Of a DNA stretch of 64,000 nt, positions 1 to 64,000 are shown one piece after another (position 1 is the stretch's first letter; each line of letters opens with the position of its first letter). The DNA lies in assembly GCF_001647285.1 (NCBI RefSeq), contig NZ_LRML01000004.1, forward strand, positions 434,001 to 498,000, written 5' to 3'. This DNA comes from Rufibacter roseus (GTDB lineage: Bacteria > Bacteroidota > Bacteroidia > Cytophagales > Hymenobacteraceae). The notes under the pieces are model-generated. The model was not told where the DNA came from. It was given only the letters and a program-made list of their open reading frames with translations, and did no database searches. A program made the translations under genes and the position numbers.

Positions 1-438
1 TTAGCGCTCTGGACATTAGACTTCCCCGAAGTGGAGAACGTGACCAGCAGCCTCTTTTCTAAAGGCAAACGCGTGACGCCCGCCGATGGCAAGGTAGAAG
101 ACTACGCCACCGCCAGCATCCATCTGGCCACGGGTCCGCATGTGCAGCTGAGCTGTTCCTGGAACTTGCCCGCGGGGCAGGAAGCCATCATCAGCGCCAC
201 CTTCTACGGCACCAACGGCGGCGCCTCGTTCAAGAATGTGAACGGCTCTTTCTATGATTTCGTGGCCGAGCGGTTCTGGGGCACCAGGACCGAAACGCTG
301 GTGTCGCCGCCAGACGCCTGGGGCGGAAGAGCGGCAGTGGAGTGGGCAGAGCGTGTGGCCAACGGAGAGAAATTTAGCGAAGAAGCAGAAGAGTTTGTGA
401 AAGTAGCCGAAGTTTTAGACAGAATCTATGGTAGATAA
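1..438 (+). CDS. Gfo/Idh/MocA family oxidoreductase, C-terminal part (5' end outside window)
   Basis: The frame is open from base 1, so this is the last 145 residues of a longer gene. The GTG at 31 lies inside it and is not the real start. The visible part matches the C-terminal alpha/beta domain of NAD(P)-dependent sugar dehydrogenases of the Gfo/Idh/MocA family. It has a central beta-sheet stretch (VQLSCSWNLPAG, AIISATFYGTNGG) and a closing helix with the EWAERVANGE and VAEVLDRIYGR segments typical of this family's ends. The NAD-binding Rossmann domain would be upstream. The stop codon overlaps the start of the next glycosyltransferase by 11 bases, so the two are probably translationally coupled and the enzyme may prepare or modify a sugar for that pathway. 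The family is fairly certain; the substrate cannot be read. Confidence 0.85.
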   Translation, partial: LALWTLDFPEVENVTSSLFSKGKRVTPADGKVEDYATASIHLATGPHVQLSCSWNLPAGQEAIISATFYGTNGGASFKNVNGSFYDFVAERFWGTRTETLVSPPDAWGGRAAVEWAERVANGEKFSEEAEEFVKVAEVLDRIYGR

Positions 439-1552
439 GCAGCACAGAACCGTTCTAATGACCACCGACACCGTGGGCGGCGTCTGGACCTACAGTCTGG
501 AACTCATCCGTGCCATGGCGCCGCACCACGTGCACTTTTACCTCGCCACCATGGGCGCGGCCATCACCCTGCAGCAACGGCAGGAACTAGCCACGCTTAC
601 CAACGTGACGGTGTACGAAAGCACCTACCAACTGGAGTGGATGGACTATCCTTGGGCCGATGTGGACGCCGCGGGCGAGTGGCTCCTGGAACTCAGCCTT
701 GAACTGAACCCCGACCTCATTCACCTGAACAACTTCTGCCACGGCCAACTGCCCTGGAACAAGCCCGTGCTCATGGTCATCCACTCGTGCGTACAAACCT
801 GGTGGCGCGCCGTGAAAAACGAGAAAGCCCCCGCAGGTCGGGACTATTACTTTGAGCGCGTGCGCGAGGGCCTGCACGCCGCAGATGTCGTGGTAGCTCC
901 CACCCAAGCCATGCTCACAGAAGCCGAAGCCGTTTATGGCACGTTTTCGCAAAAACAGGTCATAAACAACGGCCGCGACCCGCACGCCTTCCGCTTCGGG
1001 CGCAAAGAACCGTTCATCTTCAGCATGGGCCGCGTCTGGGACGAAGCCAAGAACATCGCCCTCCTCACCCAGGTAGCCGATGCCGTGGACTGGCCCATCT
1101 ACATTGCAGGAGACGCCACCCACCCCGCCACGGGCCAGAACAAGCTCTTCAAGAACGTGCACTTCCTGGGCAAACTCTCCCAACGCGAAATCGCCGACTG
1201 GCTTTCCCGCGCCTCGTTGTACGTGCTGCCCGCCAAATATGAGCCGTTCGGGTTATCTATTCTGGAGGCCGCTTTCTCAGGCTGCGCTCTGGTGCTAGGC
1301 AAGATTGACAGCCTCAAAGAAGTCTGGGACCGCTCCGCCGAATTCGTGGACACCAACAATGTAGAGGGCCTCACCGCCATCCTCAATAAATTAATTGACG
1401 ACGAGTTCCTCCGCAACATCATGGCCTGCCGCGCCGTGAAAAAAGCTCAGGACTACACCACCGCGCTCATGGCGCAGGAGTACCTACAAGCCTACGCTGA
1501 TTTGCCCAAGCGTGTGAAAACCAAACAAGCGAATCATGTGGAGACGATGTAG
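428..1552 (+). CDS. Glycosyltransferase family 4 (GT-B fold)
   Basis: The 374-residue protein has the two-Rossmann GT-B layout of GT4 retaining glycosyltransferases, which move a sugar from a nucleotide-sugar donor to an acceptor in the cytoplasm. The N-terminal acceptor half begins with VLMTTDTVGGVWTYSLEL, resembling starch-synthase-like GT4 enzymes. The C-terminal donor half shows FSMGRVWDEAKN, then LPAKYEPFGLSILEAA, whose EPFGLSILE segment is the classical E-x7-E signature. No signal peptide or membrane segment is seen. The ATG overlaps the preceding oxidoreductase stop by 11 bases (ATGGTAGATAA), and three more glycosyltransferase genes follow on the same strand after a repeat-rich gap. 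Donor and acceptor are unknown. Confidence 0.9.
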   Translation: MVDKQHRTVLMTTDTVGGVWTYSLELIRAMAPHHVHFYLATMGAAITLQQRQELATLTNVTVYESTYQLEWMDYPWADVDAAGEWLLELSLELNPDLIHLNNFCHGQLPWNKPVLMVIHSCVQTWWRAVKNEKAPAGRDYYFERVREGLHAADVVVAPTQAMLTEAEAVYGTFSQKQVINNGRDPHAFRFGRKEPFIFSMGRVWDEAKNIALLTQVADAVDWPIYIAGDATHPATGQNKLFKNVHFLGKLSQREIADWLSRASLYVLPAKYEPFGLSILEAAFSGCALVLGKIDSLKEVWDRSAEFVDTNNVEGLTAILNKLIDDEFLRNIMACRAVKKAQDYTTALMAQEYLQAYADLPKRVKTKQANHVETM

Positions 1553-2027
1553 CTTCAAAAAAATACTGCACGCATTCCGTCCTCCTTTGGAGGGGGTAGG
1601 GGGAGGATAAGGACGGTTGCTGATATGAGTGTTGCTAAGAACAAAAAGGGAAACTTCAGCAATGCGTGGACCTACAGGTGTAAACATCCCCCCTCGCCCC
1701 TTCAAAGGGGGAGTATCAGAAAGGTACGGAAGTAAATCCATGCCATAGAAAGTTAACGATTGAAGAAGCGGATTCTCCCCTTGAGGGGAGATAAAGAGGG
1801 GTGTTTACACCTGCAGAAGAACCAGCTTAGGGTGCTCTCTTGTGTAGTCCTCCCCCTACCCCCTCCAAAGGGGGACGACCAGCAAAAGTAGTTTGAGGCT
1901 TACGCCTCATGGCAGTTGCAAACTGCCGCCATAACAGATCCAAGTCACAGACTTGAACCAGAAAAAAATTAATAAAACAAAAAGTCTTAAGTCTTACATC
2001 TTGAGTCTTGTGTCCCAAAAAACGCCT
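1553..2027. repeat. Repeat-rich intergenic island (475 bp)
   Basis: No gene is supported here. The stretch is a chain of short modules. G/C-rich blocks of the CCCCCTACCCCCTCC and its-complement type occur at about 1578-1606, 1688-1712, 1776-1806 and 1849-1876. A 65-base module at 1657-1722 recurs near 45221-45288. Small hairpins follow: GAGGC-ttac-GCCTC near 1894-1907, GGCAGTT-gca-AACTGCC near 1912-1928, and CAAGTC-aca-GACTTG near 1941-1955. A word-like repeat of GTCTTA/GTCTTG units lies at 1982-2013. Reading frames in this stretch are repeat-derived. Confidence 0.75.
1657..1722. repeat. Dispersed repeat, copy 1 (second copy 45221-45288)
   Basis: The segment begins near AGCAATGCGTGGAC, passes through TGTAAACATCCCCC and ends with TTCAAAGGGGGAGTATCAG. 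The same order of words, with a few substitutions and a one-base length difference, appears at 45221-45288. The inner CCCCC...GGGGG block can fold on itself. Both copies are intergenic. Confidence 0.7.
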
Positions 2028-3167
2028 ATGAAACTAGTCTTATTTTACCACTCTCTCCTCTCCGACTGGAACCACGGCAACGCCCACTTCCTGCGCGGAA
2101 TCGTTACTGAACTGAAAAGCCGCGGCCATGACGTGCAGGTGTATGAACCCAAAAACGGCTGGAGCCTGAGCAACTTACTGGACCAGTACGGTGAGCAAAA
2201 GCTGGACGAGCTGCGCCAGTACTACCCCAACCTGGAAACCAACTTCTACGAGTTGGATTCGCTCAACTTAGACGAGGTCTTGGCGGGTGCCGACTTGGTG
2301 CTGATGCACGAGTGGAACGACCATGAGCTGGTGCGCCGCGTGTGTGAGCACCGCCGCCAGAACAACTACAAGTTGCTCTTCCATGACACCCACCACCGTG
2401 CCGTGACCGAACGTGAGAGCATGGCCGCCTATGACCTCACCCACTATGACGGCGTGCTGGCCTTCGGTGACGTGATTAAGGAGCTGTACCTGAAAGAGGG
2501 CTGGACGCAAAAAGCATGGACTTGGCACGAGGCCGCCGACACCCGCGTTTTCTTCCCCCACACCAAAGCCGAGACCGAGGGTGACCTTATCTGGATTGGT
2601 AACTGGGGCGATGAAGAGCGTACCGCTGAATTGCACGAGTTCCTGTTAAACCCTGTGAAAGAACTCGGCCTGAAGGCTAAAGTCTACGGCGTACGTTACC
2701 CAGACCATGCCATTAAATCACTGGCTGAGGCGGGCATTGAGTACGGCGGCTGGCTGCCCAACTACAAGGCTGCAGAGGAGTTCGCCAAGTACAAAGTGAC
2801 CGTGCATGTGCCGCGAAGACCGTACGTGGAGGCGCTGCCTGGCATCCCCACCATCCGTCCGTTTGAGGCGCTGGCTTGCGGTATTCCATTGATTTCAGCG
2901 CCGTGGGAAGACGCGGAGAACCTGTTCACGCCTGGCCAGGATTTCTTAGTGGCCCGCAACGGCGAAGAGATGAAACAGCACTTGCAAAGTGTATTGCAGA
3001 ACCAGCAAAACACACAAGAATTGGTTGCCCACGGCCTCAGCACCATTCAGCAGAAACACTCGTGCTCGCACCGCGTGAACGAGCTGGAAGCCATCTGTGA
3101 AGAACTGGGCATTGCGCCAGAGAAAATCCATAACCCGTCAAAAACCACTGTAGCATATGCAGAATAA
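2028..3167 (+). CDS. CgeB-like glycosyltransferase 1
   Basis: The 379-residue protein is a cytoplasmic GT-B glycosyltransferase of the CgeB (spore maturation protein) type. The N-terminal half starts KLVLFYHSLLSDWNHGNAHFLRGI and includes RGHDVQVYEP. The C-terminal half has the Glyco_trans_1-like stretch IRPFEALACGIPLISAPW. It closes with HSCSHRVNELEAICEEL, a tail shared with the next two genes. The start is placed at ATG 2028, not at 1953, because the upstream in-frame codons lie in a GTCTTA-type repeat and have no homologous counterpart in the two paralogues. Its stop overlaps the next start by 11 bases. Family CgeB/DUF3880-like is inferred from the motifs; the sugar and acceptor are unknown. 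Confidence 0.85.
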   Translation: MKLVLFYHSLLSDWNHGNAHFLRGIVTELKSRGHDVQVYEPKNGWSLSNLLDQYGEQKLDELRQYYPNLETNFYELDSLNLDEVLAGADLVLMHEWNDHELVRRVCEHRRQNNYKLLFHDTHHRAVTERESMAAYDLTHYDGVLAFGDVIKELYLKEGWTQKAWTWHEAADTRVFFPHTKAETEGDLIWIGNWGDEERTAELHEFLLNPVKELGLKAKVYGVRYPDHAIKSLAEAGIEYGGWLPNYKAAEEFAKYKVTVHVPRRPYVEALPGIPTIRPFEALACGIPLISAPWEDAENLFTPGQDFLVARNGEEMKQHLQSVLQNQQNTQELVAHGLSTIQQKHSCSHRVNELEAICEELGIAPEKIHNPSKTTVAYAE

Positions 3168-4284
3168 AAAGCTGAACATCGCCTTCTTCGGTTCCAGTCT
3201 GGTATCGGCGTACTGGAACGGGGCCGCCACCTATTACCGCGGCATTGTGCGGGCCCTGCACGAGCGCGGCCATCACGTCACGTTCTATGAGCCCAACGCC
3301 TACCAGCGCCAGGAGAACCGTGACATTCCAGACCCAGAATACGCCAAAGTAGTAGTCTACCAAGCCAACGAAGAGGCTGTATACAATGTTCTTGAAGATG
3401 CGGCTACCGCCGATGTAGTGGTGAAAGCCAGCGGCGTGGGTGTGTTTGATGAGTTGCTGGAGGCCGAGGTACTGAAACTGCAAAGCAAAGACCGCCTCGT
3501 GATTTTCTGGGATGTGGACGCCCCCGCCACCCTTGACCGCGTGGAAAGCGACCCCGCCGACCCTTTCCGCACCTGTATTCCGCAGTATGATTTAATCCTG
3601 ACCTACGGCGGGGGAGACCCTGTGGTGAACGCCTACACCAAACTGGGCGCGAAGAAATGCGTGCCCATCTACAACGCCCTGGACACCGCCACGCATTACC
3701 CTGTTTCGCCAGAGGTGAAGTTTGCCTGCGACCTCGCATTCCTGGGCAACCGCCTTCCTGACCGCGAAGCCCGCGTAGAGCAGTTCTTCTTAGACGTAGC
3801 CGCAAAACTACCCGAGCAGAAGTTCATCATTGGCGGCAGCGGCTGGGGCGATAAACCCATGTCTGAAAACGTGAACTACATCGGCCATGTGTACACCAAC
3901 GAGCACAACGCCTTCAACTGCACGCCCAAAGCCGTCTTGAACATCAGTCGTGAGAGCATGGCCCGCTACGGCTTCTCCCCCGCCACCCGCGTATTCGAGG
4001 CCGCTGGCGCTGGCGCCTGTATCATCACCGACTACTGGGAAGGCATTGACTTCTTCTTCGAGCCAGACACAGAGATTCTGGTAGCTAAAGACGGCGAAGA
4101 AGTGGCCCAGCTCCTGCAAGGTTTGACGGAAGAACGCGCCCAAGCCATCGGTGAAGCCGCTTACCAGAAAGTACTGGCCAAGCACACCTACGCCCACCGC
4201 GCTGATGAACTGGAGCAATTGCTGTTAAAAACTCCTCGCACCGCTGCCAAACCTTCGACTGAAGCAAGTGCAGTGATTTCATAG
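3157..4284 (+). CDS. CgeB-like glycosyltransferase 2
   Basis: This 375-residue protein is a paralogue of its neighbours on both sides. It shares LNIAFFGSSLVSAYWNGAA near the start, RGHHVTFYEPNAYQ, then TRVFEAAGAGACIITDYWEG and EILVAKDGEEV in the donor-binding half, and HTYAHRADELEQLL at the end. It has no membrane segment, so it presumably acts in the cytosol on a nucleotide-sugar. The ATG overlaps the upstream stop by 11 bases (ATGCAGAATAA), the same geometry as the 428-438 overlap, which implies tight translational coupling. The stop codon is directly followed by a palindrome of the window-wide family, suggesting that a transcript end or processing point lies here, before the third paralogue. 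Confidence 0.85.
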   Translation: MQNKKLNIAFFGSSLVSAYWNGAATYYRGIVRALHERGHHVTFYEPNAYQRQENRDIPDPEYAKVVVYQANEEAVYNVLEDAATADVVVKASGVGVFDELLEAEVLKLQSKDRLVIFWDVDAPATLDRVESDPADPFRTCIPQYDLILTYGGGDPVVNAYTKLGAKKCVPIYNALDTATHYPVSPEVKFACDLAFLGNRLPDREARVEQFFLDVAAKLPEQKFIIGGSGWGDKPMSENVNYIGHVYTNEHNAFNCTPKAVLNISRESMARYGFSPATRVFEAAGAGACIITDYWEGIDFFFEPDTEILVAKDGEEVAQLLQGLTEERAQAIGEAAYQKVLAKHTYAHRADELEQLLLKTPRTAAKPSTEASAVIS

Positions 4285-4334
4285 CCTTTCTGTTTTGGGG
4301 CTATTTTTGAGAGAACAGGCCCAAAACAGAAAGG
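4285..4334 (+). terminator. Palindrome family member A, directly after a stop codon
   Basis: The outer arms CCTTTCTGTTTTGGG and its complement pair over about 15 bases, with a core related to GGCCTGTTTT/AAAACAGGCC inside. The first base follows the TAG stop of the second CgeB-like gene. There is no long T-tract after the stem, so it is not a textbook intrinsic terminator. Confidence 0.6.
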
Positions 4335-4339
4335 CAGAG

Positions 4340-4462
4340 CCGCTGGCGCGAGCGTCCCGCTCGTGTCCGCACGCATTGCTGATGCTCTTTTGCCGGTTTA
4401 TTTAAAAGCAGGGAGTGCCACTCTGGAATCGTGCGGATACGAGCTGCAAGCTCGCGCCAGCG
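4340..4462. repeat. MITE-like inverted-repeat element (123 bp)
   Basis: Two 32-base arms (4341-4372 and 4431-4462) are inverted copies of each other. They share CGCTGGCGCGAGC and CTCGT-TCCGCAC and differ mainly in a central hexamer. Each arm also folds on itself, GAGCG-tcc-CGCTC on the left and GAGCT-tgc-AGCTC on the right, so the differing bases keep the inner hairpins paired. About 58 bases without a coding frame separate the arms. It lies between the second and third CgeB-like genes. Confidence 0.7.
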
Positions 4463-4466
4463 AAAA

Positions 4467-4502
4467 AGTCTTGATACCTGATACTTGATACATGATACTA
4501 GT
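4467..4502 (+). repeat. Word-like tandem repeat ending at a start codon
   Basis: Degenerate units of about 8 bases, TTGATACC, TGATACT, TGATACA and TGATACTAG, run directly into the ATG at 4503. The block also supplies the spurious upstream TTG start at 4485. Confidence 0.6.
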
Positions 4503-5636
4503 ATGAGTCAAAAACAGTTGAACATCGTCATCCTAGGCTTGTCCATCACCTCCAGCTGGGGGAACGGGCATGCCACCACGTTTAGAGGGCTGGTGCGCGA
4601 GTTGCGCAATCGGGGCCATCATATCCTGTTCCTGGAGCGGGACGTGCCGTGGTACGCCTCTAACCGTGATTTACCGAACCCCGAGTATTGCCAACTGGAG
4701 CTGTACCAATCACTGGAAGATTTGCAGGCCCGCTTCACCGAGCAGGTGCGCGATGCTGATTTTGTGATGGTGGGTTCTTACGTGCCTGAGGGCGTGGCCG
4801 TGGGCGAATGGGCCATTAACACCGCCCAAGGCGTGACCGGCTTCTATGACATTGACACGCCCGTGACCCTGGCCAAACTGGCCCGCGAGGATTACGAATA
4901 CCTGCACCCGCGCCTCATCCCGATGTACGACATGTACCTCTCATTCACTGGCGGTCCTACCCTGGAGAAGCTGGAGAAGGAATACGGCTCGCCTATGGCG
5001 CGGCCGCTGTATTGTTCTTTTGACCCTGAGCTGTACTTCCCAGAGCCAGGTGAGGAGAAAGTGTGGGACTTGGGCTATCTGGGCACCTACTCAGATGACC
5101 GTCAGCCGCCGCTGGAGAAGCTCATGCTGGATGCCGCCCGCCAATGGGAATTAGGAAGTTTTGTAGTAGCAGGCCCGCAGTACCCGGAGACCGTGCAGTG
5201 GCCTGAGAACTGTGAGTACATTCACCACCTTCCGCCCGCTGAGCACCGTAAATTCTACAACCGCCAGCGCTTCACCCAGAACATCACCCGCGCCGACATG
5301 ATTAAGGCGGGTTACTCGCCCAGCGTGCGCCTCTTTGAAGCCGCTGCCTGCGGTACGCCTATCATCTCAGATTACTGGAACGGGCTGGATGAAATTTTCG
5401 AATTCAACAAAGAGATTCTGGTCTCCTATTCCGCCGAAGACACGCTGAGTTTCCTGATTGATTTACCCGAAGAAGAACGCCTCGCCATTGGCGAACGCGC
5501 CCGCCAGAAAGTGCTCACCCAACACACCGCCGCCCACCGCGCGCAGGAGCTGGAGAGCTATGTTCTGGGAGTCCTGAGTTCTGAGTCTGGAGTTCTGAGT
5601 GCGGAAGAGGAAGAGGAAGTGGAGTTGGGGAGTTGA
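4503..5636 (+). CDS. CgeB-like glycosyltransferase 3
   Basis: This is the third tandem CgeB-like GT-B glycosyltransferase (377 residues from ATG 4503). It opens LNIVILGLSITSSWGNGHA, with RGHHILFLERDVPWY and NRDLPNPEYCQLELYQ closely matching the preceding paralogue. The donor half has VRLFEAAACGTPIISDYW and EILVSYSAEDT, and the shared HTAAHRAQELESYVLG end. The in-frame TTG at 4485 is rejected because the intervening codons are a GATAC repeat. The last 20 or so residues (VLSSESGVLSAEEEEEVELG) lie beyond the point where the paralogues stop, and part of them is encoded by a GAGTTCTGAGT word repeat. Repeat DNA has apparently extended this C-terminus. Confidence 0.85.
   Translation: MSQKQLNIVILGLSITSSWGNGHATTFRGLVRELRNRGHHILFLERDVPWYASNRDLPNPEYCQLELYQSLEDLQARFTEQVRDADFVMVGSYVPEGVAVGEWAINTAQGVTGFYDIDTPVTLAKLAREDYEYLHPRLIPMYDMYLSFTGGPTLEKLEKEYGSPMARPLYCSFDPELYFPEPGEEKVWDLGYLGTYSDDRQPPLEKLMLDAARQWELGSFVVAGPQYPETVQWPENCEYIHHLPPAEHRKFYNRQRFTQNITRADMIKAGYSPSVRLFEAAACGTPIISDYWNGLDEIFEFNKEILVSYSAEDTLSFLIDLPEEERLAIGERARQKVLTQHTAAHRAQELESYVLGVLSSESGVLSAEEEEEVELGS
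5566..5601 (+). repeat. Translated word-like repeat (GAGTTCTGAGT units)
   Basis: Degenerate units GGGAGTCCTGAGT, TCTGAGTCTG and GAGTTCTGAGTG occur inside the 3' end of the third CgeB-like gene. Related blocks elsewhere in the window (1982-2013, 16478-16530, 44743-44780) are intergenic. Confidence 0.55.
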
Positions 5637-5660
5637 TTTTAGAAAAAACATGTAAGTGTT

Positions 5661-5696
5661 ATTTTCGGCCTGTTTTGAGAAAAGCAGGCCGAAAAT
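5661..5696 (+). terminator. Palindrome family member B
   Basis: The arms ATTTTCGGCCTG and CAGGCCGAAAAT pair around a TTTT-gag-AAAA inner part. It lies 25 bases after the third CgeB-like stop, a position suited to ending the glycosyltransferase transcript. Confidence 0.65.
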
Positions 5697-5785
5697 GTTT
5701 TATGTGAATTCATTTGTTTGGCTGTTCCAGATGAACGTTAGATTATTACCTTCATAGCATGAACCTAATCCCATTCCCAAAAGCT

Positions 5786-6658
5786 ATGAAATCTCTTCGC
5801 GCTCTATTATGCATTTTATTTCTCTTCCCCCTCACCTCCTTTCTCCCCAAAGCAGAATGGACGCCCCTGCTAGACAAAAACCTCTCGCAATGGGAAACCT
5901 ACCTTAGTTACCGCCACAAAATCGGCTACAACGGGAAAGTGCCCTTAGATGCGCAGGGCAAGGAGATAGCGCCGCTGGGCTACAACGTGAAGAGGCAGCA
6001 GGTGTTCACGGTGCTGGAGGAAAAAGGCGAGACCATTTTGAGGGTGAGCGGCGAGGTCTATGGCTGCGTGTTCACCAAACAAGAGTACCAGAACTACCAC
6101 CTCAAGCTCAAGTACAAATGGGGAGACAAGAAGTTTGACCCCAGAAAAGACCTGCTCAAAGACTCGGGGGTGCTATACCATTCTATAGGCAAGGCGGGTG
6201 TAGACTACTGGCGGGCCTGGATGCTCTCGCAGGAGTTCCAGATTATGGAGGGGCACACCGGTGACTACTGGAGCATCGCCAATTCCGCCATGGACGTGCG
6301 GGCTTTTATTCCGGAGCCGCCTATGGTCAATGCCGTGGCCAGTCTTCGGCAGCCGTTCATTGGCTTTGGCGCCGGCACCGGACGCGACGGCTTCTGCCTG
6401 CGCACCGAAGACCGCGAGAGCAAGAACAATGGTTGGACCGAGATAGAACTAATAACCTTCGGTGACAAAAGCTTGCACATTGTAAACGGCCAGGTGGTCA
6501 TGGTGCTGCAGAACTCGCGGTACGTGGAGAACGGCAAATCCTTGCCGCTCTCCAAAGGCAAAATTCAGATTCAGAGCGAGGCCGCCGAGACATACTTTAA
6601 AGACATCATGATCAAACAAATACCCGAGATGCCGAAGAAGTATGCGAGCTACTTCTAA
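5786..6658 (+). CDS. DUF1080 (3-keto-disaccharide hydrolase-like) secreted protein
   Basis: The 290-residue protein has a signal peptide from ATG 5786 (KSLRALLCILFLFPLTSFLP), which is why this start is preferred over 5759. The rest matches the DUF1080 concanavalin-like domain found in many Bacteroidota exported proteins, some linked to hydrolysis of 3-keto sugars. Hallmarks are WTPLLDKNLSQWETYL at the N-terminus, YHLKLKYKWGDKKF, DSGVLYHSIGK, LSQEFQIMEGHTGDYW and WTEIELITFGDKSLHIVNG. It probably works in the periplasm or at the surface on a carbohydrate. It follows the glycosyltransferase genes on the same strand but behind palindrome B, so it is likely a separate transcription unit. The enzymatic role is family-based, not visible directly. 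Confidence 0.85.
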   Translation: MKSLRALLCILFLFPLTSFLPKAEWTPLLDKNLSQWETYLSYRHKIGYNGKVPLDAQGKEIAPLGYNVKRQQVFTVLEEKGETILRVSGEVYGCVFTKQEYQNYHLKLKYKWGDKKFDPRKDLLKDSGVLYHSIGKAGVDYWRAWMLSQEFQIMEGHTGDYWSIANSAMDVRAFIPEPPMVNAVASLRQPFIGFGAGTGRDGFCLRTEDRESKNNGWTEIELITFGDKSLHIVNGQVVMVLQNSRYVENGKSLPLSKGKIQIQSEAAETYFKDIMIKQIPEMPKKYASYF

Positions 6659-6681
6659 AACTTTCATCCACAACGTTTAGA

Positions 6682-9600
6682 CTACTGCTTGAAGTACACC
6701 TCAAACGTAGTTCCTTCCTGCACCTTGCTTTGCACAGTAACTTTTCCGCCCAAAGCCTCTGCTTGAGCTTTTACTAAGAACAAACCTACGCCCCGGCCCT
6801 CTATATGACTATGGAAACGGTTGTACAGGCCAAAGAGCTTTTTCTTCTGCTTTTCTACGTCAAACCCAAGCCCGTAATCTTTTACCGTGAGTACCACATA
6901 GTCTCCCTCGGTGCGGGTAGATATATGTATCTCTGTCTCTTGCCCTGGCTTCCGGTATTTGATGGCGTTGGTAATCAGGTTATACAAGATGCTGTACAAA
7001 TAGCTGCCTACCGTAAACACTGAAGGGGCTGCTTTGAAATCCGTTTGAATATTCACTTGGTGGCGTGTTAACTCCAGATGCATAGGTTCTAGCACCTCCT
7101 CCACCTTCTCCGTAAACACTAGCTGTTCTTTGATTCCCCCAATGCTGCCTCTAATAGAAAGAATTTGGTTCAAGTCTCTGATGACGGTATCTAAGTTCTG
7201 AGCGGCTACCCGCATCTTCTCATTAACGGCTAATTTAATTTGCTCATCAAGGTTGGGGCTCTTGAACATATCTGTTAGCCCCAAAATATTAGCCACGGGT
7301 GCCCTTAAGTTATGCGAGACAATGTGGGTAAACTGCTGCAGCGAATTGTTTCTACCCTGTAGCTCTTCAATCAAGTTTTCACGCTCAATCTCATACTGCT
7401 TGCGGGCCGATATATCTTGCATAGAACCAATAACCCTAATCGGCTTTAGTTTCTTGTTGCGCAGAATACGGGCGCGGTCGCTAATTTGTATTATTTGGCC
7501 GTCTGCCGAAAAGAATCTATAATCCTCTTGCCAATTGTTTACCTCCGGATTTAGCAAAGCCCTCTCAAAGGAAGCCACTACTCTGGCTTGATCATCAGGG
7601 TGAATATTATCAATCCAGCTTTCTGACGTATTGCTCAGGTCTGCCCGGGAAAACCCAAACATTGTTTCAAACCCTTCTCCCCAGTGAATAGTATGATGTA
7701 CCACATCAAAATCATAGATTGCCTCACTAGTGGCTGAAGTAGCTAAGTTATACCGCTCATTACTCAACTTGAGGGCAGCCTCTGTCATCTTGTTTTCAAT
7801 GATTAGCTGCAGCAGGTTTTTTGCTTTATCTATGACCTCAAATTCTTCAGTAGATGGCTCACGAGCCTCTTGATGGTAAACGGCAAATGTGCCCAACACC
7901 TTCTGGTTAGAACCTATAATAGGGAGTGACCAGCATGACCTTAAGCCAGCTTGCAAGGCAGCGTCTTTGTATTCAGCCCACAGTGGGTCAACCTCCAGGT
8001 CGCTTACAATTACCTTTTCCTTCAGGAAAGCCGCTGTGCCGCATGACCCTACTTTAGGCCCTATTTGCACACCATGAATGGCGTCTAGGTACGCTTTAGG
8101 CAAACTCGGCGAGGCTAGATTGAACAACCTGTTGTTCTCTAGGTACAGCACGCTAGTGAGCATATCTGGTTGTTGCTGCTCCAGACCAACCAGGTAGGAA
8201 TTGATTAGCTCCTCCAGCGTACTACCGGGGGCGGCATTGAGCTCCAGCACCTTCTTACCCAGGGCTTCTTGCTCCTCAATCTGCTTTTGTTTAGTGATAT
8301 CGCTCAGGTATACTGACAATCCTTCTTCAGATGGATAGGCCTTCACATCTAACCACACCTTCAGGGGCTCATGGAACAGCTCATAACGCACCGCCTCTCC
8401 TGTCTTTACAGATGCACAAAGCTGCCGGAAGTGCTGCCCCATCACTGATTTAGAAAAATAAGACCAGAAACTTTTGCCTTTCACCTCCTCGCCTTTTACC
8501 TGTATGAGCCGCTCAAACTCACTGTTGGTGTAAGTAAAGCATCCGTTTTTGTCTAAGGCGAAGAAAGCATCGGTTATACTTTCCAGAATAATTCGTTGCC
8601 GGGCCGACTGTCGCTGAATTGTATCATAGGCGCGGGCAATGGGCGTGATGTCTTTGGCAATGCTGTACACAGCCACAACTTCCTCTTCCACCACCACCGG
8701 AAATTTACTGATGTCATATATCTTGCTTTCACCAGTAGGGAAAGGAACTTCAAGGTCAAATTGGACAACTCTGCCTGAAAGTGCCTGCTGAAAATGCTGG
8801 TTACAGGTATCTACCACACAATCAGGCAAAAAAGAAGTAAAGTGCTGGTTCACCATTTCAGATGCCGGCAAATCTGAAGTTTTCAGCTGAGCTTCGTTTA
8901 CATCTAGCACCACCCCGTTTACGTCTTCCAGCAGAATGGCATCTGGGTTATTGGAGAATAAACACCTGTATAACTGCTCTTTCTGCTGCAGAAGCAACTG
9001 CTCCTGTTTCCGGGCCGTAATATCACGTGAGTTCACCACTATGCCGCGCACTGCAGGGTTGTGCAATTGGTTGCTGCCTACGGTTTCCAGCCATTTCCAC
9101 TCGCCGTTAGCCGCCCTGTGCCTAAACTCAGAAGCAGCAACCCTGTCTCCCTGTAGAAGCTCTGCAAGTTTGGCTTGAACACTAGTAAGATCATTAGGAT
9201 GAATATGATCCAGTACATTGGCACCAATCAAGTCTTCTTTTGGATATCCCATAATTCTGGAGATTCCGCTTCCAACGAAAATGTAGTTTCCATTTTCATC
9301 TAAAACACCCACCATGTCAGAGCCGTATTCTACCAGAGCTTCATAAAAGGCCTCTTTCTCTTTCTCCTTTTTCTGAGCCTGAATTAATTGAGTGGCATCA
9401 CGGGCTATACAGAATGTAGTCTCATCTTCAGCAGACCAATAAGCAGACCATAGCATGGTCACTATCTTTCCAGATTTGTGCACATACCTGTTCTCAAAGT
9501 CATTTGTAGGTGCCCCATTCAAAATATTTTGTGCTACAGCAATTGTCTTCTCCAGGTCTTCCGAAAAAACCAGTTCTAAATACGAGGTGCCAATTAATTC

Positions 9601-9744
9601 TTCTTTATCGTAACCAAGAATCTTTTTGCTGGCTTCACTCACCTGAACAAATTTTCCATCTGCACCTATAATGCAAATCATGTCCAGAGAGTACTTCATT
9701 ACTTTATCTAATACACTATCAGCGCATGTCTCTTCCATATGCAA
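6682..9744 (-). CDS. Multi-PAS/GAF sensor histidine kinase (soluble)
   Basis: The 1020-residue protein has no signal peptide or membrane segment, so it senses inside the cell. In order it shows PAS about 10-125, PAS about 135-250, PAS about 260-375, PAS about 385-490, GAF about 510-655 (SCGTAAFLKEKVIVSDL), PAS about 665-790, then the kinase. The H-box FTHIVSHNLRAPVANILGL places the phosphorylated histidine at about 811. The N-box is YNLITNAIKYR (about 921-931), the G1 box KDYGLGF (about 955-961) and the G2 region GRGVGLF (about 983-989), all intact. It has no receiver domain, and no response regulator lies nearby, so the partner is elsewhere. Transcription runs opposite to the methyltransferase at 10164. 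The ligand is unknown; the five PAS and one GAF suggest integration of several cues. Confidence 0.93.
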   Translation of the reverse strand: MHMEETCADSVLDKVMKYSLDMICIIGADGKFVQVSEASKKILGYDKEELIGTSYLELVFSEDLEKTIAVAQNILNGAPTNDFENRYVHKSGKIVTMLWSAYWSAEDETTFCIARDATQLIQAQKKEKEKEAFYEALVEYGSDMVGVLDENGNYIFVGSGISRIMGYPKEDLIGANVLDHIHPNDLTSVQAKLAELLQGDRVAASEFRHRAANGEWKWLETVGSNQLHNPAVRGIVVNSRDITARKQEQLLLQQKEQLYRCLFSNNPDAILLEDVNGVVLDVNEAQLKTSDLPASEMVNQHFTSFLPDCVVDTCNQHFQQALSGRVVQFDLEVPFPTGESKIYDISKFPVVVEEEVVAVYSIAKDITPIARAYDTIQRQSARQRIILESITDAFFALDKNGCFTYTNSEFERLIQVKGEEVKGKSFWSYFSKSVMGQHFRQLCASVKTGEAVRYELFHEPLKVWLDVKAYPSEEGLSVYLSDITKQKQIEEQEALGKKVLELNAAPGSTLEELINSYLVGLEQQQPDMLTSVLYLENNRLFNLASPSLPKAYLDAIHGVQIGPKVGSCGTAAFLKEKVIVSDLEVDPLWAEYKDAALQAGLRSCWSLPIIGSNQKVLGTFAVYHQEAREPSTEEFEVIDKAKNLLQLIIENKMTEAALKLSNERYNLATSATSEAIYDFDVVHHTIHWGEGFETMFGFSRADLSNTSESWIDNIHPDDQARVVASFERALLNPEVNNWQEDYRFFSADGQIIQISDRARILRNKKLKPIRVIGSMQDISARKQYEIERENLIEELQGRNNSLQQFTHIVSHNLRAPVANILGLTDMFKSPNLDEQIKLAVNEKMRVAAQNLDTVIRDLNQILSIRGSIGGIKEQLVFTEKVEEVLEPMHLELTRHQVNIQTDFKAAPSVFTVGSYLYSILYNLITNAIKYRKPGQETEIHISTRTEGDYVVLTVKDYGLGFDVEKQKKKLFGLYNRFHSHIEGRGVGLFLVKAQAEALGGKVTVQSKVQEGTTFEVYFKQ

Positions 9745-10163
9745 TCAATGACATTTAATCAACAAGGCATTTATTTGCACTTTCACCTTGCAACATCATA
9801 AATCAAAGCTATTTAGCAGCACAAAGCTAAACCACACAACCAGCTTTATATCAGACTTAGTTCATGATAAAGTACAAACAATAACTATTGTTGCTTATAT
9901 TCAATTTATTCCGATTAAAGTGTTATACTAGACTAATGTATTCCCCTTTATTAGCTTGTATTTCCTTGAATCCAGCCATTTTCTTTTCAGCCTGCAATGA
10001 GCACGTAACGGTGCAATCACCTGCCGTTTTGGGCTTGTTTTAGGTAATTGAGCCCTGAAACGGTGTCTGCCCTAGTCTAGCTAAGTCTCATTAAACATAT
10101 AACTTTTACTATCCTGTTTTGCGTAGAAGCTTTCGAACACATTCTTAACGCAAACACTCCTAC
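9745..10163. other. Divergent intergenic region (419 bp)
   Basis: This separates the minus-strand kinase from the plus-strand methyltransferase, so it must hold two promoters. On the minus strand two TAGCTTTG boxes (9804-9811 and 9822-9829) fit the TAnnTTTG form, but neither has a TTG at the right distance. It also contains palindrome family member C. No RNA gene or small protein is seen. Confidence 0.4.
10024..10063. repeat. Palindrome family member C, in a divergent region
   Basis: The arms CCGTTTTGGGC and GCCCTGAAACGG surround a decayed core. Both flanking genes are transcribed away from it, so it cannot be a terminator for either one. Confidence 0.55.
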
Positions 10164-10979
10164 ATGAACTTAACTCAGGAAATAGCCGAACTTGGCCCCT
10201 GGTTTCATAACCTGCACCTCCCAGACGGTACCCAAACCGCCCCTAACCATACCTTAGGCGATTTTCCGGCCTTTAAGTGGGAACAAATAAAAGAACACAT
10301 TCCGCAGGACCTGAGCGGGTGGAGGGTATTAGATATTGGTTGTAATGCTGGCTTCTACACCATTGAACTGGCCAAAAGAGGCGCCTCTGTGTTAGGCATT
10401 GATGTAGACCCACACTACCTGCGGCAAGCCGAGTGGGTAGCTAAGCAGTTCGGGCTAGATGATAAGGTGGAATTTAAGCAGATGCAAGTGTATGATGTAG
10501 CGCATTTAGAGGAAAAGTTTGACTTGATCTGGTATATGGGAGTACTTTACCATCTGCGTTACCCGCTGCTGTCACTAGACATACTTTCTCAGAAAGTGAC
10601 GCGCCTGATGGTGTTCCAAACCCTGACCATGCCTGGCGAGGAGGTGACCAAATTACCAGAAGATATTGATTTTCATGGTCGGGAAATCATGCTGGAAAAT
10701 GGCTACCCCAAAATGGCCTTCATTGAAAACAAACTAGCCGGCGATGTGACCAACTGGTGGGCCCCCAATCATGCCTGCATTGAGGCTATGCTCCGTTCTT
10801 GCGGCTTAAAAGTAACACAACGCCCGGGCCATGAGGTGTATTTGTGTGAGCCAGACCCTAACAGCCAGAGCAGCCATTTCCGGTGGAATAACTCTGAATT
10901 GCTTTCTGCTACCGGGCAAGCCTGGCAAGAAGCCGTAGCCGCCAAGGTGAATGATAAAAACCGTACGCTTACCCAATAG
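10164..10979 (+). CDS. SAM-dependent methyltransferase, TIGR04290-like
   Basis: The 271-residue protein has SAM motif I as WRVLDIGCNAGFY (53-65), then GIDVDPHYLRQAEW and the post-motif IWYMGVLYHLRYPL. The C-terminal part carries WWAPNHACIEAMLRSCG, a hallmark I associate with the family named TIGR04290 (Rta_06860 type) and with the related CmoB fold. The family is, as I recall, often placed beside glycosyltransferases, which agrees with the cluster 5 to 10 kb upstream, though a DUF1080 gene and a kinase intervene. The substrate is unknown; a sugar or a small hydroxylated acceptor is a guess. The fold is certain; the exact family is likely. Confidence 0.85.
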   Translation: MNLTQEIAELGPWFHNLHLPDGTQTAPNHTLGDFPAFKWEQIKEHIPQDLSGWRVLDIGCNAGFYTIELAKRGASVLGIDVDPHYLRQAEWVAKQFGLDDKVEFKQMQVYDVAHLEEKFDLIWYMGVLYHLRYPLLSLDILSQKVTRLMVFQTLTMPGEEVTKLPEDIDFHGREIMLENGYPKMAFIENKLAGDVTNWWAPNHACIEAMLRSCGLKVTQRPGHEVYLCEPDPNSQSSHFRWNNSELLSATGQAWQEAVAAKVNDKNRTLTQ

Positions 10980-11001
10980 GTGACACTATTTTTTCTTTTT
11001 G

Positions 11002-11047
11002 TAGCCGTTTTTGACTTACTTTTCAAAAAGAAGGCCAAAAACGGCTA
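11002..11047 (+). terminator. Palindrome family member D
   Basis: TAGCCGTTTTTG pairs with CAAAAACGGCTA, with a TTTTT/AAAAA inner part. It lies between the methyltransferase and the Nudix gene, about 22 bases after the stop. The downstream TTTTTATTT adds a weak U-tract, so a real terminator is plausible. Confidence 0.65.
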
Positions 11048-11074
11048 TTTTTATTTCAGCTTATCTTTACCAAC

Positions 11075-11632
11075 ATGTCTACTCCGCGCCCCTGGCGATT
11101 ACTTCGTTCAACTATTGCATTCAAACACAAGTGGTACACCTTACGCCGAGACGAGGTAGAGTTGCCTAACGGGCAGGTGGTAGATGATTTCTTTATCAGT
11201 GAGCGACCAGACGGCGCTTTGGTATTTCCGGTTACCCAAGAAAACGAGGTGCTGTTTGTGCGGCAATACAAGCATGCCGCGGGCAAAGTTTTTTTAGAGC
11301 TGCCTGCCGGTTCATTTTTCCCAAATGAGGAGGAAGCCACGGTAGCCGCCGCCCGTGAGCTGCTGGAAGAAACTGGCGCCGTACTTACCCAAGAATTAGA
11401 ACCGCTGGCGGTGCTGCACGACAATCCGGCCAAAGACACCAACCGCCTGCACCTGTTTTTAGCCCGCAATGTGCGGGTAGAGCAAGAGCAGCTCTTAGAC
11501 ATTACCGAAGACATTGAAGTGGTGCACGTGCCTTTGGCAGAAGTATTGCCTCTGGTAATGAAAGGCGAAGTATGCGTGTCTGGCGCAGTGGTACTGTGTT
11601 TTATGGCTCTTCGCCAGTTGGGCAAACTGTAA
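11075..11632 (+). CDS. Nudix hydrolase, ADP-ribose pyrophosphatase type
   Basis: The 185-residue protein is a cytosolic Nudix enzyme that cleaves nucleoside diphosphate linked compounds with Mg2+ or Mn2+. The Nudix box spans residues 79-101: it starts at G79 after LELPA and carries RELLEETG at 94-101. The spacer between the first Gly and the first box Glu is one residue longer than the classical five, a small variation. The upstream LVFPVTQENEVLFVRQYKHA segment is typical of ADP-ribose pyrophosphatases. It stands alone, with palindrome D before it and a membrane protein gene after it. Exact substrate preference cannot be told from sequence. Confidence 0.9.
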   Translation: MSTPRPWRLLRSTIAFKHKWYTLRRDEVELPNGQVVDDFFISERPDGALVFPVTQENEVLFVRQYKHAAGKVFLELPAGSFFPNEEEATVAAARELLEETGAVLTQELEPLAVLHDNPAKDTNRLHLFLARNVRVEQEQLLDITEDIEVVHVPLAEVLPLVMKGEVCVSGAVVLCFMALRQLGKL

Positions 11633-11793
11633 TCACTCTCAAAACTATACAGAACTGTAACTTAAAAACGAACCCAGCACGTAGTATAGGCGTAGGGCAA
11701 AAGGCATAGTTTATTCTTGTATATCACGCACCCTATTCAAGAGGAGAATTCGGCCCCAAGAAGCGAGCCCTAACATCCTTTAATATACTACAC

Positions 11794-12384
11794 ATGGCAG
11801 AGGCAACTGAGGAAAACTCACCGGCACCGGAAGAAAAGAAGAAGAAAAAAAAGAAAGCCAATGAGGCTGGCAGAGGCGTAGAAACTCTGTTCAGGATTAC
11901 GGCAGCCAATCAAATGCGCCTCAGCGACATGGCTGATAACAAGGCGCACATTCTGCTGACGATCAACTCCATTATTGTTTCTATTTTGCTTTCGGTGCTG
12001 TTCCGGAAAATTGATGCGGAGCCAGAGCTGCTTATCCCCAGCATCTTGTTTTTGTTCACCTCGCTTATAACCATTGTACTGGCCATACTGGTGACCATGC
12101 CGCGTATAAAAAAGAACGACGTGCACCTGAATGAAATACCAGAAAAGAATGTGAATCTGCTTTTCTTCGGAGACTACCACAGCATTAACTTGTTGGAGTA
12201 TGAGAAACGCTTCTCAGACATGATGCAAGATCCAAAGTCTCTTTACAGCAGTATGATCAGAGACAATTACCATTTGGGACTGGTGCTACAGAAGAAATAC
12301 ACCAGCCTGAAGTTTGCCTATATTTTCTTTATGGTAAGCTTTATTGTTTCTGCCATCTCCTTTGTGTACACCCAAGTTTTTTAG
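11794..12384 (+). CDS. Pycsar effector-like membrane protein (PycTM/DUF5706), orphan
   Basis: The 196-residue protein has the PycTM pattern: FRITAANQMRLSDMADNKAH (33-52) running into a first membrane helix (52-70), a second at 80-102, a cytosolic linker and a third at 174-192. A run of seven lysines sits at 15-21. In Pycsar defence, a uridylate or cytidylate cyclase made during phage infection signals a paired membrane effector to damage the membrane. Many Bacteroidota carry this domain fused to an HD domain or alone, with no proven role. No cyclase gene is present within the window; the neighbours are a Nudix hydrolase and a DUF2254 membrane protein. The family is confident; the defence role is inference only. 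Confidence 0.85.
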   Translation: MAEATEENSPAPEEKKKKKKKANEAGRGVETLFRITAANQMRLSDMADNKAHILLTINSIIVSILLSVLFRKIDAEPELLIPSILFLFTSLITIVLAILVTMPRIKKNDVHLNEIPEKNVNLLFFGDYHSINLLEYEKRFSDMMQDPKSLYSSMIRDNYHLGLVLQKKYTSLKFAYIFFMVSFIVSAISFVYTQVF

Positions 12385-12433
12385 CCTCAGAGAAGAACTT
12401 TTGTGTTACTAGTAAATCAAGCGCAGGATCATC

Positions 12434-12470
12434 GTTTTTAACCTGTTTTGGCCAAAACACCTCTAAAACC
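12434..12470 (+). repeat. Weak palindrome family member E
   Basis: The inner CTGTTTT-ggcc-AAAACA is preserved but the outer arms barely pair. It lies about 50 bases after the Pycsar-like gene and is probably a decayed copy. Confidence 0.4.
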
Positions 12471-12630
12471 CTAATCCAAACTCGCTTCTTTCTCTGCCTC
12501 GGCCCTTTTCTGCCGTTCTATAAAACTGCTAAGTAGTGATGGAGTAATCAGGGGCTTTTACCAGAGTAAATTCAGTATTAATTCCTCATCTCTACATAGG
12601 GTTCTTGCGTTTAGCCACGCAGGATACACT

Positions 12631-13968
12631 ATGAACAGACTCTACAAAAAGCTTTTACAGCATTCTCTTTCTATTACCAGCAGTATTGCCCTATGGCCTT
12701 CAGTCATAGCCTTAATGTTCACAGGTCTGGGGTTCTTTGTTCTATACTTTGAACGCACCCCTCTTGCCACATACCTAGAAAAGAAAATCCTGTTCCTGGT
12801 GAACACAGAGCCAGAAAATGCCCGAACTATACTCACTACCGTGGCCTCCGGCACCATTACTTTGATGGTGTTTAGCTTTTCCATGGTCATGATTGTGCTG
12901 AGCCAGGCGACCTCTAACCTTTCGCCCAGGGTAATACCCGGACTCATTTCAAACAAAATGAACCAGGTGGTTCTGGGCGTGAACATAGGCACCATTCTTT
13001 ACACACTAATTCTTCTCATGAGTTTTAAGCCTGGCGAAGAAAATTCAAGTGTGCCTGTTTTAGGCATATTGCTGGCGGTTTTATTTGCGGTGACCTCTGT
13101 GTGCTTATTCGTGTATTTTATTCATTCTATTTCACGTGCCATTAAGCCAGACACCATTTTAACCGGTATTTACATAGCTACCGCCAAAGCGCTGGAAGAT
13201 GAAGTGAGGCATACTGAAGAAAACAAAATATTGAAGGAAGCTGAGAGCACCGAACAATTCATTGAACTCCCCAGTAAAGAAGGTGGCTATTTGCGGCAGA
13301 TAGAGCTGGACACTCTCAATAAATTAGCTAAAAAAGAAGACCTGCTCATTGAAGTACCTATTTCAATAGGAAAATTTGTTGTGCCCGGTTTACCGTTTCT
13401 GCGCCTGAATAAAGACATTGCTGACCGTGAAGACCTGCACGCGGCTATTCAGAACTGTTTTATTTTCTCGCTGGAGGAGGTAATGGTTTTTAGTTTTGAA
13501 ACTGGTCTGAGGCAAATTACAGAGGTGGCGGTAAAAGCGTTGAGTCCTGGAATCAATGACCCCGGCACCGCCCTAAGCGCCATTGACTTTCTGTCTTTGC
13601 TCTTTTTAAGGCGCATGCAAAGTATTGCCCCCAACTGCATGCTAGACGAACACCAACAAATACGCATTATAAAGAGGCCAACTCCACTAGAAGATCTCTT
13701 GTACCGTTTTCTCACCCCCATCCGCACGTATGGCAAAGCAGATGTAATGGTCATGCGCAAACTACTTTTGTGCCTCAACCACCTTTTGTACGCTGACAAA
13801 GACCAGCAAGCCTACACACAAGTGCTGGCCCGCCAAATAAACACTGTGAAAGATGATGCTGACACAAATATTCAGAACCCTGAAGACCGGCAGGAGATAA
13901 ACAAGGTGCTAAAAACCATTAATCAAAATCTCCAAAAACAGCAGGGTCAAATCGCCTTATTATCTTAA
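12631..13968 (+). CDS. DUF2254 family membrane protein
   Basis: The 445-residue protein has the DUF2254 pattern. Two N-terminal helices (about 20-40 and 65-90) enclose VASGTITLMVFSFSMVMIVL and QATSNLSPRVIPGLIS, followed by two more helices at about 108-127 and 138-162, and then a long soluble half. The soluble half includes the conserved ALSPGINDPGTALSAIDFL. The family is widespread, inner-membrane and of unknown function. The spacing of about 246 bases from the Pycsar-like gene suggests its own promoter. No enzymatic motif is visible. The adjacency of two membrane proteins might reflect a shared stress or defence role, but nothing in the sequence proves that. Confidence 0.88.
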   Translation: MNRLYKKLLQHSLSITSSIALWPSVIALMFTGLGFFVLYFERTPLATYLEKKILFLVNTEPENARTILTTVASGTITLMVFSFSMVMIVLSQATSNLSPRVIPGLISNKMNQVVLGVNIGTILYTLILLMSFKPGEENSSVPVLGILLAVLFAVTSVCLFVYFIHSISRAIKPDTILTGIYIATAKALEDEVRHTEENKILKEAESTEQFIELPSKEGGYLRQIELDTLNKLAKKEDLLIEVPISIGKFVVPGLPFLRLNKDIADREDLHAAIQNCFIFSLEEVMVFSFETGLRQITEVAVKALSPGINDPGTALSAIDFLSLLFLRRMQSIAPNCMLDEHQQIRIIKRPTPLEDLLYRFLTPIRTYGKADVMVMRKLLLCLNHLLYADKDQQAYTQVLARQINTVKDDADTNIQNPEDRQEINKVLKTINQNLQKQQGQIALLS

Positions 13969-14064
13969 GGGACCATACACAACCTGTTCAGCACACTATA
14001 GCTTTAAGTGAATTGCAAGGCTAAAAACATGAAGGATTATCAATTATATTGAAGCTAATTGAAG

Positions 14065-14349
14065 CTACAACAAAGCCTTCACCAGTTGCTCCCATTCTTC
14101 TTGCAGAGAACCTGCAGGCCTTTTTTTACCCGCGCTAGTGTACCAGTAATCGGCGTTCCAGTTGTCCCCTTCTTTGCGGTGAAGGTAAGCGTGAATCCAG
14201 GCGGCACTTTTGCTAGGCAAGTCTTGAATAAGCTCATGCGCTTTTTGCCAGTTGCCCTGCGCATCATGCCAAAGGGCCTTCAGATAAACAGACGCATCTG
14301 CAGGAGGAGCTTTTTCTGACAGGCTATTTTGGAAGGTAGTAATATCCAT
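14065..14349 (-). CDS. Conserved hypothetical small protein
   Basis: The protein has 94 residues from the ATG at 14349; an upstream ATG at 14367 adds six residues without recognisable conservation. The sequence is rich in aromatic residues and has a two-helix, TPR-like look: YLKALWHDAQGNWQKAHEL, then WIHAYLHRKEGDNWNADYW. I recognise this pattern from short conserved proteins of Bacteroidota and Proteobacteria with no assigned role. There is no signal peptide, so it is cytosolic. It lies downstream of the DUF2279 gene on the same strand, across a palindrome of the F type. Function unknown. Confidence 0.7.
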   Translation of the reverse strand: MDITTFQNSLSEKAPPADASVYLKALWHDAQGNWQKAHELIQDLPSKSAAWIHAYLHRKEGDNWNADYWYTSAGKKRPAGSLQEEWEQLVKALL

Positions 14350-14369
14350 TATAGAAAATAAGGTCAAGT

Positions 14370-14406
14370 TGTTTTAGGGCTATTTTTACAAAAACAGATG
14401 AAAAAC
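14370..14406 (-). repeat. Palindrome family member F (decayed)
   Basis: GTTTTAGGGCTATTTTT, aca and AAAACAGATGAAAAAC pair incompletely. It sits just after the DUF2279 stop on the minus strand. The same GATGAAAAAC variant is seen at 49842, where the ATG is used as a start. Confidence 0.5.
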
Positions 14407-14409
14407 ATC

Positions 14410-15390
14410 TTAATAATACAGCCAATGCCCTTTCCACTGCCCCTTTGAAGAATACTCAAGCGTCGGAAACGGAAGCTTCACGAAGGTCATACCTGTAAAC
14501 ACAATTTTCAGAAGTTTTGAATCGGTTTTGATTTTGGTCCAGTCTACGTCTAAAGACAGAAGGAACTGCCGATAGCGCTGTGTTTCCGGAATAGCCTTGC
14601 CTCTGTAGTACTGCCTGTTCCTGAATTCTCCAAACATACCATTGGCGCTGTACCCTGCCGCCAAGTTCAGCCATTCTGGCACAGGATTAGCCGCAGGAAG
14701 TATTTTTTTGACTGGGGCGCTTAGCCAATAGGTATGACCATTATAATCCAGAAACACCCGCTCTAATGTATTATCGCCTAGGTAACCGTGCGCCATTTCG
14801 GCATACGGAGACTCCCAGTAGCTGAACTTGTACTTGACTAACTGTTCCTGAAACAAGAGCTCATTGCCTATCACCAGACCAGACCCAACTGCGTTAGCTG
14901 CCATGTCAGCCCATGAAAAACCATACCCCTCGTAGAGCCCGTCAAAAACTTCTATGGGTGTTTGCAGCACCAACCCTAACGTTCCCCCAAAGAGAAGAGC
15001 CTTTTTGCGGCTTACTCCCGCACTCTTGAGCCAGTGGTAGCCAATATAGCTTTCTATATAAGCGCCGTACACATGCCCAAGCTTGTCTATTTGTAAATAG
15101 CCTTTGGTATCGTTGTAAAAGTGGAAGGGTACCCGCTCATGGTCTCTGTACCAGACAAACTGCAGATAGGTGATACCGGCTACATAAAAGCCGCCCTCAG
15201 CCGCTATCAGTGACGTGAGTCTTTTTTTGTTTACCTGCAGCCGGACTGTATCTGTTTCCAGATTTTGTGCTTCTGTATGTGTATTTGCTGTATCACTGGC
15301 TAACCGCTCTACCGACTGCTGCCCCAGACAAGTTACAGAAGTAAAAAGTACTACTAGAAAAAGTTTAACAGGCGCAGGCAGCAAGTTCAT
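14410..15390 (-). CDS. DUF2279 family exported protein
   Basis: The 326-residue protein has a signal peptide (NLLPAPVKLFLVVLFTSVTC) and a DUF2279 domain, recognised from IDKLGHVYGAYIESYIGYHW and VFDGLYEGYGFSWADMAANAVG. DUF2279 proteins are predicted periplasmic or outer-membrane proteins of unknown function. The domain has several short hydrophobic stretches (ALLFGGTLGLVLQTPI) that could be membrane helices or re-entrant. The end of the adjacent ABM gene is only 9 bases from its start, so both may be cotranscribed, with the ABM gene first. Localisation is inferred; no catalytic motif is seen. Confidence 0.8.
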   Translation of the reverse strand: MNLLPAPVKLFLVVLFTSVTCLGQQSVERLASDTANTHTEAQNLETDTVRLQVNKKRLTSLIAAEGGFYVAGITYLQFVWYRDHERVPFHFYNDTKGYLQIDKLGHVYGAYIESYIGYHWLKSAGVSRKKALLFGGTLGLVLQTPIEVFDGLYEGYGFSWADMAANAVGSGLVIGNELLFQEQLVKYKFSYWESPYAEMAHGYLGDNTLERVFLDYNGHTYWLSAPVKKILPAANPVPEWLNLAAGYSANGMFGEFRNRQYYRGKAIPETQRYRQFLLSLDVDWTKIKTDSKLLKIVFTGMTFVKLPFPTLEYSSKGQWKGHWLYY

Positions 15391-15399
15391 AAAACAGGC

Positions 15400-15741
15400 T
15401 TATGCATTGAACTCCTGACCAGGTTGCTCCGCCACAAAGCCTATGCTTTTACCTGCTATCAGCTGATAATGCTCTACCGTTGGGAACGGATGGTAAAAGT
15501 GATGCAGCAGTTTCTTCCACTTCTGATATTGTTCAGACTGCCTGAAGCCTACAGTGTGGTCTTCCAGGGTTTGCCAACTGACCAGCAATAGGTACTTATT
15601 CTGGACCTCCAGGCATTTCTGTAGCTGGTGCCACTGGTAGCCCTTCATAGAACAGATGATTTCCTGCGCCGCTGAAAAGTTTTCTTCAAACTCAGACTGC
15701 TTTTCTGGCAGAACATTCAACTCGGCTACTTCAAGAATCAT
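15400..15741 (-). CDS. Antibiotic biosynthesis monooxygenase (ABM) domain protein
   Basis: The 113-residue protein is a single dimeric alpha-beta barrel of the ABM type. The pattern begins EVAELNVLPEKQSEFEENF, continues with KGYQWHQLQKCLEVQNKYLL and ends VSWQTLEDHTVGFRQSEQY. ABM proteins include quinol monooxygenases and heme-degrading enzymes, but many have no known substrate. No heme-ligand signature can be assigned. It lies 9 bases upstream of the DUF2279 gene and 26 bases downstream of the gamma-carbonic anhydrase gene, all on the minus strand. These three may form one operon. Confidence 0.82.
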   Translation of the reverse strand: MILEVAELNVLPEKQSEFEENFSAAQEIICSMKGYQWHQLQKCLEVQNKYLLLVSWQTLEDHTVGFRQSEQYQKWKKLLHHFYHPFPTVEHYQLIAGKSIGFVAEQPGQEFNA

Positions 15742-15767
15742 AGAAGCTACTCTTTAAAAATTCAGGC

Positions 15768-16310
15768 TTAGAGGGTGGAAGCACCTTGGTTCTCTACGCC
15801 TTCCTGGAACCAGCTGGCGTACATGACATAGTTATCGGCTGTGCGAGCCATGCCGGCAATCTGCTCTGGGGTAAGGGCTTTAACCTTTTTGGCTGGTACT
15901 CCGGCATAAATATAGCCGCTCTCACAAATGGTATTCTCCAGCACTACCGCCCCAGCTGCTACAATACAATGCTGTTGTACCACCGCATTATCCATGACAA
16001 TGGCGCCCATGCCAATAAGCACGTTGTCTTGTACGGTGCAGCCGTGCACCAGAGCGTTATGGCCTATACTCACGTTGCTGCCTATGGTAGTAGGTGCTTT
16101 TTGGTAGGTGCAATGAATGACAGCCCCGTCTTGTATATTCGTTTTGTTGCCAACCCGTATGAAATGCACGTCTCCTCTGATAACCGCATTAAACCAAACC
16201 GTACAATGGTCGCCAAGCACCACATCACCTACAATGGTGGCGTTGGGAGCCACAAAACAGTCTTGTCCAAGTTGAGGATGAACACCCTTTACGGGAAGAA
16301 GCAACGGCAT
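15768..16310 (-). CDS. Gamma-carbonic anhydrase family hexapeptide-repeat protein
   Basis: The 180-residue protein is a left-handed beta-helix of hexapeptide repeats (VGDVVLGDHCTVWFNAVIRG, then VGNKTNIQDG and TIGSNVSIG). Three histidines match the trimer-interface metal site of gamma-carbonic anhydrases: one in DGAVIHCTYQ and two in SIGHNALVHGC. Related proteins (YrdA, PaaY) may hydrolyse thioesters or hydrate CO2, so activity is uncertain. It has no signal peptide. A long plus-strand frame on the opposite side of this gene (15786-16319) is judged an artefact of the repeat composition. It is probably first in an operon with the ABM and DUF2279 genes. Confidence 0.9.
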   Translation of the reverse strand: MPLLLPVKGVHPQLGQDCFVAPNATIVGDVVLGDHCTVWFNAVIRGDVHFIRVGNKTNIQDGAVIHCTYQKAPTTIGSNVSIGHNALVHGCTVQDNVLIGMGAIVMDNAVVQQHCIVAAGAVVLENTICESGYIYAGVPAKKVKALTPEQIAGMARTADNYVMYASWFQEGVENQGASTL

Positions 16311-16319
16311 AGTTTATAA

Positions 16320-16352
16320 TTAAGAATTTAGAATTATGAATTAAGAATTGCT
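16320..16352. repeat. Word-like tandem repeat (AATTAAGAATT units)
   Basis: The units TTAAGAATTTAGAATTATGAA and TTAAGAATTGC repeat with about 8-base periodicity, just upstream of the gamma-carbonic anhydrase start on the minus strand. Confidence 0.5.
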
Positions 16353-16412
16353 GGAGGTTAACTTAATCAAAAATACGTGCAGCAGAGGAAAACTTGCAGC
16401 ACAACTTTACTC

Positions 16413-16452
16413 CTGTTTTTGGCTTGTTTTCAGGAAAATGGCTCAAAAACAG
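16413..16452 (-). terminator. Palindrome family member G
   Basis: CTGTTTTTGGCTTGTTTT pairs with AAAATGGCTCAAAAACAG with few mismatches. It follows the radical SAM stop on the minus strand by about 75 bases and precedes the carbonic anhydrase start, so a terminator for the radical SAM gene is possible. Confidence 0.55.
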
Positions 16453-16477
16453 CTCAATCTGCCCCTTAAGAATCATT

Positions 16478-16530
16478 TCTTGTGTCTTATGTCTTGCGTT
16501 TTGTGTCCTGAATCTTGCGTCTTGTCTCTC
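16478..16530. repeat. Word-like tandem repeat (GTCTTGTGTC units)
   Basis: Degenerate units of about 8 to 14 bases, CTTGTGTCTTATGTCTTGCG, TTTTGTGTCCTGAATCTTGC and GTCTTGTCTC, run into the 3' end of the radical SAM gene. They resemble the blocks at 1982 and 44743. Confidence 0.6.
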
Positions 16531-17509
16531 AGGAAAGCATGCGTTTCCAAGTGCCTTTGCGCAGGTTGTATTTAAGGGTGCTGGGCAGGGCTTTCCACCA
16601 GTAGCTGTTCATTTCAACCGCAAAGCTGGGCTGCATATAGCAATTGATGGTACAGCCCTCGCAGGCCGGCAGGCGGCCTTCCAGTTCTATCAATTTCTTT
16701 ACGTCGGCAGATTTGTAGAGCTCATACAGGTTACCTTCAATCTGAAATTTCTGGGCACCGAGGTGGTAGCAAGGAAGCACCAATTCATTTTCAGGCGAAA
16801 TGACTAAAGTAGAGCTGGCAGCTTTGCAGACAGGTTTATCAATGTGGTTTCCGCCGTCTTTCCGAAGCTGAATAAAGGCCTCATTCAGATACACCCACTT
16901 CTGCTTACTGAAGGTGGTCAGATAATCCAGCTCTTCCTCTGAAAGACGGTCGCCGGTTTCTACCTGGTTGTATTCAAAGGCAGGATTTACGATCAGCATG
17001 AGCTTGTTGGGCAGGCAAATCTCCTGGTACACCTGTTCCATCTGGTGCAGGTTGTGCTTGAACACTGTAAACAGAATGTCAGGCCGCTCGCCCAGGCGTT
17101 TGGCAATTTTTATTGATTCAAGCACGGCATCAAAACATGGCACCCCACGCCCCGTGTCATGCTCCTCTTTGTCAGCGGAGTCTAAAGAGAAATGCAGCAT
17201 GTCTACTTTCCCTTTCAGTCGCTCCGCCCATTTAGGGTACAACAGACCGTTGGTGGTAAGGGTGGTGATAAACCCAAAATTTTGGGCCACCTCTAAAAAC
17301 TGATCTATCTGACGGTGCAAAAGCGGCTCACCGCCGGTAAAATCCACCACGTTCACTCCTAGTTTGCGCAGATCGCTTAGGTTCTGCTTCACATCTTCCA
17401 GTTGAATGTAGGGCGAGGGCTTTTCCCAAATGTCACAGAACGAACATTTGGCGTTGCACCGGTAGGTAACGTAATAATTGCAGAGAACCGGATGAGGAAT
17501 TAAGCGCAT
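16529..17509 (-). CDS. Radical SAM protein with C-terminal Fe-S cysteines
   Basis: The 326-residue protein has CNAKCSFC at 18-25, so C18, C22 and C25 bind the SAM-linked 4Fe-4S cluster. DFTGGEPLLH is the expected GGE motif, and TTLTTNGLL and HFSLDSADKEEH follow the radical SAM barrel. The C-terminal cysteines CKAASSTLVISPE, LPCYHLG, ACEGCTINCY form an auxiliary SPASM-like cluster site. Radical SAM-SPASM enzymes often modify peptides or other cell metabolites, but no peptide substrate gene is found nearby. The start at 17509 gives a short leader before the motif, as usual. Substrate unknown. Confidence 0.9.
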   Translation of the reverse strand: MRLIPHPVLCNYYVTYRCNAKCSFCDIWEKPSPYIQLEDVKQNLSDLRKLGVNVVDFTGGEPLLHRQIDQFLEVAQNFGFITTLTTNGLLYPKWAERLKGKVDMLHFSLDSADKEEHDTGRGVPCFDAVLESIKIAKRLGERPDILFTVFKHNLHQMEQVYQEICLPNKLMLIVNPAFEYNQVETGDRLSEEELDYLTTFSKQKWVYLNEAFIQLRKDGGNHIDKPVCKAASSTLVISPENELVLPCYHLGAQKFQIEGNLYELYKSADVKKLIELEGRLPACEGCTINCYMQPSFAVEMNSYWWKALPSTLKYNLRKGTWKRMLS

Positions 17510-17921
17510 ACTCTATAATTTCAGATGCCTTAGCACTTGCAAGGTAACCAGAACATACGGATTTAGGGCTAAATCAAGTTTAAATCACATATTATGTTCC
17601 GGTTAAATTTAACTAAAAGGTACTGGCATCAAACCAGCTGTCTACTTCTCCAGCACCTAAAGAAGTCTTTTATTGTTGCTCCAGGTGGCACGGTGCGACA
17701 GCATACCCTAAGTCGGCTTGCACGCAGGTTTCTCCGCGGGAGGATTCAAGTTCCATATTTCCCACAGCTCGCGTAGACGAAGCTGCTTCTGCCACACCTT
17801 CTATATAGCCGCTTATGCTGTTCAACCAAAGCTTTTTTTGGAAAGATTCTGCTACTGCGCGTGCCCCTTTTCTCACGAATTACGTAGAACGCACTTGGCA
17901 GGTGTAAAAAATTTGCGGACT
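17510..17921. other. Divergent intergenic region (412 bp)
   Basis: This lies between the minus-strand radical SAM gene and the plus-strand MBL gene. No conserved hairpin, repeat or RNA gene is seen. An in-frame upstream extension of the MBL gene to 17718 is not supported, because the translated sequence is low in family features. Confidence 0.4.
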
Positions 17922-18647
17922 ATGAAAATCACATTTTTAGGTACTGGCGGGGCTTTTGACATTGACTATGGCAATTCCGCGGCTATGGTTCAGTTTAAAG
18001 GGAACACAATACTGCTCGATTGCGGCTTTACGGTATACCCTACCCTTCGCCACCATAACCTAACCCAAAGCATAAAATACATCTTGCTTACCCACCTGCA
18101 CAACGACCATACCGGTAGCTTGGCGAATACTTTACTGCATTGCTATTTCTACAACAATAATTGCCGCCCCGTCATCTTGTACCCCGATGATGACTTCAGG
18201 GAAGAGGTTTACGAGTTCCTGCGGCTGCAACTGCAAAAGCCTGACAAGTACGTAGATTTTGTGCCCCTTTCTGAGTTACCCGGAATTACGGCAGTTGACA
18301 CGTATGGCCAACATGCAGAAAACATGCAAACCTATGCTTACATTTTTGAAGAAAATGGCCAACGCATTGCCTACTCCGGTGATCTAGGACAGCCAGAAGC
18401 CTTCTTTGCATATCTGCGCGGCATGCCTCCAAAACACACAATTGTGTTTCATGATTTGTCTTTCCAGGAGAGCAACACCGCCCACACCTATTATAAGAAG
18501 CTTGAATCGGTGGGTCAAGGGTATGAGGTATATGGCTACCACTGCAATCCTTCGGAGGCACCCGAAGACAATCCTTTCTCTTTGGTGTATCATCAACCTG
18601 AGTTTATGCTTCCGGCAGTTTCCTTTGCCTTTGACGAGGCGGTCTAA
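17922..18647 (+). CDS. MBL-fold metallo-hydrolase
   Basis: The 241-residue protein starts KITFLGTGGAFDIDYGNSA, the usual first strand of the metallo-beta-lactamase fold. The metal motif is T-H-L-H-N-D-H-T-G at 57-65 (H58, H60, D62, H63). Further metal-ligand candidates are the aspartate in YSGDLGQPE and a late histidine such as GYHCNPSE. ATG 17922 is preferred because the fold begins there. The family includes ribonucleases, lactonases and phosphodiesterases; the sequence does not decide. Palindrome H follows the stop. Confidence 0.88.
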   Translation: MKITFLGTGGAFDIDYGNSAAMVQFKGNTILLDCGFTVYPTLRHHNLTQSIKYILLTHLHNDHTGSLANTLLHCYFYNNNCRPVILYPDDDFREEVYEFLRLQLQKPDKYVDFVPLSELPGITAVDTYGQHAENMQTYAYIFEENGQRIAYSGDLGQPEAFFAYLRGMPPKHTIVFHDLSFQESNTAHTYYKKLESVGQGYEVYGYHCNPSEAPEDNPFSLVYHQPEFMLPAVSFAFDEAV

Positions 18648-18666
18648 GCTGTATCAAAGTTAGCTT

Positions 18667-18708
18667 CTGTTTTAACCCTGTTTTCCTAAAATCAAGCCTA
18701 AAACAGGA
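18667..18708 (+). terminator. Palindrome family member H
   Basis: CTGTTTTAACCCTGTTTT and its decayed partner AAAATCAAGCCTAAAACAG pair about 19 bases after the MBL gene stop. Confidence 0.55.
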
Positions 18709-18859
18709 CTGTCATCTTATTTTATAAGTTAGGGCAAGACTGTACCTGTAACTGATTTGCAACAGTTAAGGCAAATACCACTTGCCCCTGCTTTCAAACT
18801 TTGAGCGGCTCTGTACGTTATCTGTGGGTTGCACTACCCTATCGAAACCCAGAACCTGC

Positions 18860-19507
18860 ATGACCTTCACCGTTGCCACAGACAATGAACGTTTACCATT
18901 CCGGAAAAACCCTTGGCTTATTGCATATGTCGTTTTATTTGCGGCATACTGGTCATACACCGGCTTTAATACTCCGGACCTGAAGAATTGGTGGCTGGAA
19001 AACACCCTTACTTTTACCGCTATTATACTGCTGGTGGCTTTCTACAAGCATTTCCGTTTTTCAGACCTGAGCTACACCTGTATGTTTCTGTTCATGATGC
19101 TGCACGTGTATGGTAGCCAATACACATATGCTGAAAATCCCTTTGGTTTTTGGGTGCAAGACCAGTTGAGACTGGAGCGTAACCACTATGACCGTCTAGT
19201 TCATTTCAGTTTCGGATTTTTATTGGCTTACCCCATGTACGAAGTCTTCTGGCGACTTACCAACATGAAGCTTATCTTTACGCTTCTACTCCCCATAGAT
19301 CTAACGGTTAGCCTTGGCGCCATTTATGAATTGGTAGAATGGGCTGTGGCCGATATTTTCTTTCCAGCACAGGGAATGGCCTATTTAGGAACGCAAGGAG
19401 ATGTGTGGGATGCCCAGAAAGACATAGCCGTAGCTCTTTTAGGAGCCGCTCTCACTATGTTGGCTGTTTATTCCAGCAAGCCTAACAGAAAAAGGCAAAA
19501 CAGTTGA
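18860..19507 (+). CDS. DUF2238 (YjdF-like) inner-membrane protein
   Basis: The 215-residue protein has six or so membrane helices, for example WLIAYVVLFAAYWSYTG, TFTAIILLVAFYKHF, YTCMFLFMMLHVYGSQYTYA and ALLGAALTMLAVYSS. The DUF2238 signature is NHYDRLVHFSFGFLLAYPM and AIYELVEWAVADIFFP, with QGDVWDAQKDIAVALLG. The E. coli homologue is YjdF. ATG 18860 is preferred over 18782, because the extension is hydrophilic and not conserved in style. The family is of unknown function; no catalytic motif can be named. Confidence 0.88.
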   Translation: MTFTVATDNERLPFRKNPWLIAYVVLFAAYWSYTGFNTPDLKNWWLENTLTFTAIILLVAFYKHFRFSDLSYTCMFLFMMLHVYGSQYTYAENPFGFWVQDQLRLERNHYDRLVHFSFGFLLAYPMYEVFWRLTNMKLIFTLLLPIDLTVSLGAIYELVEWAVADIFFPAQGMAYLGTQGDVWDAQKDIAVALLGAALTMLAVYSSKPNRKRQNS

Positions 19508-19630
19508 TAGCTGCTTGTCTAGAGCACGAAATACTCTTATCACCTCATAAAAATTGGTTCTTAAGAAGAACGAACAAATAAAGGCTTAGAACTCAAAGAA
19601 GCAGCAGATTTAAAATTATAAGCACAAAAA

Positions 19631-19656
19631 AACGGCTACCACAAGGTAGCCGTTTC
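19631..19656. terminator. Intrinsic terminator, likely bidirectional
   Basis: AACGGCTACC-acaa-GGTAGCCGTT has an A-run before it and a T-run after it, so it can stop transcription on either strand. It lies just downstream of the minus-strand OmpA gene and after the DUF2238 gene. Confidence 0.8.
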
Positions 19657-19678
19657 TATTTTACCATTAAATAAGTTC

Positions 19679-20389
19679 TTACTTCAATTCACCGCGCTCA
19701 GCAGCAGCTTTCATTTCTTCACTAGCGAAGATGGCCACTTCTACACGACGGTTCTGCTGACGACCAGCGGCTGTCGTGTTATCAGCAATCGGCTGTGTTG
19801 AACCATATCCTCTGGTCTGTATACGACCTGGCTCAACTCCTAAGGAAATAGCATAGTTCGCAACCGCCTGAGCCCGACGCTCTGACAATGGCTGGTTGAT
19901 GGCATCAGTACCAGTGTTATCGGCATGGCCTTCAATCAACACGTTAGTGCCTGGGTATTTCTTCAACGTTTCGGCTAATTTCTGAATATCAGCTCTGGAA
20001 GATGGCTGCAGATCTGATGAGTTCGTGGCGAATAGAATACCGGCATCAAAGGTAACTTTAATACCTTCCCCTACACGCTCAACCTGGGCACTCTTCATTT
20101 CACGCTCCAGCTCTTCTGCCTGCTTGTCCATCCGGCGGCCTATTACGGCACCGGCGGTACCACCCACGGCGGCACCAATAATTGCTCCGGCTGCGGTGTT
20201 ACCGGTAGCTCTACCAATGATACCACCCACAACGGCACCACTACCGGCCCCAATGATACCACCCTTGGTGGTTTTGCTCATTCCACCGTTGTTTGTACCG
20301 CTTGTACTACCAGTGTTACTAGATTGGCAAGAAGAAAAAAACATGCTTCCTGCTAACAATGCAATAAAAGATCCTTTAATAATTTTCAT
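19679..20389 (-). CDS. OmpA-family lipoprotein with glycine zipper
   Basis: The 236-residue protein has a lipobox signal (ALLAGSMFFSSC), a Ser/Thr/Gly-rich linker, then a glycine-zipper stretch (GGIIGAGSGAVVGGIIGRA, AGAIIGAAVGGTAGAVIG) at about 43-85, and a charged helix KQAEELEREMKSAQVE. The C-terminal OmpA-like domain (about 110-230) binds peptidoglycan: LIEGHADNTGTDAINQPLSE, ANYAISLGVEPGRIQTRGYG and NRRVEVAIF. It is probably an envelope protein joining outer membrane and wall. Related YiaD-like lipoproteins in other bacteria play such a role. Downstream lies a strong terminator. Confidence 0.9.
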   Translation of the reverse strand: MKIIKGSFIALLAGSMFFSSCQSSNTGSTSGTNNGGMSKTTKGGIIGAGSGAVVGGIIGRATGNTAAGAIIGAAVGGTAGAVIGRRMDKQAEELEREMKSAQVERVGEGIKVTFDAGILFATNSSDLQPSSRADIQKLAETLKKYPGTNVLIEGHADNTGTDAINQPLSERRAQAVANYAISLGVEPGRIQTRGYGSTQPIADNTTAAGRQQNRRVEVAIFASEEMKAAAERGELK

Positions 20390-20533
20390 AGTCTTTTTCT
20401 TTTGGTTTGAAAGTGTTGCTTTTGCGTAAGCCTCACATCGGACTTACATACTCCTTTTAATGGTAAAATGTTTAGATATAGGCGTAAAACTATATTATCT
20501 AAAGTAATAATCGTGCCAATTATTCATAAAAAA

Positions 20534-20569
20534 AACGGTGCCTGCTCAATTTGAAAGCAGGCACCGTTT
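20534..20569 (-). terminator. Intrinsic terminator of accD
   Basis: AACGGTGCCTGCT, a 10-base loop, and AGCAGGCACCGTT form a 13-base perfect stem about 22 bases after the accD stop. The minus strand ends in a T-run (from AAAAAAAA on plus), the textbook form. Confidence 0.85.
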
Positions 20570-20590
20570 CTAAAAGGTATATGTACTGTT

Positions 20591-21487
20591 TTACTTAGCT
20601 ACCGCTTTGGCTACCGCAGGTTCAACTGCTGGCGTAGCCTGTGGTTCAGCTAGCATTGTAAGAAGATCAGCTAATCTCTGTTTCAGCTCTTTGCGGTGTA
20701 CTATAAAATCAAGAAAACCATGCTCCAACACAAACTCCGCACTCTGGAATCCTTTAGGCAAGTCTTTGCCAATGGTTTCTTTAATTACCCGTGGACCGGC
20801 AAACCCAATCAGTGCACCCGGCTCAGAAATGTTGAAGTCACCCAACATGGCAAAAGAGGCGGTTACACCACCAGTGGTGGGATCTGTCAACAAAGAGATG
20901 TAGGGCACTTTCTCTTCAGAAAGCAAGGCCAGTTTAGCAGAGGTTTTAGCCATTTGCATTAGAGAATAGCCCGCCTCCATCATTCTGGCTCCGCCTGATT
21001 TTGATATCATCAGAAACGGGATTTTATGTTTGCGGCTATAGTCTATGGCCCGTGAAATCTTTTCCCCTACAACGGAGCCCATTGAACCACCAATGAAATT
21101 GAAGTCCATACAGGCCACCACTAAGTCCACGCCGTTTGCCTTACCATGAGCAGTACGAACGGCGTCTTTCAAATTGGTTTTACGCTGGGTGGCCACTATC
21201 CGGTCTGGGTAGGGCTTGGTATCTACAAAGCTCAGCGGGTCAGATGAGCTCAGATTTTCATCTAACTCCTGAAACTCGTTGTCATCAAACAGTATTTCAA
21301 AATACTCGTGGGAATTAACACGGTCATGAAAATCGCAAGACGGGCAAGTGTACAGGTTTTGCCGATGCTCTGCCTTACTGATGACTGTTTTACATTCAGG
21401 GCACTTATGCCACAGACCATCTGGTGTTTCTTTTTTTTGCTCCGTAGGGGTAACAATCCCTTTTTCTACTCTTCTAAACCAAGACAT
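20591..21487 (-). CDS. accD: Acetyl-CoA carboxylase carboxyltransferase subunit beta
   Basis: The 298-residue protein is the beta subunit of the carboxyltransferase that, with AccA, transfers the carboxyl group from biotin to acetyl-CoA, making malonyl-CoA for fatty acid synthesis in the cytosol. The N-terminal four-cysteine zinc ribbon is C29, C32, C48 and C51 (KCPECKTV and TCPSCDFH). The carboxyltransferase crotonase-like core shows [58 protein letters not shown] and [13 protein letters not shown]. Length and motifs are normal. AccA is not in the window, as usual for Bacteroidota. A TATCTTTG box at 21561-21568 on the minus strand may be its -7 element. Confidence 0.97.
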
Positions 21488-22120
21488 AAGGTATCCTTAA
21501 GGTTTTTCAACAATGATGCTCCTTGGGAATAACCACACACAGGTATGGCAAACAAGGCTGCAAAGATAAAAAAGAAACAGTAGCAGCCTACTTCCTAAAT
21601 AATTTACCATTAAGGCATCTGCCTTTTTACTGCTTTTATTTAAATACGTTTCGGCTTAGAGCATCTTAGGCTGCAGCGCTACATGTCTCCAGATGCTTCA
21701 GAACGTGCTTTCTTCCACTTCTTTTCGCTGAGAGCCGTTAGTCTCCTTCTCTTCCGCATTTTTCTGCCAAAACACAGATAAGCTAAGCTCCCACCTGTTT
21801 TTTGATACTCCAAACTTTATTTCTCCCATGCATTTTGTTGAATATTCAGTTAATTAAAAAGGTTTAGCAACTAGAATAACATCATTAATAAAAAGCAATA
21901 TTGTGAAATAAGCTTCATCTAAATACCTGAAATTATCAAAATTATTTATTTGAGTAACAGACATTTATCCCTACACATGCTAATATTAAAATTATTACCA
22001 CACAATTACAGCTGTCTATAAAGCGTTAATGACACAACGAATTTTAATAAATCTTCGGAATTACCGCACACTATTACTACATTTGCAACTGAAACCCTTT
22101 ATTGTTATTATTCTTTCACT
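21488..22120. other. Long divergent intergenic region (633 bp)
   Basis: This lies between accD and the first tandem ompA gene. It is AT-rich, especially 21830-22080. It contains a TATCTTTG box on the minus strand (21561-21568) for accD and TACATTTG (22078-22085) for the OmpA gene. No repeat, hairpin or RNA gene is apparent. Confidence 0.4.
22078..22085 (+). promoter_or_regulatory. Candidate -7 box (TACATTTG)
   Basis: It matches TAnnTTTG and ends 35 bases before the ATG of the first tandem ompA gene. No TTG is present at the expected -33 distance, so support is partial. Confidence 0.5.
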
Positions 22121-22834
22121 ATGAAAAACATTCGTTTCGCCTCTTCCGCCATGGCTCTGGTGTTTGGGGTTACCCTTTTAGGGTCTTGCGTCTCTTCAAA
22201 GAAATACAAAGAGCTTGAGGCTAGCAAAAATGCGTTAGAGCAGGAGAAAACTGCCGCTGAGCGCAATTTAGAGAAAGCCAACGCTGATTTACGTGACCGT
22301 GATGCTAAATTAGCCCAGTACCAGCAGCAGATTGCGCAGAAAGAAAGAATTCTGAACGAATTGCGTTCTGCCGTAAACGAAGCATTGGCTGGTTTCCAGG
22401 AGCAAGGTCTTACAGTAGCCGTTAGAGATGGCAAAGTGTATGTAACCATGCCTGAAAAACTTCTTTTTGCCACGGGTAGCACTAAAGTAAACCCTAGTGG
22501 CCAGGCAGCTTTAAGTAAATTAGCTTCTGCTGTTAAGTCTCACCGTGACACTGAAATTATAGTAGAAGGCCATACTGATGATGTAGCCGTTGCCTCTAAC
22601 AACATTACCTATAAAGACAACTGGGACCTGAGCGTACTGCGCGCTACTGAAATTACCCGTTTGTTAGTAAACAATGGGGTTCCGCCGCAAATGATTGTTC
22701 CTGCTGGTCGCGGTCAGTTTACTCCGGTAGCCATGACCCGTACTCCAGAGGCCCGTCAGAGCAACCGCCGTACCGAGATCATCTTGGCTCCTAACTTTGA
22801 GAAAATCCTGCAGTTGCTGCAAAGCAGCAACTAA
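22121..22834 (+). CDS. OmpA-family lipoprotein with coiled coil, tandem copy 1
   Basis: The 237-residue protein has a lipoprotein signal (LVFGVTLLGSC), a heptad-rich coiled coil (about 25-90, with KELEASKNALEQEKTAAERN) and a C-terminal OmpA-like domain (about 110-225). The domain includes DGKVYVTMPEKLLFATGS, EIIVEGHTDDVAVAS, DNWDLSVLRATEITRLL and NRRTEIILAP. It is expected at the outer membrane's inner face, bound to peptidoglycan. It is clearly paralogous to the next gene. A TACATTTG box at 22078 may drive it, and a strong terminator follows. Confidence 0.92.
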   Translation: MKNIRFASSAMALVFGVTLLGSCVSSKKYKELEASKNALEQEKTAAERNLEKANADLRDRDAKLAQYQQQIAQKERILNELRSAVNEALAGFQEQGLTVAVRDGKVYVTMPEKLLFATGSTKVNPSGQAALSKLASAVKSHRDTEIIVEGHTDDVAVASNNITYKDNWDLSVLRATEITRLLVNNGVPPQMIVPAGRGQFTPVAMTRTPEARQSNRRTEIILAPNFEKILQLLQSSN

Positions 22835-22882
22835 GCCACTGGCGCAGCGCACAGGTTATCTGTGCTCCATAAAATATGTTCT

Positions 22883-22914
22883 GAAGCCGGGGCCTTTGCT
22901 CCGGCTTCTTTTTT
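22883..22914 (+). terminator. Intrinsic terminator after ompA copy 1
   Basis: GAAGCCGG-ggcctttgct-CCGGCTTC is followed by a run of T, the classical form. It lies about 49 bases after the first ompA stop. Confidence 0.88.
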
Positions 22915-22955
22915 ACCTGATTTTTAAAAAAGAGCAGCAAAACGCCAGCCGGCAC

Positions 22956-22985
22956 TTGGGCAAGAGCACAGCGTTTTTATCTTTG
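22956..22985 (+). promoter_or_regulatory. Bacteroidota-type promoter for ompA copy 2
   Basis: TTG at 22956-22958, 19 bases, then TATCTTTG at 22978-22985 fits TTG-N17-23-TAnnTTTG. Transcription should start near 22992, giving a 5' leader of about 108 bases before the ATG at 23100. Confidence 0.7.
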
Positions 22986-23099
22986 CGTAATGCCCGGTGT
23001 AGCGGCTGAGTAATTGTCAGTGAACTCGTTTGCTCATCTGAAATCAGAAGGGCACCAAGAACCAAACCAACTACCAATCCTTTATTTAACGTTTCAGTT

Positions 23100-24095
23100 A
23101 TGTTAGAGAAATCTTTGCTCCGCTATGTTGGCGTGGCCTTGTTAGGTACTAGCCTCTTAGGCTCTTGTACCACCACCAAAAAGTACAACGATCTGCTGGC
23201 TCAGAAAGTAAACCTGGAGCGGGAGAAAGCTGAATGTGAGGCTACACTTGCCCAAACCACCTTAGAGCGCTCTGACCTGAGCAAGCAGGTGGCAGATTTA
23301 AGCGAAGTGCGCCAACGTCTGGCCGCTGATACCGCCCAACTAGGCTCAGCTTACCGCAAGACCCAAAGCCTGTACGGCGAACTCAGCAACACCTATGACA
23401 AGCTTATTAAGAACCACGACAAGCTTTTAGCCAACAGCGCTCTGGAAACGTCTAAGCTTTCAAAAGACCTTGCACGCCGCGAGGATGAAATGAAGAAGCT
23501 GAATGAGACTTTAACCAAGAACCGCTCTCAGCTAGACCAACTCAGTTCAGATTTACAAGCCCGTGAACAACGCCTGAACGAATTGGAGCGCATTCTGGCC
23601 GAGAAAGACAAAGCCGTAGACGCTCTCCGCAACAAAGTGAGCAATGCTTTGCTGGGCTTTAACAGCAAAGATCTATCAGTAGATGTGCGCAACGGCAAGG
23701 TATACGTGTCCCTATCAGAGCAACTGTTGTTTAAGTCTGGTTCTACCAAGGTAGACGCCAAAGGCCAGGATGCCCTACGCAAATTGGCGTCTGCCCTCAA
23801 AGACCAGGAAGATGTAAACGTATTAGTAGAAGGACACACAGATGATGTTCCGATTTCAAGAGGCACCCAGGGAATGCAAGACAACTGGGACCTGAGTGTG
23901 TTGCGTGCGACTGAAATTACCCGTATTCTGGCTAATGCTGGTTTGCCTGGCACTAAAATCACCCCTTCCGGCCGCGCTGACAATGTTCCGTTAGACCCAG
24001 CCAAAACCGCCGAGGCTCGTCAGAAAAACCGCCGCACCGAGATCATCCTCACCCCTAAGCTAGACGAACTCTTCAAAATTTTAGAAGCAAACTAA
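23100..24095 (+). CDS. OmpA-family lipoprotein with long coiled coil, tandem copy 2
   Basis: The 331-residue protein resembles the preceding gene but has a longer coiled coil (about 27-190) rich in Leu, Glu and Lys heptads: NLEREKAECEATLAQTTLER and EMKKLNETLTKNRSQLDQL. The lipobox is LLGTSLLGSC. The C-terminal OmpA-like domain repeats the same motifs: DGKVYV is replaced by NGKVYVSLSEQLLFKSGS, then VLVEGHTDDVPIS, DNWDLSVLRATEITRIL and NRRTEIILTP. The longer stalk could bridge a wider periplasm. It has its own promoter (22956-22985) and terminator (24102-24165), so it can be expressed separately from copy 1. Confidence 0.92.
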   Translation: MLEKSLLRYVGVALLGTSLLGSCTTTKKYNDLLAQKVNLEREKAECEATLAQTTLERSDLSKQVADLSEVRQRLAADTAQLGSAYRKTQSLYGELSNTYDKLIKNHDKLLANSALETSKLSKDLARREDEMKKLNETLTKNRSQLDQLSSDLQAREQRLNELERILAEKDKAVDALRNKVSNALLGFNSKDLSVDVRNGKVYVSLSEQLLFKSGSTKVDAKGQDALRKLASALKDQEDVNVLVEGHTDDVPISRGTQGMQDNWDLSVLRATEITRILANAGLPGTKITPSGRADNVPLDPAKTAEARQKNRRTEIILTPKLDELFKILEAN

Positions 24096-24101
24096 CCTAA
24101 A

Positions 24102-24165
24102 CCTGTTTCCGGCCTGTTTTACAGAAAACACATCAAAAACGCCAGCCACTCGTGCTGGCGTTTTT
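24102..24165 (+). terminator. Composite terminator: palindrome I overlapping a classical stem
   Basis: A decayed family palindrome, CCTGTTTCCGGCCTGTTTT to AAAACACATCAAAAACGCC, runs into a classical stem AAAAACGCCAGC-cactcgt-GCTGGCGTTTTT (24135-24165). The AAAAACGCC block can belong to either hairpin, so the two are mutually exclusive. Confidence 0.75.
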
Positions 24166-24310
24166 CATTTACAAGCCTCAAAAGATGTTGCGTATTGTAG
24201 AGCTTTAAAAAACCAAACAGTTCTTTTTTCCACCAGAATTGATTTGACTTGACGGGGCAACTAATCAAAAAGTTGTATATTCATCCATCTCTCAACCTAA
24301 CATCACAGTT

Positions 24311-24805
24311 ATGAAAAAGCTTCTACCATTTTTCTCCCTTTGCCTCATGAGCTTTGGCTCTTTAGCGCAAACTTTACCTGATTTCAGTCAAATTTCCCTC
24401 ACTGAGAAAGCAGACTATGCTCAAGCTGAAAACGCTGTGTTGCAGGCAGCTGACTACATTTTGTCTACCCCTCACATTGAGAGCAACCAACAGCGCCTGT
24501 CGGCCATGCAGTTTCTGTTGAAATGGATGGAAGGAACCCCAGACTTCACCTTTGAAATAGACCAAACTGCCGTAGAACTAACCAAAACAGACCCTACCTT
24601 TTTGGGCGTATACCTGGCCAGCGCCACCAAATATTGTGTAGAGAACAAGGCCATGTCTAAAGATAAAAAGGCGGTGAAGCTGAATACCTTGAAAGGCATA
24701 GTAGCCTACAGCATCAACCCTGAAAATCAGGTAAAGGTAAAAGGCGAACTGAAGAAGCTTATAAAAGCATCTGAAAAAGGAGAACTTGAAAAATATGTGG
24801 GCTAG
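24311..24805 (+). CDS. Secreted protein of unknown function
   Basis: The 164-residue protein has a signal peptide (KKLLPFFSLCLMSFGSLAQ) and a helical body with no motif I recognise: LTEKADYAQAENAVLQAADY, PHIESNQQRLSAMQFLL, TKYCVENKAMSKDKKAVKL and LKGIVAYSINPENQVKV. The absence of a lipobox cysteine and the absence of a membrane helix after the signal suggest a soluble periplasmic or secreted protein. Proteins of this kind are common in Bacteroidota and unnamed. A composite terminator lies after it. Confidence 0.75.
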   Translation: MKKLLPFFSLCLMSFGSLAQTLPDFSQISLTEKADYAQAENAVLQAADYILSTPHIESNQQRLSAMQFLLKWMEGTPDFTFEIDQTAVELTKTDPTFLGVYLASATKYCVENKAMSKDKKAVKLNTLKGIVAYSINPENQVKVKGELKKLIKASEKGELEKYVG

Positions 24806-24883
24806 GCCAATTATTTAAGAATCAAGAAAAGTGGTTTAGCAGCTCTTATTGACTTGGTAGTGTATAGCTTAAAAGCCAGCAAG

Positions 24884-24948
24884 AGCTGTTTCAGACCTAC
24901 TTTTGAGAAAACAGCACCAAAACGCCGGAATATATTACCGGCGTTTTT
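24884..24948 (+). terminator. Composite terminator: palindrome J overlapping a classical stem
   Basis: A decayed palindrome (AGCTGTTTCAGACCTACTTT onward) ends in AAAACGCCGG, which is also the left arm of a stem closing with CCGGCGTTTTT at 24938-24948. A T-run follows. Same architecture as 24102-24165. Confidence 0.75.
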
Positions 24949-25077
24949 ATTTTTGAGCAAGGCACCTTTTCCCAGTGCTTCTTCTAAGCCTGAACCTTTA
25001 TTGAAAGTGATTACTTCTTCGCCAGCGTTAAACCTTTGCCTGTGGTTAATGCTTTACTGTTTATCTGCTAAGCGCCC

Positions 25078-26976
25078 ATGAGAAACCTATACTTTTTCCT
25101 ACGCCTGCCTTTACAACGCCTCCTGTTGCTGTGCTGCCTGTTGATTCAAGGCTCCGTTGCCTTTGCCCAGGAAGCTGCCCCCTCAGACTCACTTACGAAT
25201 CAGCGACTGGCCGAGACAACTCAGCTTCTGCAGCAGAAGGAACAACAACGCGTTCTGGACTCACTGCGCAAGCAGGAACTGATGCAGGAAATTGAGCAGC
25301 TAAAATCTTCTGAGGTTGGCAAGCGGAACGAGCTGGAGCAGAAATACCTGCAGATGGTCACGCAGGACTCGCTCCGCAACGCTGAACGTGCCAAGCGCAT
25401 AGAGGCTTTGAAAGTAAATGCACAGGGTTTTCCGGTGGCACCTTTTGGCGACACGCTGTTTATGGTCTATACTAAAGTAGGCACCGCCACTGTTCAGGAC
25501 CGCGCAGAAGCCATTAACCGTCGCCTGGTAAAGCTCTATAACACCAACTTGTATTCCTCTGACTCGCTGCACGTCTACAACGGCGATTACCAGAGCGAGG
25601 TACAGTATGGCGAAATGACCGTGATGGCCATTACTGACATAGACGCCCTTTGGTTCGGCACTGACCGCAAAACACTGGCTCAACAGTATTTGCAGCAAAT
25701 GCAAAAGGCCATTGCCGTAGAAAAAGAAAAGAACAGCCTAAAGAATATTTTACTGGAAATTGGCCTGGCGTTGCTGGTTCTGGCAGGGCTGTTCGTTATT
25801 ATATTTCTAATCAACAAGCTGTTCCGCTATCTTAAGTTGTTTATCTACACTAAACGCGACCTTTACTTCTCTGGCCTAAAGCTAAAAGACTACCAGTTGC
25901 TAGACCGCCAGAAGCAGATAGGTTTTGTGGTGTTTGTTCTCAACCTGCTGCGCATTTTCCTGCTGCTTCTCACATTTTACCTGGCTTTGCCGCTGCTCTT
26001 CAGCATTTTTCCGCAAACGCAAGGCTGGGCCGATACTTTGATAAGCTGGGTGCTGTCTCCGGCTACCCGCATCATCCGGAACATTATTGGGTATTTGCCC
26101 AACCTGTTCACCATTTTGGTGATCTTTCTGTTCACCAGATATGCTGTAAAGCTGGTGCATTTCTTTGCACTGGAGGTGGACCAGGCCAAACTGAACATCT
26201 CCGGCTTCCACCGCGACTGGGCCATGCCCACCTTCAACATAGTTCGGTTTCTGCTGTACGTGTTCATGTTCATCGTGATTTTCCCATACCTGCCCGGCTC
26301 CAACTCCCCTATTTTTCAGGGTGTGTCTGTTTTCTTAGGTATTTTGTTCTCGCTGGGTTCTTCATCAGCTATTTCCAACATGGTGGCCGGCTTGGTCATT
26401 ACCTATATGCGCCCTTTTAAAGTTGGAGACCGTGTAAAGATAGGTGAGATTGTAGGTGATGTAGTGGAGAAAAATATGCTGGTAACCCGCATCAGAACCA
26501 TCAAGAACGAAGACATAACGGTACCCAATTCCAGCGTTTTGTCAGGCCACACGGTTAATTACAGCACCTCCAGCCAAGATTTGGGCCTCATATTAAGCAC
26601 TACCGTCACCATTGGCTATGATGTACCTTGGAAACAGGTGCACCAGCTGTTAATTGACGCCGCACTGGCAACTGATGGTATTCTGAAAGACAAGCCCCCG
26701 TTTGTGCTGCAAACCAGTCTGGAAGATTTTTATCCGGCTTACCAGCTCAACGCTTATACAGACCAACCTAACCGCCAAGCCAAGATTTACTCTAACCTGC
26801 ACCAGAACATTCAGGACAAGTTTAACGAAGGCGGTGTAGAGATACTTTCGCCTCATTACCGCGCGGTGCGTGATGGTAATCAGGTTACCACCCCCATTGA
26901 TTATCTGCCAACAGATTATGAAGCGCCCGCTTTCAGAGTCTCCCACCCAGATCAGCCTAAACCAACACCACAGTAG
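25078..26976 (+). CDS. MscS-family mechanosensitive channel
   Basis: The 632-residue protein has a signal peptide, a periplasmic part rich in Gln, Glu and Arg heptads (about 33-115) and an alpha/beta stretch (about 120-225). Membrane helices follow (about 218-246, 280-310, 320-360 and 383-410), then the pore helix and MscS beta domain: VFLGILFSLGSSSAISNMVA, GLVITYMRPFKVGDRVKIG and NEDITVPNSSVLSGHTVNYS. The last domain is the cytosolic cage. The channel opens under membrane tension and releases solutes. Compared with the small MscS, the extended N-terminus is more like MscK or MscM. It is followed by palindrome K. Confidence 0.92.
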   Translation: MRNLYFFLRLPLQRLLLLCCLLIQGSVAFAQEAAPSDSLTNQRLAETTQLLQQKEQQRVLDSLRKQELMQEIEQLKSSEVGKRNELEQKYLQMVTQDSLRNAERAKRIEALKVNAQGFPVAPFGDTLFMVYTKVGTATVQDRAEAINRRLVKLYNTNLYSSDSLHVYNGDYQSEVQYGEMTVMAITDIDALWFGTDRKTLAQQYLQQMQKAIAVEKEKNSLKNILLEIGLALLVLAGLFVIIFLINKLFRYLKLFIYTKRDLYFSGLKLKDYQLLDRQKQIGFVVFVLNLLRIFLLLLTFYLALPLLFSIFPQTQGWADTLISWVLSPATRIIRNIIGYLPNLFTILVIFLFTRYAVKLVHFFALEVDQAKLNISGFHRDWAMPTFNIVRFLLYVFMFIVIFPYLPGSNSPIFQGVSVFLGILFSLGSSSAISNMVAGLVITYMRPFKVGDRVKIGEIVGDVVEKNMLVTRIRTIKNEDITVPNSSVLSGHTVNYSTSSQDLGLILSTTVTIGYDVPWKQVHQLLIDAALATDGILKDKPPFVLQTSLEDFYPAYQLNAYTDQPNRQAKIYSNLHQNIQDKFNEGGVEILSPHYRAVRDGNQVTTPIDYLPTDYEAPAFRVSHPDQPKPTPQ

Positions 26977-27023
26977 CTTCTGTTTTCGGCTTGTTTTGAA
27001 GAAAACAGACCTAAAACAGAAGC
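26976..27023 (+). terminator. Palindrome family member K, overlapping a stop codon
   Basis: GCTTCTGTTTT and AAAACAGAAGC pair over 11 bases, with GGCTTGTTTT-type core inside. The first base is the last base of the MscS TAG stop. Confidence 0.7.
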
Positions 27024-27081
27024 CGCGGACATAACCAACTGTTATGCTATCCAGTAAAACAGTTCAGTCAACTTAAGCAGT

Positions 27082-28143
27082 ATGAGTCAACTTTTCAGCC
27101 CCCTCGCTATTAAAAGCGTCACGTTTAAGAACAGGATTACCGTTTCGCCTATGTGCCAGTACTCCAGCCAAGACGGATTTGCCAACGATTGGCACTTGGT
27201 GCATTTAGGCAGCCGAGCTGTGGGCGGTGCGGGATTAATTATTCAGGAGGCGACAGCCGTTTCGCCCGAGGGCAGAATCACTCCTCATGACCTTGGTATT
27301 TGGAAAGATGAGCACCTACCCGAACTGAAGCGTATAACCGCTTTCTTGGAGGCACACGGAGCCGTGCCGGGTATTCAGTTAGCCCACGCCGGCAGAAAAG
27401 CCAGCCACCACGCACCTTGGCACGGAGGCCACGCCCTGACACAGGAAGAAGGCGCCTGGCAAACCGTTGGCCCCAGCGCCATAGCATTCTCAGAAGATAC
27501 CCCTGCCCCCACTGCCTTAGACCAAGACGGAATCCGAAAGGTAATAGAAGACTTCAGAACCGCCGCCATTCGGGCTTTGGATGCCGGTTACAAGGTGGTT
27601 GAAATTCACGCTGCCCACGGCTATCTGCTGCATGAGTTTTACTCGCCCCTCAGCAACCACCGCACCGACCAGTATGGAGGCTCTTTTGAGAACCGCATCA
27701 GGCTACTGATAGAGATAGTGGCGGCCGTGCAGGAGGTGTGGCCTAAAGAATTGCCTCTATTCGTGCGCATCTCCGCCACTGACTGGACCGAAGGCGGTTG
27801 GACCAGTGAAGATTCTGTACAGTTGGCTCGCATGCTTCAAGAAAAAAACGTAGATTTAATTGACTGCTCCACTGGCGGAAATGTGTTGGCCCCAATTCCA
27901 GCTAAACCTGGTTATCAGGTGGAGTTCGCGGAGAAGATCAAGAAAGAGACCGGCATGCGCACGGGCGCGGTAGGTTTGATTTTATCTTCGGAGCAAGCAG
28001 AGGAAATTATTGCCTCTGGCCAGGCAGATTTGGTGTTGTTGGGCCGAGAGGAATTGCGTGAGCCTTATTTCCCCATGAAAGCGGCAAAAGAACTGGGGGC
28101 TGACTTGGAGTGGCCGGTGCAGTACCAAAGGGCCAAGCGGTAA
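27082..28143 (+). CDS. NADH:flavin oxidoreductase, old yellow enzyme (YqjM/NamA type)
   Basis: The 353-residue protein is an FMN-dependent ene-reductase of the YqjM subgroup, which reduces activated double bonds with NAD(P)H. Hallmarks are the N-terminal SPMCQYSSQDG with C25 in the place that tunes FMN potential in YqjM, GIQLAHAGRKASH for the substrate site, and HAAHGYLLHEFYSPLSNHRT, followed by DQYGGSFENRIRL. The C-terminal GLILSSEQAEEIIASGQAD and LVLLGREELREPYFP are the FMN-binding and closing part. Length matches the family. It stands alone between palindrome K and an unknown gene. Natural substrate unknown, probably reactive carbonyls. Confidence 0.93.
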   Translation: MSQLFSPLAIKSVTFKNRITVSPMCQYSSQDGFANDWHLVHLGSRAVGGAGLIIQEATAVSPEGRITPHDLGIWKDEHLPELKRITAFLEAHGAVPGIQLAHAGRKASHHAPWHGGHALTQEEGAWQTVGPSAIAFSEDTPAPTALDQDGIRKVIEDFRTAAIRALDAGYKVVEIHAAHGYLLHEFYSPLSNHRTDQYGGSFENRIRLLIEIVAAVQEVWPKELPLFVRISATDWTEGGWTSEDSVQLARMLQEKNVDLIDCSTGGNVLAPIPAKPGYQVEFAEKIKKETGMRTGAVGLILSSEQAEEIIASGQADLVLLGREELREPYFPMKAAKELGADLEWPVQYQRAKR

Positions 28144-28213
28144 CAAGGCGGCCAGAGCAAAATTTGTGTAGCAAAGCAACCCTATAAATATATTTCAATT
28201 AACTGCTACTGCC

Positions 28214-29764
28214 ATGAGAGCAACCAAAACGTTTCGCTCTGGTTTCCTGGTACAACTTGTATTTGTCAATCTTCTGATATTGGCACTGGCTATTGGTATT
28301 CTGAAATTCTCCATGGCAAATACACCGCAAGCGCAGGGATTGTCTGGGTTTAAGCCAAACCAGAATAATTTTGTCTACAGCCCCATCACTATTAGCAAAT
28401 TTAAATCCATTGTAGATTCCATAAACATCAATTTCGAAAAGAGCGAGGTTAATCTTCAATATTTCTCCAAACCTCAGGCAAAAGCGCATTATGTTTATTT
28501 AAATTCAGGAAATGTGCGTGAGGCAATTCGAGATATGGAACAGAACCTTCCTTTTAAAGAGTTCTTGAGGAAATACCCTAGCGCCAAGGTGCTGCCGGAG
28601 TTATTAGTTTTAAAAGAAAGAGTATCAGATATTTATGGCAATTCCCAAATCAAATTCAGAGCCGTCTCTTTCAATGAAGAACATGCGCGTTCTTTCACCA
28701 GAGAAAATTTACCAGAAGTTTATAATCGCCCACTAAAAGGCAAGTATCTGTGGCAACATTATCCTAAAACTGATTACTCTCAGGAAACCTTGGAAGCATT
28801 CTATTTAGTAGAAGAGTTTCAGCCAAAACGGCTTCCTGTGACATATACCCGTATGCTGCAGTACTCAAATTCTTTGGTAGACACTACAGCTCAGATTTTT
28901 TATTCTGATGCCAAAGATTACGGATACAATCCCTATGAAAAACTACCCAGTAAAGACGCCATTCTTCAGTTTTTGCAGTACATAAACTGGAAAACTAGCA
29001 AACCAGAATATACTATCAATAACCAGCTTGATGAAAAGGGCTTAAAAATTCTTGTTCAAAGAATTAATGAGTGGGAAGTAAACCGATTCAAAATAATTGA
29101 CCAAAGCATTGCTACCACTGCAAAGTTCAAGACGCTACTTACAAATGCCTTAACACAGTCTATTACAACCGGGAAATCTACATCTGAGTTTGAAGAGTAT
29201 GTGGCAAAATATCACTCCCCTGAAGCGGCTCTGGAACTAAAGAGAAAAAGGGTAGTTACCCGTACTTGCGGCTATGGCCCTGATGAACATATTCAAAATA
29301 TTGCAAAGCTTTCTGCCCAAACGGGGGACTGGGAAATTTTCATTAGAGCCCTGCTGGACATCTTAGATGAGCGATATATCAAGATGAGCAATGGCAGCTA
29401 TAGTTTTGCAGCCCGTAGAACATACGTCTATGAACTTGAGGTGCTGAACATTAACGTACTGAACCTACTTTTGGGTATTAGCCTGCAAATTGAAAACCCT
29501 TCTCAGAACCATTATTTTGGCAACATACACCGCATTAGTTCGGCCATTGCTGAAAGTCGTTTTGCTCCACAGTTTGAACAACAACTTCTCAACATGATCA
29601 AAGACTCTCAGTTAGATGATTACAACCGGGTAGTAATGATTGATCTGTTCATGAACTATACGAACAATCTAGAGGACGAAAAAAGAAAAGAAGCTAATAA
29701 AACAATGCTTCAGGCCGCTGCCCAAAAACTACCTAGCTATTTATCAACACCTAAGTGGAATTAG
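28214..29764 (+). CDS. Unknown membrane-anchored protein, 516 residues
   Basis: The protein has one N-terminal membrane helix (FLVQLVFVNLLILALAIGIL, about 11-30), and the rest should face the periplasm. I recognise no domain. The body is helix-rich and polar, with YSPITISKFKSIVDSININ, KEFLRKYPSAKVLPEL, RLPVTYTRMLQYSNSLVD and a basic-to-aromatic segment near TRTCGYGPDEHIQNIAK. One cysteine is seen, so no disulfide is likely. Lower GC and plain codon use stand out a little against its neighbours. The stop codon lies inside the perfect palindrome L. Function unknown. Confidence 0.75.
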   Translation: MRATKTFRSGFLVQLVFVNLLILALAIGILKFSMANTPQAQGLSGFKPNQNNFVYSPITISKFKSIVDSININFEKSEVNLQYFSKPQAKAHYVYLNSGNVREAIRDMEQNLPFKEFLRKYPSAKVLPELLVLKERVSDIYGNSQIKFRAVSFNEEHARSFTRENLPEVYNRPLKGKYLWQHYPKTDYSQETLEAFYLVEEFQPKRLPVTYTRMLQYSNSLVDTTAQIFYSDAKDYGYNPYEKLPSKDAILQFLQYINWKTSKPEYTINNQLDEKGLKILVQRINEWEVNRFKIIDQSIATTAKFKTLLTNALTQSITTGKSTSEFEEYVAKYHSPEAALELKRKRVVTRTCGYGPDEHIQNIAKLSAQTGDWEIFIRALLDILDERYIKMSNGSYSFAARRTYVYELEVLNINVLNLLLGISLQIENPSQNHYFGNIHRISSAIAESRFAPQFEQQLLNMIKDSQLDDYNRVVMIDLFMNYTNNLEDEKRKEANKTMLQAAAQKLPSYLSTPKWN

Positions 29765-29826
29765 TTAGAGTGCTTGTTTTAGGCCTGCTTTTTCAAAAAC
29801 AGGCCTAAAACAAGCACTCTAACTAA
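29761..29826. terminator. Perfect 27-bp palindrome containing two convergent stop codons (member L)
   Basis: The arms at 29761-29787 and 29800-29826 are exact inverted copies of 27 bases, with an inner TTTTT/AAAAA pair. The plus-strand gene's TAG (29762-29764) and the minus-strand regulator's TAG (29825-29823) lie at mirror positions in the arms. It should act in both directions. Confidence 0.8.
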
Positions 29827-32720
29827 TACTTCAACATAAAATCTGTAAGGTTTTCGCTGCGGTCTAAGCTGAGTCGTTTGCGCAGGCGGTAGCGGCTTAT
29901 CTCCACACCCCGTACAGATATATTTAACAGCTGGGCTATATCTTTGGTAGTCAGATTCAGCCTCAGGTAGGTGCTCAGTTTTATCTCTTGCGGCGTCAGG
30001 CTTGGGTAATTCTCTTGCAACCGGTGTATAAAATCGCCGTGCACGTGGTTGAAGTGCAATTCAAACTGTTTCCAGTCTACCTCCGACGTGATGTTGTGGT
30101 CAATGCTGCGGATAATCTTCTTCAGTTCTTCCTGGCTTCCGGTGCGGCCACCGTTTTTCAATATATTCTGCAGCTCCAGCTTTACACTGCTAAGCAGTTC
30201 ATTTTTATTGATGAGGTGAATGGTGGAGTACGTGAGCTCGCGGTTCTTGTGGTCTAACTCGGCCTGGAACTTCTCGTTGCGTAAGCGATCAATCTCCTGT
30301 TCACTCTGGTTTGTGATTTCCCGTATTTCCAGGTCTTTCTGCCCTAGTTTCCGCTCTTTGTCCAGAATAAGGCGGCGTTTTTCTTTTTTGTAACGCTTGT
30401 CTACCTGGTAAAAAGCCGCCCCCAGCACAAGGGAGCCAAGTAGCGTGTACACCAAATAAGCCCAGTGGCTACGGTAAAACGGCGGATTTACCACAAAAGT
30501 AAAAGGCTTTGCCTCGCTTATAGTTCCATAAATGTTGCGCGCTCTCACCTGAAACACATAGGTACCTTCGGGAAGATTCGTATATTCTTTCTCGGTTTTA
30601 GAAGTCCACTCTGACCAGCTGGAATCAAAATTTTTCAAATAGTACTGGTACTGTGTTTTCTCGGGTTTCTCATAAAAAGAAGAGGAATACACAAACCTGA
30701 GCGAATTGTAGGCATAGGGAAGCGTGGTATCCCTAGCTTTATCCACTACCCTCCCGGAGAGCAGAAGAGAATCTGTCTCGCCTGAAATACTGGCCACGCT
30801 CGCCAAACGAGTATGGAAAGGCATCAGCTTCTTGTTCTTACCGGCGTTGTAGTGAATAAACCCTTCCTTGGCTCCGAAGAGCACGTTGTTTCTATCCAGA
30901 ATCTGAATGTAGCTCAAATCATCGTTCAATTGCTCGCGTATGTTCTTGAACAACTGGTCTTCCAACGTGGGTTTACCGAATTTATCGTAGGTAATTTTGC
31001 CTACCCTATGGTTAGAAATAAAGTAGATGGTACCTTGCACGTCCTCCTCCATCTCTACAATGTGCTCTGTAGGCCCGAACAGACTGGAGAAAGCTTTATC
31101 AAGCACAAACCTTTCCTTAGTTTTATCAAACCTATAAATTCCTGTCATGGCTGGAAAGATGAGTTCATTTTTCACCCTTTCCATGTTCACCAACTGGTCA
31201 GAAGGAAGACCGTGTTTTGAGTTATAATATTTTACTGAGGCTATTTTACTTAAATCTGCATCAAACTTGATACGGTACAGCCCTTTATAGCCGTGGGCCA
31301 TCCATAAGTCACCGTCTTTGTCAAACTCCAACACTCTACTAGATTCTTCAAAATCTTTGAATTTGTGTAGAAAGTTCAGCTTGTTCTGTTTCAGACTCAT
31401 AAGGCAGAGACCATTGTACGCTCCTAGTACTAATTTATCAGATTCACCAGGTAGCAACACAAATTCCCAGGCTCCCTTAGCAGCCGGCACCAATTCTGCC
31501 TGGCTTTCCTTCACCAGAAATGGGCCGTTGTGGTGCGCCATGAGCAGGTTTTCACCAATGTTATTCAAGTGGTACACCTGCCCAGTGCTGTTGGGCACCA
31601 GCATAAATTTCTTTCGGTAGCCGGCCATGTCTGAAACAAAAAGGCCGCTGTTGGTACCTACGTACAGTTTGTTTCCCTTCTGTAATGCTGCATACCCTGT
31701 ACCTGACAATCCCATGGTGGCGTCTAATCGACTGAACGGGGAGCTCAACTCTACCATGGCTATGCCATTGTTCAGCCCCAGCCATAGGTTATCCTGTGTG
31801 TCTTGGTAAATGGTGTGCACTGTATTGTCCAGAAGCCCCTCTTGCACCGAGGTGTTGAGCAGCAGGTTTCCTTTGGCGTCTAAGAGAACTAAACCTTTGT
31901 TTTGGGTGGCCAGAGCAAAATTGCCATCGTGCAGCAAAATGGCTTGGTTGATAACAATGTTTCTGAATGCTTCTTCCTGAGTTAATTCAAAAGGTTTTAC
32001 ACTGCGGCCATCGTAGAGAAACACCCCGTCTTTAATAGTGAAAACAATAAGATTATCCCGATCATAGGGCAGCACCGAAGCCACCTGTTTATAGGCGAAA
32101 AAATCACCGCCTGGCAGCAATCGTAATTGATTCTTGTCTAAAACGGAAAGGCCTTTGGTCCAAACCAGAGTATAGATGTTCTTATGTACCTGAAAGGAAA
32201 ACTCTAAGGGGGCAGTGGGGGCAATTACCTGAATAGGTTTTCCGGGATGGTATTTATATATGTTCTTGAAAGTAAAGAAGATGATGCTACCGTTCTGCTC
32301 ATAAATCCGCCATACCTCGTCAAAATTACGGTGCTTTTCCGGCAGGCTGTCAGCTAATGAAAAATATTGTAGAGCTCCGGAGGCATTAGGTTTAAAGAAG
32401 CCAAAGTCTGCCTGGCCACCCACGTAGATCCGGTCGTCGCGCCCTATGTACACTGACCGCACTTTGGTACCCGCTCGCAGAGAATACATGTTCCAGGTAG
32501 CCCCATCAAACTCCAGCAACCCAAAATTATTGGCTATGTACATTAACTCCCGGCTGTCCTGCGTTATGGCCCAGCTCTGAATACCTCCTTTAAATTCTTC
32601 GGGTTTGAAATTGCGGATAATGGGGTGGCCAAAGAAGTACTGCTGCGCATTACCTGTAGTGGTGACACAACAAACCAAAGAAAACAAAGCAGCCTTTATA
32701 ATTGACGTGGGGAAGCTCAT
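29823..32720 (-). CDS. Triple-tyrosine/LuxR-type one-component PUL regulator
   Basis: The 965-residue protein begins with a signal peptide (AALFSLVCCVTTTGNAQ). A two-lobed beta-propeller (about 25-665) of ligand-binding repeats is seen from AITQDSRELMYIANNFGLLE and TIYQDTQDNLWLGLNNGIAM. Then comes the Y_Y_Y domain (about 671-746), with YLKNFDSSWSEW and YVFQVRARN, a membrane helix (about 751-771), a coiled coil (775-840), and a C-terminal LuxR-like helix-turn-helix (about 908-965: LTPQEIKLSTYLRLNL, NISVRGVEISRYRLRKRL). It thus senses a sugar outside and binds DNA inside, as in SusR-type regulators. It is divergent from susC at 32976, and its natural target is that gene. Confidence 0.93.
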   Translation of the reverse strand: MSFPTSIIKAALFSLVCCVTTTGNAQQYFFGHPIIRNFKPEEFKGGIQSWAITQDSRELMYIANNFGLLEFDGATWNMYSLRAGTKVRSVYIGRDDRIYVGGQADFGFFKPNASGALQYFSLADSLPEKHRNFDEVWRIYEQNGSIIFFTFKNIYKYHPGKPIQVIAPTAPLEFSFQVHKNIYTLVWTKGLSVLDKNQLRLLPGGDFFAYKQVASVLPYDRDNLIVFTIKDGVFLYDGRSVKPFELTQEEAFRNIVINQAILLHDGNFALATQNKGLVLLDAKGNLLLNTSVQEGLLDNTVHTIYQDTQDNLWLGLNNGIAMVELSSPFSRLDATMGLSGTGYAALQKGNKLYVGTNSGLFVSDMAGYRKKFMLVPNSTGQVYHLNNIGENLLMAHHNGPFLVKESQAELVPAAKGAWEFVLLPGESDKLVLGAYNGLCLMSLKQNKLNFLHKFKDFEESSRVLEFDKDGDLWMAHGYKGLYRIKFDADLSKIASVKYYNSKHGLPSDQLVNMERVKNELIFPAMTGIYRFDKTKERFVLDKAFSSLFGPTEHIVEMEEDVQGTIYFISNHRVGKITYDKFGKPTLEDQLFKNIREQLNDDLSYIQILDRNNVLFGAKEGFIHYNAGKNKKLMPFHTRLASVASISGETDSLLLSGRVVDKARDTTLPYAYNSLRFVYSSSFYEKPEKTQYQYYLKNFDSSWSEWTSKTEKEYTNLPEGTYVFQVRARNIYGTISEAKPFTFVVNPPFYRSHWAYLVYTLLGSLVLGAAFYQVDKRYKKEKRRLILDKERKLGQKDLEIREITNQSEQEIDRLRNEKFQAELDHKNRELTYSTIHLINKNELLSSVKLELQNILKNGGRTGSQEELKKIIRSIDHNITSEVDWKQFELHFNHVHGDFIHRLQENYPSLTPQEIKLSTYLRLNLTTKDIAQLLNISVRGVEISRYRLRKRLSLDRSENLTDFMLKY

Positions 32721-32846
32721 ACCTGATGCAACTTTGCTATTTTATAGGTTCAATTTAAGCACATATTTGTGAAAAAGGCAAACAATACATGCTTTTCTTA
32801 AAAAAGGCTTATACATGTAATAGACCCACATTTTTTCGCAAATGAA

Positions 32847-32898
32847 GTAGTACTGATGTAGTAGTGCAGCAGGGGGTGATGTAGTATTGATGTAGTAC
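32847..32898. promoter_or_regulatory. Direct repeats upstream of susC, candidate operator
   Basis: Copies of TGATGTAGTA occur at 32854-32863, 32877-32886 and 32888-32897. Two are embedded in near-identical 18-base segments at 32847-32864 and 32881-32898. The spacings are 23 and 11 bases, close to helical turns. They sit about 80-130 bases before susC, where an activator such as the divergent LuxR-type regulator would bind. Confidence 0.5.
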
Positions 32899-32975
32899 AT
32901 TGTTAGGACACTCCCCTTCACCTCTCTTACATTTATCTCAGCAAACCCGCACAAACAAAAAAATAAAACGAACAC

Positions 32976-35900
32976 ATGAAGAAAAAACTACTCTTTTACC
33001 TGCTGTTCCATTTATGTGGAGTAGCCTTCGCCCAGACCCCAATTACTGGACGAGTAACGTCGGCAACCGGAGAAGCTCTTCCGGGTGTGAGCGTAGTAGT
33101 GAAGGGCACTACCACCGGCGGCTCTACAGATGTGAATGGGCAATATCAAATTCAGGCTCCAGCCAACGGGGGCAGCTTAGTATTCTCTTATATAGGTTTT
33201 CTGCCTAAAGAGGAGCCGATCAATGGCCGCACCACTATCAATGTCACGTTACAGGAAGATCGCCAGTCAATAGACGAAGTAGTGGTGGTGGGCTATGGCA
33301 CCCAGTTAAGAAGAGAAGTAACTACCGCCGTTTCTTCTGTGACTCCTGAAGAAATTACCCAAACACCAGTTACCCGAATTGAGCAGGCGCTTCAGGGACG
33401 GGTAGCGGGGGTGCAGGTAGCCAACGTGTCGGGTCAACCCGGTGATGCCCCTACCGTACGCATCAGGGGAATTGGCTCTACCGGCAATTCAAACCCTCTC
33501 TATGTAGTGGACGGGTTCCCAGTTGGCGGCATTGACTACCTTAACCCAGGAGATATTGCCTCCATGGAAATTCTAAAAGATGCCGCAGCCGCAGCAATTT
33601 ACGGAGCTAGAGGCGGAAACGGGGTTGTACTCATTACTACCAAGCAAGGCAGAAAAGACGGAACCATGCAGGTATCTTATGACGGGTACGCCGGTATTCA
33701 GAACCCTTGGCGGAAAGTTGAGTTGCTGAATGCCCGTGAATATGCCATCATGATGAATGAAGGCGCCGCCAACGCAAACATGGCGCCCCCTTTTGCCAAC
33801 CCAGAACAATTTGGAGAGGGCACAAACTGGCAAGACGCCATATTTGAGAAGAACGCTCCTATCCAGAATCATCAATTAACTGTTACCGGTGGTACGGAGA
33901 AGTCTTCTTACGCCGCTGCTCTTTCTTATTTTGACCAGAACGGTATTGTAGGCGGTGAGAAGTCTAACTTTAAACGCTACACAGCCCGCATAAACGCCGA
34001 TAATCAAGTTAAAAGCTTCCTGAGATTCGGGACTAACCTAGCTTATACCCACATTAACCGTAGAGCCTTTGACGCCAACCAGGAGTTTGGGGGTATTTTA
34101 AGTAATGCTCTGAACATTGACCCCATAACCCCGGTGTATGAAACAGACCCAGACAGGTTGGCTTCTTCCACCTATACCTTAAACCCTGTGGTGCGTGATG
34201 CTAACGGCCGCGTATTCGGTATTTCAGAATACGCTTCGCAGGAAGTAGTAAACCCCCTGGCTCGCTTACAGGTAATGAATGGGCGTACTACGGTAGACAA
34301 ACTGGTTGGTAACCTTTACGGCGAAGTAAAGCTAATTGAAGGCCTTACCTTCCGTTCTACGTTAGGCATTGACTTGGCGTATGTGGTTACTAGCAACTAC
34401 AACCCTGTTTACTTCTTGAATGCAGCTCAGCAAAATTCCAATGCTCTGGCTTCAAGAGGTACTGATCGCTACTACACCTGGCAAACAGAAAACTATTTCA
34501 ACTACAACCGCAACTTTGGTGAGCATAGTGTAGGTTTGGTTCTGGGTACCTCGGCTTTAAAATCACGTAGCGAAGGCCTCTTCGGATCAAACACTGGCCT
34601 GGTAACTTCAGACCCTAACATGGCTTACCTGAATTTAGCCGTAAGCGCCGGAACAGCTATTGCCACCGGCGGAGCCAGTGAAAGAGCCATTCTTTCTTTC
34701 TTCGGGCGGGCAAACTATGACTACCAGGGCAAATACCTGTTCTCTGCTACGGTAAGACGCGATGGCTCTTCCAGATTTGGACGCAACAATCAGTTTGCTA
34801 CTTTCCCTTCTTTCTCTGCCGGCTGGGTATTGTCTGATGAAGCTTTCTTTCCGCAAGGAAACGTGCTGAGCCTGGCCAAAATCAGGGCTTCCTGGGGACA
34901 GAACGGAAATGAGGAAATTGGAGGGGCCTACCCTTGGGCAGCCCGCATAGGAGTGGGCAGGGGCTATACCTTCTACAATCCTGACGGCAAAGGCTACCAA
35001 AGTGGAGCTGCCCCAGAAGCCGCTGCAAACCCAGAGCTTCAGTGGGAAACTTCAGAGCAAACTAACATAGGAGCTGATCTCTCTTTCTTTAACAACAAAC
35101 TTACCTTAGTAGCTGATTACTATGTAAAATCAACCAAAGGTTTGCTGGTAGTTCCTCCAATCTTGGCCAGCACTGGCTACAATGCACCAACGGTGAATGG
35201 CGGCGAAGTTAGAAACAAAGGCTTTGAGCTAGCTATCAATTATAACGGCAGCATCAGCAGTTTTAACTACAACTTCGGCATTAACGGAAGCATTAACGAG
35301 AATGAGGTAATAAGCATAGATAACGCAGAGAAAATTCTGTATGGTGGAGGTTTCTCTACTTACGGAGTAGCTTCTAGAAGCAATCCAGGCATGCCAATTG
35401 CCTACTTCTATGGTTACAAAACCGCTGGTATCTTCCAAAATCAAGCTGACGTTGAGGCACAAACCATACAACCAAACGCCGTACCTGGCGACGTACGCTT
35501 TGTAGACCTGAACGATGACGGTGTGCTGGACGGCAATGACCGCACCATGATCGGAAACCCAACGCCTAAAACTACCATAGGTTTTAACTTGGGCTTTGAT
35601 GTAAAAGGATTTGACTTTAGTGCGTTCTTCAACAGTGCTTTCGGTCACCAAATCTTTAATGGTACCCGCCGGTATGACATTGTACGCTCTAACATGCAGT
35701 CCAGGTTCCTGAATCGCTGGACCGGTGAAGGCAGCACGAACGAATACCCACGTTTCACCTGGAACGACACCAACGGAAACTACTCCAGACTATCTGACCT
35801 GTACATAGAGGATGGAGATTATGTACGCCTGAAAACACTTCAGGTAGGTTACACTTTGCCTGGCACTGCTTTATCAACCCTGCATCTGCAAAAGCTGCGC

Positions 35901-36053
35901 ATCTATGTGTCTGCTGACAACCTGCTCACGTTCACTGAATACACTGGGTTTGACCCAGAGATTGGAGCCAGAGGCAGCTTAGACATAGGATTCGACCGCG
36001 GAGTATACCCGCAGTCCAAAACCTTCAGACTTGGAGTTAACGCCACCTTCTAA
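32976..36053 (+). CDS. SusC/RagA-family TonB-linked outer-membrane transporter
   Basis: The 1025-residue protein has a signal peptide (LLFYLLFHLCGVAFAQ), then a carboxypeptidase-regulatory-like domain (about 20-90: ITGRVTSATGEALPGVSVVV, TDVNGQYQIQA and LVFSYIGFLP). The SusC link SIDEVVVVGYGTQ comes next, followed by the plug (about 115-230: VRIRGIGSTGNSNPLYVVDG and GARGGNGVVLITTK) and a 22-strand barrel to an end of RGVYPQSKTFRLGVNATF. It imports oligosaccharides with energy from TonB. Its stop overlaps the susD start region (TAATG). The downstream GH16 and GH3 genes point to a beta-glucan substrate. Confidence 0.97.
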   Translation: MKKKLLFYLLFHLCGVAFAQTPITGRVTSATGEALPGVSVVVKGTTTGGSTDVNGQYQIQAPANGGSLVFSYIGFLPKEEPINGRTTINVTLQEDRQSIDEVVVVGYGTQLRREVTTAVSSVTPEEITQTPVTRIEQALQGRVAGVQVANVSGQPGDAPTVRIRGIGSTGNSNPLYVVDGFPVGGIDYLNPGDIASMEILKDAAAAAIYGARGGNGVVLITTKQGRKDGTMQVSYDGYAGIQNPWRKVELLNAREYAIMMNEGAANANMAPPFANPEQFGEGTNWQDAIFEKNAPIQNHQLTVTGGTEKSSYAAALSYFDQNGIVGGEKSNFKRYTARINADNQVKSFLRFGTNLAYTHINRRAFDANQEFGGILSNALNIDPITPVYETDPDRLASSTYTLNPVVRDANGRVFGISEYASQEVVNPLARLQVMNGRTTVDKLVGNLYGEVKLIEGLTFRSTLGIDLAYVVTSNYNPVYFLNAAQQNSNALASRGTDRYYTWQTENYFNYNRNFGEHSVGLVLGTSALKSRSEGLFGSNTGLVTSDPNMAYLNLAVSAGTAIATGGASERAILSFFGRANYDYQGKYLFSATVRRDGSSRFGRNNQFATFPSFSAGWVLSDEAFFPQGNVLSLAKIRASWGQNGNEEIGGAYPWAARIGVGRGYTFYNPDGKGYQSGAAPEAAANPELQWETSEQTNIGADLSFFNNKLTLVADYYVKSTKGLLVVPPILASTGYNAPTVNGGEVRNKGFELAINYNGSISSFNYNFGINGSINENEVISIDNAEKILYGGGFSTYGVASRSNPGMPIAYFYGYKTAGIFQNQADVEAQTIQPNAVPGDVRFVDLNDDGVLDGNDRTMIGNPTPKTTIGFNLGFDVKGFDFSAFFNSAFGHQIFNGTRRYDIVRSNMQSRFLNRWTGEGSTNEYPRFTWNDTNGNYSRLSDLYIEDGDYVRLKTLQVGYTLPGTALSTLHLQKLRIYVSADNLLTFTEYTGFDPEIGARGSLDIGFDRGVYPQSKTFRLGVNATF

Positions 36054-36064
36054 TGCACTTTCAC

Positions 36065-37648
36065 ATGAAAAATATAGCTAAAAAGACTTCTATTCTGCTA
36101 CTGTCCGGCTTTCTGGCGGTAGCTTCTACCAGCTGCGATGACTTCCTGGACCTTTCGCCGCTAGATACCCGAACCGAGGACAACTTCTACAAAACCCAAT
36201 CTGATGCCATGGAAGGATTGGTGGGAGTGTATGATGTACTTCAGTGGAATACCCTATCAGGTTTCCACCCTACTCCCATGATCACTGATATCATGTCTGA
36301 TGATGCCTATTCAGCTGGCCAGCCTAGTTCTGAACCCAACCTGCTGCAAATGGATCGTCACAATATCCTGACTACTAATGGTGAGGTGTTTGGACTGTGG
36401 AGGAAACATTATATCGGAATTGCCAGAGCCAACACACTTCTTCAGCGTATTGAAGGCATTGATGCCCCGGAGGATTTTAAAACCAGGCTGATTGCTGAAG
36501 CTAAATTCTTGCGCGCGCATTTCTACCTTGACCTGGTAAGGCTTTTTGAAAACGTTCCGCTCATTTTGGCACCTCAGGCACCAAGCGAGTACAACCAGCC
36601 GCAAGCAACTCCTAAGGCTGTGTATGATCAGATAGCACTGGATTTGACAGAGGCCATGGAAGACTTACCAGAGTCAACGCTTCGCCAGAGCCAAGGCCGT
36701 GTCACTAAATGGGCTGCCAAAGCCTTGTTAGCAAGAGCTTATTTGTTCTACAAGGGCGTGTACAACCAAGAACTGCAAGCTGGTGGCACCAGCGTCACTG
36801 CCCAGGTAGCATTGCAGCATGTAAATGATATCATCTCGGAAAGTGGCCATGACCTGTTGCCCAACTACGCTGATAATTTCAAGAGAGCAAATGAGTTCAG
36901 CATAGAATCGGTTTGGGAAATTTCTTACTCAGACGAAAACCCATGGTGGGATTGGGGCTACGTGCAAGGCGGCGAGGGCAACACCCAGCCACAGCAGCAG
37001 GGACCTCGTATTAAAAACACCGCCATTGAAAACTACCTGGCAGGCTGGAGTACCGCTACTCCTACCCAAGAGCTGTATGATGCTTTTGAAGCCAACGACC
37101 CAAGACGTGACGCCACCATTTTGGCCGAGACAGAGTTGGTAGGCGGCAAAGACAACCTGAACATCGGGTATCAACATACTGGTTATTTCAGCCAGAAGTA
37201 CACAACAGCTAAAGAGTATGCTCCTTCGGGGGGGCAGTTGGAATTGAACTGGGGCAACAACTACCGCTCCATCCGCTTCTCTGATGTGTTATTAATGGCC
37301 GCTGAACTAAGATTGATGACTGGTTCAGGAGACGCCCAGGCACCGCTGACCAGAGTGCGCGCCAGAGTAGGGTTAGGTCCGGTACCAGCCACCTTGGATA
37401 ACGTTTACAAAGAACGCAGGGTAGAACTGGCCCTGGAAGGCCACCGCTATTGGGATTTGTTGCGCCGCGGACTTAACGTAGCCGATGACGCTATCTCTGT
37501 TACCTACACCACCCTACCTGACAATTTCGAGGGCGCCGTGTCTGACTTTAACATTCAGTTTAACACCGCCAGAAAAGGGTTCCTGCCAATTCCGCAGAGT
37601 GAGATTGACCTTTCAGCAGGAACACTGAAACCAAACACTGGCTATTAA
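36065..37648 (+). CDS. SusD/RagB-family nutrient-binding lipoprotein
   Basis: The 527-residue protein has the lipobox signal ILLLSGFLAVASTSC and the SusD pattern FLDLSPLDTRTEDNFYKT near the start. TPR-like helices follow (LIAEAKFLRAHFYLDLVRLF, WAAKALLARAYLFYKGVYN), and the end is GHRYWDLLRRGL and GFLPIPQSEIDLS. It sits on the cell surface over SusC as a lid that captures glycans. ATG 36065 is chosen because the signal peptide begins there; the ATG at 36053 overlaps the susC stop in TAATG and would add MHFH. Both starts keep tight coupling. Confidence 0.95.
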   Translation: MKNIAKKTSILLLSGFLAVASTSCDDFLDLSPLDTRTEDNFYKTQSDAMEGLVGVYDVLQWNTLSGFHPTPMITDIMSDDAYSAGQPSSEPNLLQMDRHNILTTNGEVFGLWRKHYIGIARANTLLQRIEGIDAPEDFKTRLIAEAKFLRAHFYLDLVRLFENVPLILAPQAPSEYNQPQATPKAVYDQIALDLTEAMEDLPESTLRQSQGRVTKWAAKALLARAYLFYKGVYNQELQAGGTSVTAQVALQHVNDIISESGHDLLPNYADNFKRANEFSIESVWEISYSDENPWWDWGYVQGGEGNTQPQQQGPRIKNTAIENYLAGWSTATPTQELYDAFEANDPRRDATILAETELVGGKDNLNIGYQHTGYFSQKYTTAKEYAPSGGQLELNWGNNYRSIRFSDVLLMAAELRLMTGSGDAQAPLTRVRARVGLGPVPATLDNVYKERRVELALEGHRYWDLLRRGLNVADDAISVTYTTLPDNFEGAVSDFNIQFNTARKGFLPIPQSEIDLSAGTLKPNTGY

Positions 37649-37674
37649 TCATGCACCATAAAATGTTTGAACCC

Positions 37675-39057
37675 ATGAGAAAATATATATCGTTTCTAAC
37701 CCTGCTTCTGCTGGCTTCCTTTGCCTGGACCGCCTGTGAAGTAGAAGATCCGGAACTGGGCCCAATGCCTACCTCTGATCTGGTTACTTTTACACACACC
37801 TATGATGCCACAAACCCAAACTTGGTTCGTTTCACCAGCACCGCCCCTGGTTTTAAATTCCTTTGGGATTTTGGTAATGGCACCACGGCAGAAGGTAAGG
37901 AAGTAACAGGTGCTTATCCGTTGGCCGGTGACTATACGGTAAAACTGACCATCTACACAAAAGACGGTTCGGCCTCTAACACACAAACCATCAACATTGC
38001 CCAAACCAACCCAACCATGTTAGATCGGGAAGATTACAATTTCCTGACTGGTGGGGCTGATCAACTGGAAGGTAAAACTTGGGTATTAGACCCGGTTGGC
38101 CCAATGAACTTTGGAGGTGAAGTAGCCGCTGGTGGCAATAACTGGTGGAGCCAAACCTTAGACCAGCAGAACCCCTGCATGCAAGATGATGAATATACCT
38201 TCTCCCTTAGCGGCTTCAAGTTTGAGAACAAGAGCAAAGGCGCCATGTGGGGCATTGACAACGGCGTAGAAAACGTTTGTGTGCCACAGCCTGCCACTCC
38301 GGTAGCCAGCACCTGGAACCTGTACGAAGAAAATGGCAAAACCATGCTCTCGGTTAGCAACGGCGAAACCATTGCCTGGGACGATAACGAAGGCGTGTAT
38401 GAAGTCATGGAACTGTCTGAAAACCGTCTGCATATCAGAAAAGCCTGTTGTGGTGGTGCTGGTGTGCGTAATTACGTGCTGGTTCCAAAAGGCTACTCCC
38501 CACCAGTGGTAGAAAAGCCACTGAAAGTTGAAGACCTCTTCGACAACTTTGACCAGCCGGGCAACATTACCTGGGGTATTGACCACGTAGTATTCAACGA
38601 CAACTTTGACAATCCGGCTCAGTTTGGCATAAACACATCTGAAAAAGTAGCACGCTATGTAAAAGAAGCCGGTCAGGCCAATGAGTTTGCCAACATATTC
38701 ATTGACCTACCCTACCGCATGGATCTTACCAACCGGAAGGTCTTCAAACTGAAGGTACTTCTGCCTTCCTTCAATGACTACGTTACTCAAAATGGAGAAG
38801 ACTGGGCAGTGACCAAGAATCTGGCTAAACAGGTGGCAGTGAAGCTGCAGGACTCTAAAATGGGAGGCAATGCCTGGCAGACACAAGCTGAAATAGTACA
38901 GCAGGTAACACAGCTAGGCGAATGGGTTGAACTCACCTTTGACTTCAGCAACTTTGACCAGCGCACTGACTTTGACCGTGTAGTGGTGCAGATTGGCGGC
39001 GAGGCGCACTTTAATCCTGGCATCTTCTACTTAGATGATTTCCGGTTGATGCCTTAA
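37675..39057 (+). CDS. PKD-domain surface glycan-binding lipoprotein (SusE/F position)
   Basis: The 460-residue protein is third in the PUL. It has a lipobox signal (LLLASFAWTAC), a PKD domain (about 33-103, with FLWDFGNGTTAEGKEVTG and YPLAGDYTVKLTIYTKDG), a middle beta-rich domain (about 115-285) with paired cysteines (KACCGGAGVRN), and a C-terminal galactose-binding-like jelly roll (about 290-460, from NFDQPGNITWG to FYLDDFRLMP). PKD surface lipoproteins often occupy this place in laminarin PULs and bind beta-1,3-glucan at the surface. ATG 37675 fits the signal peptide. Binding specificity is inferred from the neighbours. Confidence 0.88.
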   Translation: MRKYISFLTLLLLASFAWTACEVEDPELGPMPTSDLVTFTHTYDATNPNLVRFTSTAPGFKFLWDFGNGTTAEGKEVTGAYPLAGDYTVKLTIYTKDGSASNTQTINIAQTNPTMLDREDYNFLTGGADQLEGKTWVLDPVGPMNFGGEVAAGGNNWWSQTLDQQNPCMQDDEYTFSLSGFKFENKSKGAMWGIDNGVENVCVPQPATPVASTWNLYEENGKTMLSVSNGETIAWDDNEGVYEVMELSENRLHIRKACCGGAGVRNYVLVPKGYSPPVVEKPLKVEDLFDNFDQPGNITWGIDHVVFNDNFDNPAQFGINTSEKVARYVKEAGQANEFANIFIDLPYRMDLTNRKVFKLKVLLPSFNDYVTQNGEDWAVTKNLAKQVAVKLQDSKMGGNAWQTQAEIVQQVTQLGEWVELTFDFSNFDQRTDFDRVVVQIGGEAHFNPGIFYLDDFRLMP

Positions 39058-39117
39058 CTTTTCCTGTAAGCCAGAAGCAACCCGTTTCTGGCTTACTTTT
39101 CTTAAAACTTACCTAAA

Positions 39118-41229
39118 ATGAGCAGAATTATATATCTGGTGCTCTGCCTGGGCTTGCTTTGCCCATTGGGTGGGGTGGCTCAGAACGGAGCTTACAACGA
39201 ATTAGTCTGGAGCGATGAATTTGAGGAAGAAGGTGCCATCAACTCTACCTGGTGGAACTTTGACCTGGGCAACGGCAACAATGGCTGGGGCAACAGAGAG
39301 CTCCAGAGCTACACGAACCAACTGGCCAATGTACGGCAGACAGGCGGAAAGTTGATTATAGAAGCAATTAAGCAAAATGGCAACTGGACCTCAGGCCGTG
39401 TTAAAACCCAAGGTAAGTTTGATTTTACCTATGGCCGCGTGGAATGGCGGGCGAAGCTAGCACCAGGGGTTGGTACCTGGCCTGCGCTCTGGCTCTTGGG
39501 CTCTAACATTTCAACGGTAGGCTGGCCAGCCTGTGGCGAAATAGACGTGATGGAATACATTGACCGGCTTCCAGGCAAAGTTCAAGCTGCCTTGCACACT
39601 CCTTCCAGCTACGGAAATACGCAAAACATAGGGTCCACTACCGTACCCGATGCCACCACCGCTTTCCATATTTATGCCGCTGAATGGTCTGAGCACGACA
39701 TTAAGTTCTATGTAGACAATACCCTATACTATACCTATGCTCCAACCGTGAAAGATGCCCGAACCTGGCCGTTTGACAAAGCGCAGTTCCTCATCATGAA
39801 CATTGCGGTAGGCGGTAACATGGGCAGCGAACCAAGTTTAGAAACGAACGGCCAAAAAAATGGTGTTGATCCTAACTTGACCAGTACCCGTATGGAGGTA
39901 GATTATGTGCGGGTGTACCAGCAGTTCAAGGAGCTACATCTTTCGGGTCCTCAATTTGTGAACCCTTCAGCCCAAAACGTTACATTCAAAGCCAGCCGCT
40001 TGGCAAATGCCACCTACACCTGGACTTTACCATCTGGGGCTACCATTGTGTCGGGCAATAACTCGCCGGAGATTGTGGTGAATTGGGGTAAGAAGTCTGG
40101 TCAGGTAAAGGTACAGATGCAACATAACGGGCAAACCTTCACCAAAATCCTAGAGGTAAAAACCAAAATGCTGCCCAGCGGCAGCTCCTTTCTGATTGAA
40201 GGATTCAACCCCTTCCCTGCATCACAGCTCACGCCTAACGCAGGTACGTTTGAAATGAGCCAGCACCAAGACGCCCTCAAAGTGAACTTTCATGTGACGT
40301 CGCCCTCCAGTTTACCACACATACTGTATGAGCTGGAGAGCCCGCTGGACATGACTGGATACCCCGTCTTCACCACTTCCGTGAAAACCCTAAACAAGAG
40401 CCGAACGGTTTCGCTCCGGCTCGATTTACTTGATGCCGCCGGCAAGGTGACCGGCAGCAATCAGGTATTTAACCTCAGTCCTTTAATTGACGACGGCGAG
40501 TACTACACCTACCATTTCAACTACCAGAATCTGTTTGGCAGCGGCTCTGGTCAGGTAGACCCCGCTAACATCAGCAAAATAAGGCTGCTCGTGAACTATG
40601 GGTTTTTGGGAAGCTCAGGCCAAGACTCTATCTGGGTAGACCATTTCAGTGTATTGCCTGCTCTGCCCACCACTCCTAACAGAGCATCGCACGTAGCCGC
40701 CGCCATGGCGGCTTCTGGCGTTACACTTTCCTGGAGAGACAACGCTGCCAATGAGCAAGGGTTTAAAGTGTACAGGAGCACCCAGCCCTACAGCAATTAC
40801 TCTGAGATTGCCAGCTTGTCAGCCAACAACACCTCCTTCACCGACCCCGCCGGCACCCGTGAGAGTTTTTATAAGGTGCAGGCTTACAATTCCAACGGCA
40901 CCGCCAGCTTTTCTAACATTGGCACAGTGGGTGGGGTGATGACCGGTGGCTCAGAAGAATGGCTGGCGCAACAGATAGTCTTGTCGCCAAACCCGGTGCA
41001 GCAAGAGTTTTCCCTTGCACTTCCGTCCGGAGTTAAGGTCAAATCTATCCGGCTGTACGGAGTCAATGGCCAGGAAGTCCCCCTGCAGATTTCAATGGAA
41101 TTTGCCCTAAAAACTGTTGCCGAGGTCAGACTACCCACTCCTCTGGCCGATGGACTTTATTTCTGCCGCATTCAAACAGAAAACAACCTGCTGGTAAAAA
41201 GACTGCTGGTTCAGAACTTCAATCTATAA
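39118..41229 (+). CDS. GH16 beta-glucanase with T9SS sorting domain
   Basis: The 703-residue protein has a signal peptide (YLVLCLGLLCPLGGVAQ) and a GH16 domain (about 27-270). The catalytic motif is GEIDVMEYID, with E141 as nucleophile, D143, and E146 as acid/base. WSDEF, NNGWGNRELQSYTN and GTWPALWLLG match laminarinases. Next come a PKD-like segment (about 275-350), a beta-sandwich probably binding glucan (about 360-520) and an FN3 domain (about 525-610). It ends with a type IX sorting domain (about 622-703: LSPNPVQQEFSLAL to LLVKRLLVQ). It is thus exported by T9SS to the surface or medium. Substrate probably beta-1,3-glucan. Confidence 0.93.
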   Translation: MSRIIYLVLCLGLLCPLGGVAQNGAYNELVWSDEFEEEGAINSTWWNFDLGNGNNGWGNRELQSYTNQLANVRQTGGKLIIEAIKQNGNWTSGRVKTQGKFDFTYGRVEWRAKLAPGVGTWPALWLLGSNISTVGWPACGEIDVMEYIDRLPGKVQAALHTPSSYGNTQNIGSTTVPDATTAFHIYAAEWSEHDIKFYVDNTLYYTYAPTVKDARTWPFDKAQFLIMNIAVGGNMGSEPSLETNGQKNGVDPNLTSTRMEVDYVRVYQQFKELHLSGPQFVNPSAQNVTFKASRLANATYTWTLPSGATIVSGNNSPEIVVNWGKKSGQVKVQMQHNGQTFTKILEVKTKMLPSGSSFLIEGFNPFPASQLTPNAGTFEMSQHQDALKVNFHVTSPSSLPHILYELESPLDMTGYPVFTTSVKTLNKSRTVSLRLDLLDAAGKVTGSNQVFNLSPLIDDGEYYTYHFNYQNLFGSGSGQVDPANISKIRLLVNYGFLGSSGQDSIWVDHFSVLPALPTTPNRASHVAAAMAASGVTLSWRDNAANEQGFKVYRSTQPYSNYSEIASLSANNTSFTDPAGTRESFYKVQAYNSNGTASFSNIGTVGGVMTGGSEEWLAQQIVLSPNPVQQEFSLALPSGVKVKSIRLYGVNGQEVPLQISMEFALKTVAEVRLPTPLADGLYFCRIQTENNLLVKRLLVQNFNL

Positions 41230-41313
41230 CCTTTTCACTTTCTAAAATTTCAGCTAACCTGCTCTAACCAGAGCAGGACAGACACCCTCATTTCAAGACC
41301 TAACTAGAACACT

Positions 41314-43617
41314 ATGAAAAAGATAATCTCAAAAGTAGTGGTGCTGGCATTGGCTGCCTTCTCCTGCACTTCTACTTCAACGCCCCCTTCCACGGCCACA
41401 CCATCTACCCCTGCTACCACCGCTCAGCAGCAGCTAAGCCCTATTGAGAAACGCATAGAAGACCTGCTGGCCAAAATGACGCAGGAAGAAAAAGCAGGCC
41501 AGCTCAACTTTGTGGTAGGCGATTTGTTCAACACCGGCCCCACTGTGCGTACCGCTGAGTCTGACCGATTCAATGAAGCCATTAAAAAAGGAACCATCAC
41601 CGGCATATTTAACATTCATGGTGCTGAGTACATTGGGAAACTGCAGAAAATTGCAGTTGAAGAATCAAGGCTGGGCATTCCGCTCATTATTGGAGCCGAT
41701 GTGATTCACGGGTTTAAAACCGTGTTCCCGATTCCGTTGGGCGAGGCTGCCAGCTGGGATTTAGAGGCCATCGAAAACGGCGCCCGTGTGGCGGCCATTG
41801 AGTCCAGCGCCACTGGCATCAACCTCACCTTCGCCCCTATGGTAGACATTACCCGCGACTCCCGCTGGGGCCGCACTGCCGAGGGTGCCGGAGAAGACCC
41901 ATATTTGGGTTCGCTTATTGCCGCAGCCCGTGTGGTAGGTTTTCAGGGAAAAGACCTCTCTGACCCGCGTACCATTGCCGCCTGTGTAAAGCACTTTGTA
42001 GCCTATGGTGCCGCTGAGGCCGGCCGTGATTACAACACCACCGACATGTCAGAATACCTGCTCCGCGACGTGTACCTGCCGCCGTTTAAAGCGGCTATTG
42101 ATGCTGGCTCAGCCTCTTTGATGACGTCGTTCAATGAATTGAACGGTGTACCCGCCACAGCCAACACCTTTGTTCTCCAGGACATCCTCCGGAAAGAATG
42201 GGGGTATAACGGGCTGGTAATTTCTGATTGGCAAAACATCACTGAAATGGTGAATCACGGCTTCGCCAAAGATAATGCCCACTCCGCTGCCCTGGCCCTG
42301 AAAGCCGGAACCGATGTAGACATGATGGGAGAAGCTTACCTCAACTTTATACCTGGGTTAGTTAAAAACGGACAGCTAGACCAGAAGGTAGTAGATGATG
42401 CCGTACGACGCGTGCTTTGGCTTAAATTCAAATTGGGCCTGTTTGACAACCCTACTCTATATTCCAGCACTACCCGCGAAAAACAAGAAATCCGTTCGAA
42501 AGAGAATTTGGCCGTGGCGTTTGACATGGCCAAGAAATCTATTGTGCTGCTTAAAAACCAAGGCAATGTATTGCCGCTCACCCAAGCCACTAAACGCATT
42601 GCCGTTATTGGTCCGTTGGCCAACAACAAAGCAGATATGAACGGTACCTGGTCTTTCTTCGGGGAAGAGCAACACCCTGTGTCTTTCCTGGAAGGCATCA
42701 GAAAATACGCTAAAGGAGCCACGGTAACTTATGCCCAGGGCTGTGAGCTTTATAGCAACTCCACTGCGTTATTTGACGAGGCTGTTGCCGCCGCCCGTAA
42801 AGCCGATGTGGTGGTAATGGCCATTGGAGAAAGTGCCGTGATGAATGGAGAGGGAGCCTCGCGCGCTGACATTGGTTTGCCCGGTGTACAGCTGGACCTG
42901 GTGAAGGCCATTCATAAGACCGGTAAACCAATTGTTGCGCTGGTAAGCAGTGGCCGTGCCCTGGAACTAACCTGGCTAGACCAAAACATTCCCGCTATTT
43001 TGGCTACCTGGTCGTTGGGCTCAGAGGCCGGAAATGCCGCTGGAAGTGTGCTGTTCGGGGAGTATAATCCTTCCGGGAAATTGCCACTTTCTTTCCCGCG
43101 CCATGTGGGTCAGTTACCGCTGTATTACAACTATAAAAACACCGGCCGCATGTACGATGGCGACCACATGGAGCCCGGCAGTGAGCGGGTGTATAAATCA
43201 CGTTACCGCGATGTGCCTAACACGCCCTTGTACCCGTTTGGATACGGCTTAAGCTATACTACCTTTAATTACGGTACACCAAAGCTGAACAAAAGCAGCA
43301 TCTCGGGCAATGAGCCTTTGGTAGTAACCGTAGACGTGACCAACACCGGAAAAGTAGTCGGCGAGGAAGTGGTGCAGCTTTATATCCGGGACTTGGTAGG
43401 CAGCACCGCCCGCCCTGTCAAGCAACTGAAGAAGTTCCAGAAACTTGCCTTCGCCCCTGGCGAGAAGAAAACCATTACCTTCACCCTCACCAAAGAAGAC
43501 CTGGCCTTCTGGCGTCAAGACATGACCTTCGGCGCTGAACCCGGTGATTTCAAGGTGATGGTAGGCCCTAATTCTAGAGATGTGCAAGAGCTATCGTTCA
43601 CGTTGAGCAGCCTCTAA
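41314..43617 (+). CDS. GH3 beta-glucosidase, BglX-like
   Basis: The 767-residue protein carries a lipobox (VLALAAFSC with C18) and a Thr/Pro/Ser linker. The GH3 barrel (about 45-370) has the nucleophile D305 in GLVISDWQN and a KH pair at 226-227. The second alpha/beta sandwich (about 400-640) has VVVMAIGESAVMNGEGASRA and GKLPLSFPRHVGQLP. The fibronectin-III-like end is at 675-765 (VTVDVTNTGKVVGEEVVQLY). It releases glucose from oligoglucosides, probably in the periplasm, and thereby completes the PUL's pathway. It is the last gene of the operon, followed by a composite terminator. Confidence 0.95.
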   Translation: MKKIISKVVVLALAAFSCTSTSTPPSTATPSTPATTAQQQLSPIEKRIEDLLAKMTQEEKAGQLNFVVGDLFNTGPTVRTAESDRFNEAIKKGTITGIFNIHGAEYIGKLQKIAVEESRLGIPLIIGADVIHGFKTVFPIPLGEAASWDLEAIENGARVAAIESSATGINLTFAPMVDITRDSRWGRTAEGAGEDPYLGSLIAAARVVGFQGKDLSDPRTIAACVKHFVAYGAAEAGRDYNTTDMSEYLLRDVYLPPFKAAIDAGSASLMTSFNELNGVPATANTFVLQDILRKEWGYNGLVISDWQNITEMVNHGFAKDNAHSAALALKAGTDVDMMGEAYLNFIPGLVKNGQLDQKVVDDAVRRVLWLKFKLGLFDNPTLYSSTTREKQEIRSKENLAVAFDMAKKSIVLLKNQGNVLPLTQATKRIAVIGPLANNKADMNGTWSFFGEEQHPVSFLEGIRKYAKGATVTYAQGCELYSNSTALFDEAVAAARKADVVVMAIGESAVMNGEGASRADIGLPGVQLDLVKAIHKTGKPIVALVSSGRALELTWLDQNIPAILATWSLGSEAGNAAGSVLFGEYNPSGKLPLSFPRHVGQLPLYYNYKNTGRMYDGDHMEPGSERVYKSRYRDVPNTPLYPFGYGLSYTTFNYGTPKLNKSSISGNEPLVVTVDVTNTGKVVGEEVVQLYIRDLVGSTARPVKQLKKFQKLAFAPGEKKTITFTLTKEDLAFWRQDMTFGAEPGDFKVMVGPNSRDVQELSFTLSSL

Positions 43618-43631
43618 TTAAATATGGCATC

Positions 43632-43696
43632 GCTGTTTTAGCCCTGTTTTTCAAAAAGTAAGCCGAAAACGCCAGCTCTAATCGAGCTGCGTTTTC
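43632..43696 (+). terminator. Composite terminator: palindrome M overlapping a second stem
   Basis: CTGTTTTAGCCCTGTTTTT pairs with a decayed AAAAAGTAAGCCGAAAAC, and CGAAAACGCCAGCTC (from 43664) pairs with GAGCTGCGTTTTCG. The GAAAACGCC block is shared, so only one hairpin can form at a time. Confidence 0.7.
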
Positions 43697-43719
43697 GACC
43701 TTTACAAGGGAAACAATTT

Positions 43720-44130
43720 TTAACTCTTTTCCGGTAGAAGGGCTTTTATAACTCCCCACAGGAACACAAACTGACCAATAAAGAAAAGCACAATGGTTTC
43801 TAAATAAATACCTGCCAATAAGGAAAAATCCAGAGGAAACAGGATGGGCTGAACATGAGCAATATATAGCAACGGCAAGGATAGCATCAAGTTTGCCATC
43901 ATGAATCGCTTTTTTATTCTTACCCGCTTTTTACCTAAAATAAAATAGGCACCTGCCAGAAGGTACAACCATAAGAGAGCAACGCCGCCTACTAAAAAAT
44001 ATGGCGGTAGAATAGTAGTATGCCAACCAGGAATAACAGACACAGCAATATCAAAATCGCTGGAAACAGCAAGCGTTAAAACAGTAAGGACGATTGCCAA
44101 GAACAGAAAAACTACTGCACCTCTTTTCAT
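43720..44130 (-). CDS. Small integral membrane protein, unknown
   Basis: The protein has about 136 residues from the ATG at 44130 (an ATG at 44145 adds five). It has four membrane helices: GAVVFLFLAIVLTVLTLAV, PPYFLVGGVALLWLYLLAGA, MMANLMLSLPLLYIAHV and IYLETIVLFFIGQFVFLWGV. A basic loop KKRVRIKKRF faces the cytosol between helices two and three, by the positive-inside rule. I do not recognise a family. It is transcribed after the NTF2-like gene, 17 to 33 bases away, likely in one unit. Confidence 0.65.
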   Translation of the reverse strand: MKRGAVVFLFLAIVLTVLTLAVSSDFDIAVSVIPGWHTTILPPYFLVGGVALLWLYLLAGAYFILGKKRVRIKKRFMMANLMLSLPLLYIAHVQPILFPLDFSLLAGIYLETIVLFFIGQFVFLWGVIKALLPEKS

Positions 44131-44162
44131 TAGAGTAATTGGCATTTAAACACCCTCCTCTA

Positions 44163-44591
44163 TCAAATCTTATAAGCCTGACGAGCCAACAATTTCCACT
44201 TACCGTTCTGCTTTTGCCACACCAAAAGCACGCCTAATTTTACAGACCCTGGTTTACCGCTGTCGTTGGTGGTGGCAGTTAAGTTGTGCCGAACTAGAGC
44301 TGTATTTCCGCTTACCTGTACAATTTGGTTTTCTAAATCAATGGTCACGAAATCAGACTTGCCAGTCACTAAGGTCTCTACGAAAGTAGCCTTGTCTTCC
44401 ACCTTTCCGCTGGAGTGCCCATAGCTTAAACCTTCTGCTACAATACTTTCCAATGCTTGGCGGTCACCGCTGATCAGGGCCTGCTTCAATTGCTCTACCG
44501 CGGCAGCTACCTGGTTTTCTTCTTTGGTTTGTGCCACAACTGCCAACTGAAGGAATAAGCAAAGCGACAGTAAAGTCAATATTTTTCTCAT
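44163..44591 (-). CDS. NTF2-like (SnoaL/DUF4440) secreted protein
   Basis: The 142-residue protein has a signal peptide (ILTLLSLCLFLQLAVVAQ) and a single NTF2-like cone: VAAAVEQLKQALISGDRQAL, ESIVAEGLSYGHSSG, TFVETLVTGKSDFVTIDL, VRHNLTATTNDSGK and LLVWQKQNGKWKLLARQAY. DUF4440 proteins have varied or unknown functions and often bind small hydrophobic molecules. The protein should be periplasmic or secreted. It is upstream of a small membrane protein gene on the same strand and borders the repeat-rich island. Confidence 0.85.
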   Translation of the reverse strand: MRKILTLLSLCLFLQLAVVAQTKEENQVAAAVEQLKQALISGDRQALESIVAEGLSYGHSSGKVEDKATFVETLVTGKSDFVTIDLENQIVQVSGNTALVRHNLTATTNDSGKPGSVKLGVLLVWQKQNGKWKLLARQAYKI

Positions 44592-45306
44592 GATTGATTT
44601 AGTGGTAGAATTAATTCAACAGGTGGATTTTTACAGAAAGATAGCAAAAATTGCGTCAGGTTGAGATTGTTTTGATGCCCATGTCATTTACTTGGGCATC
44701 ATGATTTATGGTCTATGATAATAATCAACCTGCCCCTCCTGAACGAGTCCTGAGTCTTGAGTCGCGAGTCCTGAGTCAAAAAATAATCCAAGCCCACACC
44801 CTCCTTATCCTTTCCCGCGGGAGCGGGCAACGCAGTGCCAAGGGCACGCAGGCGCTTAGCGGGAGCACGAGACGCAGGTTCAATTTAGCAGTAGCCACTG
44901 CAGCTATGGAACAGCGCACGCTGGCCAGGTGGTAAATTTACTGAAGCCCCTCCTGTCTGAGCGGCAGCGAGTCAGGGGCTTCTTGATTCTTTTGGTTACT
45001 TTTCTCATCAAGGAGAAAAGTGACAGACCTAAGCAGGGAAAGAGACGCAGCTAGAGGTTTAGCAAGAAAGGCAGTGGGAGCAAAAGCTGTTTAGGTTGTC
45101 CGTGAGAACACGCAACAACGGCTGGGGGTAAAGTGGTGGCAGGAGTGATAATATTGGTTAAAGAAATGCGTCTTCGTTAGATCCCTCGGCGATGCTCGGG
45201 ATGACCGCAAAAGGGTAAGATCAGGAATGCGTGGACACTCCTGTGTAAACATCCCCCTTCGCCCCCTTCAAAGGGGGAGTATCAGGAATGCTCTCATATT
45301 TATTAA
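44592..45306. repeat. Repeat island (715 bp), no gene
   Basis: The modules, in order, are: word-like GAGTCCTGAGTC units (44743-44780), a palindromic CCCGCGGGAGCGGG block with adjacent GC-rich tract (about 44813-44875), a stem GAAGCCCCT to AGGGGCTTC (44943-44982), an inverted repeat GTTACTTTTCTC to GAGAAAAGTGAC (about 44994-45024), a CCTCGG-cgatgct-CGGG module (about 45180-45205), and the dispersed repeat at 45221-45288. A 75-residue frame across it is repeat-derived. Confidence 0.7.
45221..45288. repeat. Dispersed repeat, copy 2 (first copy 1657-1722)
   Basis: It begins near CAGGAATGCGTGGAC, contains TGTGTAAACATCCCCC and ends TTCAAAGGGGGAGTATCAGG. It has the same order of words as the copy at 1657-1722. 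Confidence 0.7.
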
Positions 45307-45993
45307 TTACATTGCCAGCGGCGGCTCAGTATCTGGGTTCCAGACTTTTTGTGCGAGTTCATTTAGTGCCAGACGAGCGTGTCGGAATACATCTGCTAAC
45401 TGATGGTACACCTGAGCCAAATCTAGCTGGTAGGCAATTTTGTCTTGGGCGGCCCTTCGGAAGCTGGTACGACCAATGTCTTCATAAAAAGAGAAGTCTG
45501 GGGCGCCCCGCTGCTGCCGGCGCTCTACCCAAGCGTGGAACATGCCTGACAGAAACAATGCATAGTTGCCAATGTGCGCTCTGATCAGGAAAGACTCAGC
45601 GGTAGAGGCAGTGGCCAGAGAGTCCAGCATATCTGCGATGTAAGAAAACTGGTGCGGCAATTTATCGTGCGGAGAATGCAGCTTCTGGGTTTCAGAAAAC
45701 TTCGTCAGGAGAGCACCAATGTAATCGGCCAATTCGCGATCTTCTATGCCCTGCCGACGAAGCACCGTACGCGCCACCACATAAAAGTACAGCTGTTGCG
45801 ACACTTCCAACCGGCCCTCGCCCGAAAACAGCGCATGGGACACGGATAAATTGTCTAACATTTCGTCGCGGCACTCAGGGTCGCTGAGCAGCTCCACCAT
45901 ACTGATGTGTCTTACTCCCTTTCGGGCTAATACCCGCGCCACAAAGTCAAAGTCGGCGGCGGTAAACTGGGCACGGCAATTGGCTAACACCAT
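45307..45993 (-). CDS. Conserved hypothetical protein, 228 residues
   Basis: The protein is helical and cytosolic, with no signal peptide. It starts VLANCRAQFTAADFDFVARV, has HISMVELLSDPECRDEMLD, then RLEVSQQLYFYVVARTVLRR, and a central AESFLIRAHIGNYALFLSGM. The C-terminal part, APDFSFYEDIGRTSFRRAAQ and LADVFRHARLALNELAQKV, is also helical. I do not recognise a named domain, but the conserved-looking aromatic and charged positions suggest a real protein. It lies between a repeat island and a divergent or tandem gap. Function unknown. Confidence 0.7.
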   Translation of the reverse strand: MVLANCRAQFTAADFDFVARVLARKGVRHISMVELLSDPECRDEMLDNLSVSHALFSGEGRLEVSQQLYFYVVARTVLRRQGIEDRELADYIGALLTKFSETQKLHSPHDKLPHQFSYIADMLDSLATASTAESFLIRAHIGNYALFLSGMFHAWVERRQQRGAPDFSFYEDIGRTSFRRAAQDKIAYQLDLAQVYHQLADVFRHARLALNELAQKVWNPDTEPPLAM

Positions 45994-46401
45994 AGAACAC
46001 GCTCCTTTCTTAATTCTTCACCTTGAATTTACCAATTGTATTTTTACTTGTCAACCCCTCGGTTTATCATTCATCTTAAAAACGCAGTGGTATTTTTAAA
46101 GGTTACCTGATTGATTGTTGGTTGCTTATTGTTAATTGTTTTGAAAAACCAGCAGGATGGAAAATTACCTCTCAGTAGAGACTAGGCACTGCCTTGTCTC
46201 ACACGCATCGTTAAACACTGTTTTCGGCCAGTTTTTCAGAAATTAGCTCTAAAACGCAAAAGCCTGCCCGGCACAACACCAGACAGGCTTCTGAAATCTA
46301 TAATAAGTGAGGGAGGGATTGTTTGATTGATTGAAGGAGTGAATGACTTCTCCCCATCTTTATTCACTCATTCTCCCAATCACTCATTCACTCCTTAACC
46401 T
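45994..46401. other. Intergenic region (408 bp) with repeats and a terminator
   Basis: It holds a degenerate GATTGATTGTTGG block (46108-46142), palindrome N with the metB terminator (46218-46290), and an inverted repeat GGAGTGAATGA (46336-46346) to TCATTCACTCC (46384-46394) within a CACTCATTC word repeat. No gene is seen. Confidence 0.5.
46218..46290 (-). terminator. Terminator of the metB-like gene next to palindrome N
   Basis: On the minus strand, AAGCCTGTCTGG to CCGGGCAGGCTTTT forms an imperfect stem followed by T-rich sequence, then a decayed family palindrome (GCGTTTTAGAGC to GGCCGAAAACAG). It lies about 110 bases after the metB-like stop. Confidence 0.6.
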
Positions 46402-47541
46402 CTACCCTATCGCTTGCTCCAGGTCAGCAATCAGGTCTTCCACATCTTCAATACCTACACTCAGGCGAATCAGTGAATCAGACAGACCACCTTTGAGACG
46501 TTCAACCTGCGGGATGCTGGCGTGGGTCATGGTGGCAGGGTGGCCGCAGAGAGATTCTACGCCGCCCAGTGACTCTGCCAGGGAAAAATAATGCAGTTTC
46601 TCCAGCACCTGAATGGCATCTTCCTGCTTGTCTCCCTTCAGCACAAAGGAAATCATTCCACCAAAATCACGCATCTGACTTTTGGCTATCTGGTGGTTAG
46701 GATGACTCTCGAAGCCTGGCCAGAATACCTTCTCCACTTTAGGGTGGCCTTTTAGGTACTCGGCAATTTTGCGGCCGTTCTCACAGTGGCGCTGCATTCT
46801 AATGTGCAGGGTTTTGAGGCCGCGCAGTACCAGGAAGCAATCTTGTGGGCCAGGTGTTCCGCCGCAAGCGTTCTGCAGGAAAGCCAGCTTTTCAGCCAGT
46901 TCAGCATCTTTCACCACAATAGCGCCCATCACCACGTCTGAGTGACCAGCCATGTATTTGGTGAGGGAGTGCATGACAATATCAGCCCCTAAATCTAGGG
47001 GCGTCTGTAAATAAGGAGTGCTGAAGGTATTGTCTACCACCAGCGTCAGGTTATGCTTCTTACAAATATCTGATGCTCCTTTAATGTCAATCACGTTCAG
47101 CAGCGGGTTGGTAGGCGTTTCAACCCATACCATTTTAGTGTTCTCAGTAATATACTGCTCAATGCTGCTGATATCGGCCATACTCACAAACTTGAACCTG
47201 ATACCGTAGCCTTCAAACACTTTGGTAAAGATGCGATAGGTGCCACCGTACAAATCATTGGTGGAGATCACCTCATCGCCGGGCTTCAAAGTTTTGATGA
47301 TGCAGTCTGTAGCGGCCATGCCTGAGGCGAAGCACAGACCATGGTTTCCGTTCTCCAAGGCCGCAATAGCATTTTGCAGCGCGGTGCGGGTGGGGTTGTG
47401 AGTACGGCTGTACTCATAGCCTTTGTGGTCGCCGGGCGAGCGCTGCACGTAGGTGCTGGTTTGGTAAATGGGCGTCATGATGGCCCCTGTGGTAGGGTCT
47501 GGCTCTACCCCTGCGTGTATGGTTTTGGTTCCGAATTTCAT
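46402..47541 (-). CDS. metB: Cystathionine gamma-synthase-like PLP enzyme
   Basis: The 379-residue protein belongs to the Cys/Met metabolism PLP-dependent family. K195 in MHSLTKYMAGHSDVVMG forms the Schiff base with PLP. Other conserved parts are TPIYQTSTYVQRSPG, YEYSRTHNPTRTALQ, CFASGMAATDC, ETPTNPLLNVIDIK and VVDNTFSTPYLQTPLDLGAD, plus the end SLGGVESLCGHPATMTH. The family member may act as a cystathionine gamma-synthase or as a cystathionine gamma-lyase; sequence alone does not decide, and the symbol follows the usual annotation of close homologues. The cytosolic enzyme works in methionine and cysteine metabolism. Confidence 0.85.
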   Translation of the reverse strand: MKFGTKTIHAGVEPDPTTGAIMTPIYQTSTYVQRSPGDHKGYEYSRTHNPTRTALQNAIAALENGNHGLCFASGMAATDCIIKTLKPGDEVISTNDLYGGTYRIFTKVFEGYGIRFKFVSMADISSIEQYITENTKMVWVETPTNPLLNVIDIKGASDICKKHNLTLVVDNTFSTPYLQTPLDLGADIVMHSLTKYMAGHSDVVMGAIVVKDAELAEKLAFLQNACGGTPGPQDCFLVLRGLKTLHIRMQRHCENGRKIAEYLKGHPKVEKVFWPGFESHPNHQIAKSQMRDFGGMISFVLKGDKQEDAIQVLEKLHYFSLAESLGGVESLCGHPATMTHASIPQVERLKGGLSDSLIRLSVGIEDVEDLIADLEQAIG

Positions 47542-47665
47542 AGTTCCTTATACGGTGTGTGCGTTGCAAGTTAGCCAAATTGGCGGCAAGTTTCTAGCGG
47601 GTTTCTTTCACCGCAAAAGCCAGTTTTACCGTACTTTGGGAAAAACAGCCGATATTGAGACGCTT

Positions 47666-48361
47666 ATGTGGAAAAAACTCCTGCAACAGAACACGGGTAC
47701 GCTGGTGTATTCCTTCCTGCTAGTGGTGGTGCCGGTGCTGGTAAGCTCCGCGCTGGCGCTTTGGCTGTACCGCAATCAGGAGCTCATGCACCACCTCACC
47801 CCTGAGCAGATGTTGCTGTACTACCTGCTCATCTCCCTCACCATGGCCTTCGCGCTAACGCCTACTACTTTTGTGGCGCTGGCTACGGGCTTCTTCCTAG
47901 GTTGGGAAGGGTTTCCGGGCGTGGTGGTTGCCTACGGGGTGGCCGCACTTATTGGGTATGAAATGGCCCGGCTCGTAGACCAGGGCAAAATGGAAAAACT
48001 GCTGCACCAGTTTCCCAAAGCCGAAGGCATACGCAATGAACTCCGGAGCCAGAGCTGGAGCCTGATTATTCTGACCCGTATTTCACCCGTGCTACCCTTC
48101 GCGTTTATGACCTTTGTTCTGTCTTTAGTTCGGATTCCGCGCCTTCGGTTTCTAGTGGCCAGCATGTTAGGCATGTTACCTCGCACCTTGTTCTTTTTCT
48201 GGCTCGGCACCCAGGCGCAGGACCTGCTGGACCTGCTGCAAGACCCCAACGCCGGCACTAGCGGCAAGTTGCTCATGGGTGCTTTGGTCATTATTTCTCT
48301 GGGCGGACTATACGTATTGTTTAACCGCGCCATAAAAAAGGCTTTGTCCAAATCAGCTTAA
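47666..48361 (+). CDS. VTT-domain (TVP38/TMEM64, DedA-like) membrane protein
   Basis: The 231-residue protein has several membrane helices: LVYSFLLVVVPVLVSSALAL, LLYYLLISLTMAFALTPTTF, VALATGFFLGWEGFPGVVVA and LLMGALVIISLGGLYVLF. The VTT signature is ILTRISPVLPFAFMTFVLSL with ASMLGMLPRTLFFFWLGTQA. VTT proteins move lipids between leaflets or affect ion homeostasis; the precise role here is unknown. ATG 47666 is preferred because the frame further upstream runs antisense through the metB-like start. It shares a divergent promoter region with the metB-like gene. Confidence 0.85.
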   Translation: MWKKLLQQNTGTLVYSFLLVVVPVLVSSALALWLYRNQELMHHLTPEQMLLYYLLISLTMAFALTPTTFVALATGFFLGWEGFPGVVVAYGVAALIGYEMARLVDQGKMEKLLHQFPKAEGIRNELRSQSWSLIILTRISPVLPFAFMTFVLSLVRIPRLRFLVASMLGMLPRTLFFFWLGTQAQDLLDLLQDPNAGTSGKLLMGALVIISLGGLYVLFNRAIKKALSKSA

Positions 48362-48453
48362 CTTAACCAAGTAGAAGTTCAAGCTCCAAACGCCTTGATT
48401 TACAGCAGAAAGCGTGAAACAGCAGATTTTTATTGAAAATTTTTGAAGAGAAC

Positions 48454-48484
48454 TTGCGTATAATGGGGTAAGTTGCTACCTTTG
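48454..48484 (+). promoter_or_regulatory. Bacteroidota-type promoter for the tRNA gene
   Basis: TTG at 48454-48456, 20 bases, then TACCTTTG at 48477-48484 fits the TTG-N17-23-TAnnTTTG form. The tRNA begins 16 bases later. Confidence 0.75.
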
Positions 48485-48499
48485 CATCACTAAATCAAT

Positions 48500-48573
48500 G
48501 GTCACGTAGCTCAACTGGATAGAGCATCTGACTACGAATCAGAAGGTTTGGGGTTCGACTCCCTACGCGACCA
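48500..48573 (+). tRNA. tRNA-Arg(ACG)
   Basis: The full cloverleaf is present: D-stem GCTC/GAGC, anticodon stem TCTGA/TCAGA with loop CTACGAA (anticodon ACG), T-arm TGGGG-TTCGACT-CCCTA, and discriminator A at 48573. CCA is not encoded. The acceptor stem has one A-C mismatch (A48504 with C48568, positions 5 and 68), where a G-C pair would be expected. A typical terminator follows. Confidence 0.95.
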
Positions 48574-48580
48574 CTTAAAA

Positions 48581-48612
48581 GCCCTTTAGCGCACGCTGAA
48601 GGGCTTTTTTGA
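48581..48612 (+). terminator. Intrinsic terminator after tRNA-Arg
   Basis: GCCCTTTAGC, gcac and GCTGAAGGGC form a stem, followed by TTTTTT. It lies 8 bases after the tRNA. Confidence 0.85.
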
Positions 48613-48897
48613 TTCTGAGCAAGTCTATATATTTTGTCAAAAACTTTGCTCAAGGTTCATAAATATATTTTTCATACACTTGATCTTAGGCTTACAGGCT
48701 AATGCTTAGTGCTACTAGCTGCTTATTAGTAATAACAGCAGATTATACTTACAGCCATAAAACGCCATTCCCACTCTATCTCAGAAGCGAAGATTAAAGT
48801 ATTGAGGAACCTTTCAAAGCCTTTTAAGCTTCTTCTTCTTTTAATTCCAGCAATATTGCTTAATTTGTACAGCATTTAGTTTGGTGATTTTTCAATA
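48613..48897. other. Intergenic region (285 bp)
   Basis: AT-rich sequence between the tRNA terminator and the small gene at 48898. No hairpin, repeat or promoter could be recognised. Confidence 0.35.
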
Positions 48898-49221
48898 ATG
48901 GCAACTGTAAAAAAGGGAAGCATTGAGGCGTTAAGGTTAATCCTTAGAAGAATGGAGTTGCAGGGCAACCTAGGTGAGCATGCCTCTTCCTTAGGTCTTA
49001 AAAATTTCCAAGACATTCTGTACCTACTTCAGGGCATGAAAAAGAATTTCACCAAAGACGACCACTTTGGCCATGTGCTTAGCTACTGTAAAATGAAAAT
49101 GGAATATGCCAAGCAGCAGGTAGAACAAGGAAACGAAGCAGAGGGTCTTACCTTTGCCCAATCTGTGGTGGAATACTTCCTGAAGGAAATAAACACAAAT
49201 ATTGAATCTTCAAAGGAATAA
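48898..49221 (+). CDS. Small hypothetical protein, 107 residues
   Basis: The ATG at 48898 opens a helical, charged, cytosolic protein: ATVKKGSIEALRLILRRMEL, NFQDILYLLQGMKKNF, HVLSYCKMKMEYAKQQVEQ and FAQSVVEYFLKEINTNI. I recognise no family. No signal peptide or membrane helix is seen. Amphipathic helices suggest a small helical bundle. A YcxB-like gene follows 92 bases downstream on the same strand, but no functional link can be drawn. Confidence 0.65.
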   Translation: MATVKKGSIEALRLILRRMELQGNLGEHASSLGLKNFQDILYLLQGMKKNFTKDDHFGHVLSYCKMKMEYAKQQVEQGNEAEGLTFAQSVVEYFLKEINTNIESSKE

Positions 49222-49313
49222 CACACTTTGAGAAGGTGGCACATAGCTACTCATGCACCTGAACATTTCTTTCCGCTTCCCCACTTCATCATTAGGTTGT
49301 AATTACAAAAAAG

Positions 49314-49799
49314 ATGCAGGGCTTTACCATCAACACCCAGCTTAGTACTAAGAACTATATACAGTTTACTAAGCAATCAAAAGCCTTACAACTCCTTATC
49401 TGGTTTACCCGCATTCTTGGGTTCTTTTTGCTGCTGTCGGTACCGTTGCACTACGCTTCTGAAGTAACATCTGATCTGCCTTTTCCGTGGGCACAGCTAT
49501 TGGTAGGGCTAGTAATGGTGGCATGGCCTTTTCTCCTCTTTTACTCTGTCAAAAGAAGCTTTCTGCGTAACACCTCTCTTCAGGAAACTATTACTTATAC
49601 CTTTACTGAACAGGAAATGCAGGTGCAAGGAGAAACATTCACTTCCAGAGTGAAATGGAAAGATGTCTATAGAATTCAAGAAAGCAGGGATCTTCTTATT
49701 GTGTGGCATAATCCACAGGTAGCCAATATTATTCCGAAGAAGTATTTAAAGCCCGAGGAGCTGTCTCACTTTTACCAACTAGCAAACAGACGCAATTAA
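49314..49799 (+). CDS. YcxB-like membrane protein
   Basis: The 161-residue protein has two membrane helices (about 29-48: LIWFTRILGFFLLLSVPL, and 59-79: WAQLLVGLVMVAWPFLLFYS) and a C-terminal cytosolic beta-rich part, YTFTEQEMQVQGETFTSRV, KWKDVYRIQESRDLLIVW and IIPKKYLKPEELSHFYQL. This is the YcxB layout, PF14317-like, of unknown function. Its end is separated from the next gene by only 42 bases, most of them a decayed palindrome. Confidence 0.8.
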   Translation: MQGFTINTQLSTKNYIQFTKQSKALQLLIWFTRILGFFLLLSVPLHYASEVTSDLPFPWAQLLVGLVMVAWPFLLFYSVKRSFLRNTSLQETITYTFTEQEMQVQGETFTSRVKWKDVYRIQESRDLLIVWHNPQVANIIPKKYLKPEELSHFYQLANRRN

Positions 49800-49807
49800 T
49801 TAGCGCA

Positions 49808-49852
49808 ATAGGCTCTTTTAGGCCTATTTTTCTGAAAATAGATGAAAAACAC
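49808..49852 (+). repeat. Palindrome family member O, containing the next gene's start codon
   Basis: AGGCTCTTTTAGGCCTATTTT, ctg and AAAATAGATGAAAAAC form a decayed palindrome. The ATG of the next gene (49842) is part of the right arm. Confidence 0.5.
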
Positions 49853-50219
49853 ACAACTGATTCTCCCCTTCCTCTTGCTGTTATTTGGTTGCAGCAATGA
49901 ATCAACTCAAATGATATCCTTTAAAGTAGTAGACCAAAACACCTTTGAGATGTGCTTTGACCAAGAGGTGGAAGGGCTGTACTCCCTCGTGATCACCACA
50001 AAATCCGGGAAGGAGATAAAAAGAGCGGGGCAGCTAGAGCCAGCAGGAGCCTCTTGTTTTCAGGAAGAGAAAAGGCAGTTCAGCCTAGATTCTTACACTG
50101 ATGCTCAGCGGCAGTTTCTATCCGACTCTCTCACAAATGAAAATATAGCCTCTGTGAAATGGGTTATTTCTAGAAGGCATTATGAGAGCCCTACCGCAGA
50201 GGGAGTTTTTCAAAAATGA
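49842..50219 (+). CDS. Small lipoprotein, unknown
   Basis: The 125-residue protein has a lipobox (LLLLFGCS) in a short signal peptide and a beta-rich body: MISFKVVDQNTFEMCFDQ, LYSLVITTKSGKEIKRAG, FSLDSYTDAQRQFLSDSL and VKWVISRRHYESPT. I recognise no family. The start codon lies in the arm of palindrome O, so translation may need unfolding of the hairpin. It is expected in the periplasm or outer membrane. It is followed by a convergent TolC gene and palindrome P. Function unknown. Confidence 0.7.
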   Translation: MKNTQLILPFLLLLFGCSNESTQMISFKVVDQNTFEMCFDQEVEGLYSLVITTKSGKEIKRAGQLEPAGASCFQEEKRQFSLDSYTDAQRQFLSDSLTNENIASVKWVISRRHYESPTAEGVFQK

Positions 50220-50353
50220 CCTCATTTCCCTTCTATTGACCATAGTGACAACTTCGTTCAGAAAAGATCAAAACTGCACTCTTTGCGTTTCAATTAAATG
50301 AACAGCTGATTCTTCCACTAGTTCTCAGGAAGAAATCTGCGTATGAGAATTTT

Positions 50354-50396
50354 TCTGTTTAGGCCTATTTTTCACAAAACAGGCCGGAAAGAACAG
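50354..50396. terminator. Palindrome family member P
   Basis: CTGTTTAGGCCTATTTTT and AAAACAGGCCGGAAAGAACAG pair around CAC. It lies 4 bases after the TolC stop on the minus strand and downstream of the plus-strand lipoprotein, so it may terminate both. Confidence 0.65.
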
Positions 50397-50399
50397 CTG

Positions 50400-51824
50400 C
50401 TACCTTTCTGGTGCTAAATTCCCTGCCGCCCACTGTAGCTGGTATTTTGCCTTGCCATATTTAGCCCTGAGCTCATACAGCTTTATCTGCTGGTTAAGCA
50501 AAGTGGCTTCTCTGGTATTCACCAGGAACACAGAACTCTCCCCTATTTCAAAACGCTGAAGCTCACCGGCCAATAACCTGCTGGCGTTGGCAATGATTTG
50601 CTCCTGCAAAACTATCTGCTCTTCCAGCTGCTGCCGTTCATTATAGGCTGCCTGCAGCTGGTTCTGATTTTCACGGCTGGTCTGGGAAATCTGGAAGTTG
50701 GTGGCGTTTATTTTAAGGCGGGTGATCTGTAGCTTAGCCCGCTCTTCGCGCAGAAACAGCGGGAAACTAAAACTGGCCCCCATCTTATAATTGTTGGTCA
50801 TGTAGGTATCCTCTAACCAACGTCCACCTATGGTGCCTCTTGGACCAATGAGGTTATACTCCAGGTTGAGTTTTGGCAACAACTTGTTCTGGCTAAACCT
50901 GCGCTCAATATCAAGTTGCCGTAGTTTTACCTGTAGTTTGGCTATATCAGGATGATTTTCTTGCGCCGAGGCTACTAGCTGCTGCAGCTCTTCTGACGTG
51001 ACAGGTTCAATTTGAGTGCCCTCCAATGATGGTCTTACAGATTCAGGAATTTCTAAAGGGGTGTTGTTCTCTCCCCACATGAAGTTAGAGGCCATCAGGG
51101 CTGCATTTTTGCTTTCCACTTGAGCCTGCTTTAACAGTGCTAACCTATTCAGCGCCTCCGTTTCGGCCTCCACGGCATCTATGGCGGCTAAATCGCCCTG
51201 TTCCACCCGCTCTTTAATTCCCTGCCACCGCACAACCGCCAGCTGGTAACTTTCCTGCAGCTGTTGCCAACGCCGGTAACTGTAAGCCCAGTCCCAGTAG
51301 GCTTTGGCGGCGTCAAACAAAAGTTTATTGATGATTTTGGCACGTTCAGCTTCCTGCAGCTCCTGCGCTTGTCTGGCCAATTGAAGTGTTGCCCGCCGTT
51401 CATCAATAAGTAGGCCTTGTACTATAGGCACTGATATACCTACATAGTTCAAACCTTCAGAGGGAGTAATGTTTTCAGCATTTACATTAGCCCCAACATT
51501 CCGCTCATACCCAGCTTTCAACTCTCCTATCCAGAGAGGTACTTTCAGCACATTATCCCAGAGAGTATAATAATCTTTGCCTTTGAACTCCTTCTTGTAA
51601 AATTTAGAAGCAGCCACTGGGTCAAAGCTCCCACGCGCCAAGGTTATCTCCTGCCGTGCCTGTTCAGACAATTGATTCGCTCCCTTAGCCACCGGGTGGT
51701 GCACGGCAATCTGCATCATGTACTCGTCAATCGTAAACACCTTCAGGCTATCTACGCCCTGAGCCACGGCCTTAGAAACAAGGCTGCCAAGAAGGTATAA
51801 GATTACGAAAGGAACACCTCTCAT
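50400..51824 (-). CDS. TolC-family outer-membrane efflux protein
   Basis: The 474-residue protein starts at the ATG 51824, where a signal peptide begins (RGVPFVILYLLGSLVSKAVA). The upstream codons to 51941 would overlap the HlyD gene and are not supported. It has the TolC twofold repeat: IAVHHPVAKGANQLSEQAR, then helical coiled-coil segments, and in the second half VASAQENHPDIAKLQVKLRQ. The end, YELRAKYGKAKYQLQWAAGN, is also typical. It forms a channel across the outer membrane and periplasm for efflux of a substrate picked up by the upstream HlyD and ABC parts. Confidence 0.9.
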   Translation of the reverse strand: MRGVPFVILYLLGSLVSKAVAQGVDSLKVFTIDEYMMQIAVHHPVAKGANQLSEQARQEITLARGSFDPVAASKFYKKEFKGKDYYTLWDNVLKVPLWIGELKAGYERNVGANVNAENITPSEGLNYVGISVPIVQGLLIDERRATLQLARQAQELQEAERAKIINKLLFDAAKAYWDWAYSYRRWQQLQESYQLAVVRWQGIKERVEQGDLAAIDAVEAETEALNRLALLKQAQVESKNAALMASNFMWGENNTPLEIPESVRPSLEGTQIEPVTSEELQQLVASAQENHPDIAKLQVKLRQLDIERRFSQNKLLPKLNLEYNLIGPRGTIGGRWLEDTYMTNNYKMGASFSFPLFLREERAKLQITRLKINATNFQISQTSRENQNQLQAAYNERQQLEEQIVLQEQIIANASRLLAGELQRFEIGESSVFLVNTREATLLNQQIKLYELRAKYGKAKYQLQWAAGNLAPER

Positions 51825-51873
51825 GCTTCTATCTTTAAACTGTTTCAACCTGCAGACTATCCTGAACACTTTG

Positions 51874-53244
51874 CTATTTTTCTGCTTTCTCGGTTTTCTC
51901 TTGCTTTGCACCTGATGCACTTCCGTTGGCAGATCCCACATAATCAGGCGGGAAAGCGTTTAACTGACGCCATACCTCATACCAAATAGGCACATCGTTA
52001 AGCATGACCCAACCATAGGCGCCCGATCCCACCCTGATGGCTTCAGGCCATGGCGCAACATCTGGGTCAGGCACTACCAGAATACGGTACATCCCTTGGC
52101 TGTCAAGATTATCAATTACCGCCACTTTACCTCCAAAGGTTCCAAAACCTACACCTGGCCAACCTGAAAACACCAATGCGGGCCAGCCCTCAAATTGAAT
52201 TCGCACCGGGCGACCTATATCCAATAAAGGCATATCCATAGGGGCTACATACAACTCCACGGCCAACTGTGGGTTGGCAGGCATAATGCTGGCAATTGGT
52301 TCTCCTTCTTTCACGGTTTCGCCAATACCCGCCTTCAGCGCCCTGACGATATATCCGTCCTGCGGAGCAGTAACCTGGTAGAAACCGCTCCGGACTTGGG
52401 TGCTGGCGTATTCACTGCGCATTTTAGAGATTTCGCCGCGGGCATCCTGCACATAGGCTAATGTAGAATTCAGGTCAGAACGGGCCTTGGAAATTTTATC
52501 CTGATACTCGGCCTGCAATGAATTTAATTCGATGCGGGCATTTTGCAGCTCATTCCGGCTGATGTTCATTTTGTTTTGGGTACTCAATAGCTTGGCTTGC
52601 ACTTCCTGAAACTTGAGCCGGCGGCTCTCCAACTCCGTCAGAGATTTAAGCCCTTGGGCGTACAGTTTCTCCTGTCGGGCAAACTGGTCTGCCGCAATCT
52701 GAAACTCAATCTGCAGGGCGGCTAAGTCAGCACTGTCGCTTCTTACTTTCAGGGCGGCCTGCTGTACTTTGTTCCGAGCCTTCTGTAAGCTCAACTGCAA
52801 GCCTTCCTGCAGGGCCTCAATCTGATTCCTGAGAGCCGCTACTTTATCTTGAGTGGCTTCAAGGCTTCCTTCCTTTGCCTGTACCTGCTCCCCTAAACGA
52901 TCTAACAGCTGTGGGTCAAAGTATTTTTCCTTTATCTCAGAGAGCACAATGATGGTATCTCCTTTTTTCACACGCTGCCCTTCCTGTACCCGCCACTCTT
53001 CTATACGTCCGGCAATGGTGGTATGCACCGTCTGGGGGCGGTCTTGTGCCTGCAGTGTAGTCACAGAACCCGCTGAGCGGATATTTTGGGTCCAAGGCAG
53101 CCAGCCAGCCAAGAATATAATGGTGAATAGCGCCACGCACCAGTACACCAGGTTCTTGGCCATGCGGGGCTTGCTCACCAACTTAAAGGAGTTAAATTGC
53201 TCCCACTCCTCTTTATATAAAAACTTCGTTTTTGACTTAGCCAT
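51874..53244 (-). CDS. HlyD-family periplasmic adaptor
   Basis: The 456-residue protein has one membrane helix (WCVALFTIIFLAGWLPW, about 32-50), an N-terminal half of the lipoyl/barrel domain (TIAGRIEEWRVQEGQRVKKG), a long coiled coil (about 115-260), the second half (TAPQDGYIVRALKAGIGETV) and a beta-barrel (about 325-420). It joins an ABC transporter in the inner membrane to TolC. The start overlaps the ABC stop by one base (TAATG), so coupling is strict. A Lys/Glu-rich tail follows an aromatic stretch. The adaptor is intact in all visible motifs. Confidence 0.9.
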   Translation of the reverse strand: MAKSKTKFLYKEEWEQFNSFKLVSKPRMAKNLVYWCVALFTIIFLAGWLPWTQNIRSAGSVTTLQAQDRPQTVHTTIAGRIEEWRVQEGQRVKKGDTIIVLSEIKEKYFDPQLLDRLGEQVQAKEGSLEATQDKVAALRNQIEALQEGLQLSLQKARNKVQQAALKVRSDSADLAALQIEFQIAADQFARQEKLYAQGLKSLTELESRRLKFQEVQAKLLSTQNKMNISRNELQNARIELNSLQAEYQDKISKARSDLNSTLAYVQDARGEISKMRSEYASTQVRSGFYQVTAPQDGYIVRALKAGIGETVKEGEPIASIMPANPQLAVELYVAPMDMPLLDIGRPVRIQFEGWPALVFSGWPGVGFGTFGGKVAVIDNLDSQGMYRILVVPDPDVAPWPEAIRVGSGAYGWVMLNDVPIWYEVWRQLNAFPPDYVGSANGSASGAKQEKTEKAEK

Positions 53245-54968
53245 TACAGAATATTTTTCAACTCGCCACTGGCGGCTTCTTCACTTGACACTTCTCGTAT
53301 AATCTGTCCGTTTTGCATGAGCACCACGCGGTGGCACTGGTTCATTACAGCTGACTCATTGGAAATAACAATGACCGTCCAGGGCATGTCAGGAGCTAAT
53401 ACCCGCTTTGCTACCCGCTCACGCAGAACAGAGTTTACATCGGGCAGGAAGTTATCGAGCAGAAGCAGTTTGGGGCGACTGGCAATGCTACGAGCCAGAG
53501 CCAATCGCTGCGCAATGGCCTCCGGCATGTCTAGGGCATGGCTCCTGATTTGGGTCTGCAGCCCATTTGGCAAGTCCTGTATGTATTCAGAAAGCTCAAC
53601 GCACTCTATTGCCCACAGCACATCTTCTAATGAGACATCTGGCTGCCCCAAAGTAATGTTCTCCAATATGGTTCCCTCAAAGGCCACTCCGGGCAAAAGG
53701 TAAAGCCCAATTTGCTCATGCAGCGTTTCAGGGTCGTACTCACGGAGCGACAAGCCATTGCACACCACCACCCCCTCATAGTCTGTTAAAATACCTGAGA
53801 GAATTTGCAGAAGGGTGGAACGGCCCGCCTGCTGCGCACCAGCCAGGCAAAGTTTTTCATTGGGCGCAACGGTCAAGTTTACTCCCCTTAAAGCCACTCT
53901 GCCAGATCCCGTGTACTTATATCTTACGTCCTTTATCTGCAGAGAAATACTTTGCTCAATAGTGGGGTTGCCGGTAGAAAGCTCTCTTCTTTCTTCGGTT
54001 GGAAGGTCGGTTACGCCGCCTAACTTCTCCAGGCTAGTGAGCACATCATACACCACGTCTAGCTTCACCAACAATTTCTCAATGGCGTTGATAATCAAAA
54101 TGATGATGATTTCAGAGGCGACAAACTGACCTAAGTTTATTTCCCGGTTTACTAACAACAGGCTTCCCATCAGCAATAAACTAGCCGTGATGATGGTCTT
54201 GAAACCCACAAAGGAAATGTATTGCATCATGAGCACCCTGAAATGTGACTCACGGGCTTTCAGATAACCGCTGGTATAGTAATCGGTTTTCTCTAGTGAC
54301 AGCTTTTCATGCGAAGCTGATTTGAATACAGTGATGTTACGGGCCACCTCTTCAAGCCAATGCACCAGTTTGTACTTATATTTTGACTCTTCCAGACTGG
54401 TGCGCATGCCTTGCGGGCTAGTCACACGCATGATAAAAATCAGGATAGCGATAAGCAGAATACCAAAGACAATGAAATATGGGTGGTAAAAAGAAAGCAA
54501 TACTAACCCAAATACTATTTGAATGGCGGCGGCTGAAAAATCTGTCAGAAACTTAGCGAGACCCTTTTGCAGAGATATGACATCAAAAAAGCGGTTCATC
54601 ATCTCGGGCAGGTTCTGGAAAGCCAGTTGCCGACCATCAATCTGCGTTAGATGGGTGGAAAACTGAAATGCCTTGGTAGCGAAAATACGCTGCTGTATGG
54701 TTTCAACCAATGAAAGCTGCATCACCTGAAGTCCGCCTACCACCAGCACTCCCACCACAATAAATATTATTAATACAGAAACCGAGGTCACCAACTGCCC
54801 ACCAGACACGAACCCGATGAGGCTCTGTATACCCAAAGGCAGAGACAGGTTCACCAAGCCTGAAAAGATGGCATATATGTAGATGTAGCCAATCACCCTC
54901 TTTTCAGAGGCGAGCAATTCCATGAAACGTTTAATTGGGCTAGGGCTAGACGTTGTCTTTTTTGCCAT
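53244..54968 (-). CDS. ABC exporter half-transporter with degenerate ATPase motifs
   Basis: The 574-residue protein has a six-helix ABC membrane domain (about 20-310) and an ATP-binding domain (about 345-574). In the latter, Walker A reads GAQQAGRST (377-385): the invariant lysine is R383. The signature LSGGQ is replaced by DMPEA around 480-484. Walker B is LLLLDNFL, with N506 where the catalytic glutamate is expected. The switch histidine is N537 (VISNES). The fold and the reading frame are intact, so it is not a simple pseudogene. It probably cannot hydrolyse ATP like PstB (60531), which has all motifs. It lies in a tetR-ABC-hlyD-tolC operon. Confidence 0.9.
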   Translation of the reverse strand: MAKKTTSSPSPIKRFMELLASEKRVIGYIYIYAIFSGLVNLSLPLGIQSLIGFVSGGQLVTSVSVLIIFIVVGVLVVGGLQVMQLSLVETIQQRIFATKAFQFSTHLTQIDGRQLAFQNLPEMMNRFFDVISLQKGLAKFLTDFSAAAIQIVFGLVLLSFYHPYFIVFGILLIAILIFIMRVTSPQGMRTSLEESKYKYKLVHWLEEVARNITVFKSASHEKLSLEKTDYYTSGYLKARESHFRVLMMQYISFVGFKTIITASLLLMGSLLLVNREINLGQFVASEIIIILIINAIEKLLVKLDVVYDVLTSLEKLGGVTDLPTEERRELSTGNPTIEQSISLQIKDVRYKYTGSGRVALRGVNLTVAPNEKLCLAGAQQAGRSTLLQILSGILTDYEGVVVCNGLSLREYDPETLHEQIGLYLLPGVAFEGTILENITLGQPDVSLEDVLWAIECVELSEYIQDLPNGLQTQIRSHALDMPEAIAQRLALARSIASRPKLLLLDNFLPDVNSVLRERVAKRVLAPDMPWTVIVISNESAVMNQCHRVVLMQNGQIIREVSSEEAASGELKNIL

Positions 54969-54976
54969 AGTATGTA

Positions 54977-55678
54977 TTAGCTAACAGGCGAAAAGTTAGT
55001 GCCTTTTATGGCATCAAATGCTAAATGAGTAAGAAATTGCACCAGGTTGCTCTCTTGCCCTTGTTGCGTTCCTTTTACTTCAGTGAGGGATGGCAAATGT
55101 TGCGAAAAGAACCATTGTTTACGTGCCGCCTCAAACAAAGTACTGACTAAGGCGTGCGGGTACGGGTAGCTTGGGTTTAGTTCTAGTACTACCATAGCTA
55201 TTTTATGGCACAAGCTTTTATAATCTTGAAAAAGGCCGTTGTTGTTGTCATTGTCTACCTCTTTGGTCAGGTAAGCTTTTGAAGCCTCCACTACCACAAT
55301 GCGCGACAGGCTTTCAATATCAAGATAAGACGAGAGCTGCTCTTTTATTTGATACTGCGCCAAAATTCTGATAAAAATCCTCAGCCTTTCAGCGGCATCA
55401 GCCACGTTGTGGGTGTGGTAGCAAATGCGGTAGTCTAACCAGTTCCAGTACCAAGAAACTAGATAGAGCAACAGCTTGTGTTTGTTCTCAAAGTACCTGT
55501 AAACTGAGGCCTCGGTAGAATGTATGCACTGCGCCAACTTTTTAAAAGTAAATTGCTCAAAGCCCAGTTCATCAATTAGCCTAATGCTTTCTTTTAATAT
55601 GGCTCTACCCAAATCAGTTTGGTCTGGGTCACGCAAGTACAGCTTATGGTTTAACTCTATTCTTATTCCTGCGCTCAT
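54977..55678 (-). CDS. TetR/AcrR-family transcriptional regulator
   Basis: The 233-residue protein has a TetR helix-turn-helix at about 27-73 (LGRAILKESIRLIDELG, FTFKKLAQCIHSTEASVYRY and FENKHKLLLYLVSWYWNW). The larger C-terminal part (about 80-225) is the ligand and dimer domain. TetR regulators usually repress the adjacent genes until a ligand binds. It is 8 bases upstream of the ABC gene on the same strand, so the whole export operon is probably under its control. The palindrome ATAGTA-a-TACTAT upstream (55726-55738) is a candidate operator. Ligand unknown. Confidence 0.9.
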   Translation of the reverse strand: MSAGIRIELNHKLYLRDPDQTDLGRAILKESIRLIDELGFEQFTFKKLAQCIHSTEASVYRYFENKHKLLLYLVSWYWNWLDYRICYHTHNVADAAERLRIFIRILAQYQIKEQLSSYLDIESLSRIVVVEASKAYLTKEVDNDNNNGLFQDYKSLCHKIAMVVLELNPSYPYPHALVSTLFEAARKQWFFSQHLPSLTEVKGTQQGQESNLVQFLTHLAFDAIKGTNFSPVS

Positions 55679-55698
55679 GGTAGTGGTTTATTTCTCCA

Positions 55699-55706
55699 CA
55701 AATATA
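55699..55706 (-). promoter_or_regulatory. Candidate -7 box of the tetR operon
   Basis: CAAATATA on plus reads TATATTTG on minus (TAnnTTTG). It lies about 20 bases before the tetR ATG. No TTG is seen at the expected distance, but the 13-base palindrome occupies the -33 area. Confidence 0.45.
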
Positions 55707-55725
55707 TAAAACTCAAACATCTATA

Positions 55726-55738
55726 ATAGTAATACTAT
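55726..55738. promoter_or_regulatory. Palindrome ATAGTA-a-TACTAT, candidate TetR operator
   Basis: A perfect 13-base inverted repeat, about 48 bases upstream of the tetR start and overlapping the -33 region, the usual place for autorepression by TetR-family proteins. Confidence 0.45.
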
Positions 55739-55854
55739 CACCCACACAACAATTACTTTCCTCTTTTGTTCATTAAACTTTACATTTATTTTCTTACGTT
55801 AACGGAAAGAAAGTTCTTTCACAGAGTTTATCAATCCGAAAACTTAAACTAAAC

Positions 55855-55893
55855 CGCTTTTGGCCTACTTTTCAAAAAAGAGCTCCAAAACAC
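55855..55893. repeat. Palindrome family member Q, in a divergent region
   Basis: GCTTTTGGCCTACTTTTC and AAAAAGAGCTCCAAAAC pair imperfectly. Both flanking genes point away, so it is not a terminator of either. Confidence 0.5.
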
Positions 55894-55992
55894 AAAGACA
55901 GCTATACTGCGGCACCTACAGAGCTGTTGTAAAACATATTTGAATCTCACAACACTCACACCTCTTAACAATTACTTAACATACCAATAACA

Positions 55993-56020
55993 TTGAGGCA
56001 ATATTATCCCTCTACTTTTG
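55993..56020 (+). promoter_or_regulatory. Bacteroidota-type promoter for the phosphate porin
   Basis: TTG at 55993-55995, 17 bases, then TACTTTTG at 56013-56020 fits TTG-N17-23-TAnnTTTG. A start of transcription near 56027 leaves about 100 or more bases before the porin ATG. Confidence 0.65.
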
Positions 56021-56162
56021 CACTAGAATAGAAAAGTAATTGCCTGCTGACTACAGACAAAACCGCTCTTTTCTTAAACAAAACGTTTAGTACATATAAA
56101 CGGCAACATTGAGACTGACTACCTCAATGCTCCGCAAAAGAATTTTCAATTTCATTTTGCTT

Positions 56163-57431
56163 ATGTTCTCACCCATAAACAAAAGAAAGCCTGGCTCCCT
56201 ATTGGCTATAGGCTTTGTTTTAGTATCCTCGGTACTGTTACATGCACCAATTGCCAGCGCTCAAAACGTGGTTGTCCCCGACACTGTGAATACTTCTTCT
56301 GCACCTGCTAAGCCGGCAAAAGACAAATGGTATGACAAAATCTCTTTGAGAGGCTACGTTCAAATCAGATACAACCGCCTGCTGGAAACAAACCCGCAGC
56401 TCAAGACTGATTATGACAAATCTGTCGGAGACAAAGGCGGCTTTTTAATTAGGCGGGCACGTTTAGTTTTCAGCGGTGACATTCATGACAGGGTGTACAT
56501 GTACATTCAGCCAGACTTGGCCTCGTCTCCATCCGGTAGCCCTTCTTTGCACTTTGTACAGCTCCGCGACGCGTACTTTGACATAGCTCTTGACAAAGAA
56601 AAAGAATACCGCCTTCGGATTGGCCAAAGTAAAATTCCGTATGGTTTTGAGAACATGCAGTCTAGCCAGAACCGCCTGACCCAAGACCGAAACGATGCGT
56701 TGAACAGCGCCCTGCCTAACGAGCGGGACTTAGGTCTGATGTTTTACTGGGCCCCAGCTCACATAAGAGAAAGATTTAGGGAGTTGGCCAGCAGAAATTA
56801 TAAAGGCTCTGGCGATTACGGCGTGTTTGGCCTGGGAATCTATAACGGGCAAACTGCCAACCGACCCGAAGCAAACAACAACCAGCACGTAGTTGCTCGC
56901 CTAAGTTACCCCTTCGCTTTTCAGAACGGGCAAATCATAGAGCCAGGCATACAGGCTTATACTGGCTTGTACACCGTAACCTCAGACCAATTGAGCAGCT
57001 CCACTATAAAGGGAGGAGATTTTATTGATCGCCGTGTAGCCGCCAGTTTTGTGCTTTACCCGCAGCCGTTTGGCCTGCAGGCAGAGTACAACGTGGGCGA
57101 GGGCCCAGAATTTGACCCTGAAACTAATACCATACAAGTAAAACCGCTGGAGGGAGGTTATGTGCAAGCCATGTATCTCATCAATGCCGCCGACCAAACC
57201 TTCATTCCTTTCGTTAAGGTACAGTACTATGAGGGCGGAAAGAAAGCCGAAACAGATGCCCGTCACAGCAATGTGTATGAAACGGAAGTAGGATTAGAAT
57301 GGCAACCGCTGTCGGCGTTTGAACTGGCTGCCCAGTATACTATTTCTGACCGTACTACCCAAGATGGCCGAAACCTTTACAACCGCCAGCACGGCCAGCT
57401 CTTGAGGCTGCAGGCGCAGTTTAACTTTTAA
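56163..57431 (+). CDS. Phosphate-selective porin O/P family protein
   Basis: The 422-residue protein has a signal peptide (PGSLLAIGFVLVSSVLLHAP, cleaved after ASA), which suits ATG 56163; ATG 56127 or TTG 56109 are less likely, since they add a second hydrophobic stretch. It then has a 16-strand barrel of the OprO/OprP type: ISLRGYVQIRYNRLLETNP, GGFLIRRARLVFSGDIHD, LRIGQSKIPYGFENMQSS, and ends in RQHGQLLRLQAQFNF. The porin allows phosphate or polyphosphate to cross the outer membrane. It begins the phosphate locus. Confidence 0.9.
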   Translation: MFSPINKRKPGSLLAIGFVLVSSVLLHAPIASAQNVVVPDTVNTSSAPAKPAKDKWYDKISLRGYVQIRYNRLLETNPQLKTDYDKSVGDKGGFLIRRARLVFSGDIHDRVYMYIQPDLASSPSGSPSLHFVQLRDAYFDIALDKEKEYRLRIGQSKIPYGFENMQSSQNRLTQDRNDALNSALPNERDLGLMFYWAPAHIRERFRELASRNYKGSGDYGVFGLGIYNGQTANRPEANNNQHVVARLSYPFAFQNGQIIEPGIQAYTGLYTVTSDQLSSSTIKGGDFIDRRVAASFVLYPQPFGLQAEYNVGEGPEFDPETNTIQVKPLEGGYVQAMYLINAADQTFIPFVKVQYYEGGKKAETDARHSNVYETEVGLEWQPLSAFELAAQYTISDRTTQDGRNLYNRQHGQLLRLQAQFNF

Positions 57432-57617
57432 CCAGTGGCCGCCCGCGCCCCCATTATGAGCGGTAATCAGCAACGTCTAACTTAACTAAAATCACAGGCT
57501 CTATAAAATTACAACCAGGGCTCCAGAGAAATTTACTATTTAACCCATTACCCTAGGCCCAGGCAGCCTATACACCAATTGCCCAATGTTCATAGACAAC
57601 GCGAATTACAATTCATT

Positions 57618-58610
57618 ATGAAAACCAACACTTCAGTTCTCACTCAATTAAAAGCAACGTTGCTGGTATGCGGCACTTTGTTTCTGGCCTCTTGCGGAGG
57701 CAATTCTAGTGAATCCGGCGGTACCGGAAGCGACTTAACCGGAAGCATTCAGATAGATGGTTCCTCTACCGTATTCCCTATTACCGAGGCAGTAGCCGAG
57801 GAATTCAGAGCCGAGGCTCCAGATGTGAAAGTTACCGTAGGGGTATCTGGCACCGGCGGTGGCTTCAAGAAGTTTGTGCGCGGCGAAATAGACATCAACA
57901 ACTCTTCCCGCTCCATTAAAGAAGAAGAGGCAAAGCAGGCCCAGGAGAACAACATTTCTTACCTTGAACTGTCTGTTACTTATGATGGGCTTACCGTGGT
58001 GGTACACCCAGAAAACAACTGGGCTACCAGCATGACAGTGGAAGAGTTGAAGAAAATCTGGGAACCGGCTGCCCAAGGCAAAATCAAACGCTGGAACCAA
58101 ATCCGCCCGGAGTGGCCTAACGAAGAAATTCACTTGTTTGGCGCCGGTGTTGAGTCAGGTACCTATGATTACTTTACGGAGGCTGTGGTAGGCAAGAGCC
58201 ACGCCAGCCGCGGCGACTACACCGCTTCTGAAGACGACAACGTGTTGGTACAGGGCGTGTCAACAGACAAAAACGGCTTAGGCTTCTTTGGGTACGCGTA
58301 TTATCTGGAGAACAAAGACAAATTGAAGGCTATTACCATTGACGACCAAAACGACGCGAACGGCAAAGGCGCTATCATGCCTAGTGTAGAAACCGTAAAA
58401 AATGGAACTTATGCTCCTCTTTCCAGACCGTTGTTCATCTATGTGAACTCCAAAGCAGCTGCCAGACCAGAAGTGGTGAAGTTCATTAACTTCTATTTAG
58501 ACAACGCCAGTGAACTAAGTAGCGAGGTGGGCTACATCCCGCTTCCGGCCGAAGAGCTTCAGAAGCAGAAGCAGAAGTTCAACGACTTTGTTACTGGTCT
58601 TAAAAAGTAA
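57618..58610 (+). CDS. pstS: Phosphate ABC transporter substrate-binding lipoprotein
   Basis: The 330-residue protein has a lipobox ([12 protein letters not shown]) and the PstS fold. Phosphate-binding loops are [30 protein letters not shown] and SSRSIKEEE. Further conserved parts are [32 protein letters not shown], and the end [20 protein letters not shown]. It captures inorganic phosphate in the periplasm and hands it to PstCA. ATG 57618 fits the lipobox. It is followed by palindrome R, then pstC. Confidence 0.95.
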
Positions 58611-58625
58611 ACGGTAAGGCAAGTT

Positions 58626-58679
58626 CCGCCTGCTGTTTTAGGCTTGTTTCTAGAAAAACAGCCCTAAAACAGCAGGCGG
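58626..58679 (+). repeat. Palindrome family member R, inside the pst operon
   Basis: CCGCCTGCTGTTTTAGG pairs with its exact complement at the other end (54 bases in all), with a core of GCTTGTTT/AAAACAGCCC. It separates pstS from pstC, a place where partial termination or processing would raise PstS relative to the membrane parts. Confidence 0.7.
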
Positions 58680-58800
58680 GTCTTCTCCCCTACAAAGTTT
58701 GCCACGTTAATAGCACTATCTCTGTCAGCCCATTTTATTTTACAGACCTGGCCTTTGGTAGCCGCCGCTACAGTTGTGCCAGGTATAACACACCAGCGGT

Positions 58801-59676
58801 TTGAAAGCATCGGAGAAAATTATTGAGTTCTTGCTGTGGCTCGCAGCCGCCATCACAATTCTCATCACTGTGGGGATTATATGGGTGCTGCTATCGGGTT
58901 CGCTCCCGTTCTTTCAGGAGGTTTCTATTGTAGAATTCCTGACGGCCAAGCAGTGGACGCCCCTTTTTGCGCAGAAGCGCTTTGGCATTATGCCGTTAGT
59001 GGCGGGCACTTTCCTGACTACCGCCATTGCCATTGCCGTGGCTTTGCCCATTGGCCTGACTATTGCCATTTACTTGAATGAGTATGCCCCCAGCCGCCTG
59101 AAACGCACTATTAAACCATTACTGGAGATTTTGGCTACCATTCCAACAGTAGTCTATGGGTTCTTCGCCTTAACAGTGGTCACGCCGTTTTTGCAGAGCT
59201 TTATTCCTGGTCTGGCTGGTTTTAACGCCTTGTCGCCCGGTATAGTCATGGGTATTATGATCATCCCCATGATTTCCTCATTAAGCGAAGACGCCATCAG
59301 TTCGGTGCCTAAGTCTTTGCGCGAGGCTTCTTACGGCATGGGTTCTACCCGCTTGCAGACGGCTTTCAGGGTGATGGTGCCGGCGGCCAGCTCAGGTATT
59401 ATTGTGTCCGTGATTCTGGCTATCTCCAGGGCCGTGGGCGAAACCATGATTGTAGCCATTGCCGCCGGTCAGCAGCCACGCCTCACGCTTAACCCTTTGG
59501 TGCCTGTAGAAACCATTACCACCTATATTGTGCAGGTGAGTTTAGGTGATGTGCCGCATGGCTCATTGGAGTACCGCACCATTTTTGCGGCGGGTATTGT
59601 GCTGTTCATTTTCACCTTTGCGCTGAACAACCTCAGCTTCTGGATCAAAAAGAAATATCAGGAGAAGTATGACTAA
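58801..59676 (+). CDS. pstC: Phosphate ABC transporter permease PstC
   Basis: The 291-residue protein has six membrane helices, with the ABC permease loop [20 protein letters not shown] and [14 protein letters not shown]. Conserved segments are [40 protein letters not shown] and [14 protein letters not shown]. It forms the membrane channel with PstA. The start is TTG at 58801, as no ATG or GTG is available in frame near the first helix. The stop overlaps pstA by 8 bases (ATGACTAA). Confidence 0.93.
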
Positions 59677-60526
59677 TTCTACCCGCAACCGCATCAAAGA
59701 CAAAGCCTTCCAGTTCTTCGGCATCTTTTGCATGCTCATTGGGCTGGTGTTTCTGGGGGCGCTTCTAGTTGACATCATCACGCGTGGTCTTGGCCGCATT
59801 GACTGGGATTTCCTGACTAGCCTGCCCTCCCGCCGCGCCAGCCGTTCAGGTATTCTCACTGCCTGGGCGGGCACCCTCTGGATTCTGCTCCTGACCAGCC
59901 TCATCGCGTTTCCGCTGGGTATTTCGGCGGGTGTGTATTTAGAGGAGTATACCAAGAAAAGCAAACTGTCTTCTTTCCTGGAAATCAACATTGCAAACCT
60001 GGCGGGCGTACCATCCATTATCTACGGTTTGTTGGGCCTTGAGGTATTTGTGCGCCAGATGCAGATGGGTGCCAGCTTATTGGCCGGAGCCTTGACCCTT
60101 TCATTGCTGGTGTTGCCCATTGTCATTGTAACCACCCGTGAGGCCCTGAAAGCAGTTCCACCCAGCGTACGGCAGGGCTCCTTTGCCCTTGGTGCCACCA
60201 AGTGGCAAACTACTTGGCGGCAGGTGCTGCCGGCATCTTTTGGCGGTATTCTAACGGGTGTTATTCTGGCGCTTTCACGAGCCGTGGGCGAAGCCGCTCC
60301 GCTAATTGTGGTGGGTGCCTTGGCCTATGTGCCTTTTGTGCCCTCCTCACCCAATGATGAGTTTACCGTGTTGCCCATTCAGATCTTTAACTGGACCTCA
60401 AGACCACAGGCCGAGTTCCTGGTGAATGCAGCGGCGGCCATCATTATGTTATTATTCATCACCTTCCTGCTCAATGGCGTAGCCGTATACCTGCGCAACA
60501 AACAGCAGAAAAAAATAAAGTGGTAA
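59669..60526 (+). CDS. pstA: Phosphate ABC transporter permease PstA
   Basis: The 285-residue protein is the second permease. Membrane helices include [20 protein letters not shown] and [18 protein letters not shown]. The coupling loop is [20 protein letters not shown], followed by [20 protein letters not shown]. Also seen are [19 protein letters not shown] and [19 protein letters not shown]. The ATG overlaps the pstC stop, and pstB follows 4 bases after the stop, so all are cotranslated. Confidence 0.95.
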
Positions 60527-60530
60527 GCGA

Positions 60531-61295
60531 ATGAGCAAAAAACCTATCAAGGTAGAGGCGAAAGATGTGAACGCCTACTACGGCGACTTCCACGCCATTA
60601 AAGGCATTAATATTGCCATGGAAGAGAATACTGTCACGGCCTTTATTGGCCCGTCTGGTTGCGGTAAATCTACGTTCCTCCGCATTTTCAACCGCATGAA
60701 CGATTACATTGATGGTTTTAAAACCGAAGGAGAGATTCTGCTGGACGGCCAAAACATCTACGCCAAAAACGTTCAGGTAGACGAACTCCGCAAGAAAGTG
60801 GGCATGGTGTTCCAAAAACCAAACCCTTTCCCTAAAAGCATCTACGAGAATGTGGTGTATGGCCTGAAGATTCAGGGTGTGTCTAATAAAGCAGCCTTAA
60901 CAGAAGCCGCCGAAAGAGCGTTGAAGCAAGCCGCGCTCTGGAACGAGGTAAAGGACAACTTGAACAAATCAGCCCTGGCTTTGTCTGGGGGGCAGCAGCA
61001 GCGCTTGTGTATTGCCCGTGCTTTGGCTATTTCGCCGTCGGTGCTTTTGATGGATGAACCGGCCTCCGCTTTGGACCCTATCTCCACGGCTAAGATTGAG
61101 GAGCTCATTCATGAGCTGAAAGAGCAGTACACCATAGTTATTGTGACCCACAACATGCAGCAGGCGGCCCGGGTAAGTGACACCACTGCTTTCTTCTACA
61201 TGGGTGAACTGGTGGAGCATGCCAAAACCAAAACCATGTTCACCAACCCCAAAGACAGCCGTACCCAAGACTATATTACGGGCCGGTTTGGTTAA
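60531..61295 (+). CDS. pstB: Phosphate ABC transporter ATP-binding protein PstB
   Basis: The 254-residue protein has all ABC motifs intact: Walker [10 protein letters not shown], signature [15 protein letters not shown], Walker [13 protein letters not shown] and the switch histidine in [16 protein letters not shown]. It powers phosphate import with ATP in the cytosol. These motifs contrast with the degenerate ones of the ABC exporter at 53244. The end, [13 protein letters not shown], is typical of PstB. Palindrome S follows the stop by about 15 bases. Confidence 0.97.
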
Positions 61296-61309
61296 TATTC
61301 TTTTCCACC

Positions 61310-61355
61310 CCTCTGTTTTTGGCCTTTTTTCTGAAAATCAGGCCGAAAACAGAGG
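61310..61355 (+). terminator. Palindrome family member S, between pstB and phoU
   Basis: CCTCTGTTTTTGGCCT pairs with AGGCCGAAAACAGAGG with one mismatch, around TTTTTC-tg-AAAA. It may cause partial termination before phoU. Confidence 0.7.
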
Positions 61356-61451
61356 TAAATAGTTGCAGTTGGCGCGTTTTGTTCTTCTAAAAGTTCAGAA
61401 AAAGCGTTATTTTACATTTACTCCCTCACAACAACAGAAGAAATCTCTCAC

Positions 61452-62165
61452 ATGAATCACTTAGAAAAAGAGCTCCTAAGCATAAAAGAAAAGGTACATG
61501 AAATGTGGAGCCTGGTGGAGTTTCAGATGCTGGCCGGAAAGGAGGCCTTGCTGAGCGGCGACAAAGAACTGACCAAGAAAATCATAAAATCAGGCAAGAA
61601 GGTCAACAATTTTGACATAAAGATTGACCGCATGTGCGAGAGCATCTTTGCCCTGTACAACCCAGTGGCAATTGATTTGCGCTGGCTCATGGCCATTTTA
61701 AAAATAAATGCCAACATTGAGCGCATTGGTGACTCTTCTGAGGGAATTGCCCAGTTGATAAGAGAGGCCGGCCACCCTGTTGACCCTGTTCTGCTGGAAA
61801 ACACGCGGGTACTGGAAATGTATGAAGCCGCTGAAACCATGCTTGCCGAGGTGCAACGCGCATTCCACGAGGAAAATACGGAGCTGGCCAGGGAGATAAT
61901 TAAAAAAGACAAGCTGCTGAATAAGATCCACGCGCAAACTGATAAGGTTATCATCACCTATATTCAGGCTAACCCTGAGAAAATTGCCCAAAGCCTAAAG
62001 GTTTCCGGCATCATTCGTAAGTTAGAGCGCATTGGCGACCAAATCACCAACATCGCCGAGGAAATCATTTTCTATGTAGACGCCAAAGTGGTGAAACATA
62101 AACAGAAAGCCAAAAAGAAGAAAAAGAAGAACGGAGGCCAAACTCCGCCACCTGAAAACAATTAA
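61452..62165 (+). CDS. phoU: Phosphate signalling protein PhoU
   Basis: The 237-residue protein has the two three-helix PhoU domains: MWSLVEFQMLAGKEALLSGD and RWLMAILKINANIERIGDSS in the first, then ARTMLAEV-like helices and KLERIGDQITNIAEEIIFYV in the second. Two repeats of the ERIGD motif bind metals. PhoU links the Pst transporter to phosphate signalling and represses it when phosphate is plentiful. The C-terminus carries a Lys-rich tail KHKQKAKKKKKKNGG longer than usual. A perfect terminator follows. Confidence 0.93.
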   Translation: MNHLEKELLSIKEKVHEMWSLVEFQMLAGKEALLSGDKELTKKIIKSGKKVNNFDIKIDRMCESIFALYNPVAIDLRWLMAILKINANIERIGDSSEGIAQLIREAGHPVDPVLLENTRVLEMYEAAETMLAEVQRAFHEENTELAREIIKKDKLLNKIHAQTDKVIITYIQANPEKIAQSLKVSGIIRKLERIGDQITNIAEEIIFYVDAKVVKHKQKAKKKKKKNGGQTPPPENN

Positions 62166-62204
62166 CACAAAACCCTGAGACTGTACTCAGGGTTTTGTGT
62201 TAAT
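62161..62204 (+). terminator. Perfect terminator including the phoU stop
   Basis: ATTAACACAAAACCCTGAG, a 6-base loop, and its exact complement form a 19-base perfect stem, with the TAA of phoU in the left arm. The stem has a different core from the TGTTTT-GGCC family. Confidence 0.8.
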
Positions 62205-62328
62205 GAACAATTCCACACACAGAAATTGATTCAACATAGGTCTTCCGACTATGTATAACAATACTTAAAAGATTAAGTATTTATTCAGGAAAGAGGCTGG
62301 TTTCTTACTTAAAGCCATTTAGCCTTTG

Positions 62329-62336
62329 TACCTTTG
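62329..62336 (+). promoter_or_regulatory. Candidate -7 box of the endonuclease gene
   Basis: TACCTTTG matches TAnnTTTG and ends 21 bases before the ATG at 62358. No TTG is found at the expected distance. Confidence 0.5.
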
Positions 62337-62357
62337 CATTTTCAAACCAACCACTTC

Positions 62358-64000
62358 ATGAATAAGCATTTACGTTCCCTATTAATGCTGTTTTTGGTTA
62401 CCTTGGCAGGCTTCTCCTCTGCCTTGGCCCAGACAGCACCTCCCTCAAATCTTAGCGGCACAGAATTACGGGCATGGCTACGCCAGAACTGGTATGAAGG
62501 CAAGCGCCAAGTCTTGAGCTATAGCTACGCCCGTGGCAAAATGTACAACTACATAGATAATTATAACAACAAGGTAGAAGGCGTTTACTCTGGCTATGAG
62601 CAGCCTTTCCAATACAGCGAAACCAATACCTCTACTTCTATTCCCAACATCAATTGTGAGCACACGGTGCCACAGTCTTGGTTTGATGAAGCGGAGCGCA
62701 TGCGTACTGATATTCACCACCTCTTCCCTACGGTAATTCAGTGGAACAGTGACCGGGGCAGTGATCCTTTCGCGGAGATCCCGGACAGTCAAACACAAAA
62801 ATGGATAATCAACCTCACCTCACAAACCTCTATTCCTACCACCAACATTGATGCGTATAGTGAGGATACCAATTCCCAGTTTGAGCCTCGCGAAGTGCAC
62901 AAAGGCAACGTAGCCCGTGCCATCTTCTATTTCTACACCATGCACGAGGGCCAAAGATTTGATCCAGGCAAGGGAGTACCCAGCGCCGTGGGCGACATGC
63001 AGACCCTGTATCAGTGGCACCTGCAGGATCCGGTAGATGCCCGTGAACTGGAAAGGAACAACAGAATTCAGCGGGTACAGGGCAACCGTAACCCGTTTAT
63101 TGACTATCCTGAATTGGTAGCCAGCGCATGGGGCTTTACCCCAGTAAACTGCTCTCCTGCTACCCAGGTTAGTCAGCTTTCACTGACGGAGGCCACTCAA
63201 ACTTCTTTTAAAATAAACTGGACAAACGGCAGCGGTAACAGAAGATTAGTAGTGGTGCGTGAAGGCTCTGCCTCTGCTTTCTCACCATCTGGCAGCTATT
63301 CCACTGGCGTGAACTCAGATTTTTCACAGGCCACAGACCAAGGTAACGGACATAAATTAGTATACGCCGGCACTGGCAATTCTGTAACCGTTACAGGCCT
63401 TACCGCCAACCGTACGTACTATGTGCAAGTTTTTGAATACTGCAGCACAAACAACACCTATAATACTACAGGTGCTCCAGCTGCACAAGTAACGTTGCCA
63501 GATTATACTTGCTCCGGTGTTCCTAGTCAAAGGGTATCAGGTTTGACTACTTCTGAAGTGGGCACCGGCGGCTTTACCCTATCGTTTACCTCGGGCAACG
63601 GCGACGGAAGATTGGTGCTGGTAAGAGAAGGAAGCGCTCCAACCGCCACTCCACAAGCAGGCACCTCTTATACCAACGCCAACCTGAATTTCTCCAGTGC
63701 CCCAGCGCTTTCAGACGGCTCTAAGGTGGTCTACATTGGCTCCGGCAACAGCATTAGTGTAATTGGTCTTAAGTCAAATACTGAATATTATGCAGTGGCT
63801 TTTGAAAGCTGCTCTAATGGTTGGCAATACGGCACAGGTAGCACTGCCCTGTCAATACGCACGGAACAGGTTGGCGGCAACTTACCTTCTGGCGTTGTGG
63901 CCCGCCAAGATTTTGAGCATGGAGCCGATGACGGCTGGGCTGTCACTTCAGGCTTTAGCAGCTCCTCTGACAACAGTGGCTATCCTGACAACCAACGTAT
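62358..64000 (+). CDS. Secreted endonuclease I family protein, 3' end outside window
   Basis: The frame is open to the window end (547 codons seen). It begins with a signal peptide (SLLMLFLVTLAGFSSALAQ). The endonuclease I domain (about 30-265) has INCEHTVPQSWF with catalytic H102, MRTDIHHLFPT, and N130 in VIQWNSDRGSD, the His-Me finger pattern. The middle shows EVHKGNVARAIFYFYTMH. Two similar FN3-like domains follow (about 275-390 and 395-505), each with RLV-VREGSA. It then starts another module, RQDFEHGADDGWAV. It cleaves extracellular DNA and may be T9SS-exported. It lies directly after the phosphate locus. Confidence 0.9.
   Translation, partial: MNKHLRSLLMLFLVTLAGFSSALAQTAPPSNLSGTELRAWLRQNWYEGKRQVLSYSYARGKMYNYIDNYNNKVEGVYSGYEQPFQYSETNTSTSIPNINCEHTVPQSWFDEAERMRTDIHHLFPTVIQWNSDRGSDPFAEIPDSQTQKWIINLTSQTSIPTTNIDAYSEDTNSQFEPREVHKGNVARAIFYFYTMHEGQRFDPGKGVPSAVGDMQTLYQWHLQDPVDARELERNNRIQRVQGNRNPFIDYPELVASAWGFTPVNCSPATQVSQLSLTEATQTSFKINWTNGSGNRRLVVVREGSASAFSPSGSYSTGVNSDFSQATDQGNGHKLVYAGTGNSVTVTGLTANRTYYVQVFEYCSTNNTYNTTGAPAAQVTLPDYTCSGVPSQRVSGLTTSEVGTGGFTLSFTSGNGDGRLVLVREGSAPTATPQAGTSYTNANLNFSSAPALSDGSKVVYIGSGNSISVIGLKSNTEYYAVAFESCSNGWQYGTGSTALSIRTEQVGGNLPSGVVARQDFEHGADDGWAVTSGFSSSSDNSGYPDNQR

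Follow-up and report, generated by a model that had tools for sequence, protein, structure and literature searches.

Tripartite exporters derived from ABC proteins across the Bacteroidota, probably independent of ATP hydrolysis

Introduction

It is the ATPase that defines an ABC exporter. Among the systems so far described, the type I secretion and PCAT-type exporters (HlyB-HlyD-TolC and PCAT1) are those closest to the locus considered here, with which they share both the membrane-domain fold and the ABC-HlyD-TolC operon. Can the membrane domain of such an exporter transport on its own, once the nucleotide-binding domain (NBD) is gone? The case for this has so far been argued from the engineered truncations MsbA-MD and LmrA-MD, for which the available portions of the papers describe a proton gradient that moves substrates without an NBD, and a glutamate in TM6 of LmrA, E314, that is required for pH dependence (PMC4979069, PMC2704374). 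In the open-licence literature searched, as far as its accessible text goes, neither a natural NBD-less ABC exporter nor a description of the present family was found, and the accessible part of the review PMC8277102 does not contain the word 'Bacteroidetes'. Nature seems to have run the same experiment, through a graded series of losses that leads to natural NBD-less exporters in which HlyD and TolC are kept.

The locus lies in a stretch of 64,000 nucleotides from Rufibacter roseus, analysed as a whole and called the window below, for which an earlier note had reported an ABC exporter with degenerate ATPase motifs in an otherwise intact operon. Three options were offered there, namely that the exporter works without ATP hydrolysis, that it pairs with another ABC subunit, or that it acts as a scaffold or sensor. 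The first is now the best supported, given that the degeneracy is family-wide and that a branch devoid of the NBD keeps HlyD in 43/43 loci and TolC in 26/26; the second is weakened, there being no recurrent second ABC gene and no canonical composite site; and a scaffold or sensor role is one that the window protein may have. Judged from sequence, the window protein belongs to a lineage of tripartite exporters, derived from ABC proteins and spread over the Bacteroidota, that is now probably independent of ATP hydrolysis.

Results

The operon and its ABC protein

The ABC protein of the window is a half-size exporter encoded by the second gene of a tight operon, which runs from TetR through the ABC gene and HlyD to TolC (Table 1) and thus unites ABC protein, adaptor and outer membrane factor as in type I secretion. 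A gap of 8 nt separates the TetR and ABC genes, and the ABC and HlyD genes overlap by 1 nt. Since ORFs were taken from the first possible start codon, overlaps may be overstated, and the 68 nt by which the first-start tolC frame overlaps hlyD indicate that the true tolC start is probably further in. The partners HlyD and TolC look as normal as had been claimed, in that both match Pfam models above cut-off. Many full-length loci of the family have a relative of this TetR at the corresponding position, where it may sense the substrate of the exporter.

Table 1. Features of the operon, in positions of the window
Feature	Position	Strand	Remarks
Degenerate ABC exporter (membrane domain + pseudo-NBD)	53244..54968	-	574 aa, ATG start, open ORF
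Transmembrane domain, about residues 1-334, better-conserved part	53967..54968	-	Per-position conservation
Pseudo-NBD, about residues 337-574	53244..53960	-	Motifs gone except Walker B Asp505
HlyD-type periplasmic adaptor, 456 aa	51874..53244	-	HlyD/biotin-lipoyl Pfam models above cut-off
TolC-type outer membrane factor, first-start ORF 513 aa	50400..51941	-	OEP model above cut-off
TetR-family regulator	54977..55678	-	TetR_N model above cut-off

No cargo or partner gene recurs across genera beside the operon, within about 2-6 kb on each side and among ORFs of at least 90 aa. A beta-barrel, a metallo-hydrolase and a solute symporter, all called by eye, recur beside the NBD-less operons of one genus, which is read as local synteny. 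A recurring second ABC gene was likewise absent from the surroundings of 83 loci, 8 of which gave an antisense ORF instead of an ABC call. ABC-ATPase-like ORFs lie nearby in the single loci L133, L151 and L161, and an ordinary exporter lies near L161.

The motif positions of the window protein were read by aligning it with five other exporters from its genome. The Walker A lysine is replaced by Arg383 (GAQQAGRST), the catalytic glutamate by Asn506 and the switch histidine by Asn537, all as previously described; the loss of the LSGGQ signature also stands, but its placement at DMPEA does not, the aligned residues being 481-MPEAI-485, one residue off. To these is added the Q-loop glutamine, which is Leu425, and Walker B Asp505 is retained. 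The protein therefore does not possess the canonical set of Walker A lysine, LSGGQ, catalytic glutamate and switch histidine, whereas PstB in the window, the contrast drawn in the earlier note, has every motif, TH included. The frame is open, and a search of its own genome found no internal stop, which agrees with the view that no frameshift is involved. Both domains are recognised by Pfam above cut-off (ABC_tran, 50.4 bits; ABC_membrane, PF00664, 46.3 bits), and the PF00664 match together with the fold matches given below identifies a six-helix exporter membrane domain. The best 25 of 142 NCBIfam matches are all under cut-off, and those at the top of these 25 are bacteriocin, NHLM and HlyB-type exporters.

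Loss of the ATPase motifs across the family

Relatives were gathered with the window protein as query, which may overlook canonical relatives at a greater distance, and were matched in 128/150 genomes of the same family (E <= 1e-60), 181/241 of the order and 97/395 of the phylum (both at 1e-50), these being overlapping sets; 22 of the 150 family genomes have no match at the threshold. Motifs were read in the proteins from 80 regions and from the search loci, with two weak matches (L007, L008) and 20 duplicates left out. Among the 110 distinct full-length proteins of the core family, the window's included, neither LSGGQ nor SGG occurs (0/110 each), and the triad of Walker A lysine, catalytic glutamate and switch histidine is absent throughout (0/110). 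The glutamate is found in 10/110 and the histidine in 4/110, never together (0/110), and the lysine is retained in 93/110; it is changed to arginine in 14/15 proteins of the genus Rufibacter. These figures count one protein with a changed frame, L094, as it is. Two copies appear to be broken, L094, where the change of frame lies in the NBD, and L095, where the ABC gene is in pieces.

A sister clade of 13 proteins has the Walker A lysine and Walker B aspartate in 13/13, the catalytic glutamate in 12/13 and the histidine in 8/13, and LSGGQ in 0/13, the closest being LSTGQ in two proteins. In eight ordinary exporters used as controls the lysine and histidine are found in 8/8, the glutamate in 7/8 and LSGGQ in 5/8, the other three signatures being LSVGQ, LSGGE and LSVGE. 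The branch that sets the core apart is long and well supported in a first tree, which omitted L095, and support is weak for the root by which the sister clade falls outside the core. The motif counts show a graded loss of the predicted ATPase, from a sister clade without LSGGQ, through a core without glutamate and histidine, to Rufibacter without the lysine and one nested clade without the NBD. That the same places are degenerate across the whole core family argues that the motif loss is beyond chance. The recent decay of a single gene, which canonical motifs in close homologues would have indicated, is ruled out by this shared degeneracy, and the substitutions that the earlier note suggested following into homologues have turned out to be part of a family-wide pattern.

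Longer relatives carry an extra N-terminal region of about 150 aa, for which six scanned proteins gave no Pfam match, C39 peptidase included. On the membrane-domain tree this region has been gained or lost repeatedly, with five changes of which four are forced.

Relatives without an NBD

A further 43 relatives, of 329-374 aa, stop just past the membrane domain. In 43/43 of their loci the next gene downstream, on the same strand, is that of HlyD, which overlaps the stop in 36/43 (most commonly by 8 nt) and lies 34-118 nt off in 7 (first-start ORFs); TolC then follows in all 26 loci whose length allows it to be seen. With the open frame of the window gene, this position of HlyD rules out a frameshift artefact. 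NBD-less members occur in the family of the window (genera g5 and g6) and in two further families (f3 and f4), and include Taibaiella chishuiensis of the Chitinophagaceae.

The 37 non-redundant NBD-less rows form one clade on the membrane-domain tree (support 100/99), which groups with the full-length degenerate proteins L200 and L120/L203 (100/99) inside the core family. Excluded from this tree were the sister clade (13 rows), the eight ordinary exporters, L057, L059 and L095, and rows that were nearly identical. L200 is without LSGGQ, catalytic glutamate and histidine. A single nested clade points to one loss of the NBD. Several independent losses were considered and rejected, since the two changes on the first tree included L059, a contig-edge fragment, and one clade results without L059 and with more rows.

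Could the NBD be encoded elsewhere in a split gene? The NBD of L200 was used as a query against 22 genomes, 20 of them NBD-less and two controls. In the two NBD-retaining controls it scored 529 and 210 bits, and among the matches listed for the 20 NBD-less genomes the best reached at most 101.6 bits, in open frames of 599-1011 codons that are read as ordinary fused exporters; within those matches a separately encoded NBD was not found. One genome, G091, holds a 233-codon ABC frame that scores 58.8 bits, an ordinary strength.

Distribution of the two forms

An NBD-less query matched 127 of the 150 family genomes with exactly one copy in each, in a table that leaves out any second copy with a match weaker than E 1e-40; counted by hand, 32 are NBD-less, 95 are full-length and 0 have both. 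Genus g6 holds 30 of each form (hand count), and for 65-68 genomes the absence of overlap has a hypergeometric p of about 1e-13 to 3e-12, relatedness being ignored. These counts show that, from one species of a genus to another, the predicted NBD-less form takes the place of the full-length one or the reverse, with one copy per genome, and the two look interchangeable. Exclusivity is not universal, as two genomes of family f3 (G602 and G659) each hold paralogues of both kinds, one NBD-less and one full-length.

Thirty genomes, 15 per form (26 of g6 and 4 of g5), were chosen by hand for an RpoB tree, on which the form switches at least eight times, five of these forced by well-supported branches; resolution is poor at 10 of the 27 inner branches. 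Shuffled labels gave a mean of 10.2 switches, with 50-62 of 500 shuffles as low, and the nearness of the observed count to this value indicates that form tracks species kinship weakly. Each form is coherent on its own tree. The genes that flank NBD-less and full-length loci differ, which argues for gain and loss of the whole operon, or for differential loss of two old copies, rather than for deletion in place.

Conservation and selection

Pairwise comparison of the Rufibacter proteins (105 pairs) gave median identities of 82.1% for the membrane domain and 60.9% for the NBD, the NBD being higher in 0/105. A control, an MsbA-like exporter taken from 16 genomes of that genus, has 85.5 in both domains, with the NBD higher in 72/120 pairs, and relative to this control the conservation of the Rufibacter ABC protein is inverted. 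Six ordinary exporters compared mutually have 20.7 in the membrane domain and 47.3 in the NBD, and 85 other core members have 49.1 and 32.3. In 109 full-length proteins, with L094 left out, a single residue reaches at least 95% at 57/334 membrane-domain positions and 9/238 NBD positions, and the strictly invariant positions number 16 and three (G399, N437 and R493), respectively. An initial statement that every invariant column lies in the membrane domain was dropped, because its alignment included the NBD-less L058; without L058 that alignment gives 52 invariant membrane-domain and 11 NBD positions. The adaptor is constrained too, with 78 HlyD positions that have the same residue in at least 93% both beside NBD-less and beside full-length ABC proteins (rows above 550 bits only, duplicates included). 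These comparisons show the predicted membrane domain and HlyD to be the most conserved parts of the system.

Among the 105 Rufibacter pairs, the 14 least diverged have dN/dS of 0.003-0.11 (membrane domain) and 0.04-0.26 (NBD), values low enough to place the NBD still under purifying selection, though it evolves faster. This selection and the three invariant residues suggest that the pseudo-NBD does something. For NBD-less proteins dN/dS is 0.18-0.36 in the ten least diverged pairs, above that of full-length membrane domains, which could reflect relaxed constraint.

The membrane domain and Glu286

The AlphaFold model of the window protein (m1c74d21812f2) has a mean pLDDT of 79.1 and a pTM of 0.50, and its NBD is predicted to be folded, most blocks of ten residues having pLDDT 73-92. 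Foldseek places PCAT1, TmrAB and TM287/288 on top, its ten best rows having TMq of 0.80-0.88. The NBD-less L058 is also predicted to have the exporter fold (mean pLDDT 85.2), with TMq up to 0.82 (TmrAB, HlyB, PCAT1). Across both forms 36 membrane-domain positions are essentially invariant, and conserved charged residues lie inside its predicted helices. For instance, Glu286, in predicted TM6, is glutamate in 43/43 NBD-less proteins, in 108/110 full-length ones (two have Asp) and in 12/13 of the sister clade; the same place in eight ordinary exporters holds I, L, V, A, L, A, F and G (0/8 Glu). Given its presence in a sister clade that may hydrolyse ATP, Glu286 is no marker of ATPase loss.

Nineteen membrane-domain sites conserved in full-length proteins are changed in the NBD-less ones, of which three or four are near coupling helix 2. 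Beside this helix E207 falls from 80% in full-length proteins to 8/43 in NBD-less ones, R210 from 89% to 8/43 and L223 from 77% to 3/43. The region of coupling helix 2 is weakly relaxed in NBD-less proteins (29/299 windows along the alignment are as low) and that of coupling helix 1 is not relaxed. Sites so few and so weakly relaxed count against a clean story of NBD docking.

Discussion

The most likely function of the system is export by way of HlyD-TolC with no hydrolysis of ATP, and ion coupling of the exporter is plausible by analogy, because of the predicted fold of L058, the invariant positions shared by both forms, Glu286, and the precedent of MsbA-MD and LmrA-MD. The transport path would consist of a membrane-domain dimer with HlyD and TolC, and the pseudo-NBD, where present, would be a structural or regulatory remnant, perhaps still able to bind nucleotide where Walker A is intact and less likely so in Rufibacter. 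The energy would come from an ion-motive force or a downhill gradient, with Glu286 of TM6 as the leading candidate for ion coupling. The further reading that a natural ABC exporter clade has lost its ATPase to become a secondary-active, ion-driven pump, still coupled to HlyD-TolC and with intermediates surviving, is put forward tentatively. Were it true, the family would represent a new energetic class of tripartite exporter, in which the intermediates (signature lost; catalytic glutamate and histidine lost; Walker lysine lost; domain lost) record the conversion of a primary into a secondary pump. The question is directly testable in bacteria that are harmless and culturable, given that NBD-less and pseudo-NBD forms replace each other within the same genus.

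What else could such a membrane domain do? It might be a scaffold or passive conduit that anchors and gates HlyD-TolC, with the substrate moving downhill or driven by another system. The retention of HlyD at 43/43 NBD-less loci and of TolC at 26/26 long ones agrees with this, as does the concentration of conservation in membrane domain and HlyD, but a complete predicted exporter fold and conserved in-helix charges in an NBD-less protein would seem beyond an anchor's needs, and the explanation is considered unlikely. A pseudo-NBD that binds ATP without hydrolysis and gates the pump as a regulator is decidedly unlikely as an account of the whole. The Walker A lysine of 93/110 full-length proteins, where ATP binding without hydrolysis may still matter, and the low dN/dS of the NBD speak for such a switch, which overlaps with the preferred reading of export without hydrolysis; yet the lysine is arginine in 14/15 Rufibacter proteins, and a whole branch is without the domain, so that it would explain part of the family at best.

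That the ATPase acts in trans, with another ABC protein lending its NBD or forming a heterodimer with this subunit, is improbable. Other ABC exporters are present in the genomes, coupling helix 1 is unrelaxed in NBD-less proteins, and L133, L151 and L161 have their ABC-ATPase-like ORFs, but no ABC gene recurs beside the operon, no family-like stand-alone NBD is among the matches listed for the 20 NBD-less genomes, and the loss of both Walker and signature residues leaves neither composite site of a heterodimer complete. The loss of E207, R210 and L223 in NBD-less proteins also speaks against a borrowed NBD, although these are just 3 of 19 such sites in a weakly relaxed region. Slow decay, with the degenerate genes as relics of a system losing its function everywhere, could draw on the broken copies L094 and L095 and on the 22/150 family genomes without a match, but is highly improbable in view of matches in 181/241 genomes of the order and of dN/dS of 0.003-0.11 and 0.04-0.26 in the two domains of the 14 least diverged Rufibacter pairs.

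Comparison with known systems

PCAT1, TmrAB, TM287/288 and HlyB are all among the structural and sequence matches of the family. Unlike the type I secretion and PCAT-type systems, however, the family does not have the ATPase motif set, one of its branches has no NBD, and no cargo gene was found alongside its operon. With the heterodimers TM287/288, TmrAB, BmrCD and MsRv1273c/72c the family shares a replaced catalytic glutamate in a half-transporter; it differs from these degenerate-site pairs in that its operon has no partner subunit, and in that the Walker and signature sides are both lost, which leaves no complete site. LmrA-MD and MsbA-MD resemble the NBD-less members in being exporter membrane domains without an NBD, and LmrA E314 and Glu286 are each a glutamate in TM6 and may correspond. 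The window protein, unlike LmrA-MD, keeps an NBD, which its NBD-less relatives do not. Transport on a proton gradient is a feature of LmrA-MD and MsbA-MD, whereas for the NBD-less family such coupling would be a prediction. The two truncations were made in the laboratory from active ABC exporters, whereas the NBD-less family is natural and spread over many species, and it may be, by analogy, the natural counterpart of LmrA-MD and MsbA-MD.

Architecture and gene context of the relatives

Some of the operons in genome family f3 whose ABC protein lacks the nucleotide-binding domain (NBD) and ends after the membrane domain have retained the TetR gene in a reversed, divergent orientation. Among the 20 NBD-less loci of f1, the window's own family, a search for a TetR of the exporter family found none.

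Many relatives carry about 150 additional residues ahead of the membrane domain, a region that according to the tree has been gained or lost at least 4-5 times and for which a Pfam scan of six carriers gave no match. Two ABC copies look broken: in L094 the frame shifts in the NBD, past the signature region, and in L095 the gene is split in two pieces with other ORFs in between.

Within the sister clade, L142, L170 and L171 form one sub-branch, and neither HlyD nor TolC of the exporter family lies near their ABC gene within the locus stretch examined; L170 and L171 share an ORF of 496-780 aa upstream of that gene. At L042 a porin ORF similar to that of the window likewise adjoins the exporter operon, as judged by eye.

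Features of the window and of the loci of its relatives (L-numbers; coordinates within each locus)
Feature	Location	Remarks
Divergent TetR, f3 NBD-less operons	L133:3427-4107; also L190, L191, L193-L197	
Extra N-terminal region (~150 residues)	L043, L044, L048, L049, L053, L096, L098, L105, L106 and others	
Apparently broken ABC copy	L094:4616-6208	
Apparently broken ABC copy	L095:4767-5981	
Porin-like gene	window 56109-57431	by eye; adjoins TetR-ABC-HlyD-TolC operon
Phosphate-type binding protein, two permeases, PstB	window 57579-61200	by eye; after porin-like gene
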